Shown here one piece after another: positions 1-64,000 of a stretch of 64,000 nt of DNA. Numbering within the stretch: position 1 is the first letter of the stretch; every line of letters begins with the position of its first letter. Location of the stretch: contig NZ_AP022616.1 of assembly GCF_010731115.1 (NCBI RefSeq), positions 4,712,001 to 4,776,000 of the forward strand. Direction: 5' to 3'. The position numbers and the translations under genes were made by a program. Under the pieces are notes generated by a model, which worked only from the letters and a program-made list of their open reading frames with translations, was not told the DNA's origin and did not search any database. The DNA is from Mycolicibacterium phocaicum. Lineage in GTDB: Bacteria; Actinomycetota; Actinomycetes; Mycobacteriales; Mycobacteriaceae.

Positions 1-76
1 CCGAGTGATGCGGGCGAGACGATGGCGCGCAGAAGGCGGCGAGCCGGGCGGCTGGCGCCTCACACCGCTTAGGCGA

Positions 77-167
77 CCTAACCGTTGAGGATCAGACGGC
101 GCGGGCGGGGCCCGAGTCGGGGCCGGGTGGGCACGAACCACCGAGCCCACCTAACCGTCGAGGATCA
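77..167. repeat. 18-bp near-perfect direct repeat
   Basis: CCTAACCGTTGAGGATCA at 77-94 recurs at 150-167 with a single difference (T to C), 73 bp apart. On the minus strand each copy reads as Ile-Leu-Asn/Asp-Gly followed by a TAG stop, so one copy may be the end of an upstream reading frame duplicated with its stop. The rest of bases 1-170, downstream of the mmpL stop, shows no gene that I can support. Confidence 0.5.
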
Positions 168-170
168 CCG

Positions 171-3100
171 CTACGAATGCGCGGTCGGCTTACTCGGCCA
201 CCAGATGCGGTTGCCGATCATGGCCATGGCGGCAGGAACCAGCACGGTGCGGACCAGCGTGATGTCGATGAGCAGGCCGACGCCGATGGTGAAGCCGATC
301 TGCAGCAGGTTGATCACGCGCCCGGTCATCAGCGCGAACATGGTGAGCGCGAAGACGATTCCGGCGGTGGTGATGACGCTGCCGGTGCTGCCGAAGCTGC
401 GCATGATGCCGCGGATCATGCCGTCAGCCGACTCGTCGCGGATGCGGGCGGCGAACAGCATGCTGTAGTCCGCTCCGACCGCGATGAGTGCCATGAAGGA
501 CACCGGGAACACTGACCAGTCCACGTCGACCCCGATGAGGTGCTGCCAGACCAGGACGCTGACTCCGGCTGCTGCGGCGAACGACAGCGTGACGACCGCG
601 ACCATGAACACCGGCGCGACGATGCTGCGCAGCAGCGCGATCAACACCAGCAGCACACCCAGGATCGCGACGATGCCGTACAGGGCGAAGTCGTGCCACA
701 CCTGGTCGCGCATGTCTGCCGACAGTGAGGCCAAGCCGGTGCTCGCGAAACGTGCTGTCTGCAAAGAGGTTCCGGTTGCGGCCTCGGTCGCCGCCGGCGC
801 CAGCGCGCGGGAGGCATCAAGGGCCTGGGCGCTGTACGGGTTGATCTTCCAGATGACGAGCATGCGCGCCGTCTTGCCGTCTGGGGAGAACAGCAGGTCC
901 TGTGCGGCCCGGAACGCCGGGTCGGAAAAGCCTTGCGGCGGAAGGTAGAAGCCCGATGCCGGGCCGTCGCCGGTGTGCGTGCTCAGGGTCGTCAGGTAGT
1001 CCGTCGCCTGGCCGAGACCGTCGGTGAGGCGTCCTGACATGTTGACGACCTGGTCCACGCCGCCCTTGACCTGGTCGAGCCCGACGGCGAGTCGGGTCAT
1101 CCCGACGCTGAGCTGGTCCGCGCCGCGCACGAGTTCGGTCAGCTGGGTGCGGGCCTGGGCCGGCGAACCGCCGGGCAGGTTCGACACCATTTTCTGCAAG
1201 GTGGCCAACGCATTTCGGATTGCGGGCTCGGCGGCCCGCACCTTCTCGACGGTCACCTGCGGGACGGCGGAGAGTCGCTGGGCCTGCAGCAGCGCGCGGC
1301 TGACCGCGCCGTTGGAGATGGCGTCGAGGTCGGCGATGTCCGCGCGGGCCCGGCTGCAGACCGGGTTCATCAGGCAGTCGGGGCCGGGCTGCGGATCCAG
1401 TGCAGAGCCGAGCGCCGAACTCACCATCCGGCCGGCATCGGCGACCTGTGCGTTGCCGTCGATGGCCTGTAGTGCCGCGTCGAGCAATCCGGTGGAGGAG
1501 CTGAGATCGGCCAGTGCCGAACGGACGTCCACCGTGCCGTCGGTGAGCGTCGACAATCCGGCGCCGGCAGCCTGGTACCCGTCGAGCACCTGATGTGCCA
1601 GCCCGGTCACCTGCCGGATACCCGAAACCAATTGGGGAATCTGGGTCACCGCGGAGGCGGCGCCGTCGCGCAGCTGGGCCGCGCCAGAGTCCAGCCGGTG
1701 AATGTCGGGCACCGCCTTGTTGACCTGGTTCTTGGCATCGCCGAGCCGGTCGGCCACGATGCCGGCCTGATAGCCGATGGTGGTCTGCGGCAACTGCTTT
1801 CCGGCCGGCCGGGTCATCGAGCGGACATAGGCGATCTCGGGCATCCCCGAGAGCCGACCCGCGACGCGGTCGAGCGCGGCCAGGTCGTCGGTGTTCCGCA
1901 TGTCATGGTCGGCCGAGACGATCAGGTATTCCGGTGCCGCCTCGTTGACGCCCCAGTGCGCATAGGTCTTCTCGTAACCGATGGCGCTCTCGGTGTCGTC
2001 GAGCTGCATGGCGTTCTCGTCGAAGTTCACCCGGAAGGTGGTGAGAACCGATGCGGCACTGAGCAACAGCACCAGTGATGCGGTCACCAGCACGCCCGAC
2101 CGGCGAATCATGGTCGACCCGATCCGGCGCCATCGGCGGTCGTTGAGGGGCCGGGGTTCGGCCAGGCCGCGGCGTCCGAGGATCGACAGCAGCGCGTAGG
2201 GCAGGGACATCGAGACTGCCAGGCCGACGACGATGGCGATGGCGATCGGCGGGCCGGCCGCCTTGAACATGCCCAGCTCGGTGAATCCCATGGCGGTGGC
2301 GGCCGCCGCGATGGTCAGCATCGAGGCGATCAGGATGCCCGAAACCCGCTGTCCGGCTTGCGCTATCGCGTCGATGACGGGCACCTGGCTACGCCGGGCT
2401 TCGTGATAGCCGGCCAGGATGAAGATGGCGTAGTCGGTGGCGGCGCCGAGCAGCATCGCGGTCATCAGCGCGATGGTGAAGTTCGAGACGGTGAGGACTC
2501 CCGTCATGCCGAGCCACGACACGATCGGTCGCGCCACACCGAGAGCGACGCCGATGGTCAGCAGGGGAATCATCGCGGTCGCCAGGGACCGGTAAACGAC
2601 CAGCAACACGAGCGTGATCAGCAGGACCGACACCACGGTGATGATCAGCAGGGAAAAGTCCATGGCGCTGAACAGATCTGCCAACGTCGGCGACGGTCCG
2701 GTGAGGTAGACGCCGACGCCGGGAGGTTTGGGCAGCGCCTGGAGCTGATCGCGGATCGCGATGGTGTTCTGGTGCGCCCGAGTGGATCCCACGTCGCCGG
2801 TGCCGGCGAGGACGAGGTTGATCGCCTTGCGGTCCGGGCTGAGGGCGATGTCACGCAACTGCGGATTGTCATAGGTGTCAAGGACGTAGGCGACGTTGGT
2901 CTTGTCGCGCTGCAACGTGGTGACGATGTTCCGGTACAGGGCCTCGTCGGCCGCGCTGATGCCGTTCTCGTCGACCAGCACCACGCTGCCGACGGCGGAC
3001 GACCGGGGGACGCCGAAGGCGTCGGACATCTCCCGAAGGGTCTGCGCGGCCTTGATGTTGGCGGGCATGAACGGCGCGGAGTGGGCGGCGACCGTCTGCT

Positions 3101-3221
3101 CGAGCTGCGGGATGGCTGCGTTGAGGATGCCGGCCATCGCAACCCAGAAGCCGATGACCAACCATGCCCATTTGGCGCAGAAACGGCTGGTAGCGGCGAA
3201 AAACCTGCTGTTGTGTCCCAC
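171..3221 (-). CDS. MmpL-family RND transporter
   Basis: Inner-membrane RND transporter of the mycobacterial MmpL type, which uses proton motive force to export lipids, siderophores or drugs; the substrate here is unknown. The 1016-residue protein has an N-terminal membrane helix, a first periplasmic domain, a block of helices, a long second periplasmic loop (about 400-790) and a second helix block. The Asp-Tyr proton-relay pairs expected of MmpL proteins are present at D263-Y264 (GAATDYAIF) and D918-Y919 (VGADYSMLF). The start is GTG at 3221 with a GAGGGGG ribosome site upstream. It is transcribed away from the TetR gene at 3335, and operator-like sites lie between them, so repression by that TetR is likely. 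No MmpS partner gene is seen nearby. Confidence 0.93.
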   Translation of the reverse strand: MGHNSRFFAATSRFCAKWAWLVIGFWVAMAGILNAAIPQLEQTVAAHSAPFMPANIKAAQTLREMSDAFGVPRSSAVGSVVLVDENGISAADEALYRNIVTTLQRDKTNVAYVLDTYDNPQLRDIALSPDRKAINLVLAGTGDVGSTRAHQNTIAIRDQLQALPKPPGVGVYLTGPSPTLADLFSAMDFSLLIITVVSVLLITLVLLVVYRSLATAMIPLLTIGVALGVARPIVSWLGMTGVLTVSNFTIALMTAMLLGAATDYAIFILAGYHEARRSQVPVIDAIAQAGQRVSGILIASMLTIAAAATAMGFTELGMFKAAGPPIAIAIVVGLAVSMSLPYALLSILGRRGLAEPRPLNDRRWRRIGSTMIRRSGVLVTASLVLLLSAASVLTTFRVNFDENAMQLDDTESAIGYEKTYAHWGVNEAAPEYLIVSADHDMRNTDDLAALDRVAGRLSGMPEIAYVRSMTRPAGKQLPQTTIGYQAGIVADRLGDAKNQVNKAVPDIHRLDSGAAQLRDGAASAVTQIPQLVSGIRQVTGLAHQVLDGYQAAGAGLSTLTDGTVDVRSALADLSSSTGLLDAALQAIDGNAQVADAGRMVSSALGSALDPQPGPDCLMNPVCSRARADIADLDAISNGAVSRALLQAQRLSAVPQVTVEKVRAAEPAIRNALATLQKMVSNLPGGSPAQARTQLTELVRGADQLSVGMTRLAVGLDQVKGGVDQVVNMSGRLTDGLGQATDYLTTLSTHTGDGPASGFYLPPQGFSDPAFRAAQDLLFSPDGKTARMLVIWKINPYSAQALDASRALAPAATEAATGTSLQTARFASTGLASLSADMRDQVWHDFALYGIVAILGVLLVLIALLRSIVAPVFMVAVVTLSFAAAAGVSVLVWQHLIGVDVDWSVFPVSFMALIAVGADYSMLFAARIRDESADGMIRGIMRSFGSTGSVITTAGIVFALTMFALMTGRVINLLQIGFTIGVGLLIDITLVRTVLVPAAMAMIGNRIWWPSKPTAHS

Positions 3222-3249
3222 CCGGACCCCCTCGATTCGAGACCGGAAC

Positions 3250-3301
3250 TACACCGTTCGGTCTACTATTGAGGGCAGACGCTAGTAGACCGATTGGTAT
3301 G
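3250..3301. promoter_or_regulatory. Paired LmrA/YxaF-type TetR operators
   Basis: CGGTCTACTA (3259-3268) and TAGTAGACCG (3283-3292) form a perfect 10-bp inverted repeat separated by 14 bp. Each half also sits in a smaller imperfect palindrome: TACACCGTTCGGTCTA (3250-3265) and TAGACCGATTGGTATG (3286-3301). Both resemble the TAGACC-n4-GGTCTA box of LmrA/YxaF-like repressors, which fits the PGGK-type TetR encoded next to it. The sites lie between the divergent mmpL and TetR starts. Confidence 0.7.
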
Positions 3302-3334
3302 CAAACAATGGCGTAGGACAGGGAGTTACATCAC

Positions 3335-3895
3335 ATGAGTGCCCGGGATCGGCTCGTCGTCACAGCCATCGATCTGATTCGGCGCCAGGGCGTCGCAGCG
3401 ACGGGGCTCAGCCAGTTACTCGAACGCAGTGGTGCCGCGCGCCGTTCGCTCTACCTGAATTTCCCGGGCGGCAAGGCGGAACTCGTCGCCGATGCGACCG
3501 TGACGGCCGGCAACACGCTGGCCGAGGGCATCGACCAACTGATCGGGGAACGAGGCCCGGTCGGGGCGGTCCGGGCCTTCATCGAGATGTGGATTGCGAA
3601 CCTGGCCAGCGGTGACTTCGAGGTGGGCTGCCCGATCGTGGCTGCGGCACTCGGCCGCAGCGAGGCGCCGGCGGCCGCCGACGCCGCCGGTGAGGTCTTC
3701 CTGGACTGGGAGCGTCGAATCGCCGCCGGGCTCGAAACCGCGGGGTTGTCAGCCGATGACGCCGCTCGCCAGGCGACGCTGACGGTCGCCGCGGTGGAGG
3801 GTGCCATCGTCATGGCGCAGGCAACCAAGTCGGACGTGCCGCTACGCCGTGTCGAGGCGGCGCTTGTCGAGTCGGTGGAGCAGCACCTGAATTAG
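3335..3895 (+). CDS. TetR repressor, LmrA/YxaF-like
   Basis: A 186-residue TetR-family DNA-binding regulator. The N-terminal helix-turn-helix (about residues 5-50, with GVAATGLSQLLERSGAARR) is followed by SLYLNFPGGKAELV; the FPGGK motif marks the LmrA/YxaF subgroup, whose members repress multidrug exporters. The rest is an all-helical ligand-binding domain. ATG at 3335 is preceded by GGGAG. It is divergent from mmpL and probably represses both genes through the inverted repeats at 3250-3301. Its 3' end overlaps the convergent esterase gene by 4 bp. The inducing ligand cannot be inferred. Confidence 0.9.
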   Translation: MSARDRLVVTAIDLIRRQGVAATGLSQLLERSGAARRSLYLNFPGGKAELVADATVTAGNTLAEGIDQLIGERGPVGAVRAFIEMWIANLASGDFEVGCPIVAAALGRSEAPAAADAAGEVFLDWERRIAAGLETAGLSADDAARQATLTVAAVEGAIVMAQATKSDVPLRRVEAALVESVEQHLN

Positions 3896-4881
3896 GCGGA
3901 CTTTGCCGGGGCCGTGCCCGCCAGGCAGTCGGCGATGAAACCGGCCATGCGCGCGTAGGCCCGGCGGCTCTCGGGCAGTCCGGGGAATATGGCCGGGAAC
4001 GCGTGGACCTGACTGGGCCAGGCCGCGACCTCGCACTTGCGTCCGGCCTCGTGCAGTTTGTCCTGCATCCGCTCGGCGTCGCACAACAGTGACTCCGTCT
4101 CGGAGGCGACGATCAGCGACGGCGGCATCGAATCCATCGGACCGGAAACCGGCTCCAATTCGTCGAGATTGCCGGCGGGACAGATGCGTTCGGTTATGAC
4201 CGGGAAGCCGGCGGCGATCCCGAAGACGTCCGTCGCCGCGGTCGAATGCGCAGTGCGTGCGGCGTTGTCCAATTCCAGCAGAGGTGAAATGCCGACCACC
4301 CCTGCGGGACTCGGGAGCCCGTGCTTCGGCGCCTGCTGCGCGGTCGCGAACGCCAGGAATCCGCCGGCCGAGTCACCGGCGAGGATGACCTTGGCCGGAT
4401 CGACGCCCAGACTCAGCAGGTGGCGGTAAGCGCTCAGGCAGTCCTGGATGGTCGTCTCCAGGTCGACCTCGGGGTACTGCCGATATTCGATGTGTACCAA
4501 CGGCAATCGCGTGACGCGCGAGAGCGCCGCGACGGCGCGCAGGTGGGTGTTCAGATCGCCGAGGACGAACCCGCCGCCGTGGAAATACAGGATGACCCCG
4601 TCGGTGATGGGCGCGTCGAGGTCTGACGGCGACACCCATTCGACCGGCAGGCCGTTCCAGTTTTCGGCGACCAGTCGGAAGCCGCGCGGTGGCCGACGAC
4701 GCTGCAGGCTGGCCAACTTGTTGACATTGCGTCCCACCCGCACGATCCGCTGTGACGTCGCCTCGTACTCCGCCGTGGTCAGCGCGCGAATCAGAATGCG
4801 GGCCAACAGCAATGACGCGAAGAAGTGAATGATGCGCGCGCGCAGGCTGGCCGGCTCGGCGGCGTGACTGACCGCGCTCAC
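3892..4881 (-). CDS. Alpha/beta hydrolase (HSL-type Lip esterase)
   Basis: A 329-residue serine esterase of the hormone-sensitive-lipase group, related to the mycobacterial Lip family. The oxyanion-hole motif HGGG is at 101-104 and the nucleophile elbow GDSAGG at 169-174 (Ser171); the catalytic His is probably H293 (SQVHAFP). The first ~35 residues are helical and hydrophobic but not a clear signal peptide. The GTG start at 4881 overlaps the xthA stop (GTGA), so it is the last gene of the jetABC-xthA operon. The position resembles that of Rv0426c in M. tuberculosis, but the product type appears different. The acyl substrate is unknown. Confidence 0.88.
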   Translation of the reverse strand: MSAVSHAAEPASLRARIIHFFASLLLARILIRALTTAEYEATSQRIVRVGRNVNKLASLQRRRPPRGFRLVAENWNGLPVEWVSPSDLDAPITDGVILYFHGGGFVLGDLNTHLRAVAALSRVTRLPLVHIEYRQYPEVDLETTIQDCLSAYRHLLSLGVDPAKVILAGDSAGGFLAFATAQQAPKHGLPSPAGVVGISPLLELDNAARTAHSTAATDVFGIAAGFPVITERICPAGNLDELEPVSGPMDSMPPSLIVASETESLLCDAERMQDKLHEAGRKCEVAAWPSQVHAFPAIFPGLPESRRAYARMAGFIADCLAGTAPAKSA

Positions 4882-5663
4882 GGCGCCAACTCCACCAGCA
4901 CCGGCGCGTGATCGCTGGGCTGCTTGCCTTTTCGCTCCTCGCGGACGATCTCGCCGTGCGTGACGCGTGCCGCGAATTCCGGCGAGCCCAGCACGAAGTC
5001 GATGCGCATGCCCTGCTTCTTGGGGAACCGCAGCTGGGTGTAATCCCAGTAGGTGTAGACGCCCGGACCCGGGGTGAACGGGCGGACCACGTCCGCGAAG
5101 CCGGCGTCGTTGATGGCGCGGAACGCCGCGCGCTCCGGCTCGGAGACGTGCGTCGAGTTCGCGAACACCGCCATGTCCCAGACGTCCTCATCGGTCGGCG
5201 CGATGTTCCAGTCGCCCATGAGAGCCAACGGCAGCGACGGGTCGTCGGCCAGCCAGCCGGTCGCGGTGTCCCGCAGCGCGGCAAGCCATTTCAGCTTGTA
5301 GGGCAAGTGGGGATCAACCAGCGTCCGGCCGTTGGGCACATACAGGCTCCACAACCGGACCCCGCCGCAGGTGGCACCGATGGCACGCGCCTCGTCGGCG
5401 TCCTGCCACTGCGGTTGGCCGTCGAAACCGATCTGCACGTCCTCGATTCCGACCCGGGACGCGATGGCCACGCCGTTCCACTGGCTGTGGCCGACGTGCG
5501 CGACTTCATAACCGAGCGCCGCGAACGGCATCGTCGGGAACTGCTCGTCCTTGCACTTGGTCTCCTGCATCGCGAGCACGTCCACGTCCGCGCGGGACAG
5601 CCAGTCCGTGACCCGGTCGACCCGGGTGCGGATGGAGTTGACGTTCCAGGTGGCGATACGCAT
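4878..5663 (-). CDS. xthA: Exodeoxyribonuclease III / AP endonuclease
   Basis: DNA-repair nuclease of the ExoIII/XthA family, which incises abasic sites and trims 3' ends. At 261 residues it has the usual length. Visible active-site motifs are WNVNSIR (6-12), QETK with metal-binding Glu34, GDWNIAPTDEDV in the middle, and PSDHAP at the end (Asp251-His252). It corresponds to Rv0427c. Only 10 bp separate it from the upstream jetC stop, and its stop overlaps the esterase start, so it is probably co-transcribed with the condensin genes. Its conservation at this locus suggests it is the housekeeping enzyme and not a dedicated defence nuclease. Confidence 0.95.
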   Translation of the reverse strand: MRIATWNVNSIRTRVDRVTDWLSRADVDVLAMQETKCKDEQFPTMPFAALGYEVAHVGHSQWNGVAIASRVGIEDVQIGFDGQPQWQDADEARAIGATCGGVRLWSLYVPNGRTLVDPHLPYKLKWLAALRDTATGWLADDPSLPLALMGDWNIAPTDEDVWDMAVFANSTHVSEPERAAFRAINDAGFADVVRPFTPGPGVYTYWDYTQLRFPKKQGMRIDFVLGSPEFAARVTHGEIVREERKGKQPSDHAPVLVELAP

Positions 5664-5673
5664 GACGCTCCGA

Positions 5674-8600
5674 TCAGACAGGCTCGGGGACTTTCAGTTC
5701 CCGACGTAGGGCGGTGAAGTCGGTGATGGTCTTGGTGGCGACGTTCGCGACCGGCCGGGCGTTGCGGCCAGTGGCCTCGGACTTGGACACCATCACCACG
5801 CCGTCGATGTACGGCTGAATGGTGGTGGCGTTCTGCACTGTCGCGACGATCACCAGCTGGAAGCCGAACTTGCGGAACGCCTGCAGCGCCTGCGAGGCGA
5901 ACTGCGGGTCGGACTTGGAGAACGCCTCGTCGAGCATCAGCTGCGCGAAAACCGGCTTGTTGTCGCCGCTTTCGGGGTTGGCCAGGTTGAAGCTGAGCGC
6001 CCCGGCCAGGCAGAAGGCCATCAGCTTCTCCTGCTCGCCACCGGAGTTGTCGCCGGCGTTGCTGTGTGTGCGGATCAGTTCGCCGCTGGCGACGTCCCAC
6101 TCGGCGCAGTCGAACGTGAACCGGTTCCGCACGTCGAGCGCATCGCGGGTCCAGGCACGGTCCTCGGGGTTGTTGCCCGCCAACCGGTTTCGCAACCGCA
6201 GGATGTCGGCGTACTGCTCGAGGATCGCCTTCTTGTCGCCCAGCCCCACCTCGGCGATGCGCCGGGAGATGGCCTTGACGATGTCGGTCAGCTCGGAGAC
6301 CGCCGCCATGCTGCGCGGGTTGGCGCGCAGCGTCAGCCGGGTGCCGCGGTTGAATTCCACCGCGCCCAGACCGGTGTTGACGCGGTCGATCTGCTCGCTG
6401 ATCCGCCGGGTCTCCTGCTCGGCGACGCGGTGCAGGGTGAGGATCGCGTCGGGCGCCTGCTCGGTGATCAGTCGCATCATGCGGTCGTAGGCGTCGGGCA
6501 ACTCGCGCTCGTCGATGTGACGGCAGACCGCCACGTAGTCGTATATGCGCTCGTCGAAATCGTCCGAGTCGTTCGGAATCGCATCCGGGAAAGACGCGTC
6601 GAACGTCGCGACGATGCGCGACAGCTCCTCGTAGGAGCGCCGGCGGCTCTCGGTGAGCTGGTCGCGTTCGCGGCGGATGGCCGCGAACAGCGCCTCGCGG
6701 TGCGGCTCGGGGTTGAGCAGTTCCAGCGGCACCGGGACGTCAGCGGCGTAGCGGCGCAACAGATCTGTGGCCTGCTCCGACACCGTAACGGGGGAGAGCC
6801 GGTCCTGCAGATCCATCAGCTTGGTCCGGCGGGCGTCGAGATCGTCGCGTCGCGTCTGGATCGCGCCGCGCCGGGTCATCAGGGTCTGGATGTCGACCCA
6901 GCACTCCTCGGCGCGCGCCGACAGTGCCTCGATGTCGGGATGGTCGGCCAGCAGCAGCTCGTACTGCTCGCGCAGCCGATCGGCATGGCCCTCGGCGGTG
7001 TCGGTGTCGATCTGGCTCCACTGCGGGAACTGCTCGTAGACGGCCTTGCATGCCGCGGCCCGGTCGCGCCAGCGTTGCCGTTGCGCCGCAATCTCATCCG
7101 CGGCGCGGCGGGCGGTGTTGAAGGCCTCCTCGGCCTCGGTGAGTTCGGCGTGCAGCGCCTCCAGTTTGGCGCCGATGTCACCCTGGTAGATGTACTCGGA
7201 CGGCTTGATCGGACGCCGGTCGTCCTTGATGGCCAGCCGGTCGGAGTCCTTGTACAACCCCGTGTCGGTGACGGCGCGGCGGAAGCGCACGAACACGTCG
7301 GGGGTGTCCACACAGATGTGGTCACCGGCCGCGGCGATCACATCGGCGGCCTCGGCGGCGCAGGGATGCTTCGGTTTGACCAGGAACAGCTTGCCCGCCA
7401 ACGTGTTCGGCTCGGCCTCGCGTCCCGAGGCGCCGGCCCGCACGTGGTGCAGCGCCAGCCGTCCGCGCATGTTGGTCTCGTTGACGAACCGCAGCACCTT
7501 GGCGTAGTGCTGATCCGGCACCAGCAGCCGCAGACCCACCCCGCGCAGCACCTTCTCCACCGCGAGCCGCCAGCGGGAGTGCTCGGGCTGCAAGTCGAAA
7601 AGTTCGGCGACATAGGGCAGTTCGGCGGGGTCGATACCGACGCCCGCGCAGATGTGGTCCCGCATCGTCACAGCGGACTCGGGCAGCGCAGAGCCGACGT
7701 GCTCGACGCGCTTGAGTTCCTTGGCCGCGTTGTCGCGCAGGATCCGCGCCGACTTCTGTGCGTACTCCGCGTCGGTGGACGCATCGCGCCCCCACTCGAG
7801 CTTGCCCAGCATCTCGGTGGCCTGCCGGGTGAGCTCCTCGCGCAGGTTCCAGAATTCGTCGGCCGTATCGGGCACTTCGACGCCGAGAGCCGCGACCATC
7901 TCCTCGTAGGCCGCGCGCCGCCGGGCCACGTCGTCGGCCTGCGCTTCGGCGGCATTGACCTGGGCCTGCAGCGGGCCGACGTTCGCCGATGCGCCGTTGA
8001 TCTGGGCGTTGAGCGAATCACCTTCGGCCTTGGCCAGATTCAGCTGCCGCGTCAGGTCGGCGTTCTCGTTCTCCAGCTGGTCGATGGTCGCATCGAGCGT
8101 CTCGATCTCCGCGGGGCAGTGCCGGAGCCGCACATGATCGGTGTAGGCCCGCACCATCGGCAGGTCGACCAGGTCGATGATGCCGAGGTCGGTCGACTCG
8201 GAGGCGTAGCGCACCTGGATGGCCTCGATGTCACCGAGGATCTTGCGCTTGCGCTGAGCCACCGCGAGCAGTTCCCGGGCCTCGACGAGCGGATCGATCT
8301 GCTTGAGCGCCTCGGGCAGCCGGGCCAGGCTGTCCGGTTCATCCAGCATGAACTCGCGGACGAACTGCTCAAGCCCACCAACGCTTTTCAGGGACTTGGC
8401 CTTGCCGAGCAGCTGCTGTGCGGCGTCCGACGCGCGGATACCGATCGAGGCATACAGCTGCGCCAGGTACTGCGACTCGACCTTGGTCGTGAACCGCCAG
8501 CCGTCACCCTTGAACACGCCGGCATCGAACCGGCCCGCGGCCCACCGGTTGCAGACGTCCTCGATGTCCAGGTCGCCGTCGCCGATGACGAACCGGCTCG

Positions 8601-9015
8601 ACGAATCCGAACGCGATTCTCCGGTCAGCCATTTGAGCACCAGGCCCGTTATGGTGCGGCCGGTGTTGCTGGTGTAGGTCACCGCGACGGCGGACCAGGT
8701 GGTGCCTTCGCCGCGCAGGTACATCACCTGGCTGGTGCCGGCTTCGCTGCGCTGGCCCCAGGCGCCGCGGACGTACTTGTCGACGGTGCGTCGGCCCGCG
8801 CTCGAGCCGGCCGCGGTGTTGTCGCCGGACGCGTTGAAGTTGCGCCGGTTGAACGGCAGGAAGCCGAGCGAAATCGCATCCAGCAGTGACGATTTACCGC
8901 TGCCGGAGCCGCCCGCGACCAGTGAGCCGCCGGCGCTGAACGGGATGCTGTGATAACCGTCGAACACGCCCCAGTTGATGATCTGGAGCCGGGACAGGTG
9001 GAACTGCTCAGACAT
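5674..9015 (-). CDS. jetC: MksB/JetC condensin-like ATPase
   Basis: SMC-like ATPase of the MksB/JetC (MukB-type) family, the DNA-loop-extruding motor of MksBEF and Wadjet complexes. The 1113-residue protein has Walker A GGSGSGKS at 35-42, long coiled-coil arms (about 240-420 and 620-900) around a central hinge-like segment, the ABC signature SGGEQ at 991-995 and Walker B LMLDEAF with D1029-E1030. All ATPase motifs are intact. ATG at 9015 overlaps the jetB stop by 8 bp, so the genes are translationally coupled. JetC complexes compact DNA and, with JetD, cut small circular DNA; no JetD is encoded here. The EptC protein that restricts plasmids in M. smegmatis belongs to the same family. Confidence 0.92.
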
Positions 9016-9673
9016 CGGCTTCAGTACCTCCGCCGGTGAGTTGTTCGAACTGCTGCTGCAGCTCGGTGATCACCGAGGCCGTCATCACCGCCGTGATGAC
9101 GGGGCTCACGGTGTAGCTGTCCTCGTCGTCACGGCTACGGCGCAGGATGTCGAGACCGGTGAGGCGCGCGATGGCCCCGTCGATCCGGGCCGTGAACGTG
9201 ACTGCGTCACGGTCGGTTTCGTTCAGCACGCCGCTGAACATGCCGTGCATCTCGTCGCGGGTGATGAGGAAGCTCTGGTCACCGCCGGCGCGCATCAGCT
9301 GCGCCAGGTGCAGCGCCAGAATCGAGTCATAGGTGCCCAGAGGCTCGCGGCGCAACAGCTTGATGCCCTTGGCCGACTCGTAACGGGCCTGCTCGATGAA
9401 CGCGATGTCGACGCCCTCGGAGATGCGCAACTGCAGGTCGAGTTCGGACAACCGCACCGACAATTCGTTGCGGTACTCCAGGATCCAGCTGTAGATGTCG
9501 CGATCGGACTCGCTGCTGATGTAGCGGCGGGTCAGCAGGTGCTGCAATGCCCAGCAGGCCCGGTCCGGCATGGCGCTGACGTCGCCGTCGAAGCGTGGAC
9601 GCCGCTGCTGGACCGCGCGGCTGGTGCTGTCGACCTCGGGCAGCGAGGCGAAATCGATGGGTGAGTCAGTCAT
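9008..9673 (-). CDS. jetB: MksE/JetB accessory subunit (DUF4194)
   Basis: A 221-residue protein with the size, winged-helix-like composition and gene position of the DUF4194/MksE/JetB kleisin-associated subunit. In such complexes it binds the kleisin JetA and DNA. Recognisable family features are the segment around [15 protein letters not shown] and a C-terminal acidic-basic region ending in a Gln-rich helix. I chose ATG at 9673, giving MTDSPIDF, over an upstream extension; it overlaps the end of jetA by 8 bp, as jetC overlaps jetB. It lies between jetA and jetC in the usual type I Wadjet order. Confidence 0.86.
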
Positions 9674-11138
9674 GAAGGGCTCCCGCCACGGCAACAGGCT
9701 CGGTGAACATCAGATAGGGCACCTCGATCTCGCGGTCCCGGCCGTCGAGCGAGCGGAACCGCACCGACATGGTGTCGTCGCCCGCGTCACCCGGTCCTGC
9801 GGGTTGTTTGAGGGCCCACGACCACAACACGATGACGTGGCCCAGGTATGCCGAATCGAGCATCGAGACGGCCTCGGCCAGTGACACCGGCCGTCGCGCG
9901 ACCGCGGCGTTGAGCATCTCGGACATCGCGGGTGCGTCGACCTGGGTGGTCAGGGCCGCGAAGGTGGACAGGTCGACGTCGCCCTGCGCCGCTTCGGCGG
10001 GCTTGGGCGCCGACAGGTCGCCGATCTTGAAACTCAGCGCGCCGATCGAGCTGATCGCGTGCCGGGCCAGGGGGACCTCGATGTCCAGCCGGGAATCGGT
10101 GAGGGACGACTTCAGCAGCGTCCGGGCGGCGCCGATGGCCTCGTTGAGCTGACGGGCCACGCCTCGGCTGGACTCCATGGTGCCGAACGCGGTGAACCGC
10201 TTGACCCGCTGCGCGCAGCGCTGCTGGATGCGTTCGACCTCGTCGATCTGGTGGCCGATCAACTCGAAGAACCCGGCCATCACCTTGCGCAGCGCCGGGT
10301 CCAGCTCGGGGAGCGCCGACGCCACGGTGGCGATGTCGGTCTCGAATTCGGCGCGCTGGTCGGGGTCATTGATCATCCGCAGGAACGCCCGATGCGAATC
10401 GCGGCCCGCCGAATCCCATGCCGCCTGGTAGTCGGCGTACATCTGGCGCTGCCGGTCGCGGTACTCGATGTTGGTGTCGATCGGATCGTCCAGTGCCTGC
10501 GTGGCCTGCTCGATCATGGTGCCGTAGAGGCCGATGTCGGTGATCAGCCGTTCCATCTGCAGCGCGATGGCGCGGGCTTCGTCGTACATGTCGGTGACGT
10601 CGGGCTCGGGGCGCAGGCCGGCCTCCAGCTCGTCGAGCTCGCGGTGCAGCGCGGCGATCTCGGCTTCGATGCCGGCCCGGATGCGGTCGGGGTCATTGCC
10701 GGCACGGGTGGCGATCTGGCGCATGCGGGACGCGATGCCGGCGATCGAGCCGCCGGTGGCGATGCTGTCGCCGCGGCGCATGCCGCGCACGAAGTCGAGG
10801 GCGCGACGGGCGTCCTGCGTCAGATAGCAGACGTTGCGTTCCGCGCCGGCGCGCGTCTCGGTCACCCGGTGCACCCAGCCCTGGCTGGCCCAGGACTTGA
10901 TCAGGGCCAGGCCGGACTGTCCGAGCTGGTCGTCGGTCTCACCGAGCGTCGCCAGGTCGCGTTCCAGCCGGACCACCAGATCGGTCTCGGCGATCATGCC
11001 GTCACTGAGGTGCCGCTCCATCAATGTGGCGTAGACGCCGAGATTGTTGGTGGCCAGCAGCCGGACCGCGCGCGAGCCCTGAACGTCACGGTTGAGTTCG
11101 AGCAACTCGGCGGCCGACAGCGCCGCATTCTCTTGCAC
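9666..11138 (-). CDS. jetA: MksF/JetA kleisin-like subunit (DUF3375)
   Basis: A 490-residue DUF3375 protein, the kleisin-like MksF/JetA subunit that bridges the two ATPase heads of the JetC dimer. It starts with ALSAAELLELNRDVQGSRAV, typical of the family N terminus, followed by a helical region (about 160-330) and a C-terminal winged-helix-like part. The open frame extends upstream to 11465, but the GTG at 11138 with AGGGG six bases before it fits the family start, and the extra N-terminal sequence has Pro/Arg/Cys-rich non-coding character. It is the first gene of the jetA-jetB-jetC-xthA-esterase operon; a promoter should lie in 11139-11500, but none is obvious. Confidence 0.88.
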   Translation of the reverse strand: MQENAALSAAELLELNRDVQGSRAVRLLATNNLGVYATLMERHLSDGMIAETDLVVRLERDLATLGETDDQLGQSGLALIKSWASQGWVHRVTETRAGAERNVCYLTQDARRALDFVRGMRRGDSIATGGSIAGIASRMRQIATRAGNDPDRIRAGIEAEIAALHRELDELEAGLRPEPDVTDMYDEARAIALQMERLITDIGLYGTMIEQATQALDDPIDTNIEYRDRQRQMYADYQAAWDSAGRDSHRAFLRMINDPDQRAEFETDIATVASALPELDPALRKVMAGFFELIGHQIDEVERIQQRCAQRVKRFTAFGTMESSRGVARQLNEAIGAARTLLKSSLTDSRLDIEVPLARHAISSIGALSFKIGDLSAPKPAEAAQGDVDLSTFAALTTQVDAPAMSEMLNAAVARRPVSLAEAVSMLDSAYLGHVIVLWSWALKQPAGPGDAGDDTMSVRFRSLDGRDREIEVPYLMFTEPVAVAGALHD

Positions 11139-11792
11139 CCGCAACCCCTGACCAGCCTGACACTTCGGTGCGTTCCACCGCCGGTCCAAGATACTTGGCG
11201 AAGCGTCGGCCGGCATCGGCGGTCGTGCTCCGCAGCGCCCGCAGGGACGGCTGCCGGCATTGCCCGGGACGACGGGTCCCATATGTTGTCTCACCATGTG
11301 GACACCAGTCGGCGTCGCGGCCGGCTGTTGTAGGGGCGTCCGCAGCAATCGTGTTTGCGCGTCGCTGGGTCTCGTCCCTGATTTGCCCCAGGCGGGGTAC
11401 GGGGCGTCCCGGCCGAGTTCACAGGCCCGACTTCGCCGGTGTGAGATGCCGATCACGATCATCACGCGATGTGGTCTCGGTCACGACACGAAAATCACGC
11501 CTGAGCATGACTAATCGGAATATATCTGGCTGGTCCGCCTAGTGTTCCGGGGTGGCGCGGCGGGCTCGCTCGGCGGCGTAAATGGGTTTGCCGACTGGCC
11601 ATTTGCCCGGAAGGTTAGCGGGGCTATGAACGGCGCTTTACCGGCTAATACGCAAACCAGCTTGGTGTGACCTGTGAACCGCATGCCGTCGCTATCGATT
11701 CGTTACGACTTCGTCAAAAACTCTGGATTAACTCGGTTACTCGTCGGTAAATTACCCGCCAGTAAGCAAGCCGACCCCCGAGGAGTCACTTC
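11139..11792. other. Divergent intergenic region, no gene seen
   Basis: These 654 bases separate the divergent jetABC operon and first gjpA-like gene. The left half is GC-rich; the right part is AT-richer and is the probable promoter zone. GGTAAATTACC (11746-11756) is an 11-bp palindrome with a single central base, about 35 bp before the gjpA-like ATG, and could be an operator. Short open frames on both strands lack ribosome sites and family resemblance. Confidence 0.6.
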
Positions 11793-13421
11793 ATGAATGT
11801 TGCGGTTCGTCGCCATACCAAGGCGGGTATCTGCGCAGCGACCACGGCGGCCATCGTGGTCAGCCCGCTGTTGCCGTCAGTGCCCGCCGCCGCGCATCTG
11901 CCGTCGCTGCCGTCGGTCAGCACCGCCGCGGTGCAGCTGACTGCGGCGTACAACCCGCTGCAGCCGTGGCTCGACGCGTTCAACACCGCATCGGCCAACG
12001 CGGGGCGCATCGGCGAGGCCTTCTCCGAGGCGCCGGCCGTGTTGTTGCAGCAGTTCCTGGCGAACCAGATCAGCCATGTCGGGGCCATCCTGCAGAATCC
12101 CGGCAACATCGGCGCGGTGATCCAGGACGTCGGGCAGAACGTGAAGTCGGCGATCACCGCTGCCACGCTGCTGGGGACCAAGCCAGAGGACTGGACCATC
12201 GCGGGCTCGAACGACGTGTGGCACGGCCTGGTCGCGCAGATGCTCCCCAACATGCTCCCGACGGCGGGCAACCCGCAGGCGTCCGCGATCGTCACGCAGG
12301 TGGTCAACGTGTTGGCATCGCCGCTCAGCGGTGTGCTGATGGGTTTGGTGGGTCCCGGCATCAGCCCCGTGGTGGCGCTCGTCAACAGCATCACCAAGAT
12401 CGCGACCTCGCTCGCCGCGGGTGACGCGATGACCGCGGCCCAAGCCGCCATCAACATCCCCGCGGCCATGGTGAACGGCTTCCTCAACGGAGCCAACCTG
12501 AACCTGGATGTGCTGGCGCCGCTGATCACCAAGACCATGCCGGCCGGCAACGAGCTGCAGAAGCTGAACATCCAGTTCGGTGGGTTGTTCACCGCCGGTG
12601 TGACGGGCATGGACATGACCGGCATCGGTGGCTCGATCCTGAACTCCCTGGGCCTCACGGCCGAAACGGTGCTCGCCCCGGGATTCCCGTTGGAGATCAC
12701 CGGCCAGGGCATCGGGCCGATCGGTGCGCTCGTGAACCTCAGCCACCTGCTGGCCAAGGCCATCGGTTGGAGCGGTACCGGTAATCCGTTGGCCCCCAAG
12801 GCTGCTGCCGAACCGGCTGCCGCCACCCAGGTGTCGGTGACCAAGGCGAGCACGGACAACTCGATCACCTCGATCCCGCAGCCTGCGTTGGCCGTGACGC
12901 CGGTGAAGGCCACGGCGGCACAGGCCCCGGCCGAGAAGCCTGCCGCGCCGGCCAAGGCGGAGACGCCGGCGACCCCGGCCACTCCGGCCACGCCAGCGAC
13001 CCCGGCGACCCCCGCCACCCCGGCGACCCCGGCAACTTCGGAGACGCCCGCGACCCCGGCTACGCCCGCGACCCCGGCTACGCCCGCGACCCCGGCTACG
13101 CCCGCGACCCCGGCTACGCCCGCGACCCCGGCTACGCCCGCGACCCCGGCCACCCCGGCGACGCCTGCCACTCCGGCGAAGTCCGACAACCAGAAGTCGG
13201 ATGACCAGAAGTCGGACTCGACCAAGTCGGACACGAAGTCGGACACCACCAAGTCCGAGACCAAGAAGTCCGAGTCGAAGAAGCTGAGCAAGCAGAAGTC
13301 GGAGAAGTCGAAGCCTGTGAAGAAGCCGGCGCCGGCGAAATCTGCTGCTGGCCAAGGGGGTTCGGCCAACGGCGCTGACGGTGGTGCCGGCTCGCACGCT
13401 TCGGCCGCCGCGAGCAAGTAG
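11793..13421 (+). CDS. GjpA-like outer-membrane porin family protein 1
   Basis: A 542-residue secreted protein of the group often annotated in mycobacteria as outer-membrane porin GjpA. It has a signal peptide (about 1-32, RRHTKAGICAATTAAIVVSP), then a hydrophobic domain of about 330 residues including AYNPLQPWLDAF, ILQNPGNIG and FGGLFTAG. The tail has two low-complexity parts: about 25 TPA triplets (roughly residues 390-463), then a Lys/Ser/Asp/Thr-rich segment ending in APAKSAAGQ. CGAGGAG precedes the ATG. The neighbour at 13562 is a tandem duplicate. Channel activity is known only for a distant Gordonia relative, so porin function is inferred. Confidence 0.8.
   Translation: MNVAVRRHTKAGICAATTAAIVVSPLLPSVPAAAHLPSLPSVSTAAVQLTAAYNPLQPWLDAFNTASANAGRIGEAFSEAPAVLLQQFLANQISHVGAILQNPGNIGAVIQDVGQNVKSAITAATLLGTKPEDWTIAGSNDVWHGLVAQMLPNMLPTAGNPQASAIVTQVVNVLASPLSGVLMGLVGPGISPVVALVNSITKIATSLAAGDAMTAAQAAINIPAAMVNGFLNGANLNLDVLAPLITKTMPAGNELQKLNIQFGGLFTAGVTGMDMTGIGGSILNSLGLTAETVLAPGFPLEITGQGIGPIGALVNLSHLLAKAIGWSGTGNPLAPKAAAEPAAATQVSVTKASTDNSITSIPQPALAVTPVKATAAQAPAEKPAAPAKAETPATPATPATPATPATPATPATPATSETPATPATPATPATPATPATPATPATPATPATPATPATPATPATPAKSDNQKSDDQKSDSTKSDTKSDTTKSETKKSESKKLSKQKSEKSKPVKKPAPAKSAAGQGGSANGADGGAGSHASAAASK
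13051..13140 (+). repeat. 18-bp unit repeated five times without error
   Basis: CGACCCCGGCTACGCCCG is repeated in five perfect head-to-tail copies (13051-13068, 13069-13086, 13087-13104, 13105-13122, 13123-13140), each encoding two Ala/Thr/Pro triplets. Degenerate copies flank it on both sides. Perfect identity at the DNA level inside a degenerate amino-acid repeat points to recent expansion, as in a VNTR. Confidence 0.9.
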
Positions 13422-13440
13422 TCAGCAGCACGTAGTCGCA

Positions 13441-13477
13441 GTCGGTGGGCCTCCCTGCTCGGGGGAGGCCCACTGAT
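13441..13477 (+). terminator. Hairpin between the two gjpA-like genes
   Basis: GTGGGCCTCCC (13445-13455) pairs perfectly with GGGAGGCCCAC (13463-13473) around a 7-base loop, and the stem extends outward with G-U and Watson-Crick pairs. There is no U tract. It may be a weak or attenuating terminator that lets some transcription reach the downstream paralogue. Confidence 0.55.
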
Positions 13478-13561
13478 TCCCGTCGGGCCCTCCGTCCGAT
13501 CAACCGAGCTCTTTTGTCCTGCCCAAATCAAGCCAATCAATTCGTAAGAGGAGTCGTATTC

Positions 13562-15139
13562 ATGGATTCAGCGGTCCGTCGCCATACCAAGGCGGGTATC
13601 TGCGCAGCGACCACGGCGGCCATCGTGGCCGGCCCACTGCTCACGTCGGCACCCGCCTCCGTCAAGCTTCCGGCGCTGCCGTCGGTCAGCACTGCCGCTG
13701 TGCAGCTGACTGCGGCGTACAACCCGCTGCAGCCGTGGCAGGACGCGTTCAAGACCGCTGCGGCGAATGCCGGGCGCATCGGCGAGGCCTTCTCCGAGGC
13801 GCCGGCGGTGTTGTTGCAGCAGTTCCTGGCGAATCAGATCGACCACGTCGGGGCCATCCTGCAGAATCCCGGCAACATCGGCACGGTCTTGGGCGAGATC
13901 GGGCACAACGTGCAGTCGGCGATCACGGCCGCGACGTTGCTGGGCACTGACCCCGGCAACAACTCGCAGTCCGTCGACTCGAACGATGGTTTCCACTTCA
14001 TTCTGCTTCAGGTGATTCCGAAGCTGCTTCCGACGGCCTCGAACGCCATGGCCAACCGGGTCGTGCAGGAAGTGTTCAACTTCCTGGCATCGCCGCTGAG
14101 CGGGGTCCTGATCGGCCTGGCAGGACCGGCGATCAGCCCGGCGGTGGCGCTGGCGAACAGTCTCACCAGCATCGGTGCGTCCCTGTCGCAAGGCGACGCG
14201 GCGAAAGCGCTGCAGACCGCCATCAACATCCCGGCCGCCATGGTGAACGGCGTCCTCAACGGCGCCAACCTCAACCTGGACCTCGTGGCCAAGCTGATCA
14301 ACAAGACCATCCCCCTCAGCGACAATGCCGTCGTCAAGGCGCTCAACATCCAGTTCGGCGGACTGTTCACCGCCGGATCGACGGGCTGGGACCAGATGGG
14401 CCTCGGTGGCTCGATCCTGAACTCACTCGGGCAGACCGTCTATGCCGACATCATCGGGACGGACCTGCAGATCGACGGTCTGGGCATCGGGCCCATCGGC
14501 GCCATGGTGTCGCTCGGCCGCATCCTCGCCAAGGCCATCGGCTGGAGCGGCACGGGTAATCCGCTGGCGCCCAAGACCGCCGCCGATCCGGCTGCCGCCA
14601 CGCAGGTGTCGGTGACCAAGGCGGCGACGGACAACTCGATCACCTCGATCCCGCAGTCCACGTTGGCGGTGACGCAGGTGAAGGCGACCGCAGCGGAGGC
14701 TCCGGAGGCGCCCGCGAAGCCTGCTGCTCCGGCCAAGGCGGAGACCCCGGCGACCCCGGCCACGCCCGCAACTCCGGCGACCCCGGCAACTCCGGCCACC
14801 CCCGCCACCTCGGAGACGCCGGCTACCCCGGCCACGCCGGCGACCCCGGCGACGCCCGCCACCCCGGCGACCCCGACGAAGGCCGACAACCAGAAGTCGG
14901 ATGACACCAAGCCGGATACCACCAAGTCGGAGACGAAGACGTCCGAGACCAAGTCCGACACAACGAAGTCCGAGACCACCAAGTCGGAGACCAAGAAGTC
15001 CGAGTCGAAGAAGCCGGGCAAGCAGAAGTCGGAGAAGGCCGATAAGGCCGAGAAGCCGAAGCCCGCGAAGAAGTCGGCGCCGGCGAAATCGACTGCAGCT
15101 CAGGGTGGTTCGGCCCCCAGTGGGGCCGACGCGCACTAG
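13562..15139 (+). CDS. GjpA-like outer-membrane porin family protein 2
   Basis: A 525-residue tandem paralogue of the preceding gene. The signal peptide and first ~120 residues are nearly identical in both protein and DNA (for example RRHTKAGICAATTAAIV and QPWQDAFKTAAANAGRIGEAF), whereas the middle is more diverged and lacks some sequence of copy 1. The tail has a shorter TPA tract (about 395-440) and a longer Lys/Ser/Thr/Asp/Glu-rich segment ending PAKSTAAQGG. ATG at 13562 is preceded by AGAGGAG; the frame is open farther upstream, but the signal peptide fixes this start. Exported to the cell envelope by inference; function as for copy 1. Confidence 0.8.
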   Translation: MDSAVRRHTKAGICAATTAAIVAGPLLTSAPASVKLPALPSVSTAAVQLTAAYNPLQPWQDAFKTAAANAGRIGEAFSEAPAVLLQQFLANQIDHVGAILQNPGNIGTVLGEIGHNVQSAITAATLLGTDPGNNSQSVDSNDGFHFILLQVIPKLLPTASNAMANRVVQEVFNFLASPLSGVLIGLAGPAISPAVALANSLTSIGASLSQGDAAKALQTAINIPAAMVNGVLNGANLNLDLVAKLINKTIPLSDNAVVKALNIQFGGLFTAGSTGWDQMGLGGSILNSLGQTVYADIIGTDLQIDGLGIGPIGAMVSLGRILAKAIGWSGTGNPLAPKTAADPAAATQVSVTKAATDNSITSIPQSTLAVTQVKATAAEAPEAPAKPAAPAKAETPATPATPATPATPATPATPATSETPATPATPATPATPATPATPTKADNQKSDDTKPDTTKSETKTSETKSDTTKSETTKSETKKSESKKPGKQKSEKADKAEKPKPAKKSAPAKSTAAQGGSAPSGADAH

Positions 15140-15153
15140 CTGGTACCTGCCGA

Positions 15154-15201
15154 GGCCACGGTTTCCCGGGCGCCGACGATGTCGCGCGGGAAGCCGTGGC
15201 C
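15154..15201. terminator. Bidirectional hairpin between convergent genes
   Basis: GGCCACGG (15154-15161) pairs with CCGTGGCC (15194-15201), continued inward by TTCCCG/CGGGAA with small bulges. It sits between the convergent second gjpA-like gene and the GNAT gene and probably ends transcription from both sides. No clear T tract. Confidence 0.55.
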
Positions 15202-15207
15202 GCGGCG

Positions 15208-16068
15208 TTACAGGAGCACGTACCGCGACCGGTGATGCAGCCGGAAACCCATCGACTCGGCCAGCGCGATCGCCGTCGCGTTGTCGTCGGGAACCCGGAC
15301 GTATGCGTGCGTCGCACCACGGCCGGCGGCCCAGGCCAGCAGTTCGGCGCAGACGGCCCGGCCGAGTCCGCGGCGACGTTCCGACTCGAGCACCGCGACG
15401 TCCGACAGGCCGGCCCACACCCTGCCGCCGGGCGCCGTGGTCACCGCGACCCGGCCGACCGCCGCGTCGGCCACCGTGGCGAACGCCACGTCTCCGTCGA
15501 CGACGGCGCTGAGCACATCGACGGGCACGTCCTGCGCGTGAATCTGCAACCACCGGGCATCCGGACGCGAGGGCAATTCGGCATCGGCGGCGCCCGACAG
15601 TTCCATGGTCAGCACGCGATTCGGGTCGACGCCTTCGGAACGGACCGGCAGCAGCCGTTCCGGCAGTGCCACCCACGGTTGCAGTCCGCGTTCGGCGTAC
15701 CAGTCGGCAATCGCCGGCAGCGTCGTCAGGTCCGACGAAAAGAGCAGCGGCACAGCCGAGTTGGTGCGCGTGTCCGTCCCGCCGGCGCGCAGCAGCCAGC
15801 CGTCGGCCCAGTGCTGTTCGGTACCCGGCCAGGCCAGGGCGGCGGCGTGCTCGACCGCACGTATCTCTGAATTGCGCACCGGTGCGTGCGACAGCTCGCG
15901 CACCGACATCACCGCGGCAGGGCTGATCTCGACGCGCTCACCCGACTTGGTGCGCACCACCACGACCGGGGTGAGCGCCTCGAGGTGCCCGACGACGTCG
16001 GTGAAAGCCTCTGCGTCAGACTCGGGCAACCGGTAGCGCAGCGAGACGCGGCTACCGACCGAAGGCAT
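15208..16068 (-). CDS. GNAT-family N-acetyltransferase
   Basis: A 286-residue acetyltransferase corresponding to Rv0428c. The N-terminal ~120 residues form a separate domain; the C-terminal half is a GNAT fold, with the acetyl-CoA loop RRGLGRAVC and the closing segment NATAIALAESMGFRLHHRSRY. I chose ATG at 16068, giving [15 protein letters not shown]; it shares one base with the def stop (TGATG), so it is translationally coupled to def. The acyl acceptor is unknown; N-terminal or small-molecule amines are possible. Confidence 0.86.
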   Translation of the reverse strand: MPSVGSRVSLRYRLPESDAEAFTDVVGHLEALTPVVVVRTKSGERVEISPAAVMSVRELSHAPVRNSEIRAVEHAAALAWPGTEQHWADGWLLRAGGTDTRTNSAVPLLFSSDLTTLPAIADWYAERGLQPWVALPERLLPVRSEGVDPNRVLTMELSGAADAELPSRPDARWLQIHAQDVPVDVLSAVVDGDVAFATVADAAVGRVAVTTAPGGRVWAGLSDVAVLESERRRGLGRAVCAELLAWAAGRGATHAYVRVPDDNATAIALAESMGFRLHHRSRYVLL

Positions 16069-16661
16069 CAGTGCCCGAACGGGTCGTCGACCTCGCCCGG
16101 CATCCAGCTCAGCCCCGGCACGCCCCACTTGTTCGACTTGACCATCCGCTTTGCGGCCCGGGCGTTGCGGCCGATCAGGCAGTCGAGGTACAGGAAGCCG
16201 TCGAGGTGACCGGTCTCGTGCTGCAGCATCCGGGCGAACAGGCCGGTGCCCTCAAGCTCGACCGGCTTGCCGTCGGCGTCCAGACCGGTGACCTTGGCCC
16301 ACGTGGCGCGGCCGGTCGGGAACGACTCGCCGGGAACCGACAGACAGCCCTCGTCGTCGTAATCCGGATCGGGCATGGTCTCGGGGATCTCCGACGTCTC
16401 CAGCACCGGGTTGATCACCACGCCGCGGCGCCGCGCGGTCTGGCCGCGGTCGTCGGCGCAGTCGTAGACGAACAGCCGCAGCCCGACGCCGATCTGATTG
16501 GCGGCCAGGCCCACGCCGTTGGCCTTGTCCATCGTTTCGTACATGTCGTCGATCAGCTCGGCGAGATCGGAAGGGAGGGAGCCGTCGGCGCCGACGGCCA
16601 CCGGAGTGGTCGCGGTGTGCAGAACAGGGTCACCGACGATGCAGATTGGACGGACAGCCAT
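16068..16661 (-). CDS. def: Peptide deformylase
   Basis: Metalloenzyme that removes the formyl group from the initiator methionine of new proteins. The 197-residue length and sequence match actinobacterial Def (Rv0429c). Motif 1 [10 protein letters not shown] is at 49-58, motif 2 EGCLS at 104-108 with metal ligand Cys106, and motif 3 QHETGH at 147-152 with ligands His148 and His152 and catalytic Glu149. ATG at 16661 ([12 protein letters not shown]) matches the family start better than the upstream extension. It forms a two-gene unit with the GNAT gene and is divergent from the DUF3263 gene. Confidence 0.96.
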
Positions 16662-16822
16662 GACGAGCAATCTTAATGATCCGACTCGCGGGTAACGATC
16701 ACGGCTCAATACCGTCGGCCGTGGTTGAATGTTCGCCGAACCACTTGCAGCGTCCGAGATCCGTTGTGACGCACGAAACAGGCTGGCATATACCGAGATC
16801 AGAGAAAGGGTCCAGGGGCGAA

Positions 16823-17131
16823 ATGGACGGCGCTATGGCGCGTACTGAGCGATCCGGGGACGACTCTGAGCTCGCCGACGGGTTGACCCGCCGCGAACAC
16901 GACATTCTTGGTTTCGAACGTCAGTGGTGGAAATTCGCGGGTTCCAAAGAGGACGCCATCAAGGAACTGTTCTCGATGTCGGCGACCCGGTACTACCAGG
17001 TGCTCAACGCCCTGGTCGACCGTCCCGAGGCGCTGGCCGCGGACCCGATGCTGGTCAAGCGGCTGCGCCGGCAGCGGGCCAGCCGGCAGAAGGCCAAGGC
17101 CGCGCGTCGACTCGGTTTCGAAATCACCTAG
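16823..17131 (+). CDS. DUF3263 family small protein
   Basis: A 102-residue conserved actinobacterial protein matching Rv0430. The core is [21 protein letters not shown] followed by [14 protein letters not shown] and a basic end ([18 protein letters not shown]). The WW-rich helix plus ATRYYQVLN looks like a helix-turn-helix, so DNA binding is possible but unproven. ATG at 16823 (MDGAMAR) is preceded by AGGGGCG and fits the family; longer frames upstream do not. It starts the conserved plus-strand run toward sodC. Confidence 0.85.
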
Positions 17132-17172
17132 CTTTTCTGCCCTGAGGGTCCGCCTCGATAAGGTGGGGAGCA

Positions 17173-17640
17173 ATGAATCAGCGAGAGTCCTCCGGACTGC
17201 CCCTGCGCGCCATGGTCATGGTGCTGTTGTTCCTCGGTGTCGTGTTCCTGCTGGTGGCGTTCCAGTCGCTGAGTTCCGACAGCAGCTCCGACTCGAGCTC
17301 GTCGAGCAGCTCGTCCAGTGCGACGTCCGCCCCGGCCACCACGACGTCGACGACGCCGGCGCCCGCCAAGGCCGACGTCAAGGTGTTCAACATCTCCGAG
17401 GTTGCCGGCGCGGCGCAGACCGTCGCCAACAAGCTGCACGAGCAGCAGTGGAACGTGACCGAGACCGACAACCTCAGCGTCGACGCGCCGCCGGCCGCCA
17501 CGACCGTGTATTTCGGTGAGGCCGCGGGAGAGAAGGAAGCCGCCGAAGCGGTCGGCAAAATCCTCGACGCGCCCGTCGAACCGCGCATCCCCGCGCTCAA
17601 TGACAAGGGACCGGGCGTCATCGTTCTGGTGACCGGTTAG
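17173..17640 (+). CDS. LytR C-terminal domain membrane protein
   Basis: A 155-residue protein matching Rv0431. A short cytoplasmic N terminus is followed by one transmembrane helix (about 13-34, [18 protein letters not shown]), a Ser/Thr/Ala/Pro linker (about 38-70), and an extracytoplasmic LytR_C domain (about 75-155, with [20 protein letters not shown]). The domain is shared with LytR-CpsA-Psr cell-wall ligases but the catalytic part is absent. GGGGAG precedes ATG. It lies 10 bp upstream of sodC, probably in one operon. Confidence 0.88.
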
Positions 17641-17650
17641 GCTCTCGGGC

Positions 17651-18370
17651 ATGCCGATCTCAGCCCCGATTCGCTTCCTCGCCGCCGCTGCGGTCATTGC
17701 TCCCGTCGTCGCTGCGTGTGCGCCTCCCGGACAGGTCCCCGCAACCACCCCCGGCACCACGCCGGCGATCTGGACGGGCGTCGAGCACGCCCCGCAGGGC
17801 CACGGTGAAAAGGCCGGTGAAAAGGCTGCCCCGCAGGCCGCCCCGATTGGCGAGAAGCTGGTCACCGAGCTGAAGACCCCCGAGGGCACCACTGTCGCGA
17901 CCGCTGAGTTCCTGTTCAACGGTGGGTTCGCCACGCTGACGGTCAAGACCACCTCCGGCGGCGTGCTGACGCCCGGATTCCATGGCCTGCACATCCACTC
18001 TGCCGGCAAGTGCGAGCCGAACTCGGTGGCGCCGACCGGTGGCGCCCCCGGCGACTTCCTGTCCGCCGGCGGACACTTCCAGGCTCCGGGCCACACCGGC
18101 TACCCGATGAGCGGCGACCTCGCCTCGCTGCAGGTCAAGGGCGACGGCACCGGCTCGCTGGTGACCACCACCGACGCGTTCACCGCCGAGCAGCTGCTCG
18201 CCGGCAATAAGACCGCGCTGATCATCCACGAGAAGGCCGACAACTTCGGCAACATCCCGGCCGACCGGTACCAGCAGATCCAGGGCGCCGCACCGGGTGC
18301 GGACGAGGCTTCGATGAACACCGGTGACTCCGGTAAGCGCGTGGCGTGCGGTGTCATCGCTGCCGGGTAG
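17651..18370 (+). CDS. sodC: Cu/Zn superoxide dismutase lipoprotein
   Basis: Extracytoplasmic Cu/Zn superoxide dismutase that converts superoxide to peroxide and oxygen and protects against oxidative bursts; it matches Rv0432. The 239-residue precursor has a lipobox VVAAC with Cys23, so it should be a membrane-anchored lipoprotein. Metal-site sequences include [32 protein letters not shown] and [13 protein letters not shown], with the closing RVACGVIA carrying the disulfide Cys. Between lipobox and catalytic domain is a Pro/Lys/Ala linker of about 50 residues. ATG at 17651 follows the LytR_C gene by 10 bp. Confidence 0.95.
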
Positions 18371-19499
18371 CGCGGACAGCCACACTCCACCGCGAATCGA
18401 TTTCGCCGGGTCGCCACGGCCGACCCTCGGCGTCGAATGGGAGTTCGCCCTCGTCGATGCCCGCACACGCGACCTGAGCAACGAGGCCGCCGCGGTCATC
18501 GCCGAGATCGGCGAGACCCCGCATGTGCACAAGGAATTGCTGCGCAACACCGTCGAAGTGGTCACCGGCGTCTGCGACACCGCAGGCGAGGCCATGGACG
18601 ATCTGCGGTCGACGCTCGGCCCGGTACGCCGGATCGTGCGTGATCGCGGCATGGAGCTGTTCTGCGCCGGCACCCACCCGTTCGCGGAGTGGGAGAGCCA
18701 GCAGCTCACCGAAGGGCAGCGCTACGCCGAGCTGATCAAGCGAACCCAATGGTGGGGCCGGCAGATGCTGATCTGGGGCGTGCACGTACACGTCGGGATT
18801 TCCTCGGCGCACAAGGTGATGCCGATCATCACGTCGCTGCTCAACCAGTACCCGCATCTGCTGGCGCTGTCGGCGTCGTCGCCGTACTGGGACGGTGAGG
18901 ACACCGGCTACGCCAGCAACCGGGCCATGATGTTCCAGCAGCTGCCGACCGCGGGCCTGCCGTTCCACTTCCAGAAGTGGTCGCACTTCGAGCGCTTCGT
19001 CTACGACCAGCGCAAGACCGGCATCATCGACCACATGAACGAAATCCGTTGGGACATCCGGCCGTCGCCGCATCTGGGCACGATCGAGGTCCGGATTTTC
19101 GACGGCGTGTCCAACATCGCCGAACTCGGTGCGCTGGTCGCGCTGACGCACTGCCTGATCGTCGACCTGGACCGCCGGCTGGACGCCGGCGAGCAGTTGC
19201 CGACCATGCCGCCCTGGCACGTGCAGGAGAACAAGTGGCGCGCGGCGCGGTACGGACTGGATGCCGAGATCATCCTGGATGCCGACAGCAACGAGCGGTT
19301 GGTCACCGAAGATCTGGACGAGCTGCTGAACCGGCTGGAACCGGTTGCGGCATCACTGAATTGCGCCGACGAGTTGGCTCGGGTGGTCGACATCTACACC
19401 TTGGGCGGCTCCTATCAACGCCAGCGCCGGGTCGCCGAGGAAACCGACGGGGATCTGCTGGAAGTCGTGGACGCATTGGTGTCGGAGCTGGAGTTGTAG
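18351..19499 (+). CDS. Glutamate-cysteine ligase family (YbdK-like)
   Basis: ATP-grasp-independent carboxylate-amine ligase of the GCS2/YbdK family, matching Rv0433. These enzymes join glutamate and cysteine weakly; the physiological substrate in mycobacteria is uncertain because they make mycothiol and not glutathione. Motifs seen are [11 protein letters not shown] near the N terminus, WGVHVHVGI, and [18 protein letters not shown]. The start is uncertain: GTG at 18351 gives 382 residues and overlaps sodC by 20 bp, while GTG at 18324 is also in frame; neither has a clear ribosome site. I prefer 18351 because its N terminus is closer to the family length. Confidence 0.88.
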
Positions 19500-19501
19500 C
19501 C

Positions 19502-20137
19502 GTGCCCATCACGCCGATGTTCCCGCTGGAGTCCGCGCTGCTGCCCGGCGACGAACTGCCGCTGCGCATCTTCGAGCCGCGGTACGGCGAACTGGTGCGG
19601 GACTGCATGGCCGCCCCGGAGCAGGTGTTCGGCGTGGTGCTCATCTCGGCCGGCCGTGAGGTCGGTGGCGGCGATGCCCGATGCTCGGTCGGCGCGCTCG
19701 CCCACATCGACCGGTGCCAGCCGCAGGGCGTCGGCCGGTACATGTTGAGCTGCAGCGTGACCGACCGCATTCGAATAGTGCAGTGGCACAACGACGATCC
19801 GTACCCGCGCGCCGAAATCGAGAGATGGCCCGACGAGCCGGGGCCGGTGGTCCCGGAGGCGTCCATCGTGGCAGTCGAGGACCGGATCATCGCGCTGTTC
19901 GAACGCATCGCGTCGGCGCAGGGCGCGCGCCTGCGGGACCGGGCCTCGATCCTGGCCAGGACCGTCAAACCAGATGTGGGACAACGCCTCTACGCGCTGG
20001 CCGCACTACTGCCGATCGGCCAGGCCGACAAGTATTCGGTGCTGGCCGCGCCGAATGCCGCGGCCCGGCTGGAGGCGCTCGAGGAAGCGGTCGAGAGTCT
20101 CACCGCGATGGTGGAATTCCAGCTGTCCGAGGAGTAG
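19502..20137 (+). CDS. Lon N-terminal (substrate-binding) domain protein
   Basis: A 211-residue protein consisting only of the LON substrate-binding domain, without ATPase or protease; it matches Rv0434. It opens with PITPMFPLESALLPGDELPLRIFEPRY, typical of LON_substr_bdg. The GTG at 19502 is two bases past the ligase stop, so the two are coupled. Such stand-alone domains are common in actinobacteria; they may bind unfolded proteins, but the role is not established. Confidence 0.9.
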   Translation: MPITPMFPLESALLPGDELPLRIFEPRYGELVRDCMAAPEQVFGVVLISAGREVGGGDARCSVGALAHIDRCQPQGVGRYMLSCSVTDRIRIVQWHNDDPYPRAEIERWPDEPGPVVPEASIVAVEDRIIALFERIASAQGARLRDRASILARTVKPDVGQRLYALAALLPIGQADKYSVLAAPNAAARLEALEEAVESLTAMVEFQLSEE

Positions 20138-20218
20138 CGGCGGCCGTTCCGTGCAGGCGGGGTGGTGTGGCACCGCTTATCCTTGACACAGCTTGTTGTG
20201 TTACGGGGAGGGTTCACG

Positions 20219-21517
20219 ATGACGGGTTGGCAGGGGAGCGGTTACAACGGTCCCAACTACAACGGTCCCAACCCGGGTGGGGGCGCGGGCAGGTCGTCCG
20301 ACGAAGAAGAGACGGCGATTCACCAGACCACGCCACCGGCCGCCCCCGGATGGCCGCCGCAGACGCCGCCGCCGTTGAGCCAGCCGCCGGCCGGCGCGCC
20401 GCAGACACCGGCATGGGGCCAGCCGGCCGCGCCGCAGACCGGCGGGTGGGGCCAGGCCCCGAGCGGTTGGGGCCAACCGCCGGCACCGCCCACCGCGCCC
20501 GGTGGCTACGGCGCGCAGCCGTTCGTCACCCCGCCGAAGAAGAACAAGGTGCCGCTGATCATCGCGGCCATCGTGGTGGTGCTCGTCGTGCTCGGTGGCG
20601 GCATCTACTACGTCTACGACTCGTTCGGTTCGGGCGACAGCAGCGGCTCGAGCTCCGCCAGCGAGGTCGTCAAGGGCTACCTGGAGGCGCTGTCGAACGG
20701 CAACGCCGACACGGCACTGTCCTTCAGCAATGACCAGCCGGCCTCGAAGGAATTCCTCTCCAGCGACGTGCTGAAGAAGCAGATCGCCGAATGGCCGATC
20801 AGTGACATCCGCATCCTGAACGAAGACAAGACCATGGAGTCGATCGGCCGAGCCGACGTCCACGTGGCAGCCAAGTTCGGCGACAAGAACTCCGACGCCA
20901 CGATCCACGTCAAGAAGGAAGGCGGCAAGTGGCAGCTGGCCCACGCCGCCGTCAAGCTCGATCTGTCGTCGTTGAGCAGCTCCAACAATGCCGCAGACAA
21001 GACGATGACGGTGTTCGGTAAGGAGGTCAGCGAGGAATCGGCGATCTACGTGTTCCCCGGCTTCCTGGAACTCGGCAGCACCAGCCCGTACGTGACGGTC
21101 ACCAACAGCAAGCCGCTGCTGCTCGACGCCATCGAGGGATATTCGGCGAGCGCCTACCTGCAGCCGAAGTTCGCGCTCAACGATTCCGGCACCAAGACCA
21201 TCGCCAAGCTGCTGGACGCGGCGTACGGCAGCTGCTCGTCGTCGCGTTCGCTCGTCCCGCCCGCACCCTGCCCGGTGAAGATCAGCGACCGGGAACTGGT
21301 CGACGGCACCGTGACCTGGAGCCAACCCGACATGAGCGCCGTCAAGATCGGCGATCTGGACGAATACCGCATGGAAGTACGAATTTCCGGCGAGGTGCAC
21401 TACGAGGTCAGCGGCCAGGGCCGCCGCGGCGGGACCACGCGGGGCACGGTGACCTCGTACGTCACCGGCACCACCGCCGACGTCAGCGGCGAGCAGGTGA
21501 AGATCAAGTTCAACTGA
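20219..21517 (+). CDS. Pro-rich single-span membrane protein
   Basis: A 432-residue membrane protein. Residues 1-105 are a Gly/Pro/Gln/Trp-rich cytoplasmic region, followed by KKNK and one transmembrane helix (about 111-131). The outside part begins with a Ser-rich linker and a region like DUF4878/lumazine-binding-like lipoproteins (SASEVVKGYLEALSNGNADTALSF). The C-terminal half has a Cys pair (CSSSRSLVPPAPC) that may be a disulfide. GGGGAGG precedes ATG 20219. It is convergent with the methyltransferase gene and overlaps it by 8 bp. Function unknown; the architecture suggests an envelope protein with a phospho-regulated or disordered cytoplasmic tail. Confidence 0.8.
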   Translation: MTGWQGSGYNGPNYNGPNPGGGAGRSSDEEETAIHQTTPPAAPGWPPQTPPPLSQPPAGAPQTPAWGQPAAPQTGGWGQAPSGWGQPPAPPTAPGGYGAQPFVTPPKKNKVPLIIAAIVVVLVVLGGGIYYVYDSFGSGDSSGSSSASEVVKGYLEALSNGNADTALSFSNDQPASKEFLSSDVLKKQIAEWPISDIRILNEDKTMESIGRADVHVAAKFGDKNSDATIHVKKEGGKWQLAHAAVKLDLSSLSSSNNAADKTMTVFGKEVSEESAIYVFPGFLELGSTSPYVTVTNSKPLLLDAIEGYSASAYLQPKFALNDSGTKTIAKLLDAAYGSCSSSRSLVPPAPCPVKISDRELVDGTVTWSQPDMSAVKIGDLDEYRMEVRISGEVHYEVSGQGRRGGTTRGTVTSYVTGTTADVSGEQVKIKFN

Positions 21518-22421
21518 GCTTGGCGTCCACGAACTCGCTGCCGATGTCCGGCACCTCGCCGGCGACTTCCGGCTTGTACCGGGCGGTGACTTCGGCGGAG
21601 GTCTCGACCCCAGCCTGCCAGCCGTGGCGCGTCAGCCACTCGGCGACGTCTTCGCGCGGCTCTGGGTAGAAGAGCTCGGCGACGTCGGTCACCTGCTGAC
21701 CGGCTTTGGCGGCTTCCTCACGGATCGCATCCATCCGGGCTTTGCGGATGCGCTGGTTCTCCTCGCTGAAATAGTTGGCGCCGAAGCCCTCGACAGCGAC
21801 GCGGCTACCGGGCGCACTGAGTTCGTGGATACGGTCGAACAACAGATCCTGGGCCTCGGCGGGCAGGTAGGGCAGCAGCCCCTCGGCGAGCCAGGCCGTC
21901 GGCTGAGCGGGGTCGAAACCGCTTCGCCGCAAGGCTTCCGGCCAGTCCTGACGGAGGTCGATGGGTACGCCGACGTGCCGGGCGACCGGCTGAATGTCAT
22001 GGGCCGCCAGGGTTTCCTCCTTGAACGCCAGCACTTTCGGCTGGTCGATCTCGAAAACCACGGTGCCGTCCGGCCAGGGGAGTCGCCAGGCCCGCGCGTC
22101 CAATCCCGCGGCCAGGATGACCACCTGGCGGATGCCGTCGGCGCTGGTCGATGCGAAGAACTCGTCGAACCACTTGGTGCGCGCCGCCGCGTATGCCCAC
22201 ACCATGCGCATGCGTTGCGTCTGTGCCGAACCGGCAGCGCCGCCGGCGAACGGCGACGACCAGCCGGCCGCGGTGGCGGCGTCGATGAACAGCTGCGCGC
22301 AGGGATCGTCGAACAACGGCTTGTCAGAAGCGGATTCGGCGGCCCGGGCCATCGCCACCCCCAACGCGGTGGCGCCCACGCTTTCGGTGATGTCCCAGGA
22401 ATCGTCGTCAGTTCGCGCCAT
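21510..22421 (-). CDS. SAM-dependent methyltransferase (mycobacterial TIGR00027 type)
   Basis: A 303-residue S-adenosylmethionine-dependent methyltransferase of the leucine-carboxyl-methyltransferase-like group that is expanded in mycobacteria. It opens with DDDSWDITESVGATALGVA, has VVILAAGLDARAWRLPWP as the SAM-binding loop, FEIDQPKVLAFK for the ribose-binding acid and WLAEGLLPYLPAEAQ for the post-motif. The start at 22421 overlaps the end of mrpG by 14 bp on the same strand, so it may be co-transcribed with the Mrp operon. Substrate unknown. Confidence 0.92.
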   Translation of the reverse strand: MARTDDDSWDITESVGATALGVAMARAAESASDKPLFDDPCAQLFIDAATAAGWSSPFAGGAAGSAQTQRMRMVWAYAAARTKWFDEFFASTSADGIRQVVILAAGLDARAWRLPWPDGTVVFEIDQPKVLAFKEETLAAHDIQPVARHVGVPIDLRQDWPEALRRSGFDPAQPTAWLAEGLLPYLPAEAQDLLFDRIHELSAPGSRVAVEGFGANYFSEENQRIRKARMDAIREEAAKAGQQVTDVAELFYPEPREDVAEWLTRHGWQAGVETSAEVTARYKPEVAGEVPDIGSEFVDAKLS

Positions 22422-22743
22422 AGTCGTCCAATTCGTCGCGGATCAGTAGGTCGTCGCGGAAACTCTGTTCACGATAGGCGAGCTGGCCGACGCGGTTGGC
22501 CACCACCGGGGCGGTGATCAGGGTGAACAAGCCGGCCAGGATCAGCATGCCGACGTCGGCGTGCCCGCGCAGGCGCAGCCCGGCCCCGGTCAGCACCAGC
22601 AGCAGCCCCAGCACCTGGGGCTTACTGGCGGCCTGTAGCCGTGACAGCGTGTCCGGGAAACGCACGACGCCGATGGCCGCCGTCAGTGCCAGCACCGATC
22701 CGGCGAGCACCAAAACGCCTGCGATGATGTCGAATACGTTCAT
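22408..22743 (-). CDS. mrpG: Mrp Na+/H+ antiporter subunit G
   Basis: A 111-residue MnhG/PhaG-type membrane protein with three hydrophobic segments, starting MNVFDIIAGVLVLAGSVLAL and containing GVVRFPDTLSRLQAASKPQ, the family signature. It is the last antiporter gene: its ATG overlaps the mrpF stop (ATGA) and its end overlaps the methyltransferase start. MrpG is a small subunit of the multi-subunit complex that expels Na+ in exchange for protons. Confidence 0.92.
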   Translation of the reverse strand: MNVFDIIAGVLVLAGSVLALTAAIGVVRFPDTLSRLQAASKPQVLGLLLVLTGAGLRLRGHADVGMLILAGLFTLITAPVVANRVGQLAYREQSFRDDLLIRDELDDYGAN

Positions 22744-23015
22744 CGCGGCGGCTCCTGATCGGTGTCGCGGACACGGAACCGGGCCACGCTGACCGAGCCG
22801 ACGAAGGTGATCAGGGCCAGCGCCGTCAAGCTGTAGGTCGCCGTGGTGTCGAGGCTGTAAGCCGCCCACGTGCCGATGCCGCACATGGTGACGGCGACGA
22901 ACGTGTCCAGCGCGACCAGGCGGTCGAGGGTGCCGGGGCCGGCCAGCAGCCGGAACACCGTGATGGCCGCGGCCGCGATCAGCATCACAGCGGCGATGGT
23001 CCAGATGGTGTTCAT
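22740..23015 (-). CDS. mrpF: Mrp Na+/H+ antiporter subunit F
   Basis: A 91-residue MnhF-type protein with three transmembrane segments and the motif FRLLAGPGTLDRLVALDT. I chose the ATG at 23015 (MNTIWTIAAV), which overlaps the mrpE stop by 4 bp, over an upstream in-frame ATG that would add nine non-hydrophobic residues. MrpF forms part of the small-subunit module of the antiporter. Confidence 0.92.
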   Translation of the reverse strand: MNTIWTIAAVMLIAAAAITVFRLLAGPGTLDRLVALDTFVAVTMCGIGTWAAYSLDTTATYSLTALALITFVGSVSVARFRVRDTDQEPPR

Positions 23016-23542
23016 GCGGGGTCCGCTTCCAAAGGCTGCCAATGGGATTCACGTTCGAACGAGGCGATCATCAACCGCTCCACCTCGGCGATCTGGCGGT
23101 GGAACTGCTGCACCGCGCGCTCGGATCCGACGTCGAGCACGTGGACGTAGATCATCCGGCGCGCCTGGTCGACCTCCAGCACGATCGAGCCAGGGATGAG
23201 GTTGATGACGTTGACCGCCACTGCCAGCACGAGGTCGGATTTGAGGGCGAGCCGGGCCCGGAGCACCGCGGTCAGCGGTGGGGGTCCGGGTCTGACCGCC
23301 AGCCAGGCGAGTTGTAACGAGGACTGCACCAGGTAGTAGGCGACCTTGAGCACGAGCCACGCCAGGGAGAGGGGATGGAGCCGGCCCGCCACCGGCACCT
23401 GCGGCAATGGCAGCAGCACCGTGATCAGCACGGCGACGGCGAGGCCGCCGACGATGTTGGCGGCGGAGATGTTGCCCCACAACAGAATCCACACCGCCAT
23501 CAGCCAGACCAGGATGCCCACGCGCGGTAACCACTGCCTCAT
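23012..23542 (-). CDS. mrpE: Mrp Na+/H+ antiporter subunit E
   Basis: A 176-residue MnhE-type subunit. Two or three N-terminal transmembrane helices (LVWLMAVWILLWG and ANIVGGLAVAVLITVLLP) are followed by a cytoplasmic domain with NVINLIPGSIVLEVD, the MNHE signature, and YVHVLDVG. The ATG at 23542 overlaps the mrpD stop by 4 bp and the stop overlaps mrpF by 4 bp, so the run is fully coupled. Confidence 0.92.
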   Translation of the reverse strand: MRQWLPRVGILVWLMAVWILLWGNISAANIVGGLAVAVLITVLLPLPQVPVAGRLHPLSLAWLVLKVAYYLVQSSLQLAWLAVRPGPPPLTAVLRARLALKSDLVLAVAVNVINLIPGSIVLEVDQARRMIYVHVLDVGSERAVQQFHRQIAEVERLMIASFERESHWQPLEADPA

Positions 23543-25131
23543 GGCGCCAACACCACCGAGATGTACTGGCCGCGGTCGGCGACCTGGTCGGCGGCCCGCT
23601 CCGCGAACCCGAAGATGGGCCCCGCGAACACCGTCAGGGCGAGCCCCACCGCGATGAGCACCGCGGTCGGCGCCAGCATGCTGACGGGCATCCGGCCGAC
23701 GTCGGGCCGGTCGTCGACGGCCACGTTCGCCACCGGCTCGAGCAGGCCGGCCGGGGCCGCCGTGGACAGCATGCCCTCCGGCGCGTCGGCGCGGGCGCGC
23801 CAGAACGCGAGCGTCCACACCCGCGCCATGACGTACAGCGTCAGCAAGCTGGTGATGACCGAGCCGGCGACCAGTGCCCACGCGAGCACCGACGCGCTCT
23901 CGGTGCCGGCCTGCAGCAGCGCCACCTTGCCGATGAAACCCGAGAACGGCGGAATGCCACCGAGGTTCAGCGCCGGGATGATGAACACGAACGCCAGCAG
24001 CGGGCTGGCCGCCGCGAGTCCACCGAGTCGCTGCAGTGTCGAGGCCCCGGCCTGCCGCTCGATCAGCCCCACCACCAGGAAGAGCGTGGTCTGTACGACG
24101 ATGTGGTGGGCCACGTAGTAGATGGCGCCGGCCATGCCGATCCGGTTGGACACCGCGATACCGAACACCAGGTAGCCGATGTGGCTGACCAGGGTGAAGG
24201 ACAGCAGTCGCTTGATGTCGCTCTGGGCCATGGCGCCGAGGATGCCGATCAACATGGTGAGCAGCGCCGCGACCATGAGCACGCCGTCGAGCGAGCCGCC
24301 CGGGAACAGCAGCGTATGGGCCCGAATGATCGCGTAGACACCGACTTTGGTGAGCAGGCCGGCGAACACCGCGGTGACCGGTGCCGGGGCGGTGGGGTAG
24401 GAGTCGGGCAGCCATGCCGACAGCGGGAACACCGCCGCCTTGATGCCGAACGCCACCAGCAGCACCGCGAACAGCGCCGCCCGGGTGCCCGGGGTGATGC
24501 CGTCCAGCCGGTTCGCCAGCTCGGCGAGGTTCAGGGTGCCGGTGGCCGCGTAGGTGAGCGCGATGCCGATCAGGAAGATCACCGACGACACCATGGACAC
24601 CATGACGTAGCCGATGCCGGCGCGGACGCGTTCCTCACTGGCGCCGACGGTCAGCAGCACGAAGCTCGCGGCCAGCAGCACCTCGAAGCCGACGAACAGG
24701 TTGAACAGATCGCCCGCGAGGAACGCGATGCAGACGCCGGCCGACAGCACCAGGTAGGTCGGCAGGAAGATCGACACCGGCTGCTCGTCACCGCCGTCGC
24801 GGATACCCTGCCCGATGGCGTACCAGACCACGGCCAGCAGCACGATCGAGGACACCACCAGCATCAGGGCCGAAAGCCGGTCGACGACAAGCACTATGCC
24901 GAGCGGTCCCATGCCGGGTTCGGTCTGGCCCCAGCCGCCGACGTGGACGGCGACGGTCCCGCTGTGGTCGACGACGTAGACCAGCGCCGCGCAGACCGCC
25001 GTCATCGCGGCGAGCGCCACCAGCGCGACGACCTGCTGCAGCCGGGGCCGGCGGCCCGCGAACATCGTCGCGGCGGCCCCGAGGATCGGGATCAGAACGG
25101 GCAGCGGTGCCAGCACCGCACCCGTCGTCAC
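23539..25131 (-). CDS. mrpD: Mrp Na+/H+ antiporter subunit D
   Basis: A 530-residue polytopic protein of the NuoL/M/N-like family with about 14 transmembrane helices. The proton-channel sequence around FGIKAAVFPLSAWLPDSYPTAP carries the conserved Lys and Pro residues of antiporter-like subunits, and GAMAQSDIKRLLSFTLVSHIG is also characteristic. The start is GTG at 25131, overlapping the mrpC stop (GTGA). The C terminus has a hydrophilic loop (about 450-490) before the last helix. Confidence 0.93.
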   Translation of the reverse strand: MTTGAVLAPLPVLIPILGAAATMFAGRRPRLQQVVALVALAAMTAVCAALVYVVDHSGTVAVHVGGWGQTEPGMGPLGIVLVVDRLSALMLVVSSIVLLAVVWYAIGQGIRDGGDEQPVSIFLPTYLVLSAGVCIAFLAGDLFNLFVGFEVLLAASFVLLTVGASEERVRAGIGYVMVSMVSSVIFLIGIALTYAATGTLNLAELANRLDGITPGTRAALFAVLLVAFGIKAAVFPLSAWLPDSYPTAPAPVTAVFAGLLTKVGVYAIIRAHTLLFPGGSLDGVLMVAALLTMLIGILGAMAQSDIKRLLSFTLVSHIGYLVFGIAVSNRIGMAGAIYYVAHHIVVQTTLFLVVGLIERQAGASTLQRLGGLAAASPLLAFVFIIPALNLGGIPPFSGFIGKVALLQAGTESASVLAWALVAGSVITSLLTLYVMARVWTLAFWRARADAPEGMLSTAAPAGLLEPVANVAVDDRPDVGRMPVSMLAPTAVLIAVGLALTVFAGPIFGFAERAADQVADRGQYISVVLAP

Positions 25132-25601
25132 GCCTGCTCCACCGGGTCGGCGGGCAGCGCGTCGAGTTCCGCGGGCGCGTCGGCGTCGGTGACGACGGAC
25201 GGTTCGCCGCGGTCTTCCTCGACCGCCGGGGTGTCGGTGGTCGACAGCTGCGCCACCCGGCTGTCCTCGGGATCGTTGCCCACCTCTTCGACTGTCGTGA
25301 GGCGGTAGGCCCGGTAGATCAGCGCCAGTACGAACGCGGCGACACCCATGGTGATGACGATCGAGGTGAGGACCATGCCCTGCGCCAGCGGGTCGGCGGT
25401 TCCCGTCTGGCCGTGGCTGGTGCGGCCGCGCACCGGCGGATTACCGGAGTCACCCCCCATCACCAGGATCAGCAGGTTCACCGCGTTGCCGATCAGCAAC
25501 AGGCCCAACAGCATTCGGGTCAGGTTGCGCTCCAGCAGCAGGTACACGCCGGTGCCGGTGAGACCGCCGATGAGCACGAGCGGGACGAGATAGGTCGTCA
25601 T
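25128..25601 (-). CDS. mrpC: Mrp Na+/H+ antiporter subunit C
   Basis: A 157-residue NuoK-like subunit with three transmembrane helices (TGVYLLLERNLTRMLLGLLLI is the signature part). It has an acidic C-terminal extension of about 45 residues (TTVEEVGNDPEDSRVAQL and beyond) that many MrpC proteins lack. ATG at 25601 overlaps the mrpA stop by 4 bp. Confidence 0.93.
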   Translation of the reverse strand: MTTYLVPLVLIGGLTGTGVYLLLERNLTRMLLGLLLIGNAVNLLILVMGGDSGNPPVRGRTSHGQTGTADPLAQGMVLTSIVITMGVAAFVLALIYRAYRLTTVEEVGNDPEDSRVAQLSTTDTPAVEEDRGEPSVVTDADAPAELDALPADPVEQA

Positions 25602-28432
25602 CGGGTGGCCGCCTCACGTGGTGCGTACAACTCTTCGTCGACCTTGGCGCCGAGGCTCCGCAGGATGTCCAGCACCAGGCCCACGACGATGAGGTACACG
25701 CCGAGGTCGAAGAACAGCGCCGTCACCACCTTCACCGAACCCAGCAGGGGCAGCGTGAATTTCACCACCGCGCTGGACAGCACCGGGGCACCCAGCAGCA
25801 GCGAGGCCGTCGCCGTCCCGGCCGACAGCGCCAGGCCGGCACCCAGAATCTTGCCGGCGTCCAGCGGCAGCGTCTCGCCCAATTCGTAACGGCCGCCGGC
25901 CAGGTACCGCAGTACCAGCGCCAGACCCGCCGTCAGGCCACCGGCGAAACCGCCGCCGGGAGTGTTGTGTCCGGCGAAGAAGAAGTACACCGACAGCACC
26001 ATGATGAGCGGGAAGATCATGCGGGTCGCCACCTCGAGCACCAGGGAGCGGTGCCGCGGATCGCGCAGGTCGCTGCCCCGCAGCCAGGTGATGTCGGGGG
26101 TGGGCCGGTGGTCCTTCGGTACCCGGGGTGCCGAGCCGAAACGCCTGTGCCGGAACACCATCGACGCCACGCCGGTCGCGGCGACCAGCAGCACCGAGAT
26201 CTCTCCGAGAGTGTCCCAGGCCCGGATGTCCACCAGCAGCACGTTGACGGTGTTGGCGCCGTGCCCGCGGTAGTACGCCGCGTCGGGCAGCAGCTCGGCC
26301 AGCGGCCGGGTCCTGCGGGCGGCCATGGCGTACACGGCCAGTGCCGTCACCGACGCGCCGACAGCGGTGGCCAGCAGGGCGCGGGGGAGCCGGTGCCGCT
26401 TCATGTGGGTGGCGTCGGATTCGGCGGGCAGGGTGCGCAGCACCAGCAGGAAGACCACCAAAGTCAGTGTCTCGACCAGGAATTGGGTCAACGCCAGGTC
26501 CGGCGCCCCGTAGAAGACGTAGAGCGTGCCACACCCGTAGCCGGTGACACCGACGACCAGCACCGCCGCCAGGCGGTTGCGCATCACGGTCGCGCTGATC
26601 GCCGCCGCCAGCACGATGAGCCCGACCACCACCTGTAGCGGCGAGTTCCACAACTTCAGGTCGGGCTGGTCGCGCGGGCCCAGCAGCAGCACCGCGACGG
26701 GCAGCACGGCGAGGGTGGACAGGATCATCGCCTGCGTTGTCGGGATCGAGCCGCGCTGGGTGAACGCCGTCAGCCGCACGGCGAAGCGGTCCGCGCCGCG
26801 GATGGCCGCGTCGTACATCCGGTCGGCGTTGCCCAGCGGCAGATAGGGCACCCGGAAGCGTTCGAGGCGGTGCCGCAGCACGAATGCCGCCGCGCCGGCT
26901 CCGAGGATCACGGCCGACAACAGCAGCGGCATGTTGACGCCGTGCCACAGCGCCAGGTGGTACCCGGTGCTGCCCGGCATGGTCGCGGTGTAGTCGGCGA
27001 TGGCGTGGTCCAGCGCGTTCGGCAACAGCCCGAAGCCGAGCCCGGCGACGGCCAGGATGCCCGGCGGGATGAGGAAGCCGAGGCTGGGACGGTGCATCTC
27101 GGTGACGCGAATGGTCGGCTCGGCCTTGCCTTTTCGGGCGAACGCGCCGTAGAGGAACCGCAGGCTGTAGATGGTGGTGAACACCGACCCGAACGCCACG
27201 GTCGCGAGTACGAACGGTGCCGATGCGCCCAACGTCGGGCTGTGCCACAGGGTTTCGAAGTCGGCCTCCTTCGCGACGAAGCCGAGGAACGGCGGCAGCC
27301 CGGCCATGCTGGCGGCCGCGGCGACGGCGATGCCCAGCAGCACGGGGCTGCGCCGGCCGAGCCACGCCAGTTTCCGGATGTCGCGGGTGCCCGTGGCGTG
27401 GTCGATGATCCCGACGACCATGAACAGCGCGGCCTTGAACATGGCGTGCGCGCACAGCATGGCGAGCCCGGCCAGCATCAGATCGCCGCCGCCGGCGCCG
27501 ACCATCACCGTGATCAGCCCGAGCTGGCTGACGGTGCCGAAGGCCAGGATCAGTTTGAGGTCATACTCCCGGACGGCGCGCCAGCCGGCCAGCAGCAGCG
27601 TCACCAGACCCAGCGTCACGACCGTCGGCCGCCACGGCTGGTGGTCGGCGAAACCGGGTGTCATGCGGGCGATCAGGTACACACCGGCCTTCACCATGGC
27701 CGCGGCGTGCAGGTAGGCGCTGACGGGTGTCGGCGCCGCCATGGCACCCGGCAGCCAGAAGTGCATCGGCACGATAGCCGACTTGGACAGTGCGCCGATG
27801 AGGACCAGCACGACGGCGACTGACGAGGTGGTACCGGTCGGCGCGTTGGCGACGAGATCGGACAGCCGGTAGGTGCCGGCCAGCGTGCCCAGCATGATGA
27901 TGCCGGTCAGCATCGCCAGGCCGCCGAACGTGGTGACCAGCAGCGCCTGGGTGGCGGCGCGCCGGCTCGTTGCACGTTCGGCGTAGTGGCCGACGAGCAG
28001 GAACGACAGCACGGTCGTCAGCTCCCAGAACAGATACAGCAGCAGCGTGTTGTCGCTGCAGACCAGTCCGAACATGGCGCCCGAGAACGCGACGAGCTCG
28101 GCGGCGAAGCTGGGCAGCCGGTTCTCGGTGTGCCCGTCGGCGTGGTGGAAGTACTCGGCGCAGTACAGCAGCACGAGGGTGCCGACGCCCAGCACCAGCA
28201 CCGACATGATCGCCGCCAGCGAATCCAGCCGCAGCGTGATGTCCATGGACAGTTGCGGCACCCAGTCGATGTGCAGCATCTGCTCGCCGGTCCCCGGCCA
28301 GTTCGACGCCAGCCAGATCAGTGAGCCCGCGGGCGCCAGCGCGAGCGGATAGAACGCCCGCCGTCCCCAGCGTCGTACCAACAGGGGAGCGAGAACGGTG
28401 GCGATCGCGTGTACGTACAGAACGGTGAGCAT
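25598..28432 (-). CDS. mrpA: Mrp Na+/H+ antiporter subunits A and B, fused
   Basis: A 944-residue protein that joins the large MrpA subunit (NuoL-like, about 1-780) to an MrpB domain at the C terminus (about 800-944, with HNTPGGGFAGGLTAGLALVLRY, the MnhB signature). MrpA is a main ion-translocating subunit; MHFWLPGAMAAPTPVSAYLHAA is its proton-channel motif. The frame stays open upstream to 29986, but ATG at 28432 (MLTVLYVHAIATVLAPLLV) begins the first membrane helix. First gene of mrpA/B-C-D-E-F-G; divergent from the VWA gene. Expected role: Na+ and alkali tolerance and pH homeostasis. Confidence 0.93.
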   Translation of the reverse strand: MLTVLYVHAIATVLAPLLVRRWGRRAFYPLALAPAGSLIWLASNWPGTGEQMLHIDWVPQLSMDITLRLDSLAAIMSVLVLGVGTLVLLYCAEYFHHADGHTENRLPSFAAELVAFSGAMFGLVCSDNTLLLYLFWELTTVLSFLLVGHYAERATSRRAATQALLVTTFGGLAMLTGIIMLGTLAGTYRLSDLVANAPTGTTSSVAVVLVLIGALSKSAIVPMHFWLPGAMAAPTPVSAYLHAAAMVKAGVYLIARMTPGFADHQPWRPTVVTLGLVTLLLAGWRAVREYDLKLILAFGTVSQLGLITVMVGAGGGDLMLAGLAMLCAHAMFKAALFMVVGIIDHATGTRDIRKLAWLGRRSPVLLGIAVAAAASMAGLPPFLGFVAKEADFETLWHSPTLGASAPFVLATVAFGSVFTTIYSLRFLYGAFARKGKAEPTIRVTEMHRPSLGFLIPPGILAVAGLGFGLLPNALDHAIADYTATMPGSTGYHLALWHGVNMPLLLSAVILGAGAAAFVLRHRLERFRVPYLPLGNADRMYDAAIRGADRFAVRLTAFTQRGSIPTTQAMILSTLAVLPVAVLLLGPRDQPDLKLWNSPLQVVVGLIVLAAAISATVMRNRLAAVLVVGVTGYGCGTLYVFYGAPDLALTQFLVETLTLVVFLLVLRTLPAESDATHMKRHRLPRALLATAVGASVTALAVYAMAARRTRPLAELLPDAAYYRGHGANTVNVLLVDIRAWDTLGEISVLLVAATGVASMVFRHRRFGSAPRVPKDHRPTPDITWLRGSDLRDPRHRSLVLEVATRMIFPLIMVLSVYFFFAGHNTPGGGFAGGLTAGLALVLRYLAGGRYELGETLPLDAGKILGAGLALSAGTATASLLLGAPVLSSAVVKFTLPLLGSVKVVTALFFDLGVYLIVVGLVLDILRSLGAKVDEELYAPREAATR

Positions 28433-28624
28433 GGGCCTCCGGCAGGCGTCGGGGGGCGGTCCGTTGGGGGCGAGCGTAGCGACGGGAGAGGGTCCGGCCA
28501 GCTTACGGGGCGGCTGTGACTGCCGTGGCCCGGCGGTTCCCGCAGGCCACAGCCCCGCTACCGGGTGCACGATGCACCGACTCCTACACTTTTCACTTAT
28601 GGTGACGAACGCGACGGGGCGCCG

Positions 28625-29638
28625 ATGAGTCTTCCGGGAATCGGATCGGTGTCGTTGTCGGGCTTCGCGCACCCCTGGCTGCTCCTGACCGCACTGCTGC
28701 CCATCGCGTTGGTGGCCGCCTATCTCGCGGCACAACGCAACCGCGCGAGTCGGCTGCGCAGCTACGCCGGCGACCAGCCGCGCACCGACGTCGTACCGCT
28801 GCAGCCGACGCGCTGGCGGCACCTCCCGATGGTGTTCTCGGTGGCCGCGCTGCTGTCGCTGACCGTCGCGCTCGCCGCGCCCACCCACGAGATCAAGACC
28901 CCGCGCAATCGCGCGGTGATCATGCTCGTGATGGACGTCTCCCGGTCCATGGAGGCCGACGACGTCTCCCCGAGCCGGCTGGCCGCGGCGAAGGACGCCG
29001 CCAAGCAGTTCGCGAAGAAGCTGACGCCCGGCGTGAACCTCGGCCTGGTCACGTTCTCCGGAAACACCAACCTGCTGGTGTCGCCCACGCCGGACCACAA
29101 CGCCACCATCACCGCGCTGGACCACCTCACCGTCGACGACGGCACCGCGACCGGCGACGGCATCTTCGCGGCCCTGCGCGCGATCTCGACCCTGGCCGAC
29201 GTGCTCGGTGGCAGTGGCAACACCGACAAGCCGCCGAAACGCATCGTGTTGCTGTCCGACGGCGCGGAGAACCGGCCCGGCAACCCGGACAGCCCGCACG
29301 GCGCCTACACCGCGGCGCGGACCTCCAAGGAGTCGGACACCCCGATCTCGACCATCGCGTTCGGGACCAAGGGCGGCAAGATCAAGGTCGACAACCAGAG
29401 CGTCAACGTCCCGGTCAACGACACCACGATGAAGCGGGTCGCCGAGCTGTCCGGCGGGCAGATGTACACGGCGGCCAAGATCGAGGACCTCAACAAGAGC
29501 TACGACGCCATCCAGCAGCAGATCGGCTACGAGATCATCCGCGGCCCCGGTGGTACCGCATGGCTGCGTCTCGGCGTGTTCGCGCTGACCTGTGCGGTGA
29601 TCTCCGCGCTGGTGATCAACCGGCGGCTGCCGACATAG
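28625..29638 (+). CDS. VWA-domain membrane protein (BatA-like)
   Basis: A 337-residue membrane protein with two N-terminal helices (about 18-36 and 68-85), an external or cytoplasmic von Willebrand A domain (about 97-290) and a C-terminal helix (LGVFALTCAVISALVI). The metal-ion adhesion site is intact: DVSRSM with Asp104, followed later by TGDGI and LLSDGAEN. The architecture resembles BatA/Rv1481-type proteins usually coupled to MoxR ATPases, but no moxR lies here. ATG 28625 has a GGGGCG site. The SRPBCC gene follows after 15 bp. Confidence 0.9.
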   Translation: MSLPGIGSVSLSGFAHPWLLLTALLPIALVAAYLAAQRNRASRLRSYAGDQPRTDVVPLQPTRWRHLPMVFSVAALLSLTVALAAPTHEIKTPRNRAVIMLVMDVSRSMEADDVSPSRLAAAKDAAKQFAKKLTPGVNLGLVTFSGNTNLLVSPTPDHNATITALDHLTVDDGTATGDGIFAALRAISTLADVLGGSGNTDKPPKRIVLLSDGAENRPGNPDSPHGAYTAARTSKESDTPISTIAFGTKGGKIKVDNQSVNVPVNDTTMKRVAELSGGQMYTAAKIEDLNKSYDAIQQQIGYEIIRGPGGTAWLRLGVFALTCAVISALVINRRLPT

Positions 29639-29653
29639 GGTTGAATACGACTC

Positions 29654-30103
29654 GTGGACAACGAAATTCGGGTCGTCAGTGCCAGTCGTGACATCGCCGC
29701 ACCGGCGGCCGAGATCTTCGAGCTGATCGCCGACCCCGCACAGCAGCCGCGCTGGGACGGCAACGACAACCTGGCGGAGGCGTCCGTCGGCCAGCGCGTG
29801 CACGCCGTAGGTGACGTGTTCGTCATGGGCCTGACCATCGGCGCGACGCGAGAGAACCATGTCGTCGAATTCGTCGAGGGCCGGCGCATCGCGTGGAAGC
29901 CGTCCGAGCCCGGACTGCCGCAGCCGGGGCACCTGTGGCGCTGGGAGCTCGAGCCCATCGACGACGGGCACACCCGCGTCACCCACACCTACGACTGGAC
30001 CGCACTGACCGACGAGAAGCGGCTGAACCGGGCCAGGCAGACCTCCGCCGACTGGCTGCAGGCCTCACTGGCCCGGCTCGCCGCGCTCGCCGAGGAGCAG
30101 TGA
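29654..30103 (+). CDS. SRPBCC/polyketide-cyclase-like protein
   Basis: A 149-residue START-like (SRPBCC) protein, a small hydrophobic-ligand-binding fold. It begins EIRVVSASRDIAAPAAEIFELIADPAQQPRWDGNDNL, the typical opening of this family, and has VEFVEGRRIAWKP and GHLWRWELEPIDDGHTRVTHTY in the sheet. The start is GTG at 29654. The ligand and role are unknown. Its stop abuts the LGFP gene on the opposite strand. Confidence 0.88.
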   Translation: MDNEIRVVSASRDIAAPAAEIFELIADPAQQPRWDGNDNLAEASVGQRVHAVGDVFVMGLTIGATRENHVVEFVEGRRIAWKPSEPGLPQPGHLWRWELEPIDDGHTRVTHTYDWTALTDEKRLNRARQTSADWLQASLARLAALAEEQ

Positions 30104-30730
30104 CTACGGCTTGGGGGAGATGGCGGCCTTGAAGGTGCCGTCACCCTGGTTCAGCCAGGTGATGGTGCCCCTCTGGAACTCGCTGATCCAGCCGCCCTTG
30201 GGCGCGTCCGGTCCGCCGGCGGTCTGGGCTTCGTCAGTGGTCGGGAAGCCCAATTCGCCTCCGGCGCCACCCTTTTCGGTGTACTCGCGCAGAATCTCAC
30301 CCTGCACGAGATGGGCGCCCGTCGTCGGCGAGCTGAAGATGGTGCCTTTCGCGAAGGCCTGCACCGTGCCGTCGCCGACCTTCTGGGGCTGAGCGGTCGG
30401 TAGGCCGAGGGCGGCCTCGCCGCCGGCTTTCTGGTAGGCGTCGGCAACGGGGCCGTCGAGTTGTACCTCGCCGACGCCCGGTGCGTTGATGGACGAGGGC
30501 GGGCCGGCCATGGCCGACGAAGCGGCGCTCGACGCGGAACTGGCGGCGGACGATGCGGCGCTGGCTCCCGAGCTGGCAACCGATGAGGCGGCACTGGCGC
30601 CCGAGCTGGCTGCCGACGACGCGGTGGAACCGATGTCCTTGGTTTGGGAGCAGGCCATGACGGCAGCTCCGGTGAGTGCGGCGACGCCGATGGCGGCGGC
30701 GGTACGGCGGACGAGCAATTCGTTTTTCAC
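30104..30730 (-). CDS. LGFP-repeat lipoprotein
   Basis: A 208-residue predicted lipoprotein. The signal ends in the lipobox AAVMAC with Cys27; a Ser/Ala-rich spacer of about 45 residues follows (SSAASSGASAASS), then two LGFP repeats (EAALGLPTAQPQKVGDGTVQ and GELGFPTTDE). LGFP repeats bind or organise mycolyl-arabinogalactan cell wall in corynebacterial and mycobacterial proteins. GTG 30730 has AGAGGAAG upstream. Likely tethered to the membrane with the repeats reaching the wall. Confidence 0.9.
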   Translation of the reverse strand: MKNELLVRRTAAAIGVAALTGAAVMACSQTKDIGSTASSAASSGASAASSVASSGASAASSAASSASSAASSAMAGPPSSINAPGVGEVQLDGPVADAYQKAGGEAALGLPTAQPQKVGDGTVQAFAKGTIFSSPTTGAHLVQGEILREYTEKGGAGGELGFPTTDEAQTAGGPDAPKGGWISEFQRGTITWLNQGDGTFKAAISPKP

Positions 30731-31079
30731 GTGAGACTTCCTCTATGAATTCGACAGGTGAAACGACTTCGCCATTGAAGTCCGAACACTTTCGACCGTA
30801 TTAGCCACTGGTACGGCACGTACTACTTTGCGGTAATTGCCGGGCGTTTTTGCTTTACTGCCGTCTCATTTGTCTCAGTAGTCGCAGTCGCATGCGATTC
30901 ACGGGCTCTGAGCTGTTGTTTGCCAGCAGCGTGCGATGTCCCACTATCGGGCTAGATATCCCAGCAATGAAAATCGCTTGTCGGTATGCTGTGAGAAGCG
31001 AATCAGATTACGATCGCGATGCCCGTTTCTTCGTGGCTTCGGCCGTCGGGGCGAACGGAATGGACTAAGGAGAATCGGT
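30731..31079. other. Divergent intergenic region, no gene seen
   Basis: About 350 bases between the divergent LGFP and small lipoprotein genes, AT-richer than the surroundings and therefore likely to hold both promoters. TCGCATGCGA (30888-30897) is a perfect 10-bp palindrome and a possible operator. I see no credible coding frame or RNA gene. Confidence 0.5.
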
Positions 31080-31364
31080 ATGACCACCGTTCGGCACTCG
31101 ACCCGTAAGAAGATGGTGGCCGGCCTCGCCGTGACCGCCGGACTCGCGATGGGCTTGCTGTCTTCCTGTGGCGAGAAGGCCAAGGAAGAGCCGACCACCA
31201 CCACGAGCACCACCACCACGACGTCGGCACCCGCCTCCTCGTCGCCGGTGACGCCGAGCGAGAAGGGCGGGCCCACCAAGGGTGGCAACTCGTTCTCCCC
31301 GACGGTGAAGGCTCCGGGACCGCAGACGGCGCTGCCGGGCAACGTCGTCACCGCTCCGCACTAA
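31080..31364 (+). CDS. Small predicted lipoprotein
   Basis: A 94-residue exported protein. The basic N terminus (RHSTRKK) and hydrophobic core end in the lipobox GLLSSC with Cys30. The mature part is a disordered Thr/Ser/Pro/Gly/Lys linker (TTTTSTTTTTSAPASSS) with no recognisable domain. AAGGAG precedes the ATG at 31080. It lies directly upstream of the S53 peptidase gene and may belong to the same operon; a 28-bp palindrome lies between the two coding regions. Function unknown. Confidence 0.8.
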   Translation: MTTVRHSTRKKMVAGLAVTAGLAMGLLSSCGEKAKEEPTTTTSTTTTTSAPASSSPVTPSEKGGPTKGGNSFSPTVKAPGPQTALPGNVVTAPH

Positions 31365-31388
31365 GAACGGAGCCCCATCCCAGTAGGT

Positions 31389-31416
31389 CGCCGATGCGCC
31401 GTACGGCGCATCGGCG
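31389..31416 (+). promoter_or_regulatory. 28-bp perfect palindrome before S53 gene
   Basis: Bases 31389-31416 equal their own reverse complement over all 28 positions: a 12-bp arm CGCCGATGCGCC, centre GTAC, and the matching arm. As RNA it would form a 12-bp stem with a 4-base loop, ending 8 bases before the GTG that I use as the S53 start. There is no U tract, so it could hide the ribosome site or attenuate, or be a dimeric-protein operator. Confidence 0.75.
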
Positions 31417-31424
31417 CAGTACTG

Positions 31425-32978
31425 GTGGCAGTCGGGCTGACGGCGCTGGCGTCCGCCGGCCCGCCTGTTGAACGGGGTGGCCGGCTGGCCCTGACCGGTC
31501 CGCTGGCCCATCTGCTCTCGGCTTCGGCCGATCTCGGCCCGTCGGCAGCAGCCCACGTCGAACTGACCGCTGCGCTGACACGTGCCGCCCGGCCCGATGG
31601 GCTCATCCAATGGGCAAGGGCCGCAGGGCTTTCGGTGCAGTGGCGGCCCGGCGACGACTGGGCCACCGTTGAAGGCGACGCCAGTGCCATGGCGCGGGCG
31701 TTGCGTGTGGATGTCCGCGACTACCGCGGACGCCGCGGGCAGACCTTCTATGCCGCGACCAGCCAACCCGAGCTGCCGCCGGCGCTCGTGCCCGAGTTGA
31801 GCGGATTCGGCAGGCTCCTCGGGTATACACCGTTCCGGGAGTCGCGGCCGCTGATCATGCCGCGCGACGTCCCCGCCGGCGGTCTCACGGCCCAGGATCT
31901 GCGCCGCTCCTACAACGTCTTTCCGCTGTCCGATCAGGGCTACACCGGCAAGGGACGCACCATCGTCATCTTCGGTTTCGACGGCTTCGATCAATCCGAT
32001 CTCGACATGTTCGCCGACCTGAGCCAATTGCCGCGCTTCACTCCCATCGTGGTGGGGGACATGCCGTCCGAGCGCACCGGCGAGACCACGATGGATCTCC
32101 AGATGGCGCACGCCATCGCCCCCGACGCCCAGACCGTGTACGTCAATGCCCGGCCGACCGTGTCCGGCGACGGCGCCTACCGCAAGATCGGCGAGATGAT
32201 GGCCGACGCCGATCGGCGCTTCCCCGGCGCCGAGTGGAGCCTGTCCATCGGTTGGGGCTGCGACAAGATGCTCACCGCTGCCGATCTGGCGCCCGTGCGT
32301 TCGGCGCTGGCGCGGGCGCACCGCAGCGGCACCACCGCCTTCGACGCCAGTGGCGATCTCGCCGGGCTGGAATGCAAAGGCGGGCAGGACTGGTCGGCCC
32401 CACCGAGCATCGACGACATCGGACTGGACTCGGTGGCATCGGTACCCGAGATGACGGCCGTCGGCGGCACCACGCTGTCCACCGATGAGCATGGCCAATG
32501 GCTCGGCGAGCAGGCCTGGTTCGACGTGCCCCTCACCCACGGCAGTGGCGGCGGGGTATCGGTTCTGTTCGACCGCCCGGCCTGGCAACGGGGTGTGCCG
32601 TCCGACCGCGGCCGCAACAAGCGGCTCGTCCCCGACGTCTCCGCGGTCGCGGATTTCTTCACCGGGGCCCGCATGGTCTTCCACGGCGAAACCGTGCTGG
32701 CCGGAGGCACGTCCATGTCCGCGCCGATCTGGGCCGGGATGGCGGCGGTGATCGACCAGTACCTGCTCGATCACGGCGGGCGCCTGCTCGGCGACCTGAA
32801 CCCGCTGCTGTACCGCGTGCAGCGGGCCGGACGGCTCCCGGCGTTCCACGACGTCACCGTGGGCGGTAACGCGATAGCGATGGCCGGCCCCGGCTTCGAC
32901 TCCGTCACCGGCCTGGGCACACCCGATATCGACAAACTGGCGCGCAGCCTCCTGGTGGCGCAGGGGACAACCGGATGA
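31425..32978 (+). CDS. S53 sedolisin-family peptidase
   Basis: Secreted serine-carboxyl peptidase of the sedolisin/kumamolisin family, active at acid pH in known members. The ~517 residues include a prodomain (about 15-130) and the catalytic domain. The triad is complete: Glu220 and Asp224 in GETTMDLQMAH, and Ser430 in GGTSMSAP; the oxyanion Asp is D311 in DASGDLAG. The C-terminal VTGLGTPDIDKL fits the Ca2+ site. The start is unclear: GTG 31425 leaves only a short hydrophobic stretch, while codons upstream (CAVRRIGAVLVAVGLTALAS) read as a better signal peptide but have no standard start codon. The stop overlaps the membrane-protein gene by 4 bp. Confidence 0.88.
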   Translation: MAVGLTALASAGPPVERGGRLALTGPLAHLLSASADLGPSAAAHVELTAALTRAARPDGLIQWARAAGLSVQWRPGDDWATVEGDASAMARALRVDVRDYRGRRGQTFYAATSQPELPPALVPELSGFGRLLGYTPFRESRPLIMPRDVPAGGLTAQDLRRSYNVFPLSDQGYTGKGRTIVIFGFDGFDQSDLDMFADLSQLPRFTPIVVGDMPSERTGETTMDLQMAHAIAPDAQTVYVNARPTVSGDGAYRKIGEMMADADRRFPGAEWSLSIGWGCDKMLTAADLAPVRSALARAHRSGTTAFDASGDLAGLECKGGQDWSAPPSIDDIGLDSVASVPEMTAVGGTTLSTDEHGQWLGEQAWFDVPLTHGSGGGVSVLFDRPAWQRGVPSDRGRNKRLVPDVSAVADFFTGARMVFHGETVLAGGTSMSAPIWAGMAAVIDQYLLDHGGRLLGDLNPLLYRVQRAGRLPAFHDVTVGGNAIAMAGPGFDSVTGLGTPDIDKLARSLLVAQGTTG

Positions 32979-34489
32979 GCGGCATCGGATTGGTGAGCAC
33001 GCTGTTCCCTGAGCTTTCGGCCCACGGCCGTCGGTCCTTCCGGATCGCCGTGGCCGCCTTCGTCGCCTGGCTCGTGGCCGCGGCGGCGCTACGTCTCCCC
33101 GGCCTCTTCATCGCGACTGTGGCCGTGGGGATTCCGCTGCTTTTCGTGCTGTACGCCCGAGCACTGGATTACCGGGGCCCGGCGAAGCTCCGGCTGCTCG
33201 TCAGCACCGGCCTGGGCATCGCTTTCGGCGTGGCCTTCGCCTTCGGGTCCGGTGCGGTGGTCGCGCGCGCCTACGGCGTCCCGCTCGAAAGTGGTGTTGC
33301 CGCAGTGCATCTGCGGACCGTCGAGGCCGGCCTGTCGGCGGTGGAGGCGCTGTTGGTGATAGCGCCCGCGCTGCTTCTCCGGGTGTTCAGCCCAGGCGAC
33401 CGAAAGGCGTTGTACGGCTATGTGATCGGCGCCACCGGCGCGCTCGGTGCAACGGCCGCGACCACGACCGTCCGGATGTTCGCCCAGCTCGATTCGGGGC
33501 TGGTCGACCACGATCAACCGCTGTCTGATTTCCTCATCGAAGCCGTGATCCGTGGCATCACCATGCCCATCACCGCGGCCGCCGCTGCCGGAATGCTCGG
33601 TGCCGCACTGTGGTTCCGGCCCCGCGGCCGGCGCATCTGGTGGCGCGTCTTGCTGATCGCCGTCGTGCCGGTGCTGGCGCACGTGTGGCTCGGTGACGAG
33701 GATTCGGCCGGCATCTCGCAGTGGGCGAAGATGGCGTGGCATGTCGGATTCGCGGTGCTGGGGGTGCTGCTGCTCCGCCTGGTCCTGCAATTGGCGCTGC
33801 GGAACGAGGATGCCGACGACGCGCAACGCGACGTACGTGTGCTGTCCGCGCCGCGACTGGTCGCGACGTGGACCGCGGTGGTCGTGGTGCTGGCCCTCGG
33901 ATTGGTCGGAATCGCCGCTGCCACAACCCAACCGACGGCGCGGTATCAGTGCCCGCCCAATTGCGGGCACCCGCTGATGGGCAAGCCCGTGGTGATCAAC
34001 CCCAGGTTCACCGCGCCCGACGGCGCTTTCAGCGTCTCCTATCCGGCGCCGGGTACCGCGTACTCGGTGACGATGAACGACACCGGCGTGACGGCCCAGT
34101 ACACCGGTGGCACCGGCGGGGTCATGCGGCTGTGGGGGGAGCCGGCGCAGGGCCGGGACGCCAAGGACATCACGACGGCATTGCTGCTGGATGCATTCCC
34201 GGATTCCCGCGTGGCCTACGAGATACCCAACGCATTGGTGGGATATCGCCCGGGCTACGGCGTCGCTGCCGATGACTGGCCGGACGGGCAGAACGTCGTC
34301 GCCTCGCGGACCCGCATCCTGATCATGGTGGCGGTGAAGGACGATCTGGCGCTCGTCGCCGCGGCGGCGGGGCCGTTCAGCGAATTCGGGCCCGGTTCCG
34401 GCCCGCCGACCGGGGCCAGCCTGGAGCTGGCCGCGGATATGGGCAAGTACGTCAACAGCTTCCGGTGGCGGGGAGACCCGCCGCGCTGA
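32975..34489 (+). CDS. Polytopic membrane protein coupled to S53 peptidase
   Basis: A 504-residue protein of unknown family. It has about eight hydrophobic segments within residues 22-325, then a C-terminal region (about 330-504) that should face outside. That region starts with RYQCPPNCGHP, a Cys pair that could bind metal or form a disulfide, followed by a beta-rich domain (FTAPDGAFSVSYPAPGTAYSV). ATG overlaps the peptidase stop by 4 bp, so the two are translationally coupled and possibly work together, for example as membrane anchor, substrate or inhibitor. The 3' end overlaps the convergent mini-monooxygenase by 38 bp. Confidence 0.72.
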   Translation: MSGIGLVSTLFPELSAHGRRSFRIAVAAFVAWLVAAAALRLPGLFIATVAVGIPLLFVLYARALDYRGPAKLRLLVSTGLGIAFGVAFAFGSGAVVARAYGVPLESGVAAVHLRTVEAGLSAVEALLVIAPALLLRVFSPGDRKALYGYVIGATGALGATAATTTVRMFAQLDSGLVDHDQPLSDFLIEAVIRGITMPITAAAAAGMLGAALWFRPRGRRIWWRVLLIAVVPVLAHVWLGDEDSAGISQWAKMAWHVGFAVLGVLLLRLVLQLALRNEDADDAQRDVRVLSAPRLVATWTAVVVVLALGLVGIAAATTQPTARYQCPPNCGHPLMGKPVVINPRFTAPDGAFSVSYPAPGTAYSVTMNDTGVTAQYTGGTGGVMRLWGEPAQGRDAKDITTALLLDAFPDSRVAYEIPNALVGYRPGYGVAADDWPDGQNVVASRTRILIMVAVKDDLALVAAAAGPFSEFGPGSGPPTGASLELAADMGKYVNSFRWRGDPPR

Positions 34490-35078
34490 CGGCCGCCGAC
34501 GCGCGCACCGGCCGCTGGACCAGATGATCCCGCGGGGTGAAGCGGGTTATGCGACGGCGGAAGTCGGCAGTGCCGCGCGGACGGAAGTTGGCGTAGTTCT
34601 GTTGGGCCGCCGGCGTCGGTTCGACCGCCGCGAAGCCGAAGTCGCGGGCGTACGCCACCGCGGCGGCGACGTAGTCCGCCTGGGACTCTCGCATCTGCTC
34701 GACCGAGTTGTGTCGCAGCCCGATGTTCGGGCCGTGCACCAGGTAGCAGTTGGGGAAGCCGTGGACCGACGTCCCCAGATAGGCGACGGGCTCGCCGTCC
34801 CAGCTTTCGGCCATGGACATGCCCTCGGTGCCGAACAACCGGTCGGCCAGCGCGTCGGTGTCGACGACGATGTGGGTTGCCGTCCGTTCGTCATTCGCGG
34901 TCGTGACGAGCCAGCGCTGCCGGTCCGCCTGCCAGTGCAGCGCCGTCACATCGTCGGTGTCCTGATCGATCAGCACGACGTCGTCAATCCCGGCCTGGTG
35001 CAGCCGAACCGCCGCCGCAAGGGCACCCGGGCCGGTGACCACGATCGCGACGTGGTTGTGGGGGACGGGCTGGTTCAT
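34452..35078 (-). CDS. Truncated flavin monooxygenase-like protein
   Basis: A 208-residue protein that looks like the two ends of a Baeyer-Villiger/flavin monooxygenase joined without the middle. The N terminus has a dinucleotide-binding strand with VVTGPGALAAAVRLHQAGIDD followed by VVLID; the C-terminal half has YLGTSVHGFPNCYLVHGPNIGLRHNSV, typical of the end of BVMO-like enzymes, which are normally about 490 residues. The FxGxxxHxxxW and NADPH Rossmann parts are missing. ATG overlaps the OYE stop by 4 bp. Either a degraded enzyme or a small FAD-binding partner of the adjacent OYE. Confidence 0.7.
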   Translation of the reverse strand: MNQPVPHNHVAIVVTGPGALAAAVRLHQAGIDDVVLIDQDTDDVTALHWQADRQRWLVTTANDERTATHIVVDTDALADRLFGTEGMSMAESWDGEPVAYLGTSVHGFPNCYLVHGPNIGLRHNSVEQMRESQADYVAAAVAYARDFGFAAVEPTPAAQQNYANFRPRGTADFRRRITRFTPRDHLVQRPVRASAAVSAAGLPATGSC

Positions 35079-36349
35079 CGGTGGTCCTCGAGTGCGATGG
35101 GAGACTTCAGGTCGGACGGCTGCGTCGGCAGCCACTTGCGGTAGCGCGCAAGGGCTTTGCGCTGAACCCGTTGATCGACGATGAGGGCGTACAGCGGATG
35201 CGCGCGGGCCGTCGGCTCGAGGCCTTGCGTGATCTGCCGCATCTGGTAGCGGACCAGTGCCATGCTCGCCGCCGACGCCAGCGTCTTGTCCGACCACGTC
35301 ACCGGCTTGAGGCGCCGGGTGGCTTCCTCGCCGCGGCTCCAGCGGTTGGGCAGGTCCGGGGTGACGGCGATGGCAGTACCCATACCGACGATGTCGATAC
35401 CGTTGGCCAGCAAGGTGTTCGCGGTGTCCTGCCGGGTGATGCCGCCCGTGAGCATCAGCGGGATGGGGCTGGTCTTGGCGAGTTCTGCGGCCAGCTCCAG
35501 GAAGTACGCCTCGCGGGCCGCGGTGCGACTGTCCGCAGCGCGCCCGGTCATGGCCGGGCTCTCGTAGCTGCCACCGGACAGTTCGACGACGTCGACGCCG
35601 AGCGGCGCGAGCATCTCGATGACGCGCAGGGCATCGTCGGCGTCGAAGCCGCCGCGCTGGAAGTCCGCCGAGTTCAGCTTGACGGCGACCGCGAACTCCG
35701 GGCTGACGGCCAGCCGGATCTGGCGGACGATCTCGAGCAGCAGGCGGGCGCGGTTCTCCAGCGACCCACCCCACTCGTCGGTGCGGGTGTTGACCAACGG
35801 CGACAGAAACTGCGACAGCAGGTAGCCGTGCGCGGCGTGTACCTCGACGCCGTCGAAGCCGGCTTCCTCGGCGCGCGCCGCGGTGGTGACGAACCGCTGG
35901 ATGGTGGCGCCGATCTGCTGCGGCGTCATGGCGCTCGGCCGGCCGAACCGCTTGCTGTGCTTGCCGACATCCACCGCGACGTCCGACGGGCCCCACACCA
36001 CGCCCGGCATGTTGGCGTTGACCTGGCGGCCGGGGTGGCTGATCTGCATCCACATCTTCGTGCCGCCTGCTTTGCCGGCCTTGGCCCACTTCACGAACGG
36101 CTCGAGCGGCGAGTTCGCATCGAGGACGACGCCACCCGGACCGGTGAGAGCCTCGGCGTGGACCATGACGTTGCCGGTGATCAGGACGCCCGCGCCGCCG
36201 ACGCCCCAGCGGTGGTACAGCGCGATGAGCCGATCGTCGGGCGCCTGGCCGGGGCCGGCGAGACCTTCCTCCATCGCGGCTTTGGCGATGCGGTTTCGGA
36301 GCGTCTGACCGGATGCGAGGGTGAAGGGGGTGAAGAGTGTGGGAGACAT
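35075..36349 (-). CDS. Old-yellow-enzyme family NADH:flavin oxidoreductase
   Basis: FMN-dependent TIM-barrel oxidoreductase of 424 residues, related to 2,4-dienoyl-CoA reductase and OYE but lacking the C-terminal FeS/FAD part. Signature segments are PFTLASGQTLRNRIAKAAMEEG, DGVEVHAAHGYLLSQFLSP and NTRTDEWGGSLENRARLLLE. I chose ATG 36349 (MSPTLFTPF), since the upstream extension runs through the intergenic region and into the TetR gene. It is divergent from the TetR gene with two operator-like repeats between. Substrate probably an alpha,beta-unsaturated ketone or steroid-like compound, by family only. Confidence 0.92.
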   Translation of the reverse strand: MSPTLFTPFTLASGQTLRNRIAKAAMEEGLAGPGQAPDDRLIALYHRWGVGGAGVLITGNVMVHAEALTGPGGVVLDANSPLEPFVKWAKAGKAGGTKMWMQISHPGRQVNANMPGVVWGPSDVAVDVGKHSKRFGRPSAMTPQQIGATIQRFVTTAARAEEAGFDGVEVHAAHGYLLSQFLSPLVNTRTDEWGGSLENRARLLLEIVRQIRLAVSPEFAVAVKLNSADFQRGGFDADDALRVIEMLAPLGVDVVELSGGSYESPAMTGRAADSRTAAREAYFLELAAELAKTSPIPLMLTGGITRQDTANTLLANGIDIVGMGTAIAVTPDLPNRWSRGEEATRRLKPVTWSDKTLASAASMALVRYQMRQITQGLEPTARAHPLYALIVDQRVQRKALARYRKWLPTQPSDLKSPIALEDHR

Positions 36350-36372
36350 CGGCTGCCTTCGGGTCGGTATGA

Positions 36373-36420
36373 TGTAAACGCTGCTCACATTTCTAGTGGG
36401 CAATGTGAACAGTGTCAACA
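36373..36420. promoter_or_regulatory. TetR operator pair between OYE and TetR
   Basis: TGTAAACGCTGCTCACA (36373-36389) and TGTGAACAGTGTCAACA (36404-36420) share TGTnAACnnTGnnnACA and start 31 bp apart, three helical turns. The larger segments 36373-36391 and 36402-36420 also form an inverted repeat matching at 15 of 19 positions with a 10-bp spacer. A TetR dimer pair could bind on one face and control both divergent genes. Confidence 0.6.
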
Positions 36421-36440
36421 TTTGTGAGGCAGGACTCGGG

Positions 36441-37028
36441 ATGACGTCGAAAGCGGTGTCGAAGCCGGGGTACCACCACGGCGATCTGCGGACCGCCCTG
36501 GTGCAGTCGGCGCTGGCGCTGCTGGAAGAGGAGGGCGCCGCGGCGCTCTCGATGCGCGCCGTCGCCCGCCACGCCGGGGTCACCGCCGCCGCGCCCTACC
36601 GGCACTACCAGGACCGGGACGCGCTGATGTCAGCCGTCGCGGCCGTCGGCTATCGCGAACTGGCCGCGGACCTGGTGGCCGTCAGCCCGTCCCCGTCGAC
36701 GGCCGACGAGATCGCCGACGTCGCCATCGCCTACGTTCAGTTCGCGCTGCGGCGTCCCGCGCTGTTCCGCGCCATGTTCAGTGAGCAGTGCGATGCCGGG
36801 AGTCCCGAGCGGGTCGACGCGGTCGCGGCGATCTCGGCCTATCTCAAGGCGAACATCGCGCGGGTGTTCCCGGATGCCGATGCCGATGCGTTGAGCGACG
36901 CCGTCTGGGCGCTCGTGCATGGACTGGCGTTCCTGTTCCTGGACGGCAAGTTCGACAGCACCGACTCCGGTGAGCTGGAACGGCGCGTCCGGTCCGCGGT
37001 GCAGGCCGTCGTGGGTTTGGCTGGTTAG
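36441..37028 (+). CDS. TetR-family regulator of OYE cluster
   Basis: A 195-residue TetR regulator. The N terminus KPGYHHGDLRTALVQSALAL and the helix-turn-helix ALSMRAVARHAGVTAAAPYRHY are typical of the PGYHHGDLR subgroup with a TetR_C_33-type C-terminal domain. I chose the ATG at 36441 (MTSKAVSKPGYHHGD) over an in-frame ATG at 36396 that lies within the operator repeats. It is divergent from the OYE gene and probably controls OYE and the mini-monooxygenase. Confidence 0.9.
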   Translation: MTSKAVSKPGYHHGDLRTALVQSALALLEEEGAAALSMRAVARHAGVTAAAPYRHYQDRDALMSAVAAVGYRELAADLVAVSPSPSTADEIADVAIAYVQFALRRPALFRAMFSEQCDAGSPERVDAVAAISAYLKANIARVFPDADADALSDAVWALVHGLAFLFLDGKFDSTDSGELERRVRSAVQAVVGLAG

Positions 37029-37062
37029 CGCCCCTCGTGCCATCGCTGCGACGGCCCAGGGT

Positions 37063-37077
37063 TACCAAAAACTGGTA
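37063..37077. promoter_or_regulatory. Palindrome before parD
   Basis: TACCAAAAACTGGTA is an inverted repeat with 5-bp arms and a 5-bp spacer, 11 bp upstream of the parD start. ParD proteins bind short palindromes at their own promoter, so this is a reasonable autoregulatory operator. Confidence 0.5.
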
Positions 37078-37088
37078 TTGTTCGGGAT

Positions 37089-37340
37089 GTGGGCAGGAAC
37101 ACCTCATTCAGTCTCGATGAGCACTACAGCGCGTTCATCGAGACTGAAGTCGCGTCCGGTCGTTATCGATCGGCCAGTGACGTAGTGCGATCCGCATTGC
37201 GACTGCTCGAGGATCGGGAGACTCGACTGAGGGCGTTGCGCCAGGCCCTTGTGGATGGTGAACGTAGCGGTGAATCAACAGAATTCGACTTTGATGAGTT
37301 CGTATCGCGCAAACGGGCCGAGGGTTCCCATCGTCAGTGA
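37089..37340 (+). CDS. parD: ParD-family antitoxin
   Basis: An 83-residue type II antitoxin. The N terminus RNTSFSLDEHYSAFIETEVASGRYRSASDVVRSALRLLE is the ribbon-helix-helix domain of the ParD/CopG family; the C-terminal part (about 50-83) is acidic and should wrap the toxin. Start GTG at 37089; no strong ribosome site. Its stop overlaps the toxin start (GTGA), the standard antitoxin-first order. It should neutralise ParE and repress its own promoter. Confidence 0.92.
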   Translation: MGRNTSFSLDEHYSAFIETEVASGRYRSASDVVRSALRLLEDRETRLRALRQALVDGERSGESTEFDFDEFVSRKRAEGSHRQ

Positions 37341-37633
37341 GCCGTTATGTACTTTCGCCCGCGGCGCGCGCCGACTTGGAAGATGTCTGGGACTACACAT
37401 GTGAGCGCTGGAACGCTGATCAGGCGCAGGCGTACGTTCGGGAGATTCAACATGCCATCGAACGCATCGCGGAGTCGCCGATGATCGGGCGAGCGTGCGA
37501 CGACGTTCGCCCGGGTTACCGGAAACATGCGGTGGGATCGCACGTGCTGTATTACCGGCTCATCTCCGGGGAAATCATCGACGTCGTGCGCATCCTCCAT
37601 CAGCGGATGGATGTGCCTCGGCACCTTGACTGA
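37337..37633 (+). CDS. parE: ParE-family toxin
   Basis: A 98-residue RelE/ParE-superfamily toxin with the usual family features: YVLSPAARADLEDVWDYT at the N terminus, IAESPMIGRACDDVRPGYRKH in the middle and VLYYRLISGEIIDVVRILHQRMD in the final strands. Classical ParE inhibits DNA gyrase; mycobacterial members do so in some cases. The GTG start overlaps the antitoxin stop by 4 bp. Nothing suggests inactivation. Confidence 0.92.
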   Translation: MSRYVLSPAARADLEDVWDYTCERWNADQAQAYVREIQHAIERIAESPMIGRACDDVRPGYRKHAVGSHVLYYRLISGEIIDVVRILHQRMDVPRHLD

Positions 37634-37663
37634 GGCTCGCGTAGCTTGTTTCGATTGCGAAAC

Positions 37664-39874
37664 TCAGCGCCCCTCGGCGAACTCCCGAAGTGACTGCACC
37701 TGAACGGGATCCAGTGACGGCCGCACCGTCTCGCGGGCCTTGGCGACGTCGGCCGCGGTGACATCGGCGGCGTCGATGGACCGGCGCATCGCGGTCAGCG
37801 CCGCTTCGCGCAACAGGGCGACGCAGTCCGCGGCGCTGTAGCCGTCGAGTTCACCGGCCAACTGGCCGAGGTCGACGTCGGGCGCCAGGGGGATGGATTT
37901 GCCTGCGGTACGCAGGATTTCGCGACGGGCCTCGGCGTCGGGCGGCTCGACGAACACCAGCTTCTCCAGCCGGCCCGGCCGCAGCAGCGCGGGGTCGATG
38001 AGATCCGGCCGGTTGGTCGCACCGACCACCACGACGTCGCGCAACGGGTTGATGCCGTCGAGTTCGGTGAGCAGCGCGGCCACCACGCGGTCGGTGACAC
38101 CGGAATCGAAGCTCTGTCCGCGGCGCGGCGCCAGGGCGTCCATCTCGTCGAGGAACACCAGCGACGGCGCGGAATCGCGTGCGCGCTGGAACAATTCGCG
38201 GACCGCACGCTCCGACGAACCGACCCACTTGTCCATCAACTCGGCGCCCTTGACAGCATGCACCGACAACCGGCCCGAGCTGGCCAAGGCCCGCACCAGG
38301 AACGTCTTGCCGCAGCCGGGCGGCCCGTACAACAGCACGCCCCGGGGCGGTTCCACGCCGAGACGCTCGAAGGTGTCCGGGTGCTGCAGGGGCCACAGCA
38401 CCGCTTCGGTCAGCGCCTGCTTCGTCGCCAACATGTCGCCGACGTCGTCGAGCGTCACCGACCCGACCGCGACCTCTTCGGTCGCCGACCGCGACAGCGG
38501 CCGGATCACCGACAGCGCACCGGCCAGGTCATCCTGCGTCAGGGCCGGTTCGGCACCGTCGGCGCTGGCGCGGGCGGCTGCCCGCAGCGCGGCCTCGCGT
38601 ACCAGGGCGGCGAGATCGGCGACGACGAATCCCGGTGTGCGCTCGGCGATCTCGTCGAGGTTCAGATCCTTGGCGGGCACCGACCGCAGCAGCACCTCCA
38701 GCAGGGCCTTGCGGGTGGCGGCGTCGGGCAGGGTCAGTCCCAGTTCGCGGTCGCACAGATCGGGTGCCCGAAGGCGGGCGTCGACGCCGTCGGGCACGGC
38801 CGACGTCGCGATGAACGCCACACCGCGGCTGGCGACGGCCTTGCGGAGCTCGGTCAGGATCAACGTGGCCACGGGCTCGGCGACCGCGGGCAACAGCGCG
38901 TCGATGTCGGTGATGAGCAGGACACCACCGCCGTCGCGCACCGAGCTCACGGCAGCGGCGACCCCGGCCAGTCGGTCCTCGGCGCGCAGCGCCCCGACCT
39001 CCGGCCCGTCGAGCTCGACGAGGCGGCGTGACGTGCACACCGCGCGCACCATGGCGGCCTTGCCGACGCCCGCGGGCCCGGACACCAGGACGCCCAGATT
39101 GGCGGTGGCACCCAGGGTTTCGAGGAGTTCGGGTTCGTCGAGGGCCAGCTTGAGCCACTCGGTCAGTCGCGTCACCTGGGCGTGTACGCCCTTGAGGTCA
39201 TCGACCGAAACGGTTTGGGCGTCAGTCGTTTTCGCGGGGGAGATCACCGGTTGCGCGGCTGCCGTGACGACGGTGGCATCACCCCAGCTGACCACTGAAT
39301 TCGGTTGCACGCTGACCGGTCCGGCCGGGTCGACGGCTGTCACGGTGAGCAGCTCTGAGGTCCAGGTGATGCCGACCTGCGTGGCCAGCGCCGCGGTGGC
39401 CGCGGACGTCGAGGTGCCCGGACCCAGATCGCGCGGCAGCAGTGACACCGTGTCGCCGACCGTCATCACCTTGCCCAGCAATGCCATTCGCAACGTCGCC
39501 GGGGAGATCGAGCTGCTGGCCAGTCGCGAACCGCTGACGGTCACCGAGCGGGCGCCGTACACCGTCGCCGGTGACACCAGCACCGGCGCGTCGGCCCGGA
39601 TGCCGGCATTCGACAGGGTCACATCGTCGAGCAGCGCGGTGCCCGGGGGAGTCCCGGTGGCGGCCACCCCGACCACCGCGCAGGTGGTGCGCGTGCCGGT
39701 CAGCGACACCGCGTCCCACTCGCGGATACCCAGGGCAGCTATCGCTTCCGGGTGCAGCAGCACCACGCCGCGGCGGGCGTCGAGTGCTGAGGTGTTGAGC
39801 CGGGCGGTGAGCTGGAGCTGCGCGCCGGACGGGTCGGATGCGCCCTGCAGGGCCTGTGCCTGCGGGGGCGTCAT
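37664..39874 (-). CDS. CDC48-like double-AAA+ ATPase
   Basis: A 736-residue AAA+ ATPase with two ATPase rings and an N-terminal double-psi barrel-like domain (about 20-210), matching Rv0435c. D1 has P-loop GPAGVGKAAM (266-275) and ITDID (321-325); D2 has GPPGCGKT (517-524) and FLDEMD (574-579). D1 is degenerate: Ala replaces Thr/Ser after the P-loop Lys and the Walker B acid is an Asp-Ile-Asp, so only D2 looks like a standard hydrolase. Related to Cdc48/p97 unfoldases. Stop of pssA overlaps its start region by 4 bp, in the run ATPase-pssA-psd reading leftward. Substrates unknown. Confidence 0.93.
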   Translation of the reverse strand: MTPPQAQALQGASDPSGAQLQLTARLNTSALDARRGVVLLHPEAIAALGIREWDAVSLTGTRTTCAVVGVAATGTPPGTALLDDVTLSNAGIRADAPVLVSPATVYGARSVTVSGSRLASSSISPATLRMALLGKVMTVGDTVSLLPRDLGPGTSTSAATAALATQVGITWTSELLTVTAVDPAGPVSVQPNSVVSWGDATVVTAAAQPVISPAKTTDAQTVSVDDLKGVHAQVTRLTEWLKLALDEPELLETLGATANLGVLVSGPAGVGKAAMVRAVCTSRRLVELDGPEVGALRAEDRLAGVAAAVSSVRDGGGVLLITDIDALLPAVAEPVATLILTELRKAVASRGVAFIATSAVPDGVDARLRAPDLCDRELGLTLPDAATRKALLEVLLRSVPAKDLNLDEIAERTPGFVVADLAALVREAALRAAARASADGAEPALTQDDLAGALSVIRPLSRSATEEVAVGSVTLDDVGDMLATKQALTEAVLWPLQHPDTFERLGVEPPRGVLLYGPPGCGKTFLVRALASSGRLSVHAVKGAELMDKWVGSSERAVRELFQRARDSAPSLVFLDEMDALAPRRGQSFDSGVTDRVVAALLTELDGINPLRDVVVVGATNRPDLIDPALLRPGRLEKLVFVEPPDAEARREILRTAGKSIPLAPDVDLGQLAGELDGYSAADCVALLREAALTAMRRSIDAADVTAADVAKARETVRPSLDPVQVQSLREFAEGR

Positions 39875-40761
39875 CGACGAGGACCCGGCCTACGCAACCG
39901 CAGCCGGGCCGTGGACCGGCGCTGCCCGCGGTCGGTGCGACGCGGCTGCGCACGGCGGATGGCGCGGCGGGCCTGTCGCTGTTCCTTGGGTTTGTCGTCC
40001 CAGACCTCGGGGTGTGCACGCAGCCAGGCCTTGGTCCGGACCGCGAACGGGATGTGGATCACGTAGGCGACGATGATCACCAGGATGACGATGTAGCCGT
40101 ACATCACCGAGGCGGCCACCAGGATGGCCAGCAGCGCCAGCAGCGGCAGGGCCATGTTCGGCGGGATGGCGAAGGTGTGCACCTTGCGCATCGGGACGGT
40201 GCTGACCACCAGCAGCGAGACGCCGATCAGCCAGATGCAGATGAAGATCTGACCCCAGTGCGAATCCCACCAGGGGCCGGGGAACTGCATCTTGGCCGCC
40301 AGCGGGCCGATGGCGCCGATCGCGCCGGCCGGGGCCGGCATGCCGGTGAAGAACTCCTTCTCGAACGCCGGGCCCTCCACGTCGAGCATGGCGTTGAAGC
40401 GCGCCAGCCGCAGCACGATGCACACCGCGTACAGCAGCACCACGATCCAGGCGAGCGGCGAGCTGTTGTGCTCCAGCAGCGTGGCGTACACGATGAACGC
40501 CGGCGCCACGCCGAAGTTCACGGCGTCGGCCAGCGAGTCGATCTCCGCGCCCATCTTGGACGTCGCGTTCAGCATGCGGGCCGCGCGGCCGTCGAGCGCG
40601 TCGAGGATCGCGGCACCCGCCAGCAGCGCCATGGCCTCGGTGGGCCGGTGGTCGAGGGCGTACTTGACCGCCGACAGACCCAGGCAGATCGCAGCGACCG
40701 TCAGGGCGCTGGGGACCAGCTTCCGCAGGCTCACCTGCGGAGTCTTGATCCGGGGTTTCAT
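39871..40761 (-). CDS. pssA: CDP-diacylglycerol-serine O-phosphatidyltransferase
   Basis: Membrane enzyme that makes phosphatidylserine from CDP-diacylglycerol and serine (Rv0436c). The CDP-alcohol phosphotransferase motif is complete: Asp54, Asp57-Gly58, Ala61-Arg62, Gly71, Asp75 and Asp79 ([11 protein letters not shown] ... GAEIDSLAD). About eight hydrophobic helices follow, with an Arg-rich C-terminal tail (last ~35 residues). ATG at 40761 overlaps the psd stop by 4 bp, so product and next enzyme are made from one transcript. Confidence 0.95.
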
Positions 40762-41486
40762 GCCGGCGACCCGCTCGGCAGGTCTGCCAGCACCGTCTCG
40801 CCGCCGATGGCGCGCTGCCCGATCTCGACGCCGATCACGGAGCCCTTGGGCAGGTAGGTGTCCAGGCGGGAGCCGAACCGGATGAGGCCGTACGTCTCGC
40901 CCAGCGCCAGGTGCGCACCCGGGTGGGTGCTGCACACGATGCGGCGGGCCAGCAGACCGGCGAGCTGCACCGCGACGACGTCGTGGCCGTCGGCGGTGCG
41001 CAGCCAGAGGCTGTTGCGCTCGTTGTCCTCGCTGGCCTCGGCCTTGTCGGCGGACAGGAACTGGCCCGGCTTGTGCTTGACGGTGATCACCTCGCCGGCC
41101 ACCGGCGCGCGCTGCACATGCGCGTCGAACAGCGACAGGAAGATGCTGACGCGCGGCAGCGGCTCGTCGGACAGGTTCAGCTCGGCGGGCGGGACGGCCT
41201 CGTCGATGAGCGTCACCAGGCCGTCGGCCGGCGCGACGACGACGCCGGGCCGGCTCGGTGGCGTCCGCGGCGGATGCCGGAAGAACCCGGCGCACGCGGC
41301 GGCCGCGGCCAGTCCGGCCGCCCGGACCCAGCGCTTGCGGTGGCCGATCGCGGCGACACCGAGGGCGCCGCCGACGAACGGCAGCCCGGCCGGGTGCATC
41401 GGGGGAACGGTGGAACGGACCAGGTCGACGAAACGTGACAGTTCGGACTCTGGAGTGTCAGCTGGGGGGCGCGCAGGTCTGGCCAT
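40758..41486 (-). CDS. psd: Phosphatidylserine decarboxylase proenzyme
   Basis: Pyruvoyl enzyme that decarboxylates phosphatidylserine to phosphatidylethanolamine (Rv0437c). The 242-residue proenzyme is of the short archaeal/actinobacterial type. Self-cleavage should occur at Gly205-Ser206 in RFGSRLDTY, with Ser206 becoming the pyruvoyl group. Residues 35-65 are hydrophobic and may contact the membrane. It precedes pssA with a 4-bp overlap and completes the PE branch. Confidence 0.95.
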
Positions 41487-41515
41487 GGGGACTCGATTCT
41501 ACGGTTTGCGGGGCT

Positions 41516-42703
41516 CTAACTGAGATCCCAGACGGGCACGGGCGATCCAGCCGCTAATTCGACCACGTCCTCGCCGATGTCCAGCAGGCAGTTTGCCGTC
41601 GCCAGCCACCGGAGGTGGTGCGACGCCGGCGGGCCGTAGCTGCTCACCTGCTCATCGGTGCCGAGCACGCCGCGGCGGAACTGGCGTTTCCCGGCGGGGG
41701 AGGTCAGCTTCTCGGTGAGCGTCGCCGGGCGGCGCGGTCGCTGCGACGGCAGGCCCATCGCCGCGCGCAGCGGTGGCCGGATGAAGACCTCGAACGACAC
41801 CAGCGCCGAGACGGGGTTGCCCGGCAACGTGACGATGGGCGTGCCGCCGACGGTCCCGGCGCCCTGCGGCATGCCGGGCTGCATCGCGACCTTCACGAAC
41901 TCGACATCGCCTGAAAGGGCGTCTTTCACCACCTCGTACGCGCCGGCGCTGACGCCGCCCGTGGTGACGATCAGGTCGACGTTCTGGGCATGGCCGGCCA
42001 GGGTCTCCCGGAACAGCGCCACGTCGTCGGATGTCGCCGGTGCGGTCGTGACGTCGGCGCCGGCCTCACGTAGCGCGGCGGCCAGCATCACGGCGTTGGA
42101 CTCGTAGATCTGTCCCGGTTGCAGCGGCGTGCCCGGCGCGACCAGCTCCGTTCCGGTGGACAGCACCAGGACCCGTTGCCGCGGAATAACTTTCAGCTCG
42201 GCCAGGCCCAGGGCGGCGGCCAGGCCCAGGGCCGCGGGGGAGAGCACCTCGCCGGCGGACAGCACCGTCATCCCGGCGGTGACGTCCTCGCCCGCCCGCC
42301 GGATGCTCCGGCCTTCGGGGACGGCCGAGTAGATCGACACGACGTCGGTCGCTCCGTCCGTGGCCTCGACCTGGACCACCGCGGTGGCCCCGGCGGGCAG
42401 CATGGCGCCGGTCATGATCCGGTGCGCCGTGCCGGGCGCCAGGGTCAGCAGGTCGGTGCGACCGGCCGGAATGTCTTCGGCGACAGGGAGTTTCACCGGG
42501 TTATCGGCGGAGGCGGTGGCCACGTCGGCGGCCACGACGGCGTAACCGTCCATCGCCGAGTTGTCGAAACCGGGCAGCGACAGCGGCGCCACCACGTCCT
42601 CGGCAAGGGCCAGCCCCAGCGCGTCGGCCAGCGGTACGGCGACGGCCGGCCGGGCGTTGATCAGTCCGGCGACAACCTGCTGATGTTCCTCGACGGTCCG
42701 CAT
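41516..42703 (-). CDS. moeA: Molybdopterin molybdenumtransferase MoeA
   Basis: Inserts molybdenum into adenylylated molybdopterin to finish molybdenum cofactor. The 395-residue sequence corresponds to Rv0438c (moeA2). It has the N-terminal LSLPGFDNSAMDGYAV, central LVLSTGTEL and TTGGVSAGAYEVVKDAL, and LPGNPVSALVSFEVFIRP, all MoeA signatures. It follows the SDR gene in the leftward run with 4 bp between, and lies 29 bp upstream of psd. Confidence 0.95.
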   Translation of the reverse strand: MRTVEEHQQVVAGLINARPAVAVPLADALGLALAEDVVAPLSLPGFDNSAMDGYAVVAADVATASADNPVKLPVAEDIPAGRTDLLTLAPGTAHRIMTGAMLPAGATAVVQVEATDGATDVVSIYSAVPEGRSIRRAGEDVTAGMTVLSAGEVLSPAALGLAAALGLAELKVIPRQRVLVLSTGTELVAPGTPLQPGQIYESNAVMLAAALREAGADVTTAPATSDDVALFRETLAGHAQNVDLIVTTGGVSAGAYEVVKDALSGDVEFVKVAMQPGMPQGAGTVGGTPIVTLPGNPVSALVSFEVFIRPPLRAAMGLPSQRPRRPATLTEKLTSPAGKRQFRRGVLGTDEQVSSYGPPASHHLRWLATANCLLDIGEDVVELAAGSPVPVWDLS

Positions 42704-42707
42704 GAGG

Positions 42708-43628
42708 CTAGATCGCGAAGGTGACGCCGGTGAGCTCTTCGGACACCGCCCACAACCGCCGCTGGATGCCGGCGTCGTGCGACTGTGCGGTCGACTGCAC
42801 CAGCACCGGGTGCCCGACCAGCTGGAGGAGGCCAGAAGGCCCGTAGTACTCGCCGCCCCGCGCGTCGGGGTCGACGGCGGCCCGCAACGTGGCCAGCGCG
42901 CCGACCTCGGGGCTGTTGGCGACCAGCCCGCTGATCTGGTTGAAGCCGGGCAGGCCGGAGCCGGGGATGTGGCGCATCAGTTCGGTGTTGGAGATGCCGG
43001 GATGGGCCGCGACCGAGATGGTTTCGGCGTTCGTGGCCACGAGCCGGCGTTGCAGCTCGTAGGCGAACATCAGGTTGGCCAGCTTCGACTGGCCGTAGGC
43101 CGCGACCCGGTTGTAGCGGCGCTTCTCCCACTGCAGGTCGGCGAAGTCGATCTTCCCGAGGATGCGGTGCGCGATGCTGCCGAGGGTCACCACGCGCGAG
43201 CCCGGGACGGACAGCAGGTTCTCGATGAGCAGGCCGGTGAGCGCGAAGGCACCGAGGTGATTGGTGCCGAACTGCAATTCGAAGCCGTCGGCGGTGGTCT
43301 GCTTGGGCGGGTACATCACGCCGGCGTTGTTGATGAGCAGGTCGATCCGCGGATAGGCCGCCCGCAGGTCGTCGGCCGCCGCGCGGACCGAGGTCAGCGA
43401 ACCCAGGTCCAGCTTCTGCACGACCACGTCGGCGTTCGGGGTGCTCGCCCGCAGCCGGGCGGCGGCGTCGTCGCCTTTGCCGGTGTCGCGCACCGCCATC
43501 ACCACGCGAGCGCCCTTGCCCGCCAATACCCGCGCCGTCTCGTAACCCAGCCCGGTGTTGGAGCCGGTGACGATCGCCACCCGGCCGGTCTGGTCCGGCA
43601 CATCGTTGGCGGTCCATTTGGTGGTCAT
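42708..43628 (-). CDS. Short-chain dehydrogenase (Rv0439c-like), copy 1
   Basis: A 306-residue NAD(P)-dependent short-chain dehydrogenase of the retinol-dehydrogenase/WW-oxidoreductase-like subgroup. The cofactor loop is TGSNTGLGYETA, the structural NNAGV is present, and the catalytic pair is YGQSK. ATG at 43628 gives MTTKWTANDVPDQTGR. A clear paralogue with the same start and end (LWAVSEELTGVTF) lies at 59626-60531, next to groEL2 side. Substrate unknown. Confidence 0.93.
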   Translation of the reverse strand: MTTKWTANDVPDQTGRVAIVTGSNTGLGYETARVLAGKGARVVMAVRDTGKGDDAAARLRASTPNADVVVQKLDLGSLTSVRAAADDLRAAYPRIDLLINNAGVMYPPKQTTADGFELQFGTNHLGAFALTGLLIENLLSVPGSRVVTLGSIAHRILGKIDFADLQWEKRRYNRVAAYGQSKLANLMFAYELQRRLVATNAETISVAAHPGISNTELMRHIPGSGLPGFNQISGLVANSPEVGALATLRAAVDPDARGGEYYGPSGLLQLVGHPVLVQSTAQSHDAGIQRRLWAVSEELTGVTFAI

Positions 43629-43695
43629 GGCCGAAGACACTACCGAGCGGACCGCCTGAGTTGCGCGGGAGCGGCGGGCGTTTACTGTCGGCACC

Positions 43696-44511
43696 ATGGC
43701 AATCGGCGGGGTGCTCTTCGACATCGATGGTGTCCTGGTGACCTCGTGGCGTCCGATCGACGGTGCGGCCGAGACCCTGCGGGTGCTCGAGGAGCGTCAG
43801 ATCGCCCGGTCGTTCCTGACGAACACCACCACCAAGACCCGGCAGCAGATCGCCGAATTGCTTTGTGCGGCAGGCATTGAGGTCGCTGCCGACGAGGTCG
43901 TCACCGCCGCGGTGCTGACCGCCGACTACGTGCGCGATCGCTACCCCGGTGCCCGATGTTTCCTGGTGAACAGCGGCCAGATCGGTGCGGACATGCCCGG
44001 TGTCGATCTGGTGTACGCCTCCGACTTCGCTGGTCCGCGGCAGCCCGACACGCCCGATGTGGTGCTCCTCGGTGGCGCGGGGCCCGAATACACGCATCTG
44101 ACCCTCAGTTGGATCTATGACTGGATGGCCCGCGGCGTCCCCGTCGTCGCCATGCATCGCAGCAACGCGTGGAACACCGCCGACGGGCTACGGGTGGACA
44201 CCGGCCTGTATCTGGCCGGGCTGGAACAGACCACCGGTCATCAGGGCACCGCTGTCGGCAAGCCCGCGCCCGCCGGGTTCCTGGCCGCAGCCGCCCGGCT
44301 CGGCGTCGAACCCGAAGAGATGTACATGGTCGGCGACGACCTCAACAACGACGTCCTCGCGGCCCAGGTCGTCGGCATGACGGGCGTGCTGGTGCGTACC
44401 GGAAAATTCCGCCAGGACACGCTGGACCGTTGGGCCGCAGACGAATTCGCGATGCAGCCGAACTACGTGGTGGACTCCGTCGCAGACCTGCCGGAGCTTT
44501 TGGGCCGCTGA
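43696..44511 (+). CDS. HAD-IIA family phosphatase (NagD/LHPP-like)
   Basis: A 271-residue haloacid-dehalogenase superfamily phosphatase. Motif I is FDIDGVLV (nucleophile Asp9, acid Asp11), motif II SFLTNTTTKT, and motif IV MVGDDLNNDVLAAQ; the large cap between motifs II and III marks subclass IIA. Small phosphorylated metabolites are the usual substrates. Divergent from the SDR gene with 67 bp between; convergent with the helicase gene. Confidence 0.92.
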   Translation: MAIGGVLFDIDGVLVTSWRPIDGAAETLRVLEERQIARSFLTNTTTKTRQQIAELLCAAGIEVAADEVVTAAVLTADYVRDRYPGARCFLVNSGQIGADMPGVDLVYASDFAGPRQPDTPDVVLLGGAGPEYTHLTLSWIYDWMARGVPVVAMHRSNAWNTADGLRVDTGLYLAGLEQTTGHQGTAVGKPAPAGFLAAAARLGVEPEEMYMVGDDLNNDVLAAQVVGMTGVLVRTGKFRQDTLDRWAADEFAMQPNYVVDSVADLPELLGR

Positions 44512-44516
44512 GGGCG

Positions 44517-46235
44517 TCAGGCCGTCAGCTCCCGCTGCATGTTCCGGATCGCCGCGATGCGGTCCTGCAACTGCTCGCGCGTCGCGGCCGCCACCGGGGG
44601 ACCGGGGTGCCTGCGCCGCAGCTCGTTGTGGATCCAGCCGTGCGGCTTGCCGGTGCGGTGGTGGAACGCGGCCACCAGTAGGTTGAGCTCCTTGCGAAGT
44701 TCACGGAGCTGGCCGTGCGTGGTCATGGGTGGGGGCGGAGCCCCGGTGGCAGCGGCCTTGGCGCTGCGCTTCTGCAGCTGCTCGTCCTGCCGCCGACTCA
44801 GCAGATCACGCATCTGCGAGTGGTCCAGCAGGCCCGGGATGCCGAGGTAGTCGGCCTCCTCGTCGCTGCCGGCCTCCGTCGCGGTGCCGAACGACGAGCC
44901 GTCGAAGATCACCTGATCCAGCTCGGCGTCCGAGCCGAGCATCTCGAAGCCGTTCTCCAGCTCCGACTTCTCGTCTTCCTTCTTCTGCGCCTGCTCGAGC
45001 AGTTCGTCGTCGAGGCCGTCGGACACGCGGTGCGGCTTGCCGAGCACGTGGTTGCGCTCGCGCTCCAGCTCGCTGGCCAGCTCCAGCAGGTTCGGCACCG
45101 ACGGCAGGAAGATGCTGGCCGTCTCGCCCTTGCGCCGCAGGCGCACGAACCGGCCGATGGCCTGCGCGAAGAACAAGGGGGTCGACGCACTCGTGGCGTA
45201 CACCCCGACCGCGAGCCGCGGCACGTCGACACCCTCGGACACCATGCGGACCGCGACGAGCCAGCGGCTGCTGCCCTCGGAGAACTGTGAGATGCGAGCC
45301 GACGCCGTCGGGTCGTCCGACAGGATGACCGTCGCTTCCTCGCCCGTGATGGTGTGCAGCAGTTTGGCGTAGGCGCGGGCCGTGGTCTGGTCGGTGGCGA
45401 TGATCATGCCGCCGGCGTCCGGGATGCTCTGCCGCAACTGCCCCAGTCGCTTGTTGGCCGCCGCGATCACCGCGGGCATCCATTCGCCCTCGGGGTTCAG
45501 CGCGGTGCGCCAGGCCCGGGCGGTCTGCTCGGCGGTGAGCGGTTCGCCGAGACGGGCCGCGTGCTCCTCGCCGGCACTGTCGCGCCAGCGGGCCTCACCC
45601 GAGTACGCCATGAACACCACCGGACGCACCACGCCGTCGGCGAGCGCGTCGGAGTAGCCGTAGGTGTGGTCGGCCACCGACTGCTGATGGCCGCTGCCGT
45701 CGGGCTCGTACTGCACGAACGGGATCGGGCTGTCGTCGGACCGGAACGGGGTCCCGGTCAGGCAGAGGCGCCGCGTCGCATCGTCGTAGGCCTCGCGGAT
45801 GGCCTCGCCCCAGCTCTTGGCGTCGCCGCCGTGATGGACCTCGTCGAAGATCACCAGCGTCTTGTGGTTCTCGGTGCGCACCCGGTGTCTGGTCGGGTGG
45901 CTGGCGACCTGGGCATAGGTGACGACGATGCCGTGGTAGTCCGACGACGTGTGCCCCGTCGAGTTGCTGAACTTGGGGTCCAGCGCCATGCCGACGCGCG
46001 CCGCGGCTTCCGCCCACTGGGTCTTGAGGTGCTCGGTCGGGACGACGACCACGACCTGGTCGACGGTGCGCTCCGTCAGCAACTCACCGGCGATCCGCAG
46101 GGCGAAGGTCGTCTTGCCTGCACCTGGGGTCGCGACAGCAAGAAAATCACGCGGCTTGGCGGTCAGATACCGCACCAAAGCCCGACGTTGCCAGCCCCGC
46201 AAAGCCTGGGTGCTGGGCGCTGCATAAGCCCGCAC
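44517..46235 (-). CDS. DEAD/DEAH-box superfamily 2 helicase
   Basis: A 572-residue SF2 helicase with ResIII-type N-terminal domain. Motif I TPGAGKTTF includes the P-loop at 38-43, motif II is DEVH (131-134), motif III LTGTPFRSD and motif VI VRLRRKGE-like; the helicase C domain is about 240-390. The remaining C-terminal region is acidic and then basic (RELRKELNLLVAAFHH). GTG at 46235 has AAGGAGGAG seven bases upstream. No methyltransferase or nuclease gene is next to it, so it is unlikely to be a restriction enzyme; the substrate is unknown. Confidence 0.9.
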   Translation of the reverse strand: MRAYAAPSTQALRGWQRRALVRYLTAKPRDFLAVATPGAGKTTFALRIAGELLTERTVDQVVVVVPTEHLKTQWAEAAARVGMALDPKFSNSTGHTSSDYHGIVVTYAQVASHPTRHRVRTENHKTLVIFDEVHHGGDAKSWGEAIREAYDDATRRLCLTGTPFRSDDSPIPFVQYEPDGSGHQQSVADHTYGYSDALADGVVRPVVFMAYSGEARWRDSAGEEHAARLGEPLTAEQTARAWRTALNPEGEWMPAVIAAANKRLGQLRQSIPDAGGMIIATDQTTARAYAKLLHTITGEEATVILSDDPTASARISQFSEGSSRWLVAVRMVSEGVDVPRLAVGVYATSASTPLFFAQAIGRFVRLRRKGETASIFLPSVPNLLELASELERERNHVLGKPHRVSDGLDDELLEQAQKKEDEKSELENGFEMLGSDAELDQVIFDGSSFGTATEAGSDEEADYLGIPGLLDHSQMRDLLSRRQDEQLQKRSAKAAATGAPPPPMTTHGQLRELRKELNLLVAAFHHRTGKPHGWIHNELRRRHPGPPVAAATREQLQDRIAAIRNMQRELTA

Positions 46236-46265
46236 CCGAAGACTCCTCCTTGGTCGAAGGGCAGT

Positions 46266-46907
46266 CTAGGGCAACGGGTTTGGCGGATGCACATTTGCCC
46301 GGCGTGTCCTGGCGCTCGGCCCGGTGGTGTCGGCGGCCGACGTGGTGATCAGGCGCGTCACGGCGTCGCAGACGATGGCCTTGCGCTGGGCGTGGTCGTC
46401 GATGCCGATCACGGCCAGCAGCGTGGGGCTGAGGTTGTGCCACATCGATGCGATGGTGAGCACCAGGGTGAACAGCACCGGCGCGGGCAGCTCGCCGGTG
46501 AGCTTGCCGTCGGCCTGGGCGGCGGCGATGGACGCAATCTGCTCGTGCATGGTGTCGCCGGGAAAGCCCGCCGCGGAATCGTCGGCGCGCTCCAGTCGGT
46601 GCCAGGCGATCAGCCGGCCGACTTCGGGCTGGCCGGCATAGACGTCGATCAGATGAGCGGCGTAGCCGGGCAGGTCGTCGGCGACCACCGGACTGTCGGC
46701 GAAGAACCGCTGCGTCATCGCGGCCCACACGGCGTCGAACAACTGATCTTTGCTGCCGAAGTAATGGTAAATCTGCGCCTTGTTGGCGCCCGCGTTGGCG
46801 GCGATGCGATCGACCCGGGCCCCGGCGATGCCGTACTGGGCGAATTCGGTGGTCGCCGCGCAGAGCAGCCGCGCACGAGTGGCGTCGGAGTTCCGCGGGT
46901 GGCCCAT
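46266..46907 (-). CDS. TetR-family regulator
   Basis: A 213-residue TetR regulator. The HTH region is AQYGIAGARVDRIAANAGANKAQIYHYFGSKDQLF, and the C-terminal domain has the helix pattern of TetR_C_17-like members. It is divergent from the LuxR-type ATPase gene; the perfect palindrome at 46946-46957 between them is its likely operator. It may thus control itself and the LuxR regulator. Confidence 0.92.
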   Translation of the reverse strand: MGHPRNSDATRARLLCAATTEFAQYGIAGARVDRIAANAGANKAQIYHYFGSKDQLFDAVWAAMTQRFFADSPVVADDLPGYAAHLIDVYAGQPEVGRLIAWHRLERADDSAAGFPGDTMHEQIASIAAAQADGKLTGELPAPVLFTLVLTIASMWHNLSPTLLAVIGIDDHAQRKAIVCDAVTRLITTSAADTTGPSARTRRANVHPPNPLP

Positions 46908-46945
46908 TGCGGAGATTTTAGCTGGTAGACCGACGTTTGCTAACT

Positions 46946-46957
46946 AACTAATTAGTT
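46946..46957. promoter_or_regulatory. TetR operator between TetR and LuxR genes
   Basis: AACTAATTAGTT is a perfect 12-bp palindrome within CTAACTAACTAATTAGTTGAC, about 39 bp upstream of the TetR start and 63 bp before the LuxR-type start. The AT-rich AACTAA half-site is common for mycobacterial TetR proteins. Confidence 0.65.
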
Positions 46958-47020
46958 GACAGTGAGATGAGGCCTGCCTAACGTTCGGAACCGGGTGGGA
47001 TGTGGATCACAGGAGGTGGT

Positions 47021-49780
47021 GTGGTCGCTGAGCCCTGTCAGCAGCGGTCGGCCGCGCCGCCACCGGAACTCGTCGGCCGCGGCGAACAACTATCGAGGTT
47101 GATGGCGGCCATCAGCGACACCCCGCGTGGGCACGCGGTGGTGGTGTCCGGCGCAGCCGGGTCCGGCAAGACCGCACTGCTCGACGTCGCCTGCCGTCAC
47201 GCCCGGGCCGTCGGTTTTCGGGTGGTGTCGATCGCCGGAACGCCGGGCGAGTCCGATACCCCGTTCGCCGGTGTGCATCAGTTGATCCACGCGCTCGGAC
47301 ATTGGGGTGACGAAGCCGAGCAGTACCAGCACATCATCGACGCCGCGCTGCGATCGCCCAGCGGCGAGCAACTCGACGTCGTCCGCGTCGCGATGGCGCT
47401 GCTCGGGCTTCTGGACGCCTTTGAGCGGCAGCAATCGGTTCTGGTCTGCATCGACGATGGGCAGTGGCTCGACGCGCCGTCGCGCAACGCGATGATGTTC
47501 GCCGCCCGCCGCAGCGCGGGCCGGTCGTTGACGGTCGTGCTGGCGACCCCCTCGACGGCCGGAAAGGTGTTCGGCGGCGACGGCCGCGCCGTCGAGATCG
47601 AACTGTCGCCGTTGGCGCGCTCCGATGCCGCCATGCTGCTCGACCGGCAGTCGGGCGCACCGCGCGGCTTGCGGCGCGAGCAGGTGCTGACGGCGGCTGC
47701 GGGCAACCCGGCGGCCGTCATCGCCTTCGCCGAGACCGCCGCGGCCGGTGGTCTCTCGGTGGGTCCGGCCGCTGAACCCTTGGCGCTGCCCGCCGCCGGC
47801 CTTGGCATCTACAGCCGCCGCGTGGCGCTGCTGCCGGCGGCGACCCGGGCCACGCTCCTCGTTCTCGCGGCCGCCTCGGACCAGGATCTGCGGTTTCTGA
47901 TGCCCGCGGTGCTGGCCGATCCACAAACGCTCGCGCCGGCCGAGGTCGCCGGCATCATCCGAGTCGAGCCGAGCGGCGTGCGGTTCCTGGATCCGCTGCT
48001 CCGGTCGGCGGCGTATCACCGGGCACCGGCGGCGGCCCGCTCGGCGGCGCATCTGCGGCTCGCCGACGCGCTCGTCGCGCTACCGCACCGGCAGATCTGG
48101 CATCGCGCGCAGGCAGCGCTCAAACCCGACGATGCGCTGGCCGCGCAGTTGGCCGCCACCTGCGACGAGGTACTGCGCCGCGACGGCTATCTGGCCGCCG
48201 CGGTGACCATGCAGCGCGCGGCGATGCTGACCACCGATGCCGGTGAGCACGCCCGGCATCTGGTGCGCGCGGCGCCGCTGGCTCGCAACGCCGGCGACCC
48301 GCACTGGGCCGCGGCACTGAGCCGGTGCGCGCTCAACGGCGTCGACGACCTCATCTCCCGGGTGCGCGCCCACACCGAGCTGGGGTCGGCGCGCTGCTGG
48401 GACGCCGACAGCCAGCCGGTTCTCGACATGCTTCTCGAGTCGGCCGGCCTGGCCGTCGACGTTGCCCCCGCGGTCGCCTGGGCGTCGCTTCGGGTCGCCG
48501 CGACCGTCACTTTCATCGCCGACGACGCCGCGGGGCGATGTGGCGTCATGCGGCTGCTGGGGCAACTGGAGGACGCCGAGCCGCCCACGGGCGTGGCCGC
48601 GCTCGCCGACCAGATGTGGATCCGTACCGCCACCGATCCGCACCTCGCCCATCTGCAGTCGCCGGAGATCGTCGGGCTGGCCGGCCGCGTCGGCGACGCC
48701 ATCGAGCTCACCGCGGTCGGTGCGTCGGCCTGGCTGGCCGGGCAACCCGACCTGGCCGTGCGTTGCCTACGCGGTGCACACGCCGGAGCGCTGGCGCCGC
48801 GCTTCGGCGGCCTGGCCTCGACCGCCCTGTGCTGGGCCTTCGTCGAGTCGGGCCGCTGGGACGAGGCCGTCGACGCGGCGGCCACCATGAGTCGTTCGGC
48901 GGCCGTCGCCGACGTTCCCGTCGTCGCCCGGATCGCGGATCTGGTCATCGCCACGGTCGCGGCCCGACGCGGCCAGCTCGCGACCGGCCGTGAACGACTC
49001 AGATCGGCCGCCGAACTGGCCGACTTCCGGGACCGGCCCGCCCTGGCGGCGTGGATACACCACGTCGCGGGTTCGATCGCGCTGGCCGAGAACCAGAACA
49101 CGACCGCCTACGCCGAATTGGCGGAGCTGTTCGACGAGTCCGGATTGCCGCTGCACGCGTATGCGTCGTATCTGGCGCTGGCGGATTACGCCGAAGCCGC
49201 GGTGTTGACGGGCCGGATCCACCAAGCCCGTGCACATCTGAGCCGGATCGTGGGTCATCTGCCCGGATCCGCGGGACCGCGGTTGACCCAGCTGGTCGCG
49301 CACGCGGACGCCGTGCTCAATCCCGACACCGCCGGGGCGCGCTACGGCGAAGCGCTCGCCGATCCGGCCGGCAACCGCTGGCCGTTCGAGCGGGCGCGGC
49401 TGCGCATCAGTTACGCCGGATGGCTGCGCAGGCACCGACGGCGCCGGGACTGCCAGCATCAGTTGGCTGCGGCATTGACCGTCATGCAGGACCTCGGCGC
49501 GGCGCCGTGGGTAGACCTGTGCACCCGGGAACTGCGGGCGGCCGGAGTGCGTCCGCAATCGTCGTCGGTCCAGACGGGCACGTTGAGCTCGCAGGAACAC
49601 AATGTGGTCTATCTGGTGAGCGAGGGCTACACCAATCCGCAGATCGCGACCATCTTGAACCTGTCGGTGCGGACGGTGTCCAACCATCTGTACCGGTCGT
49701 TTCCCAAGCTCGGCGTCACCAGCCGGCACCAGATTCATGACGTGGCGCGGCCCGCGACCTGGACGAGCGAGCCTCGCTGA
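47021..49780 (+). CDS. LAL-type LuxR ATPase transcription regulator
   Basis: A 919-residue regulator of the MalT/LAL class. It has an N-terminal ATPase (P-loop GAAGSGKT at 44-51; VLVCIDDGQWLD as Walker B), a long helical repeat region (about 330-820), and a C-terminal LuxR HTH (LSSQEHNVVYLVSEGYTNPQIATILNLSVRTVSNHLY). An ATG at 47000 is in frame, but GTG at 47021 directly follows AGGAGGTG, a near-complete anti-SD complement, so I use GTG. Ligand or target genes cannot be told from sequence. Confidence 0.9.
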   Translation: MVAEPCQQRSAAPPPELVGRGEQLSRLMAAISDTPRGHAVVVSGAAGSGKTALLDVACRHARAVGFRVVSIAGTPGESDTPFAGVHQLIHALGHWGDEAEQYQHIIDAALRSPSGEQLDVVRVAMALLGLLDAFERQQSVLVCIDDGQWLDAPSRNAMMFAARRSAGRSLTVVLATPSTAGKVFGGDGRAVEIELSPLARSDAAMLLDRQSGAPRGLRREQVLTAAAGNPAAVIAFAETAAAGGLSVGPAAEPLALPAAGLGIYSRRVALLPAATRATLLVLAAASDQDLRFLMPAVLADPQTLAPAEVAGIIRVEPSGVRFLDPLLRSAAYHRAPAAARSAAHLRLADALVALPHRQIWHRAQAALKPDDALAAQLAATCDEVLRRDGYLAAAVTMQRAAMLTTDAGEHARHLVRAAPLARNAGDPHWAAALSRCALNGVDDLISRVRAHTELGSARCWDADSQPVLDMLLESAGLAVDVAPAVAWASLRVAATVTFIADDAAGRCGVMRLLGQLEDAEPPTGVAALADQMWIRTATDPHLAHLQSPEIVGLAGRVGDAIELTAVGASAWLAGQPDLAVRCLRGAHAGALAPRFGGLASTALCWAFVESGRWDEAVDAAATMSRSAAVADVPVVARIADLVIATVAARRGQLATGRERLRSAAELADFRDRPALAAWIHHVAGSIALAENQNTTAYAELAELFDESGLPLHAYASYLALADYAEAAVLTGRIHQARAHLSRIVGHLPGSAGPRLTQLVAHADAVLNPDTAGARYGEALADPAGNRWPFERARLRISYAGWLRRHRRRRDCQHQLAAALTVMQDLGAAPWVDLCTRELRAAGVRPQSSSVQTGTLSSQEHNVVYLVSEGYTNPQIATILNLSVRTVSNHLYRSFPKLGVTSRHQIHDVARPATWTSEPR

Positions 49781-49796
49781 CGGACCCAAATGGAAA

Positions 49797-49829
49797 GTCG
49801 GCGGCGGCGGAAAATCCGCCGCCGCCGAC
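49797..49829. terminator. Perfect 15-bp hairpin between convergent genes
   Basis: GTCGGCGGCGGCGGA (49797-49811) and its exact complement (49815-49829) form a 15-bp stem with an AAA loop. It lies between the convergent LuxR and GjpA-like genes and probably acts on both strands. No T tract, as is usual for mycobacterial hairpins. Confidence 0.75.
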
Positions 49830-49841
49830 CGGTCACACCTG

Positions 49842-51392
49842 TCAGGCCGCGCTGTGCGCCTTCGACTTGGTCTTCGCGCCGGTGTGCGAGCCCTTGGTGC
49901 TGCCGCCCTTGGTGCCCGAGTCCGATCCGGACGTCGAACCCGACGAGCTCGAGTCGGAGCCCGACTTGCCCTGGTGGCCCTTGCCCCCGGGGGTCGTCGC
50001 CTTGGTCCCCGTGTTGCCCGTGGCCGAGCCCGAGCTGCTGGAGCCGGAGCTGCTGGTGCCAGAGCTGCTGGAGCCTGAGCCGGCACCCGTCTTGGTGTCA
50101 CCGGCCTTGGAGTCGCCGCTCTTGCTGTCACCGGCCTTGCTGTCACCGGCGGAGGTCGAGCCCGTGGTCTTGCCGTCGGTGCTCGAGCCCGCCGACGTGC
50201 CGGTCTTGGTGGTGCCGTCGGTCGTCGAGCTGGACGACTTGCTGCCGCTCGACGCGTCGGTGGCCGAACCGGTGGTCTCGCCGGACGAGCCACCGGCCTT
50301 GGTGGTGGCGTCGGTTGCCGAGCCGGTCGACTCACTCGTCGCGCCGGTTGTCTTGCCCTTGTCGGTGCTCGCGGTGTCGGTCGTCACGGCCTTGGTCGTC
50401 GCGGCGGTGCTCAGCGTCACCGTCGCGGCTGTGGTGGACGGCACGGCGGCGATATCGGAGGCGGCCTTGGTGGTGGTCGTCGCGGCCGCGGCCGCCGGCT
50501 TGGCGGGGGTGATGTCGTTGAGAATCGACTTCACGACGGCGACCAACGACTGCAAGGTGCCGGAGATGGTGGCGCCGGTGGGGAGGGTTGCGCCACCGCC
50601 GAACAGGCCGCCGCCATAGATGTTGAAGCCGGGGATGTTGATTCCCAGCAGTGCGCCGAGGTTGGGGCCGTAGCCACCGTTGAGCAGGCCGTCGACGACG
50701 GTGGCCGGCGCCTGGATGACGGCGGTGGCCAGCTTGCCGAGATCGCCGGCCTTCACCGCGTTGATGACGTTCTGGACCGCGGTACCCATTGCGCCCAGGG
50801 TGCTGGCAACCGGGCTGATGATGCCGAGCCCGAGCTCGAGCAGGATGTTCGGCAGATCGTTGGCGATGTTGATCACGCTCTGTAGCGGCTGCGTGATGAG
50901 ATTGCCCAGGGCCTTCGGCAGCGGTCCGATCGGGTTGATCGCGGCGAAGATGGGGAGCACGATCGCCAGCTGGAGGTTGTTGAGCGCGCCCTCGACGTTG
51001 GCCTTGCCGAGGTCGCTGAAGGCGGCCCCGAGGTAGCCGGGCACCTCTGTGGTCAGCGCGGTGACCACGGCCTTGCCGCTCTCGCCGAGCGCGTTGACCA
51101 GACCGGTCATGGTGCCGACCTGGTTGGTCAGAATCTGGCGGAGGATCGGGAACAGGCCCATCTCCATGTAGGACTTGACGTCGGCCTGCAGGTTGGCGGT
51201 GGCGGTCCCCAGAACCTGTCCGTACAGGTCGAACGGACTGCTGGTCAGGTTGACGGCGGCAGTCGACACCGCGTGACTGATCGACGGGAGCGACGGCACG
51301 TGGGCCAGCGGTTGGATCGGAGTGACTGCGATGGCTCCCGCCGTCAGCAGTGTGGCTCCGGAAAGGACGGACGATCGAACGGCGGCGTGCAA
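49842..51392 (-). CDS. GjpA-like outer-membrane porin family protein 3
   Basis: A 516-residue secreted protein distantly related to the two at 11.8-15.1 kb. A signal peptide (about 1-32, VRSSVLSGATLLTAGAIAVTP) precedes a hydrophobic domain of about 270 residues with NQVGTMTGLVNALGESGKAV, APATVVDGLLNGGYGPN and IYGGGLFGGG. The C-terminal ~230 residues are disordered, rich in Ser/Thr/Gly/Asp/Lys (KAGDSKSGDSKAGD). The start is TTG at 51392, supported by GAGAGGAA upstream and by the signal peptide; there is no in-frame ATG or GTG close by. Envelope protein by inference. Confidence 0.75.
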   Translation of the reverse strand: MHAAVRSSVLSGATLLTAGAIAVTPIQPLAHVPSLPSISHAVSTAAVNLTSSPFDLYGQVLGTATANLQADVKSYMEMGLFPILRQILTNQVGTMTGLVNALGESGKAVVTALTTEVPGYLGAAFSDLGKANVEGALNNLQLAIVLPIFAAINPIGPLPKALGNLITQPLQSVINIANDLPNILLELGLGIISPVASTLGAMGTAVQNVINAVKAGDLGKLATAVIQAPATVVDGLLNGGYGPNLGALLGINIPGFNIYGGGLFGGGATLPTGATISGTLQSLVAVVKSILNDITPAKPAAAAATTTTKAASDIAAVPSTTAATVTLSTAATTKAVTTDTASTDKGKTTGATSESTGSATDATTKAGGSSGETTGSATDASSGSKSSSSTTDGTTKTGTSAGSSTDGKTTGSTSAGDSKAGDSKSGDSKAGDTKTGAGSGSSSSGTSSSGSSSSGSATGNTGTKATTPGGKGHQGKSGSDSSSSGSTSGSDSGTKGGSTKGSHTGAKTKSKAHSAA

Positions 51393-51576
51393 GATGGGTT
51401 CCTCTCATTCGCTGCGGCCGGATGATGGCGGCAGCGCCTACCTGACTTTTCCGTCGGTTCGATCACGGATCGAACAAATATTGACGGCAACGCACATCAT
51501 GGGATGTTTGTGTTACTGGCCGGTAGAGACAAATGACTCAATGTGTGCACGGCTGGCGCGGGACCGGCCGCCGTCG

Positions 51577-52074
51577 TCACTCCACGAAGAAGTTGTCGTG
51601 CTTGATGAACCACTCGCGACGTTCGTCGTCGGTCATGTCGGCGAGTTGGCCGAACCCTTCGAAATAGGCCTCCCGGGGTGCACCCGGGGCGAACAGCATC
51701 AGCACCGACGCGGACTCATCGGCCTCGTTGCGGAAACCGTGGATGCCGCCCGGCGGGACATAGAGGAAGTCGTTGGGGCCGGCCTTGACCCAGTCGGTGC
51801 CGTCGTACAGCGTCATGGTGCCGGACAACACGAAGAAGGCCTCGGACATGGCGCGGTGGAAATGCGGGCCCGGGCCCCCGCCGTGCGGCGCGATGTCGAC
51901 GCGGTACAGGCCGTAGTCGCCCGCGGTCTTCTGCTGGTTCGCCAGGTAGTGGTACTGGATCAGGCCTTGTGGGTCGTAATCGGGTGGCTCGTCACCGCGC
52001 CGCAGCGTCGCGCTGACCTCGGGCCGGTCGGCGGTATAGCGGGCCGGCGGATAGGGCGGTACAACCAGCGACAT
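51577..52074 (-). CDS. Cupin-domain protein
   Basis: A 165-residue single-cupin protein. Metal ligands His71 and His73 with Glu78 (GPHFHRAMSEAFFVLSG) and His112 (GGIHGF) make up a standard site. The end, ADMTDDERREWFIKHDNFFVE, is helical. ATG at 52074 (MSLVVPPYPPARY) fits the family; an upstream ATG adds a non-conserved leader. Dioxygenase or isomerase activity is possible; substrate unknown. Divergent from the deacetylase gene. Confidence 0.88.
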   Translation of the reverse strand: MSLVVPPYPPARYTADRPEVSATLRRGDEPPDYDPQGLIQYHYLANQQKTAGDYGLYRVDIAPHGGGPGPHFHRAMSEAFFVLSGTMTLYDGTDWVKAGPNDFLYVPPGGIHGFRNEADESASVLMLFAPGAPREAYFEGFGQLADMTDDERREWFIKHDNFFVE

Positions 52075-52212
52075 GGTCGGCTCCCGGTGACCATCGAGAT
52101 CGGAGACGGCTTCTCGGTTTCCACCATAGGGCGGTCGCACCTGCTCCGGTTCGCGGCGAATTCACAGGCTCCGGACACGCGTTGTTCAGAGTCCCGGCCT
52201 AGCGTCCCAGCG

Positions 52213-52974
52213 GTGATAACCAGACGCGCCTTCCTGGCTGCTGGGGCCGCAGCCGCCGGTTCGCTGGCGCTGGCCGGACCGAGCGCGGCCGCGCAGGATC
52301 CGAGCGCCGTCGCCGGGCAGTACGCGCGCCGGGTCCCGACCCAGTGGGGCATGGCGCTACCCGGGATCGTCACGTCGATCCCGGCGCGCGGGCGCCAACT
52401 GGCCCTGACGTTCGACGCCTGCCGCGGCGGTGTCGACGACGCGCTGCTCGACACGTTGCAGCGCAACAACGTGCCCGCGGTGCTGTTCTTCAACTCCCGC
52501 TGGATCGACCAGCACCCCGACCGTGCCGCGCAGTTGGCCGCGAACCCACTGTTCGAGATCGGCAACCACGGCACCAGGCACGTGCCGTTGTCGGTCACCG
52601 GCCGCGTCGCCTACGGCATCGCCGGCACGCGGTCGGCCGCCGAGGTGGTCGACGAGGTGTGGGGCAACCAGATCAAACTCACCGCCTTGACCGGCCGGGC
52701 GCCCACCTGGTTCCGGCCGGGCACCGCCCACTACGACGACGTGGCCGTGCAGATCGTGCGCGACCTCGGGTTGCAGCCGCTCGGCTTCAGCGTCAACGGC
52801 GATTGTGGCGCCACCTTGTCCGCCGCCCGCGTACGCGCGAATGTCGTTGGTGCGCAGCCTGGTTCCATCGTCATCTCCCACATGAACCGCCCGGGTTCGG
52901 GTACCGCCGCCGGCTACGCCGGTGCCATCGCCGACATGCGGGCGGCAGGATGGGAGTTCGTGCGACCCGCCTAG
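52213..52974 (+). CDS. Tat-exported polysaccharide deacetylase
   Basis: A 253-residue NodB/CE4-like deacetylase. The N terminus ITRRAFLAAGAAAAGSLALAG is a twin-arginine signal. Catalytic base and metal ligands are visible: TFDAC with Asp68, and GNHGTRH with His119 and His123; WFRPGTAHYDD matches motif 3. Known enzymes remove acetyl groups from peptidoglycan or other polysaccharides outside the cell. The start is GTG at 52213. The M24 gene begins 10 bp after its stop, so the two may be co-transcribed. Confidence 0.88.
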   Translation: MITRRAFLAAGAAAAGSLALAGPSAAAQDPSAVAGQYARRVPTQWGMALPGIVTSIPARGRQLALTFDACRGGVDDALLDTLQRNNVPAVLFFNSRWIDQHPDRAAQLAANPLFEIGNHGTRHVPLSVTGRVAYGIAGTRSAAEVVDEVWGNQIKLTALTGRAPTWFRPGTAHYDDVAVQIVRDLGLQPLGFSVNGDCGATLSAARVRANVVGAQPGSIVISHMNRPGSGTAAGYAGAIADMRAAGWEFVRPA

Positions 52975-52984
52975 CATCAATGCG

Positions 52985-53683
52985 GTGGAGAAGTTTGACG
53001 AGGGCATGCGGGCCGCGCGGCTTCTGGATGCCCAGGACAAGGCGGCGGAATTGTTCATCGCCATCGAAGAGCGTGGGTTGATCCGGCCCGGCGTCGGCGA
53101 GCGTCAGGTGACCGACGAGATCCGTGATCTGGCGGCCGAAATCCTCGGCGTCACGCGGCACTGGCACAAGCGGATCGTGCATGGCGGCGAGAACACGCTG
53201 GCGACCGCGCGGGACAACCCGCCCGACCGGGTGATCGCCGACGACGACATCGTGTTCGTCGACCTCGGCCCGCTTTTCGAGGAGTGGGAAGCCGACTTCG
53301 GCCGTACCTTCGTGCTCGGTGACGACCCACGAAAGCTGGCCTTGCGCAACGACTTACCGAAGGTTTGGGACGCGGCGCGGGCGCACTTCGAGTCGACTCC
53401 GGACATCACCGGCGCGCAGCTGTTCGATCACGTCGTCGAGTTGAGTCGAGCTGCCGGCTGGGAATTCGGCGGCGCGATCGCCGGACATCTCGTGGGGGAG
53501 TTCCCGCACGAGAAGATCCGCGGCCACGAGATCGACTCCTATGTGGCGCCCGGCTCGGACCTGCCGATGCGGCGCCTGGATTCCCAAGGGCGGCAATGCC
53601 ATTGGATTCTCGAAGTGCACCTCGTCGAGCCGGGCCGGCAGTTCGGCGGATTCCAGGAGGAGTTATTGGACCTGCGGAGGTGA
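52985..53683 (+). CDS. M24 family metallopeptidase
   Basis: A 232-residue protein with the pita-bread fold of aminopeptidase P/methionine aminopeptidases. Metal ligands Asp93 and Asp104 are in VDLGPLFEEWEADFGRTFV; the later His/Glu ligands would be in GHLVGEFPHE and ILEVHLVEPGRQFGGFQEE. No N-terminal creatinase domain is present, so it is the short catalytic form. Start GTG at 52985. It may be a dipeptidase, but the peptide is unknown. Confidence 0.88.
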   Translation: MEKFDEGMRAARLLDAQDKAAELFIAIEERGLIRPGVGERQVTDEIRDLAAEILGVTRHWHKRIVHGGENTLATARDNPPDRVIADDDIVFVDLGPLFEEWEADFGRTFVLGDDPRKLALRNDLPKVWDAARAHFESTPDITGAQLFDHVVELSRAAGWEFGGAIAGHLVGEFPHEKIRGHEIDSYVAPGSDLPMRRLDSQGRQCHWILEVHLVEPGRQFGGFQEELLDLRR

Positions 53684-53711
53684 CCGCTTCCGGAGGCAGT
53701 CCTGAATAGCC

Positions 53712-53751
53712 GAATGCGGTGTGGCGCCGATTGGTGCCACACCGCATTCGT
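53712..53751. terminator. 18-bp hairpin between convergent genes
   Basis: The segment 53712-53729 (CGAATGCGGTGTGGCGCC) pairs with 53734-53751 over 18 positions including one G-U pair, with loop GATT. It sits between the convergent M24 and PGRS genes and likely ends both transcripts. Confidence 0.8.
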
Positions 53752-53760
53752 CAGCTGCGG

Positions 53761-56700
53761 CTAGATCAGGATTCCGGTGCCGCCGGCCGGGTTGCCGGTG
53801 CCACCCGAACCATTGCCGCCGGCGCTGCCGGTGGCGCCGTCGGTGCCGTCGTGCGTGCCGTGACCGCCATTGGCGCCGCCCGAACCGCCCGCGCCGCCCG
53901 CACCACCGGCCGGACCGTCGCCACCGGCTCCGGTTGTCGCACCGGTGCCGCCGGCACCGCCGTTGCCACTGGTGCCACCGGTCCCACCGGCGCCGCCGTT
54001 GCCACCGTTGCCCCATTGGGTCACGTTGTCGTTGTAGCCCTTGCCGCCGTCGCCGCCGGTTCCGCCGACACCACCGACGCCGCCGTCGCCGCCGGCACCA
54101 CCGACGTTGTCGCCGGAGGAGCCGCCGCTGCCGCCGGCGCCCGCGGCGCCGCCGTGGCCACCCACACCGCCGGTCGCACCGGCATTGCCGTTGATGAACG
54201 GAATGCCGTTCGCGCCGGTCTGACCGTCGCCGCCGATGCCACCATTACCGCCGGTGCCACCGGTACCACCGGCGCCGTCGAGGCCGTTGGCGGAGTATCC
54301 GCCCGCACCACCGTTGCCGCCGGCACCGCCCGCGCCGCCCGTGCCACCGAAGCCACCGCCGCCGCTGATACCGGCCGCGTTGTTGGACCCGAAGGCCGGG
54401 AGCCCACCGACGCCGCCCGACCCACCTGTGCCGCCCGTGCCGCCGGCACCGCCGCCGCCGCCGACGCCCGAGACGGTGCCGCCGGCCCCGCCGATGCCAC
54501 CGTTACCTCCGGCACCACCGCCGGTGCCGGACAGACCCGTGGCGCCCAGCGACGCTCCGATGGTCCCGTCCGCGCCGTTGCCACCGGTACCGCCGGCGCC
54601 ACCCGCGCCACCGTTGCCGGTCAGGCCACCCGCACCGCCGGCGCCGCCGTCGCCACCGCGGCCGGCGGTGCCCAGGATGGTGAGGGCGTCGAAGCCGTTG
54701 CCGCCCTTGCCGCCGTCACCTCCGTTACCGCCTACGCCATTGGCAGCCTGGCTGGCGCCGGCGCCGTTGAAGCCGCCGGCGCCCGCGTTGCCCGCAGCGC
54801 CACCGGTACCGCCGGTGCCGCCATTGCGCTGGATCGACGAAATGCCGTCGGACCCGGCACCACCGGTGCCGCCGTTTCCGGCGTTGCCACCCTTGCCACC
54901 GTTGCCGACGGTGCCGTGGGCGGCCGCGCCGCCCTTGCCGCCGGTGCCGCCGTTACCGCCCGCACCACCGGAGCCACCGGTGTTGCCGCCGAGGACACCC
55001 GAGCCGCCGCTACCGCCGTTACCGCCCTTGCCGCCGACACCGCCGGTGCCGCCGTTGCCCGCGTTGGTGCCACCGGCGCCGCCGATGCCGCCGGCACCGC
55101 CGTGGCCGCCGTTGGGGCCGTTCTCGCCAAGTGCGGCAAGGCCATTGGCGCCGTTGCCACCGATGCCACCGGCGCCGCCATTGCCACCGTTGCCGTTGGA
55201 GCCGCCGGAACCACCGTTGCCGCCGGCACCGCCGTTACCCGCGACGCCGACTGCGGTGATGGTGTTGAACCCGTTGCCGCCCTTACCGCCGTTGCCGCCG
55301 TTGCCACCGGCACCACTGGCGGCCTGGTTGACGCCCGCGCCGTTGAAGCCGCCGGCACCCGAGGTGCCGGCGCTGCCGCCGTCACCGCCCTTGCCGCCGT
55401 CGGGGATCAGCGACGAGCTGCCGTCGGAACCGTCGCCGCCGTTGCTGCCGTTACCGGCCGCACCGCCCTTGCCGCCACTACCAACGGTGCCGTGAGCCGC
55501 CGCGCCGCCCTTACCGCCGACGCCGCCGTTACCGCCGTTGCCGCCCTTTCCGCCGCCGCCGAGAGCTCCGCCACCGAGCACGCCCGAGCCGCCACTGCCG
55601 CCGTTGCCACCCGCGCCGCCGGTGCCACCGGTGCCGCCGTTACCGGCGTTCGTGCCACCGGCGCCGCCGATTCCGCCGGCACCGCCGTGGCCGCCGTTGG
55701 GGCCGTTCTCGCCAAGTGCGGCAAGGCCATCGGCACCGCTACCGCCGATGCCGCCCGCGCCGCCGTTACCACCGTTGCCGTTGGATCCACCGGAACCGCC
55801 GTTGCCGCCGGCGCCACCGTTACCTGCCACGCCGATCGCGGTGATGGTGTTGAACCCGTTGCCGCCCTTACCGCCGTTGCCGCCGTTGCCACCCGCGCCA
55901 TTCGCGGCCTGGCTGACGCCCGCACCGTTGAAGCCGCCGACGCCCGAGGTGCCGGCATTGCCACCGTTACCGCCCTTGCCGCCATCGGGGATCAGCGACG
56001 AGCTGCCGTCGGAACCGTTGCCGCCGTCCCCGCCGCTGCCGGCCGAGCCGCCCTGGCCGCCGGCCCCGACGGTGCCGTGGGCGGCCGCGCCGCCCTTGCC
56101 GCCGCCGCCGCCGTTGCCGCCACTGCCGCCGTTTCCGCCGCCGCCGAGGGCGCCGCCGCCGAGCACGCCCGAGCCGCCGTTGCCGCCGTTGCCGGCGTCA
56201 CCGCCAACACCGCCCTTGCCGCCGTTGCCGGACTGCGTGCCGCCCGCGCCACCGTTACCGCCGGCACCGCCGTGGCCGCCATTGGGGCCGTTCTCCCCAA
56301 GTGCGGCAAGGCCATTCGCGCCGTTGCCGCCGGTGCCGCCCGCGCCACCGCTACCGCCGTTGCCCGCGGTCCCGCCGGAGCCGCCGTTACCACCGGCGCC
56401 GCCGTTGCCCGCGACGCCGATCGCGGTGATGGTGTCGAATCCGTTGCCGCCCTTACCGCCGTTGCCACCGGTGGCACTGGCGTTGCCGGTGGCGGCCCGC
56501 TTCGTGCCGCTGCCGTTGAAGCCGCCGACGCCCGCGGTGCCGGCATTACCGCCGTCCCCGCCCTTGCCGCCGTCGGGGATCAGCGACGAGCTGCCGTCGG
56601 ACCCGTTGCCGCCATTGCCGGCGAATCCGGCCGCGCCACCGGTGCCGCCGGCGCCGACCGAGCCGATGAACCCGACCTTCTTGCCGCCCTTGCCGCCGAC

Positions 56701-58401
56701 ACCGCCGTTTCCGCCGTCGCCGCCGTTTCCGCCGCCGCCGAGAGCTCCGCCACCGAGGACGCCCGAGCCACCGTGACCGCCGTTGCCTGCCTTCCCGCCG
56801 GCGCCACCGCGCCCGCCGATGCCGAAGATGTGGCCACCGTTTCCGCCGTCGCCGCCGTTGGCGCCGGTCTGTCCGTTGCCGCCGTTCTGGCCCAGCGCGG
56901 CAAGGCCGTCGGCGCCATTGGCACCGTCGCCGCCCTTGCCGCCGGCGCCGCCGTGACCGATACCTCCGGCGTTGCCGCCGTTGCCACCGGCCGTCGGCGT
57001 GAAGATGCCGAAGCCCGAGTAGCCGGCGCCGCCCGAGCCGCCGTTGCCGAAGCCGCGGGCGTTGCCGCCGTTGCCGCCGGTTACTCCGGGCAGCCCGCTC
57101 GAGTAGCCCTTACCGCCGTCGCCGAACCACAGGCCGCCGTTGCCGCCGTTGGGGTTGATCAGGTTTCCGTTGGCGCCGTTGCCGATCAGGTACTGGCCGG
57201 CCAACAGGTTGATTCCGGTGTCGACGACGAAGCCGATGGGGCTGTTGATCCAGGCCTGCACGCCGAAGTGCACGTTCTGGTAAATCCAGTTGGCGACGAT
57301 CACCGTCGGGTCGACGAACGTCGGCAGGGCCAGCGGGCCGATCGCGGCCAGCGGGTTGACGGCGGCGAGTGGGTTGACCGCAGCCAGTGGGTTGACCGCG
57401 CTCAGGGGAGCGGGCGCCGCAGTCGGGTCGGTCGCCGCGAGTGGGTTGACGGTGCCCAGCGCGGTGGTCCCTGCGGGCGGGGCGGTGGCAGCCACCGAGT
57501 GCGCGGCGCTCGGGTGCAACCGCTTGGGGGTGCCGTACTCGACCTGGCGGCGCACCCACGCCATCACGGCCCAGACGCCGGGCATCTGGTCGGGATGGGT
57601 CGGCGCGTCGGGGGCGAGCATCGTGCCCAGACCGACCGCCGACAGCAGGCCGGTGATGGGGTTGAACGTCTTGGTCGTGGGGGCCGTGATGACCGCCCCG
57701 GTCCCCGGTGTCGCCGCCGCAGACGTGGACGGGCCGGCCGGCGCCGCCGGGGTCGTGGCGCCCGCCGCGGTGCTCGGTTCGGTGGCGTTGTGCCCGGTGG
57801 TTGCGCCGGTATGGGGCTGCTTGGGGCCGACCGCCGAGGTGGCATTCGGCTTGTCTGCGGTGTCGGGCTTCTGGGCGCCGGTTGTCCGCGGGCCGCGGGA
57901 GTGCCGGGGCTGCTGGGTGCTGGTGTTGCCGGCGCCGGCGCCCGAGTCACTGCCACTGCCGGGCGCGGCGTGCTTCGGCGGCTTGACGCCCTTGGCGAGG
58001 TCGTTCAGGGCTTTGCGGGCATCGTCCGCGTACTGGCGCATCCGGTCCTGCGCCTGCTGGCGTGGGGTGCGCGGCGTGTCGGTCGTGGTGCCGGACGCCG
58101 GTGTGCCACCGGGTTCGGTGGACGGCTTCGTCGACGGCTTGGGCTTGTTCGGGTTCTTGGTCTTGCCGTCGGTCGCCTTGGTTGCGCCGGAAGTGCCCGA
58201 CTTGGCGCCGCTGTCGCCGCCGGCGCTCTCGGTGTTGACGAGCCGGATGTCCGCCGTCACCGACTGCATCGTCGGGGAATCGGGCCCCAGCAGCAGCATG
58301 ACACCGGCGCTGGCGAAGGCCGCGCTCGTCAACCCTGCGGCTGCGAGCGGTCCTGCCGCACTCCACCAGCTGTTCGTCCCCACTGCCCTGTGCTTGCCCA
58401 C
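53761..58401 (-). CDS. PGRS-repeat protein lacking a PE domain
   Basis: A 1546-residue PGRS protein. Residues 1-40 have a basic start and one hydrophobic helix ([21 protein letters not shown]) that acts as signal or anchor, not a PE domain. Residues 45-290 are a disordered, Thr/Pro/Lys-rich region; about 290-440 is a conserved unit with [20 protein letters not shown] and the anchor-like [20 protein letters not shown]; the rest is Gly/Asn-rich PGRS (GGNGGxGG) with four ~195-residue modules. GTG at 58401 follows AGGAGG closely. Surface exposure is likely from known PGRS proteins; Ca2+ binding by GGxGxD repeats is inferred. Confidence 0.85.
54825..56960 (-). repeat. Long-period (~585 bp) modules in PGRS region
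   Basis: The DNA for the segment [10 protein letters not shown] recurs at 55112, 55697 and 56282, 585 bp apart each time, and that for [12 protein letters not shown] at 55402, 55987 and 56575 (585 and 588 bp). Diverged copies flank at about 54825 and 56881. Each module is about 195 residues. This is superimposed on the short GGx repeat, and indicates unit duplications of whole modules. Confidence 0.8.
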
Positions 58402-59214
58402 GATCCTCCTCGCGCGTCGGGTGTGAGATGCAACACCCCCGTCAATAAACGTGGGGAGACTAACACCCGTAATCGAAGGCTGTGAACATCTTGTGGAAAG
58501 TGTGCGTCCGTTCATATCGGCGGACCGCGGGTATCGTGGCGATCTTGAAAAAGCCATTCTCACCTGCGGAAAAGTCGGCTGTCGTGCATATTTTGGTGAT
58601 GCACCGGCCCTGGGTCTCGATGGTTGCGGTCCGCCGTGGGGCGGTCGACGGGGTTGCTGCGTGGGGGAAATTTAGAACACGTTCAGTTCTGCGATGCGCA
58701 ACTGAACCGGGGCGCTCTGGGGTGCGGAGGCCCCTCGCGGGACGACGTCGGTCGCGACTCGGAACCGTGGCAGGGGGCGCTTCGGGGATGTTTACGGGTC
58801 GCTCGGGCCACGGACTGAGCGAGGGGATGTCGCAATCGGTAGCAAATCAACTCGAAGGCCCCAATGAGTTACTCATTTACTCAATTGCGTAAAGGACAAC
58901 CCTGGCGCGTTGTATTTGCCATCGCTGTTGTATTTGTGACCTTTGTGCGCGAGTTCGGTGATCATGCCGTTGGAAATTCGTTCGTACCGTAAATACTCGC
59001 GGATCGAGACGTATGTGAATGATGCTGGAAATTAGTCAGATTGAATGAATATTGGCGCTAGGCGCTCACTGTGAGGCATTCGCGTGAGCTTGTTTCCAGC
59101 GCTAGCCTGCGGATTCGCGTAAGCGAGTAGCGTTATTTGCTGAAACTGCTTCTCATTTGCTCGACCACTGTCTACTCTTGGTTCATCCACATTCAGGCTA
59201 GCGAAGGAGAAGTC
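58402..59214. other. 813-bp divergent intergenic region
   Basis: Lies between the divergent PGRS and NxGxxN genes; AT-richer than the surrounding genes, especially 58900-59170. ATTCGCGTGAGC (59078-59089) and ATTCGCGTAAGC (59113-59124) are direct repeats 35 bp apart with one mismatch, and CTCACTGTGAG (59065-59075) is an inverted repeat beside them; these may be regulator sites for the plus-strand gene. Two open frames here (58482-58892, 58451-58675) have no ribosome site or domain. An RNA gene cannot be excluded. Confidence 0.5.
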
Positions 59215-59544
59215 ATGTCGATGATCCGTTCAACCGTCCTGTGGGGAGCGACAGTGGTCGGTGCCGGCACAATGGCGCTGCTCGGCGCAGGTGCGGCTTC
59301 CGCCGACTCTGGCATCAACCTCGGACCTGGCAGCAACGACGGCGTGCTCAACGGCGGCGCCTTCAACACCGGCGTCCTCAATTTCGGTGTCGGAAACAAG
59401 GGCATCCTGAACCTGGGCAACGGCAACACCGGCATCGCCAATATCGGCAACGGGAGCACTGGCATCGTCAACATCGGTGACGGAAGCGGCGGTGTCGTCA
59501 CCGTGGGCGACGGGCGCAACGGCCTGCTGAACATCGGCTACTGA
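59215..59544 (+). CDS. Secreted NxGxxN (pentapeptide_2-like) repeat protein
   Basis: A 109-residue secreted protein. The signal peptide ends near SAD (residues 1-30, TVVGAGTMALLGAGAASAD); the mature part is built of NxG/IxN units (GVLNGGAFNTGVLNFGVGNKGILNLGNGNTGIANIG), as in the MPTR/pentapeptide_2 repeats of PPE-MPTR proteins, but stand-alone. AAGGAG precedes ATG 59215, which excludes an upstream extension. Likely a short beta-helix. Followed by a strong terminator. Confidence 0.85.
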   Translation: MSMIRSTVLWGATVVGAGTMALLGAGAASADSGINLGPGSNDGVLNGGAFNTGVLNFGVGNKGILNLGNGNTGIANIGNGSTGIVNIGDGSGGVVTVGDGRNGLLNIGY

Positions 59545-59570
59545 GGTCGCTGGAACCGGGCCGCCAACAG

Positions 59571-59623
59571 GTCCTGTGGGTTGTGCGAAACCTCCTGTCG
59601 CACAACCCACAGGACTTCTTTTT
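59571..59623 (+). terminator. Intrinsic terminator, perfect 18-bp stem
   Basis: GTCCTGTGGGTTGTGCGA (59571-59588) pairs exactly with 59598-59615 around loop AACCTCCTG, followed by TTCTTTTT (59616-59623). This is a canonical Rho-independent terminator for the NxGxxN gene, which is rare in mycobacteria because of its T tract. It may also act on the convergent SDR gene. Confidence 0.9.
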
Positions 59624-59625
59624 GC

Positions 59626-60531
59626 TCAGACCGGGAACGTCACCCCGGTCAGTTCCTCGGATACCGCCCACAGCCGCTGCTGCAGCTCGGTGTCGTGGGA
59701 CTGGTCGCTCGAGCCGACGACCTTCGGGTGGCCGGTCTGCTGGAACCGCCCGTCCGGGCCGTAGTACTGGCCACCGAACGCGGCCGGATCGGTCGCGGCG
59801 CGCAGGGTGGGCAGAGCGCCCATGGCGGCACTCTGGAACAACCGCTCCGCGATGGGCGAGAGGACGGCGGGCGGCAGCGGCACGTGCCGCGCCAGCTCGG
59901 TGTTGGAGCCGCCCGGGTGGGCGGCGAGGGCGACGGTCTCGGCGCCCGTCAGCCGGCGCTGCAGTTCATAGGTGAACAGCAGATTGGCGAGCTTGGACTG
60001 GCCATAGGCCTCCACCCGGTTGTAGCGCTGCTCCCACTGCAGATCGTCGAAGTGGATCGCGGCGCGAATCCGGTGGCCCAGGCTGCTGACCGTCACGACG
60101 CGCGAGCCGGGCACGGTCAGGAGCTGGTCGAGCAGGAGTCCGGTCAGCGCGAAGTGGCCCAGGTGGTTGGTGCCGAACTGCATCTCGAAGCCGTCGGCGG
60201 TGGTCTGCTTCGGCGTCCACATCACGCCGGCGTTGTTGATCAGCAGGTCGATCACCGGGTATTCGGACTTCAGTTGTTCGGCGGCTTCCCGAACCGACTG
60301 CAGTGAACCGAGGTCGAGTTCCTGGAGGACGACGTCGGCGTCAGGCGTGGCCTGCCGGATGCGGTCGACGGCGTCCTTGCCCTTGTCGAGATTGCGGACG
60401 GCGAGCACGACGTGTGCGTTCTTGGCGGCGAGCGCCGAGGCGGTCTCGTAGCCGAGGCCGGTGTTGGCGCCGGTGATGACGGCGGTGCGTCCGGTCTGGT
60501 CGGGAATGTTGGCGGTAGTCCACTTGGTCAT
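59626..60531 (-). CDS. Short-chain dehydrogenase (Rv0439c-like), copy 2
   Basis: A 301-residue short-chain dehydrogenase, paralogous to the one at 42708-43628: same opening (TKWTTANIPDQTGR), cofactor loop TGANTGLGYETA, NNAGV and YGQSK, and the same closing LWAVSEELTGVTF. ATG at 60531. It is divergent from a TetR gene with a palindrome in between, which the other copy lacks, so it may have gained inducible control. In M. tuberculosis the single copy neighbours groEL2. Confidence 0.93.
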   Translation of the reverse strand: MTKWTTANIPDQTGRTAVITGANTGLGYETASALAAKNAHVVLAVRNLDKGKDAVDRIRQATPDADVVLQELDLGSLQSVREAAEQLKSEYPVIDLLINNAGVMWTPKQTTADGFEMQFGTNHLGHFALTGLLLDQLLTVPGSRVVTVSSLGHRIRAAIHFDDLQWEQRYNRVEAYGQSKLANLLFTYELQRRLTGAETVALAAHPGGSNTELARHVPLPPAVLSPIAERLFQSAAMGALPTLRAATDPAAFGGQYYGPDGRFQQTGHPKVVGSSDQSHDTELQQRLWAVSEELTGVTFPV

Positions 60532-60559
60532 GACGGTTCCTCGGTAGCCTGGGCTTGAA

Positions 60560-60609
60560 CCGGGGCGAGCGCCCCGGATGCTTCACTTATCCGGAACGGT
60601 CGCCCCGTT
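60560..60609. promoter_or_regulatory. Operator-like repeats between SDR2 and TetR
   Basis: CCGGGGCGAGCGCCCCGG (60560-60577) is an inverted repeat with 8-bp perfect arms and a 2-bp centre, and AACGGTCGCCCCGTT (60595-60609) has 5-bp arms with a 5-bp spacer. Both lie in the 96-bp gap between divergent SDR and TetR genes and are candidates for TetR binding. The first could alternatively be a hairpin in the SDR mRNA leader. Confidence 0.5.
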
Positions 60610-60627
60610 TTATTTGTTCCCGGGAGC

Positions 60628-61200
60628 ATGATGATCTGCAAACCGAAGAGGCCGCTCCGGGCCGACGCGGCCCGGAACCGCGCTCGCGTGCTGGAAGTCG
60701 CCTACGAAACCTTCGCCGACGAAGGGCTCTCGGTGCCGATCGACGAGATCGCCCGACGGGCCGGTGTCGGCGCCGGCACCGTCTACCGGCACTTCCCGAC
60801 GAAGGACGATCTCTACCGCGCGGTCATCGAGGATCGGCTGGAAGTCGTCATGGGCGCCGGCCGGGCGTGTTTGGCGTCGGACGCGCCGGGCGAGGCGCTG
60901 TTCGACTTCCTGCGCTCGATGGTGCGGTGGGGCGAAACCGACCAGGGGCTGGTCGACGCGCTCGCCGGTCTCGGGATCGACGTCAACGCCCTGGTGCCCG
61001 ATGTCGAAGAGGAATTCCTGGCGCTGCTGGGCCAGCTGCTGGCCGCCGCGCAAGGTGCCGGCGCCGTTCGTGCCGACGTCACGCCTTCGGATGTGAAGAC
61101 GCTGCTCGTGGCGGCGAACGCCGCGCAGCGTTACAACGCCGACGCCGCCGAGCGGGTGATCGGATTGATGATGGACGGGCTCCGGCCGCGTCGGGAGTAG
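60628..61200 (+). CDS. TetR-family regulator of SDR copy 2
   Basis: A 190-residue TetR regulator with HTH sequence FADEGLSVPIDEIARRAGVGAGTVYRHFPTKDDLYRAV and a helical SbtR-like C-terminal domain (LFDFLRSMVRWGETDQGLVDALAG). ATG at 60628 follows GGGAG. It is divergent from the SDR gene and directly upstream of the LLM oxidoreductase (10 bp gap), so it may control both. Confidence 0.92.
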   Translation: MMICKPKRPLRADAARNRARVLEVAYETFADEGLSVPIDEIARRAGVGAGTVYRHFPTKDDLYRAVIEDRLEVVMGAGRACLASDAPGEALFDFLRSMVRWGETDQGLVDALAGLGIDVNALVPDVEEEFLALLGQLLAAAQGAGAVRADVTPSDVKTLLVAANAAQRYNADAAERVIGLMMDGLRPRRE

Positions 61201-61210
61201 CGTCGGCCGC

Positions 61211-62047
61211 ATGAAGTTCGGAATCGCCACCTTCGTCGATGACGACACCATTGATGCGGTGACCTTGGCGCGGGCGATCGAGGACCGCGGATTCGCCTCG
61301 CTCATGGTCGCCGAGCACAGTCACATCCCGGCGAGCCGCGAGACGCCGTACCCCATGGGCGGTGACCTGCCGCCGGAGTACTACTCCACCCTCGATCCTT
61401 TCGTCACCCTCGCGGCGGCGGCCGCGGTGACGTCGACCATCGAGTTGGTCACCGGCGTGGCCCTGCTGATCCAGCGCGACCCGATCCACTGCGCCAAGGA
61501 GGCCGCGAGCGTCGACCTCATCTCCGGCGGACGTTTCGTCTTCGGCGTCGGTGCGGGCTGGAACCTCGAGGAGATGCGCGACCACGGCACGGACCCGAAG
61601 ACCCGCGGTGCCCGCCTGGACGAGAGCATCGAAGCCGTCAAGGCGTTGTGGACCACCGAGCCGGCCGAGTATCACGGCACGTACGTCAACTTCGATCCGG
61701 CGTACTCCCGCCCCAAGCCGGTCCGGAAGCCGCACCCGCCGATCTATGTCGGCGGCAATTCCGAGGCCACCGTCAAACGGGTGATCCGCCACGGCGCGGG
61801 CTGGATTTCGGTCGCGGAACCGAGGGACGTCCTGGCGAAGCGGGTGGCCCAGTTCCGCGCCGACGCCGGATATGCCGTCCCGCTGGCGATGTTCGGCGCG
61901 CCCATCAAGCCCGATTACTGGAGCTCGGCCGAAGAACTCGGCTTCGGGCAGCTGGGACTGCGCCTGCCCTCGTTGGGTACGGATGAATCGCTGCGCCTGC
62001 TCGACGAATTCGCGGCGCAGGTGGCGCGGTATCGGTCGGCGCCCTGA
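61211..62047 (+). CDS. LLM-class F420-dependent oxidoreductase
   Basis: A 278-residue luciferase-like monooxygenase-fold enzyme; in mycobacteria such proteins usually use cofactor F420 rather than FMN. Landmarks are the N-terminal strand KFGIATFVDDDTIDAV, AEHSHIP, VTGVALLIQRDPIHCAKEAASVDLISGGRFVFGVGAGW, and PPIYVGGNSEATVKR. It is 10 bp downstream of the TetR gene and is the last gene before groEL2. Substrate unknown. Confidence 0.92.
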   Translation: MKFGIATFVDDDTIDAVTLARAIEDRGFASLMVAEHSHIPASRETPYPMGGDLPPEYYSTLDPFVTLAAAAAVTSTIELVTGVALLIQRDPIHCAKEAASVDLISGGRFVFGVGAGWNLEEMRDHGTDPKTRGARLDESIEAVKALWTTEPAEYHGTYVNFDPAYSRPKPVRKPHPPIYVGGNSEATVKRVIRHGAGWISVAEPRDVLAKRVAQFRADAGYAVPLAMFGAPIKPDYWSSAEELGFGQLGLRLPSLGTDESLRLLDEFAAQVARYRSAP

Positions 62048-62098
62048 TTCCCGCTGCGCGCTGACACCGCGGGGCCGTGTGCGCGGATGGTGAACAAC

Positions 62099-62125
62099 CT
62101 TGCACTCGCCCTGTCAGAGTGCTAA
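62099..62125 (+). promoter_or_regulatory. CIRCE element 1 (HrcA site)
   Basis: CTTGCACTC, nine spacer bases (GCCCTGTCA), then GAGTGCTAA. The consensus TTAGCACTC-N9-GAGTGCTAA is matched in 16 of 18 positions. HrcA repressor binding here turns groEL2 down at normal temperature. Confidence 0.92.
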
Positions 62126-62132
62126 AAAGACG

Positions 62133-62159
62133 TTGGCACTCTCGATAGGTGAGTGCTAG
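62133..62159 (+). promoter_or_regulatory. CIRCE element 2 (HrcA site)
   Basis: TTGGCACTC, nine spacer bases (TCGATAGGT), then GAGTGCTAG, matching 16 of 18 consensus positions. The two elements are 34 bp apart from start to start, so two HrcA dimers can sit near the groEL2 promoter. No HspR (HAIR) site is recognised. Confidence 0.92.
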
Positions 62160-63896
<1,737 letters not shown>

Positions 63897-63914
63897 GTCC
63901 AGCTCTTCTACGAA

Positions 63915-63945
63915 AAGCCCCGGCGTGCTCTGCACGCCGGGGCTT
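63915..63945 (+). terminator. groEL2 terminator hairpin
   Basis: AAGCCCCGGCGTGC (63915-63928) pairs exactly with 63932-63945 around a 3-base loop TCT; a short CTTCGTT follows. It starts 19 bp after the groEL2 stop and is a plausible Rho-independent terminator, with a weak T tract. The last 55 bases of the window show nothing further. Confidence 0.85.
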
Positions 63946-64000
63946 CTTCGTTGCGGTTGGTTGCTGAACGGCCACGTAGCTGCTGGGAATCTGCTAACAA

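Follow-up and report, generated by a model that had tools for sequence, protein, structure and literature searches.

The jetABC locus of Mycolicibacterium phocaicum examined here probably encodes a nuclease-free loop-extruding condensin of the MksBEF type that derives from a Wadjet system, as judged from gene content, phylogeny and distribution across the genus. It lies in a stretch of 64,000 nucleotides, hereafter the window.

Organization of the locus

Open reading frame coordinates and profile searches show five consecutive minus-strand genes, namely jetA, jetB and jetC followed by xthA and one for an esterase. The genes of the region are as follows.

3335..3895, plus strand: TetR-type regulator (PF21993), convergent with the esterase gene and outside the jet module
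3892..4881, minus strand: esterase, alpha/beta hydrolase (PF07859, E 1.4e-39)
4878..5663, minus strand: xthA, exonuclease III / AP endonuclease (PF03372; TIGR00633, 265.2 bits against a cut-off of 99.05), ortholog of Rv0427c by synteny
5674..9015, minus strand: jetC / mksB, SMC-like ATPase of 1113 aa (PF13555 and PF13558; PADLOC JetC1, 2050 bits)
9008..9673, minus strand: jetB / mksE, DUF4194, KITE subunit of 221 aa from the ATG at 9673 (PF13835, E 2.2e-36; PADLOC JetB1, 374 bits)
9666..11138, minus strand: jetA / mksF, DUF3375, kleisin subunit of 490 aa from the GTG at 11138 (PF11855, E 8.8e-103; PADLOC JetA1, 832 bits; both scores are for a longer frame that reaches 11465)
11793..13421, plus strand: repeat-rich protein 1, no Pfam match, present in L044-L047
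13445..15139, plus strand: repeat-rich protein 2, similar to the first, 13565-15139 without Pfam match
15208..16128, minus strand: Rv0428c ortholog (PF24553 Rv0428c_C, E 2.3e-80), the old upstream neighbour of xthA
16068..16709, minus strand: def, peptide deformylase (82% to a protein in a relative; PF01327 is matched by a 120-aa piece of that protein)

The start of jetA is that of the initial annotation, which had claimed from the letters that all three motor subunits are present, that the Walker A, signature and Walker B motifs of JetC are intact and that jetD is missing. The Pfam and PADLOC matches confirmed the first claim and reading of the motifs the second, and the third holds as well, the next gene after jetC being xthA. 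The jet genes had also been called fused to xthA and the esterase gene; instead, these genes are separate and closely spaced. The overlaps of jetA with jetB and of jetB with jetC (8 nt each) suggest that the three share one operon; xthA and the esterase gene overlap by 4 nt, and the 10-nt gap between jetC and xthA contains GGAG. A scan for promoters and terminators returned 0 promoter-like and 5 terminator-like sites, the latter all on the plus strand and against 3.6 by chance. In the window's subgroup the repeat-rich pair lies between jetA and Rv0428c. Adjacency of the esterase gene to xthA is confined to that subgroup, where it lies directly 3′ of xthA (L044-L047 and L116). Reading by eye revealed genes inserted between jetA, jetB and jetC in L060, L064, L081, L089, L090 and L099.

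Comparison with known systems

MksBEF of Pseudomonas aeruginosa is among the closest known systems, and in the window, too, an SMC-like ATPase with intact motifs is found alongside a kleisin (MksF) and a KITE subunit (MksE), with no dedicated nuclease subunit. This likeness is one of gene content, as the sequence comparison with characterised systems covered the solved JetABC chains only. Among these, JetC chains match the window JetC (8as8, E 5e-61), JetA gave weak sequence matches only (E 0.015-0.022), and JetB gave none. P. aeruginosa belongs to a different phylum from the mycobacteria and its MksBEF was left out of the trees; unlike that system, the mycobacterial changes in JetD are mapped among JetD-bearing actinobacterial relatives. 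Wadjet type I JetABCD, or MksBEFG (EptABCD of M. smegmatis, MksBEFG of C. glutamicum), has the same three motor subunits, gene order and PADLOC type-I models as the window, but the window is without the JetD/MksG nuclease at the locus. A jetABC match scored as Wadjet type I by the PADLOC models does not by itself attest to plasmid defence; JetD must accompany it.

Distribution of the motor and of JetD

Loci from 198 sampled genomes of the genus were sorted by hand, JetC in lineage A being 77-100% identical. Lineage A, which includes the window jetABC, was found in 76 of the 198 genomes and not in the other 122. Lineages B and C, present in 17 genomes, are likewise without jetD, and no JetD match at E 1e-5 was observed in any of 80 named loci. 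Altogether, the JetD-less motor occurs in 93/198 genomes versus 4/198 for its closest JetD-bearing relatives.

PMC6135046 describes MSMEG_0370 of M. smegmatis as a second MukB-like protein, besides EptC and SMC. Lineage B is convergent with MaoC-like and fabG4-like genes in 13 of 14 loci (Pfam on L128), and since MSMEG_0372 is given as fabG4 in PMC10699116, MSMEG_0370 probably belongs to lineage B. The JetC of lineage B differs from that of the window, to which it is 58-60% identical, and its gene lies at another genomic place.

A JetD encoded elsewhere might complete JetABC in trans, as the initial annotation had proposed. The window's genome does hold two jetD genes (C1:2334840 and C1:1569633), each ending its own complete jetABCD (Wadjet type I) locus, and a canonical SMC gene at C1:1496496; in addition, lineage-A proteins keep most of the sites invariant in JetD-bearing relatives (see below). 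The search for jetD genes elsewhere thus succeeded, but their co-varying presence did not appear across the genus: any JetD occurs in just 12 of the 93 genomes with a lineage A, B or C JetC, a match is absent in 81, and no association was observed (Fisher p 0.33). In nine of the 12 genomes JetD adjoins its own separate, distant JetC, in two (G049, G121) it is partial, and in G154 it adjoins a 1344-aa SMC-like protein. These counts indicate that the motor can do without JetD, whether linked or encoded elsewhere; they contradict action in trans for the subfamily, and we regard it as extremely unlikely.

Phylogeny of the probable JetD losses

In the trees, the JetD-bearing L138, L139 and L187 are nested among lineages that lack JetD, and at least three changes of JetD presence are required in each of the JetC and JetA trees. 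A single JetD-less clade of A+B+C was rejected by the AU test with JetC (lnL 115 lower, p-AU 9.5e-31) as well as with JetA (lnL 71 lower, p-AU 2.4e-125), ruling out one ancient loss in these lineages. Together with the nesting of JetD-bearing relatives, this result suggests that JetD was probably lost repeatedly. Our literature search of open-licence papers turned up no report on the loss of JetD from mycobacteria.

Adjacency of xthA

Another proposal was that XthA takes over the cutting role of JetD, or that jetABC-xthA is a functional DNA-repair operon. Consistent with this, xthA overlaps jetC or lies no more than 13 nt beyond its end at 13 of the 80 named loci, in one orientation and in several species, and no minus-strand terminator-like site was found at the window's jetC-xthA junction. 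The gene order xthA-jetABC was recovered in part, however: xthA was seen at 14 of the 80 named lineage-A loci and not at 66, within the sequence available around each (9 of the 80 have less than 10 kb after jetC, and L121 has none), and in L059 it lies about 0.9 kb away. Moreover, an xthA ortholog is present in 196 of the 198 genomes with or without jetABC, indicating that xthA is a housekeeping gene. Exonuclease III is a 3′-5′ exonuclease and AP endonuclease and does not cut intact duplex DNA.

To our knowledge, xthA of M. tuberculosis has no such neighbours. The order def-Rv0428c-xthA occurs without jetABC: xthA adjoins Rv0428c in 5 of 6 genomes read that have no jetABC at the locus, and Rv0428c is at most 40 nt from xthA in L144, L147, L148, L149 and L159, all without jetABC there. 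In L049-L051 and L054-L059, Rv0428c lies at most 30 nt before the jetA match. This gene order indicates that jetABC was inserted between Rv0428c and xthA of a def-Rv0428c-xthA operon in one clade, xthA itself being unmoved, and that the jetABC-xthA adjacency is a derived accident of one lineage. Distribution and synteny speak against XthA as a replacement for JetD, and we consider this proposal, operon included, very unlikely.

Conservation of the motor

Signature and Walker B motifs are present in 24/24 lineage-A JetC rows and Walker A in 23/24, the exception being L107, where Walker A differs and residue 290 is a stop. The full set of motifs is present in 9 B, 2 Bx and 5 C rows. The dN/dS ratios were 0.013-0.081 for JetC and 0.010-0.086 for JetB (18 hand-chosen close pairs) and 0.027-0.082 for XthA (7 pairs), values that point to strong purifying selection on JetC. 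A decaying Wadjet remnant without function could be imagined from the broken lineage-A copies, with stops inside JetC in G031, G045 and G159 in addition to L107, but the ratios of 0.01-0.09 in JetC and JetB and the intact motifs of the window contradict it, and it is the least probable of the readings considered.

Lineage A retains most of the sites that do not vary among JetD-bearing relatives (losses at 9/216 in JetC, 6/67 in JetA and 4/32 in JetB), which suggests a motor without decay of the JetD-binding surface. No shared signature pointing to loss of such a surface emerged, with 0 columns in JetA, 0 in JetB and 1 in JetC; 59 of 462 label choices equalled the JetC result.

The position of lineage-A jetABC has changed several times. 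This, together with the patchy presence and the largely kept sites, would fit a JetD-less motor that still acts in immunity, fully extruding small circular DNA and silencing or sequestering it without cutting, as for eukaryotic Smc5/6, for which silencing of circular DNA is proposed in PMC10586767. Nevertheless, the nine shared positions can be mapped onto the JetC tree with 8 changes, the fewest possible, and stable neighbours were observed in lineage B (the same two genes in 13/14 loci) and lineage C (the same gene in 6/6). In the 7 pairs compared for both genes, moreover, dS of jetC (0.24-0.48) resembles that of xthA (0.28-0.56), indicating vertical descent there. We therefore regard the immunity reading as rather unlikely, though far from negligible.

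A proposed accessory condensin

Of the options raised initially, the nuclease-free MksBEF complex is the one favoured by these data, JetD-less relatives being widespread in the genus as well as conserved and subject to purifying selection. Since the xthA adjacency appears to be an accident of one lineage and JetD has been lost, the complex probably organises the chromosome instead of forming a new defence system. In the mechanism that we propose, JetD would have been lost in an ancestor, leaving complete the Wadjet-type SMC motor (JetC/MksB ATPase, JetA/MksF kleisin and JetB/MksE KITE). The complex would load on chromosomal DNA and extrude loops in an ATP-dependent manner, as in Wadjet and MukBEF, acting beside canonical SMC as an accessory condensin of the MksBEF type that does not cut DNA. 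Plasmid cleavage would fall to the two complete jetABCD loci elsewhere in the genome, and xthA would be co-transcribed only owing to its position.

Several observations count against the condensin reading. The changes of position and the absence from 122 of the 198 genomes look more accessory or defence-like, and both the broken lineage-A copies and the retention of most JetD-bearing-invariant sites weigh on the same side. So do two reports: M. smegmatis lacking SMC, EptC and MSMEG_0370 is viable, with DNA still condensed under stress (PMC6135046), and MksB of C. glutamicum, which has MksG, has no effect on chromosome organisation (PMC10123090).

A nuclease-free condensin derived from Wadjet is of a kind already known, and what is new is the repeated loss within one family. 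A bolder and rather unlikely reading is that Wadjet turned nuclease-free three times by parsimony in one actinobacterial family (A+B, C and F) and that the disarmed motor, which persists in far more genomes than its closest armed relatives do, may silence small circular DNA without cutting, an SMC-based immunity without nuclease, or act as a condensin. Because armed and disarmed members occur in a single bacterial family, and in G494 within the same genome, the role of a Wadjet motor without its nuclease is testable in tractable environmental mycobacteria. Environmental mycobacteria would thus carry a DNA-looping motor descended from a plasmid-destroying defence system, minus the part that cuts DNA, and whether it is a silencer or a condensin, the motor alone would be worth keeping.

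Organization of the locus

The row of five genes lies on the window's minus strand, where the initial annotation had placed it.

Genes of the row (coordinates in the window)
11138-9666, minus: jetA (kleisin)
9673-9008, minus: jetB (KITE)
9015-5674, minus: jetC (SMC-like ATPase), with Walker A, signature and Walker B motifs all intact, as first described
5663-4878, minus: xthA (exonuclease III)
4881-3892, minus: esterase gene

Overlaps of 8 nt join jetA to jetB and jetB to jetC, a 10-nt spacing containing GGAG separates jetC from xthA, and xthA overlaps the esterase gene by 4 nt; these are thus separate genes with a short gap or overlaps, not the fusion proposed at first. The reported absence of jetD at this locus was confirmed, and the genome-wide search that had been suggested found two JetD genes elsewhere. 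The genome (one contig, 5.85 Mb) holds three DUF3375 (JetA) loci, including two complete jetABCD sets at ~2.34 Mb (L006) and ~1.57 Mb (L007), each ending in JetD, whose proteins all score best as Wadjet type I (8/8); the canonical SMC lies at 1.50 Mb. Since both JetDs belong to these sets, the window jetABC is a third, JetD-less motor alongside two armed ones. The genome also encodes distant exonuclease III-like proteins at loci L012 (5906-6793, 31%) and L013 (5858-6934, 33%), neither being the xthA ortholog.

Insertion beside xthA

An XthA ortholog is present in 196 of 198 genus genomes, and among the XthA matches listed xthA adjoins jetC, by coordinates, in at least eight. When gene order was compared, as had been proposed, adjacency held for 14 of the 80 named loci of lineage A, the window's JetC group (the best 80 of 200 scan-confirmed, a sample leaning towards the window; nine have less than 10 kb of DNA after jetC, which may conceal a few neighbours). 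In 13 of the 14, xthA overlaps jetC or begins within 13 nt of its end, and in L059 ~0.9 kb separates the two.

Upstream of the window jetA lie two repeat-rich proteins, followed by the Rv0428c ortholog and def. Nine relatives beyond the window's subgroup have jetABC at this position (L049-L051, L054-L059), and in every one of them no more than 30 nt separate the end of the Rv0428c match from the jetA match. Six genomes were read in which this locus has no jetABC: in five of these, Rv0428c and xthA are at most 40 nt apart, and in the sixth (L150) ~3 kb intervenes. Because Rv0428c is close to jetA in the one case and to xthA in the other, jetABC is a clean insertion into an older def-Rv0428c-xthA operon; both repeat-rich proteins, like the esterase gene, are additions in the window's subgroup. 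The two repeat-rich proteins (11793-13421 and 13445-15139, between jetA and Rv0428c) resemble each other, carry runs of PAT and gave no match in a Pfam search; the pair is found in the subgroup loci L044-L047.

Nine common positions account for 57 of the 80 named loci, the other 23 sharing none. Mapped onto the JetC tree, these nine require eight changes, the smallest possible number; the position of jetABC is steady inside clades and shifts between them. At six loci (L060, L064, L081, L089, L090, L099) 1-6 kb of other DNA separates jetA from jetB or jetB from jetC, and therefore the three genes need not keep one tight operon.

Distribution of JetC lineages and JetD

JetC relatives (E 1e-20 or better) occur in 112 of the 198 genus genomes; copy numbers are minimum values, because scoring was limited to three first-look candidates in each genome. 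Rows were assigned by hand, by identity to the window JetC, to lineage A (76 genomes, 77-100%, counting G008, which is partial, and the broken G031 and G159), lineages B (11 genomes, 58-60%) and C (6 genomes, 55%), the JetD-bearing lineage D (4 genomes, 47-52%) and a distant Wadjet JetC (24 genomes, 26-31%).

JetD was found in 31 of the 198 genomes. The initial annotation had considered a jetD elsewhere that co-varies with the motor; JetD occurs in 12 of 93 A/B/C genomes versus 19 of 105 others (Fisher p 0.33), which does not bear this out. By coordinates, JetD adjoins the distant JetC in nine of those 12; of the remaining three, those in G049 and G121 are partial and that in G154 lies beside a 1344-aa SMC-like protein. 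At L154 (5619-11000) a JetD-like protein follows directly behind a 1344-aa SMC-like protein, a pair that is perhaps another Wadjet type. In lineage D, JetD is adjacent to JetC in 4/4 genomes.

Across 397 genomes of the order (JetC threshold E 1e-110), lineage A was confined to the window's genus. A B-like JetC (Bx) occurs in one further genus of the family (G502, G274), with JetD on a different contig in G502, and group F JetC (34-36%) in G568, G486, G369 and G412, which gave no JetD match genome-wide. Genome G494 holds both a JetD-less lineage-A set (L197) and a JetD-bearing lineage-D set (L187). Loci L190-L193, from two other genera of the family, carry a more distant JetC group (34-36%) with no JetD match in their whole genomes; in L190 an AlkZ-like DNA glycosylase gene lies directly 3' of jetC.

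Repeated change of JetD presence

JetC trees were built from 55 rows and, more carefully, from 23, with lineage D represented by three of five fetched loci. L138, which carries JetD, branches as sister to a group comprising every A, B, Bx and C row together with the remaining D rows; L139 and L187 cluster with lineage C. Three changes of JetD presence are required. A single JetD-less clade of A+B+Bx+C, a group chosen after inspecting a quick tree, was ruled out by AU tests on JetC (lnL 115 lower, p-AU 9.5e-31) and on JetA (lnL 71 lower, p-AU 2.4e-125), whose less resolved tree also needs three changes. Several D rows have long branches, on which the tree program gave a warning. The trees by themselves do not separate gain from loss; loss is the more likely direction because the jetABCD order is conserved. 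Lineages A, B and C, which lack JetD, have many members and short branches, and D is sparse.

In 18 close pairs picked by hand, dN/dS was 0.013-0.081 for JetC, 0.010-0.086 for JetB and 0.031-0.174 for JetA, and 0.027-0.082 for XthA in the seven pairs where it was at hand. In these seven, dS was 0.24-0.48 for jetC versus 0.28-0.56 for xthA, as expected under shared vertical descent. Stops inside JetC were found in lineage-A genomes G031, G045 and G159; at L107, also of lineage A, JetC has an internal stop and an off-pattern Walker A, and jetC looks broken.

Proposed function and known relatives

According to the available text of PMC12647877, plasmid extrusion by a dimeric JetABC motor precedes its activation of JetD; a JetABC that lacks JetD would be expected to extrude and not to cleave. 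For this reason, and from the accessible part of PMC10586767, we consider the window jetABC to be quite probably a nuclease-free MksBEF-type condensin, with a presumed role on the chromosome. The main rival, in which such a motor silences small circles without cutting them, seems to us rather unlikely. The chromosomal role of the condensin may be small, since a triple mutant of M. smegmatis is viable (PMC6135046, available part).

The same part of that paper describes MSMEG_0370 of M. smegmatis as a MukB-like protein, alongside EptC. Lineage B is convergent with a MaoC-like and then a fabG4-like gene at 13 of 14 loci (11 directly, two with genes between), the Pfam identification coming from L128 alone. 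As fabG4 is MSMEG_0372 in the accessible text of PMC10699116, MSMEG_0370 probably belongs to lineage B. The JetD-less motor is thus of a kind already known. Our literature search found no description of repeated JetD loss within one family with the disarmed motor widely kept, and it is this combination of repeated loss, the likelier direction, and wide retention that is the new part of the present finding as far as we have seen.
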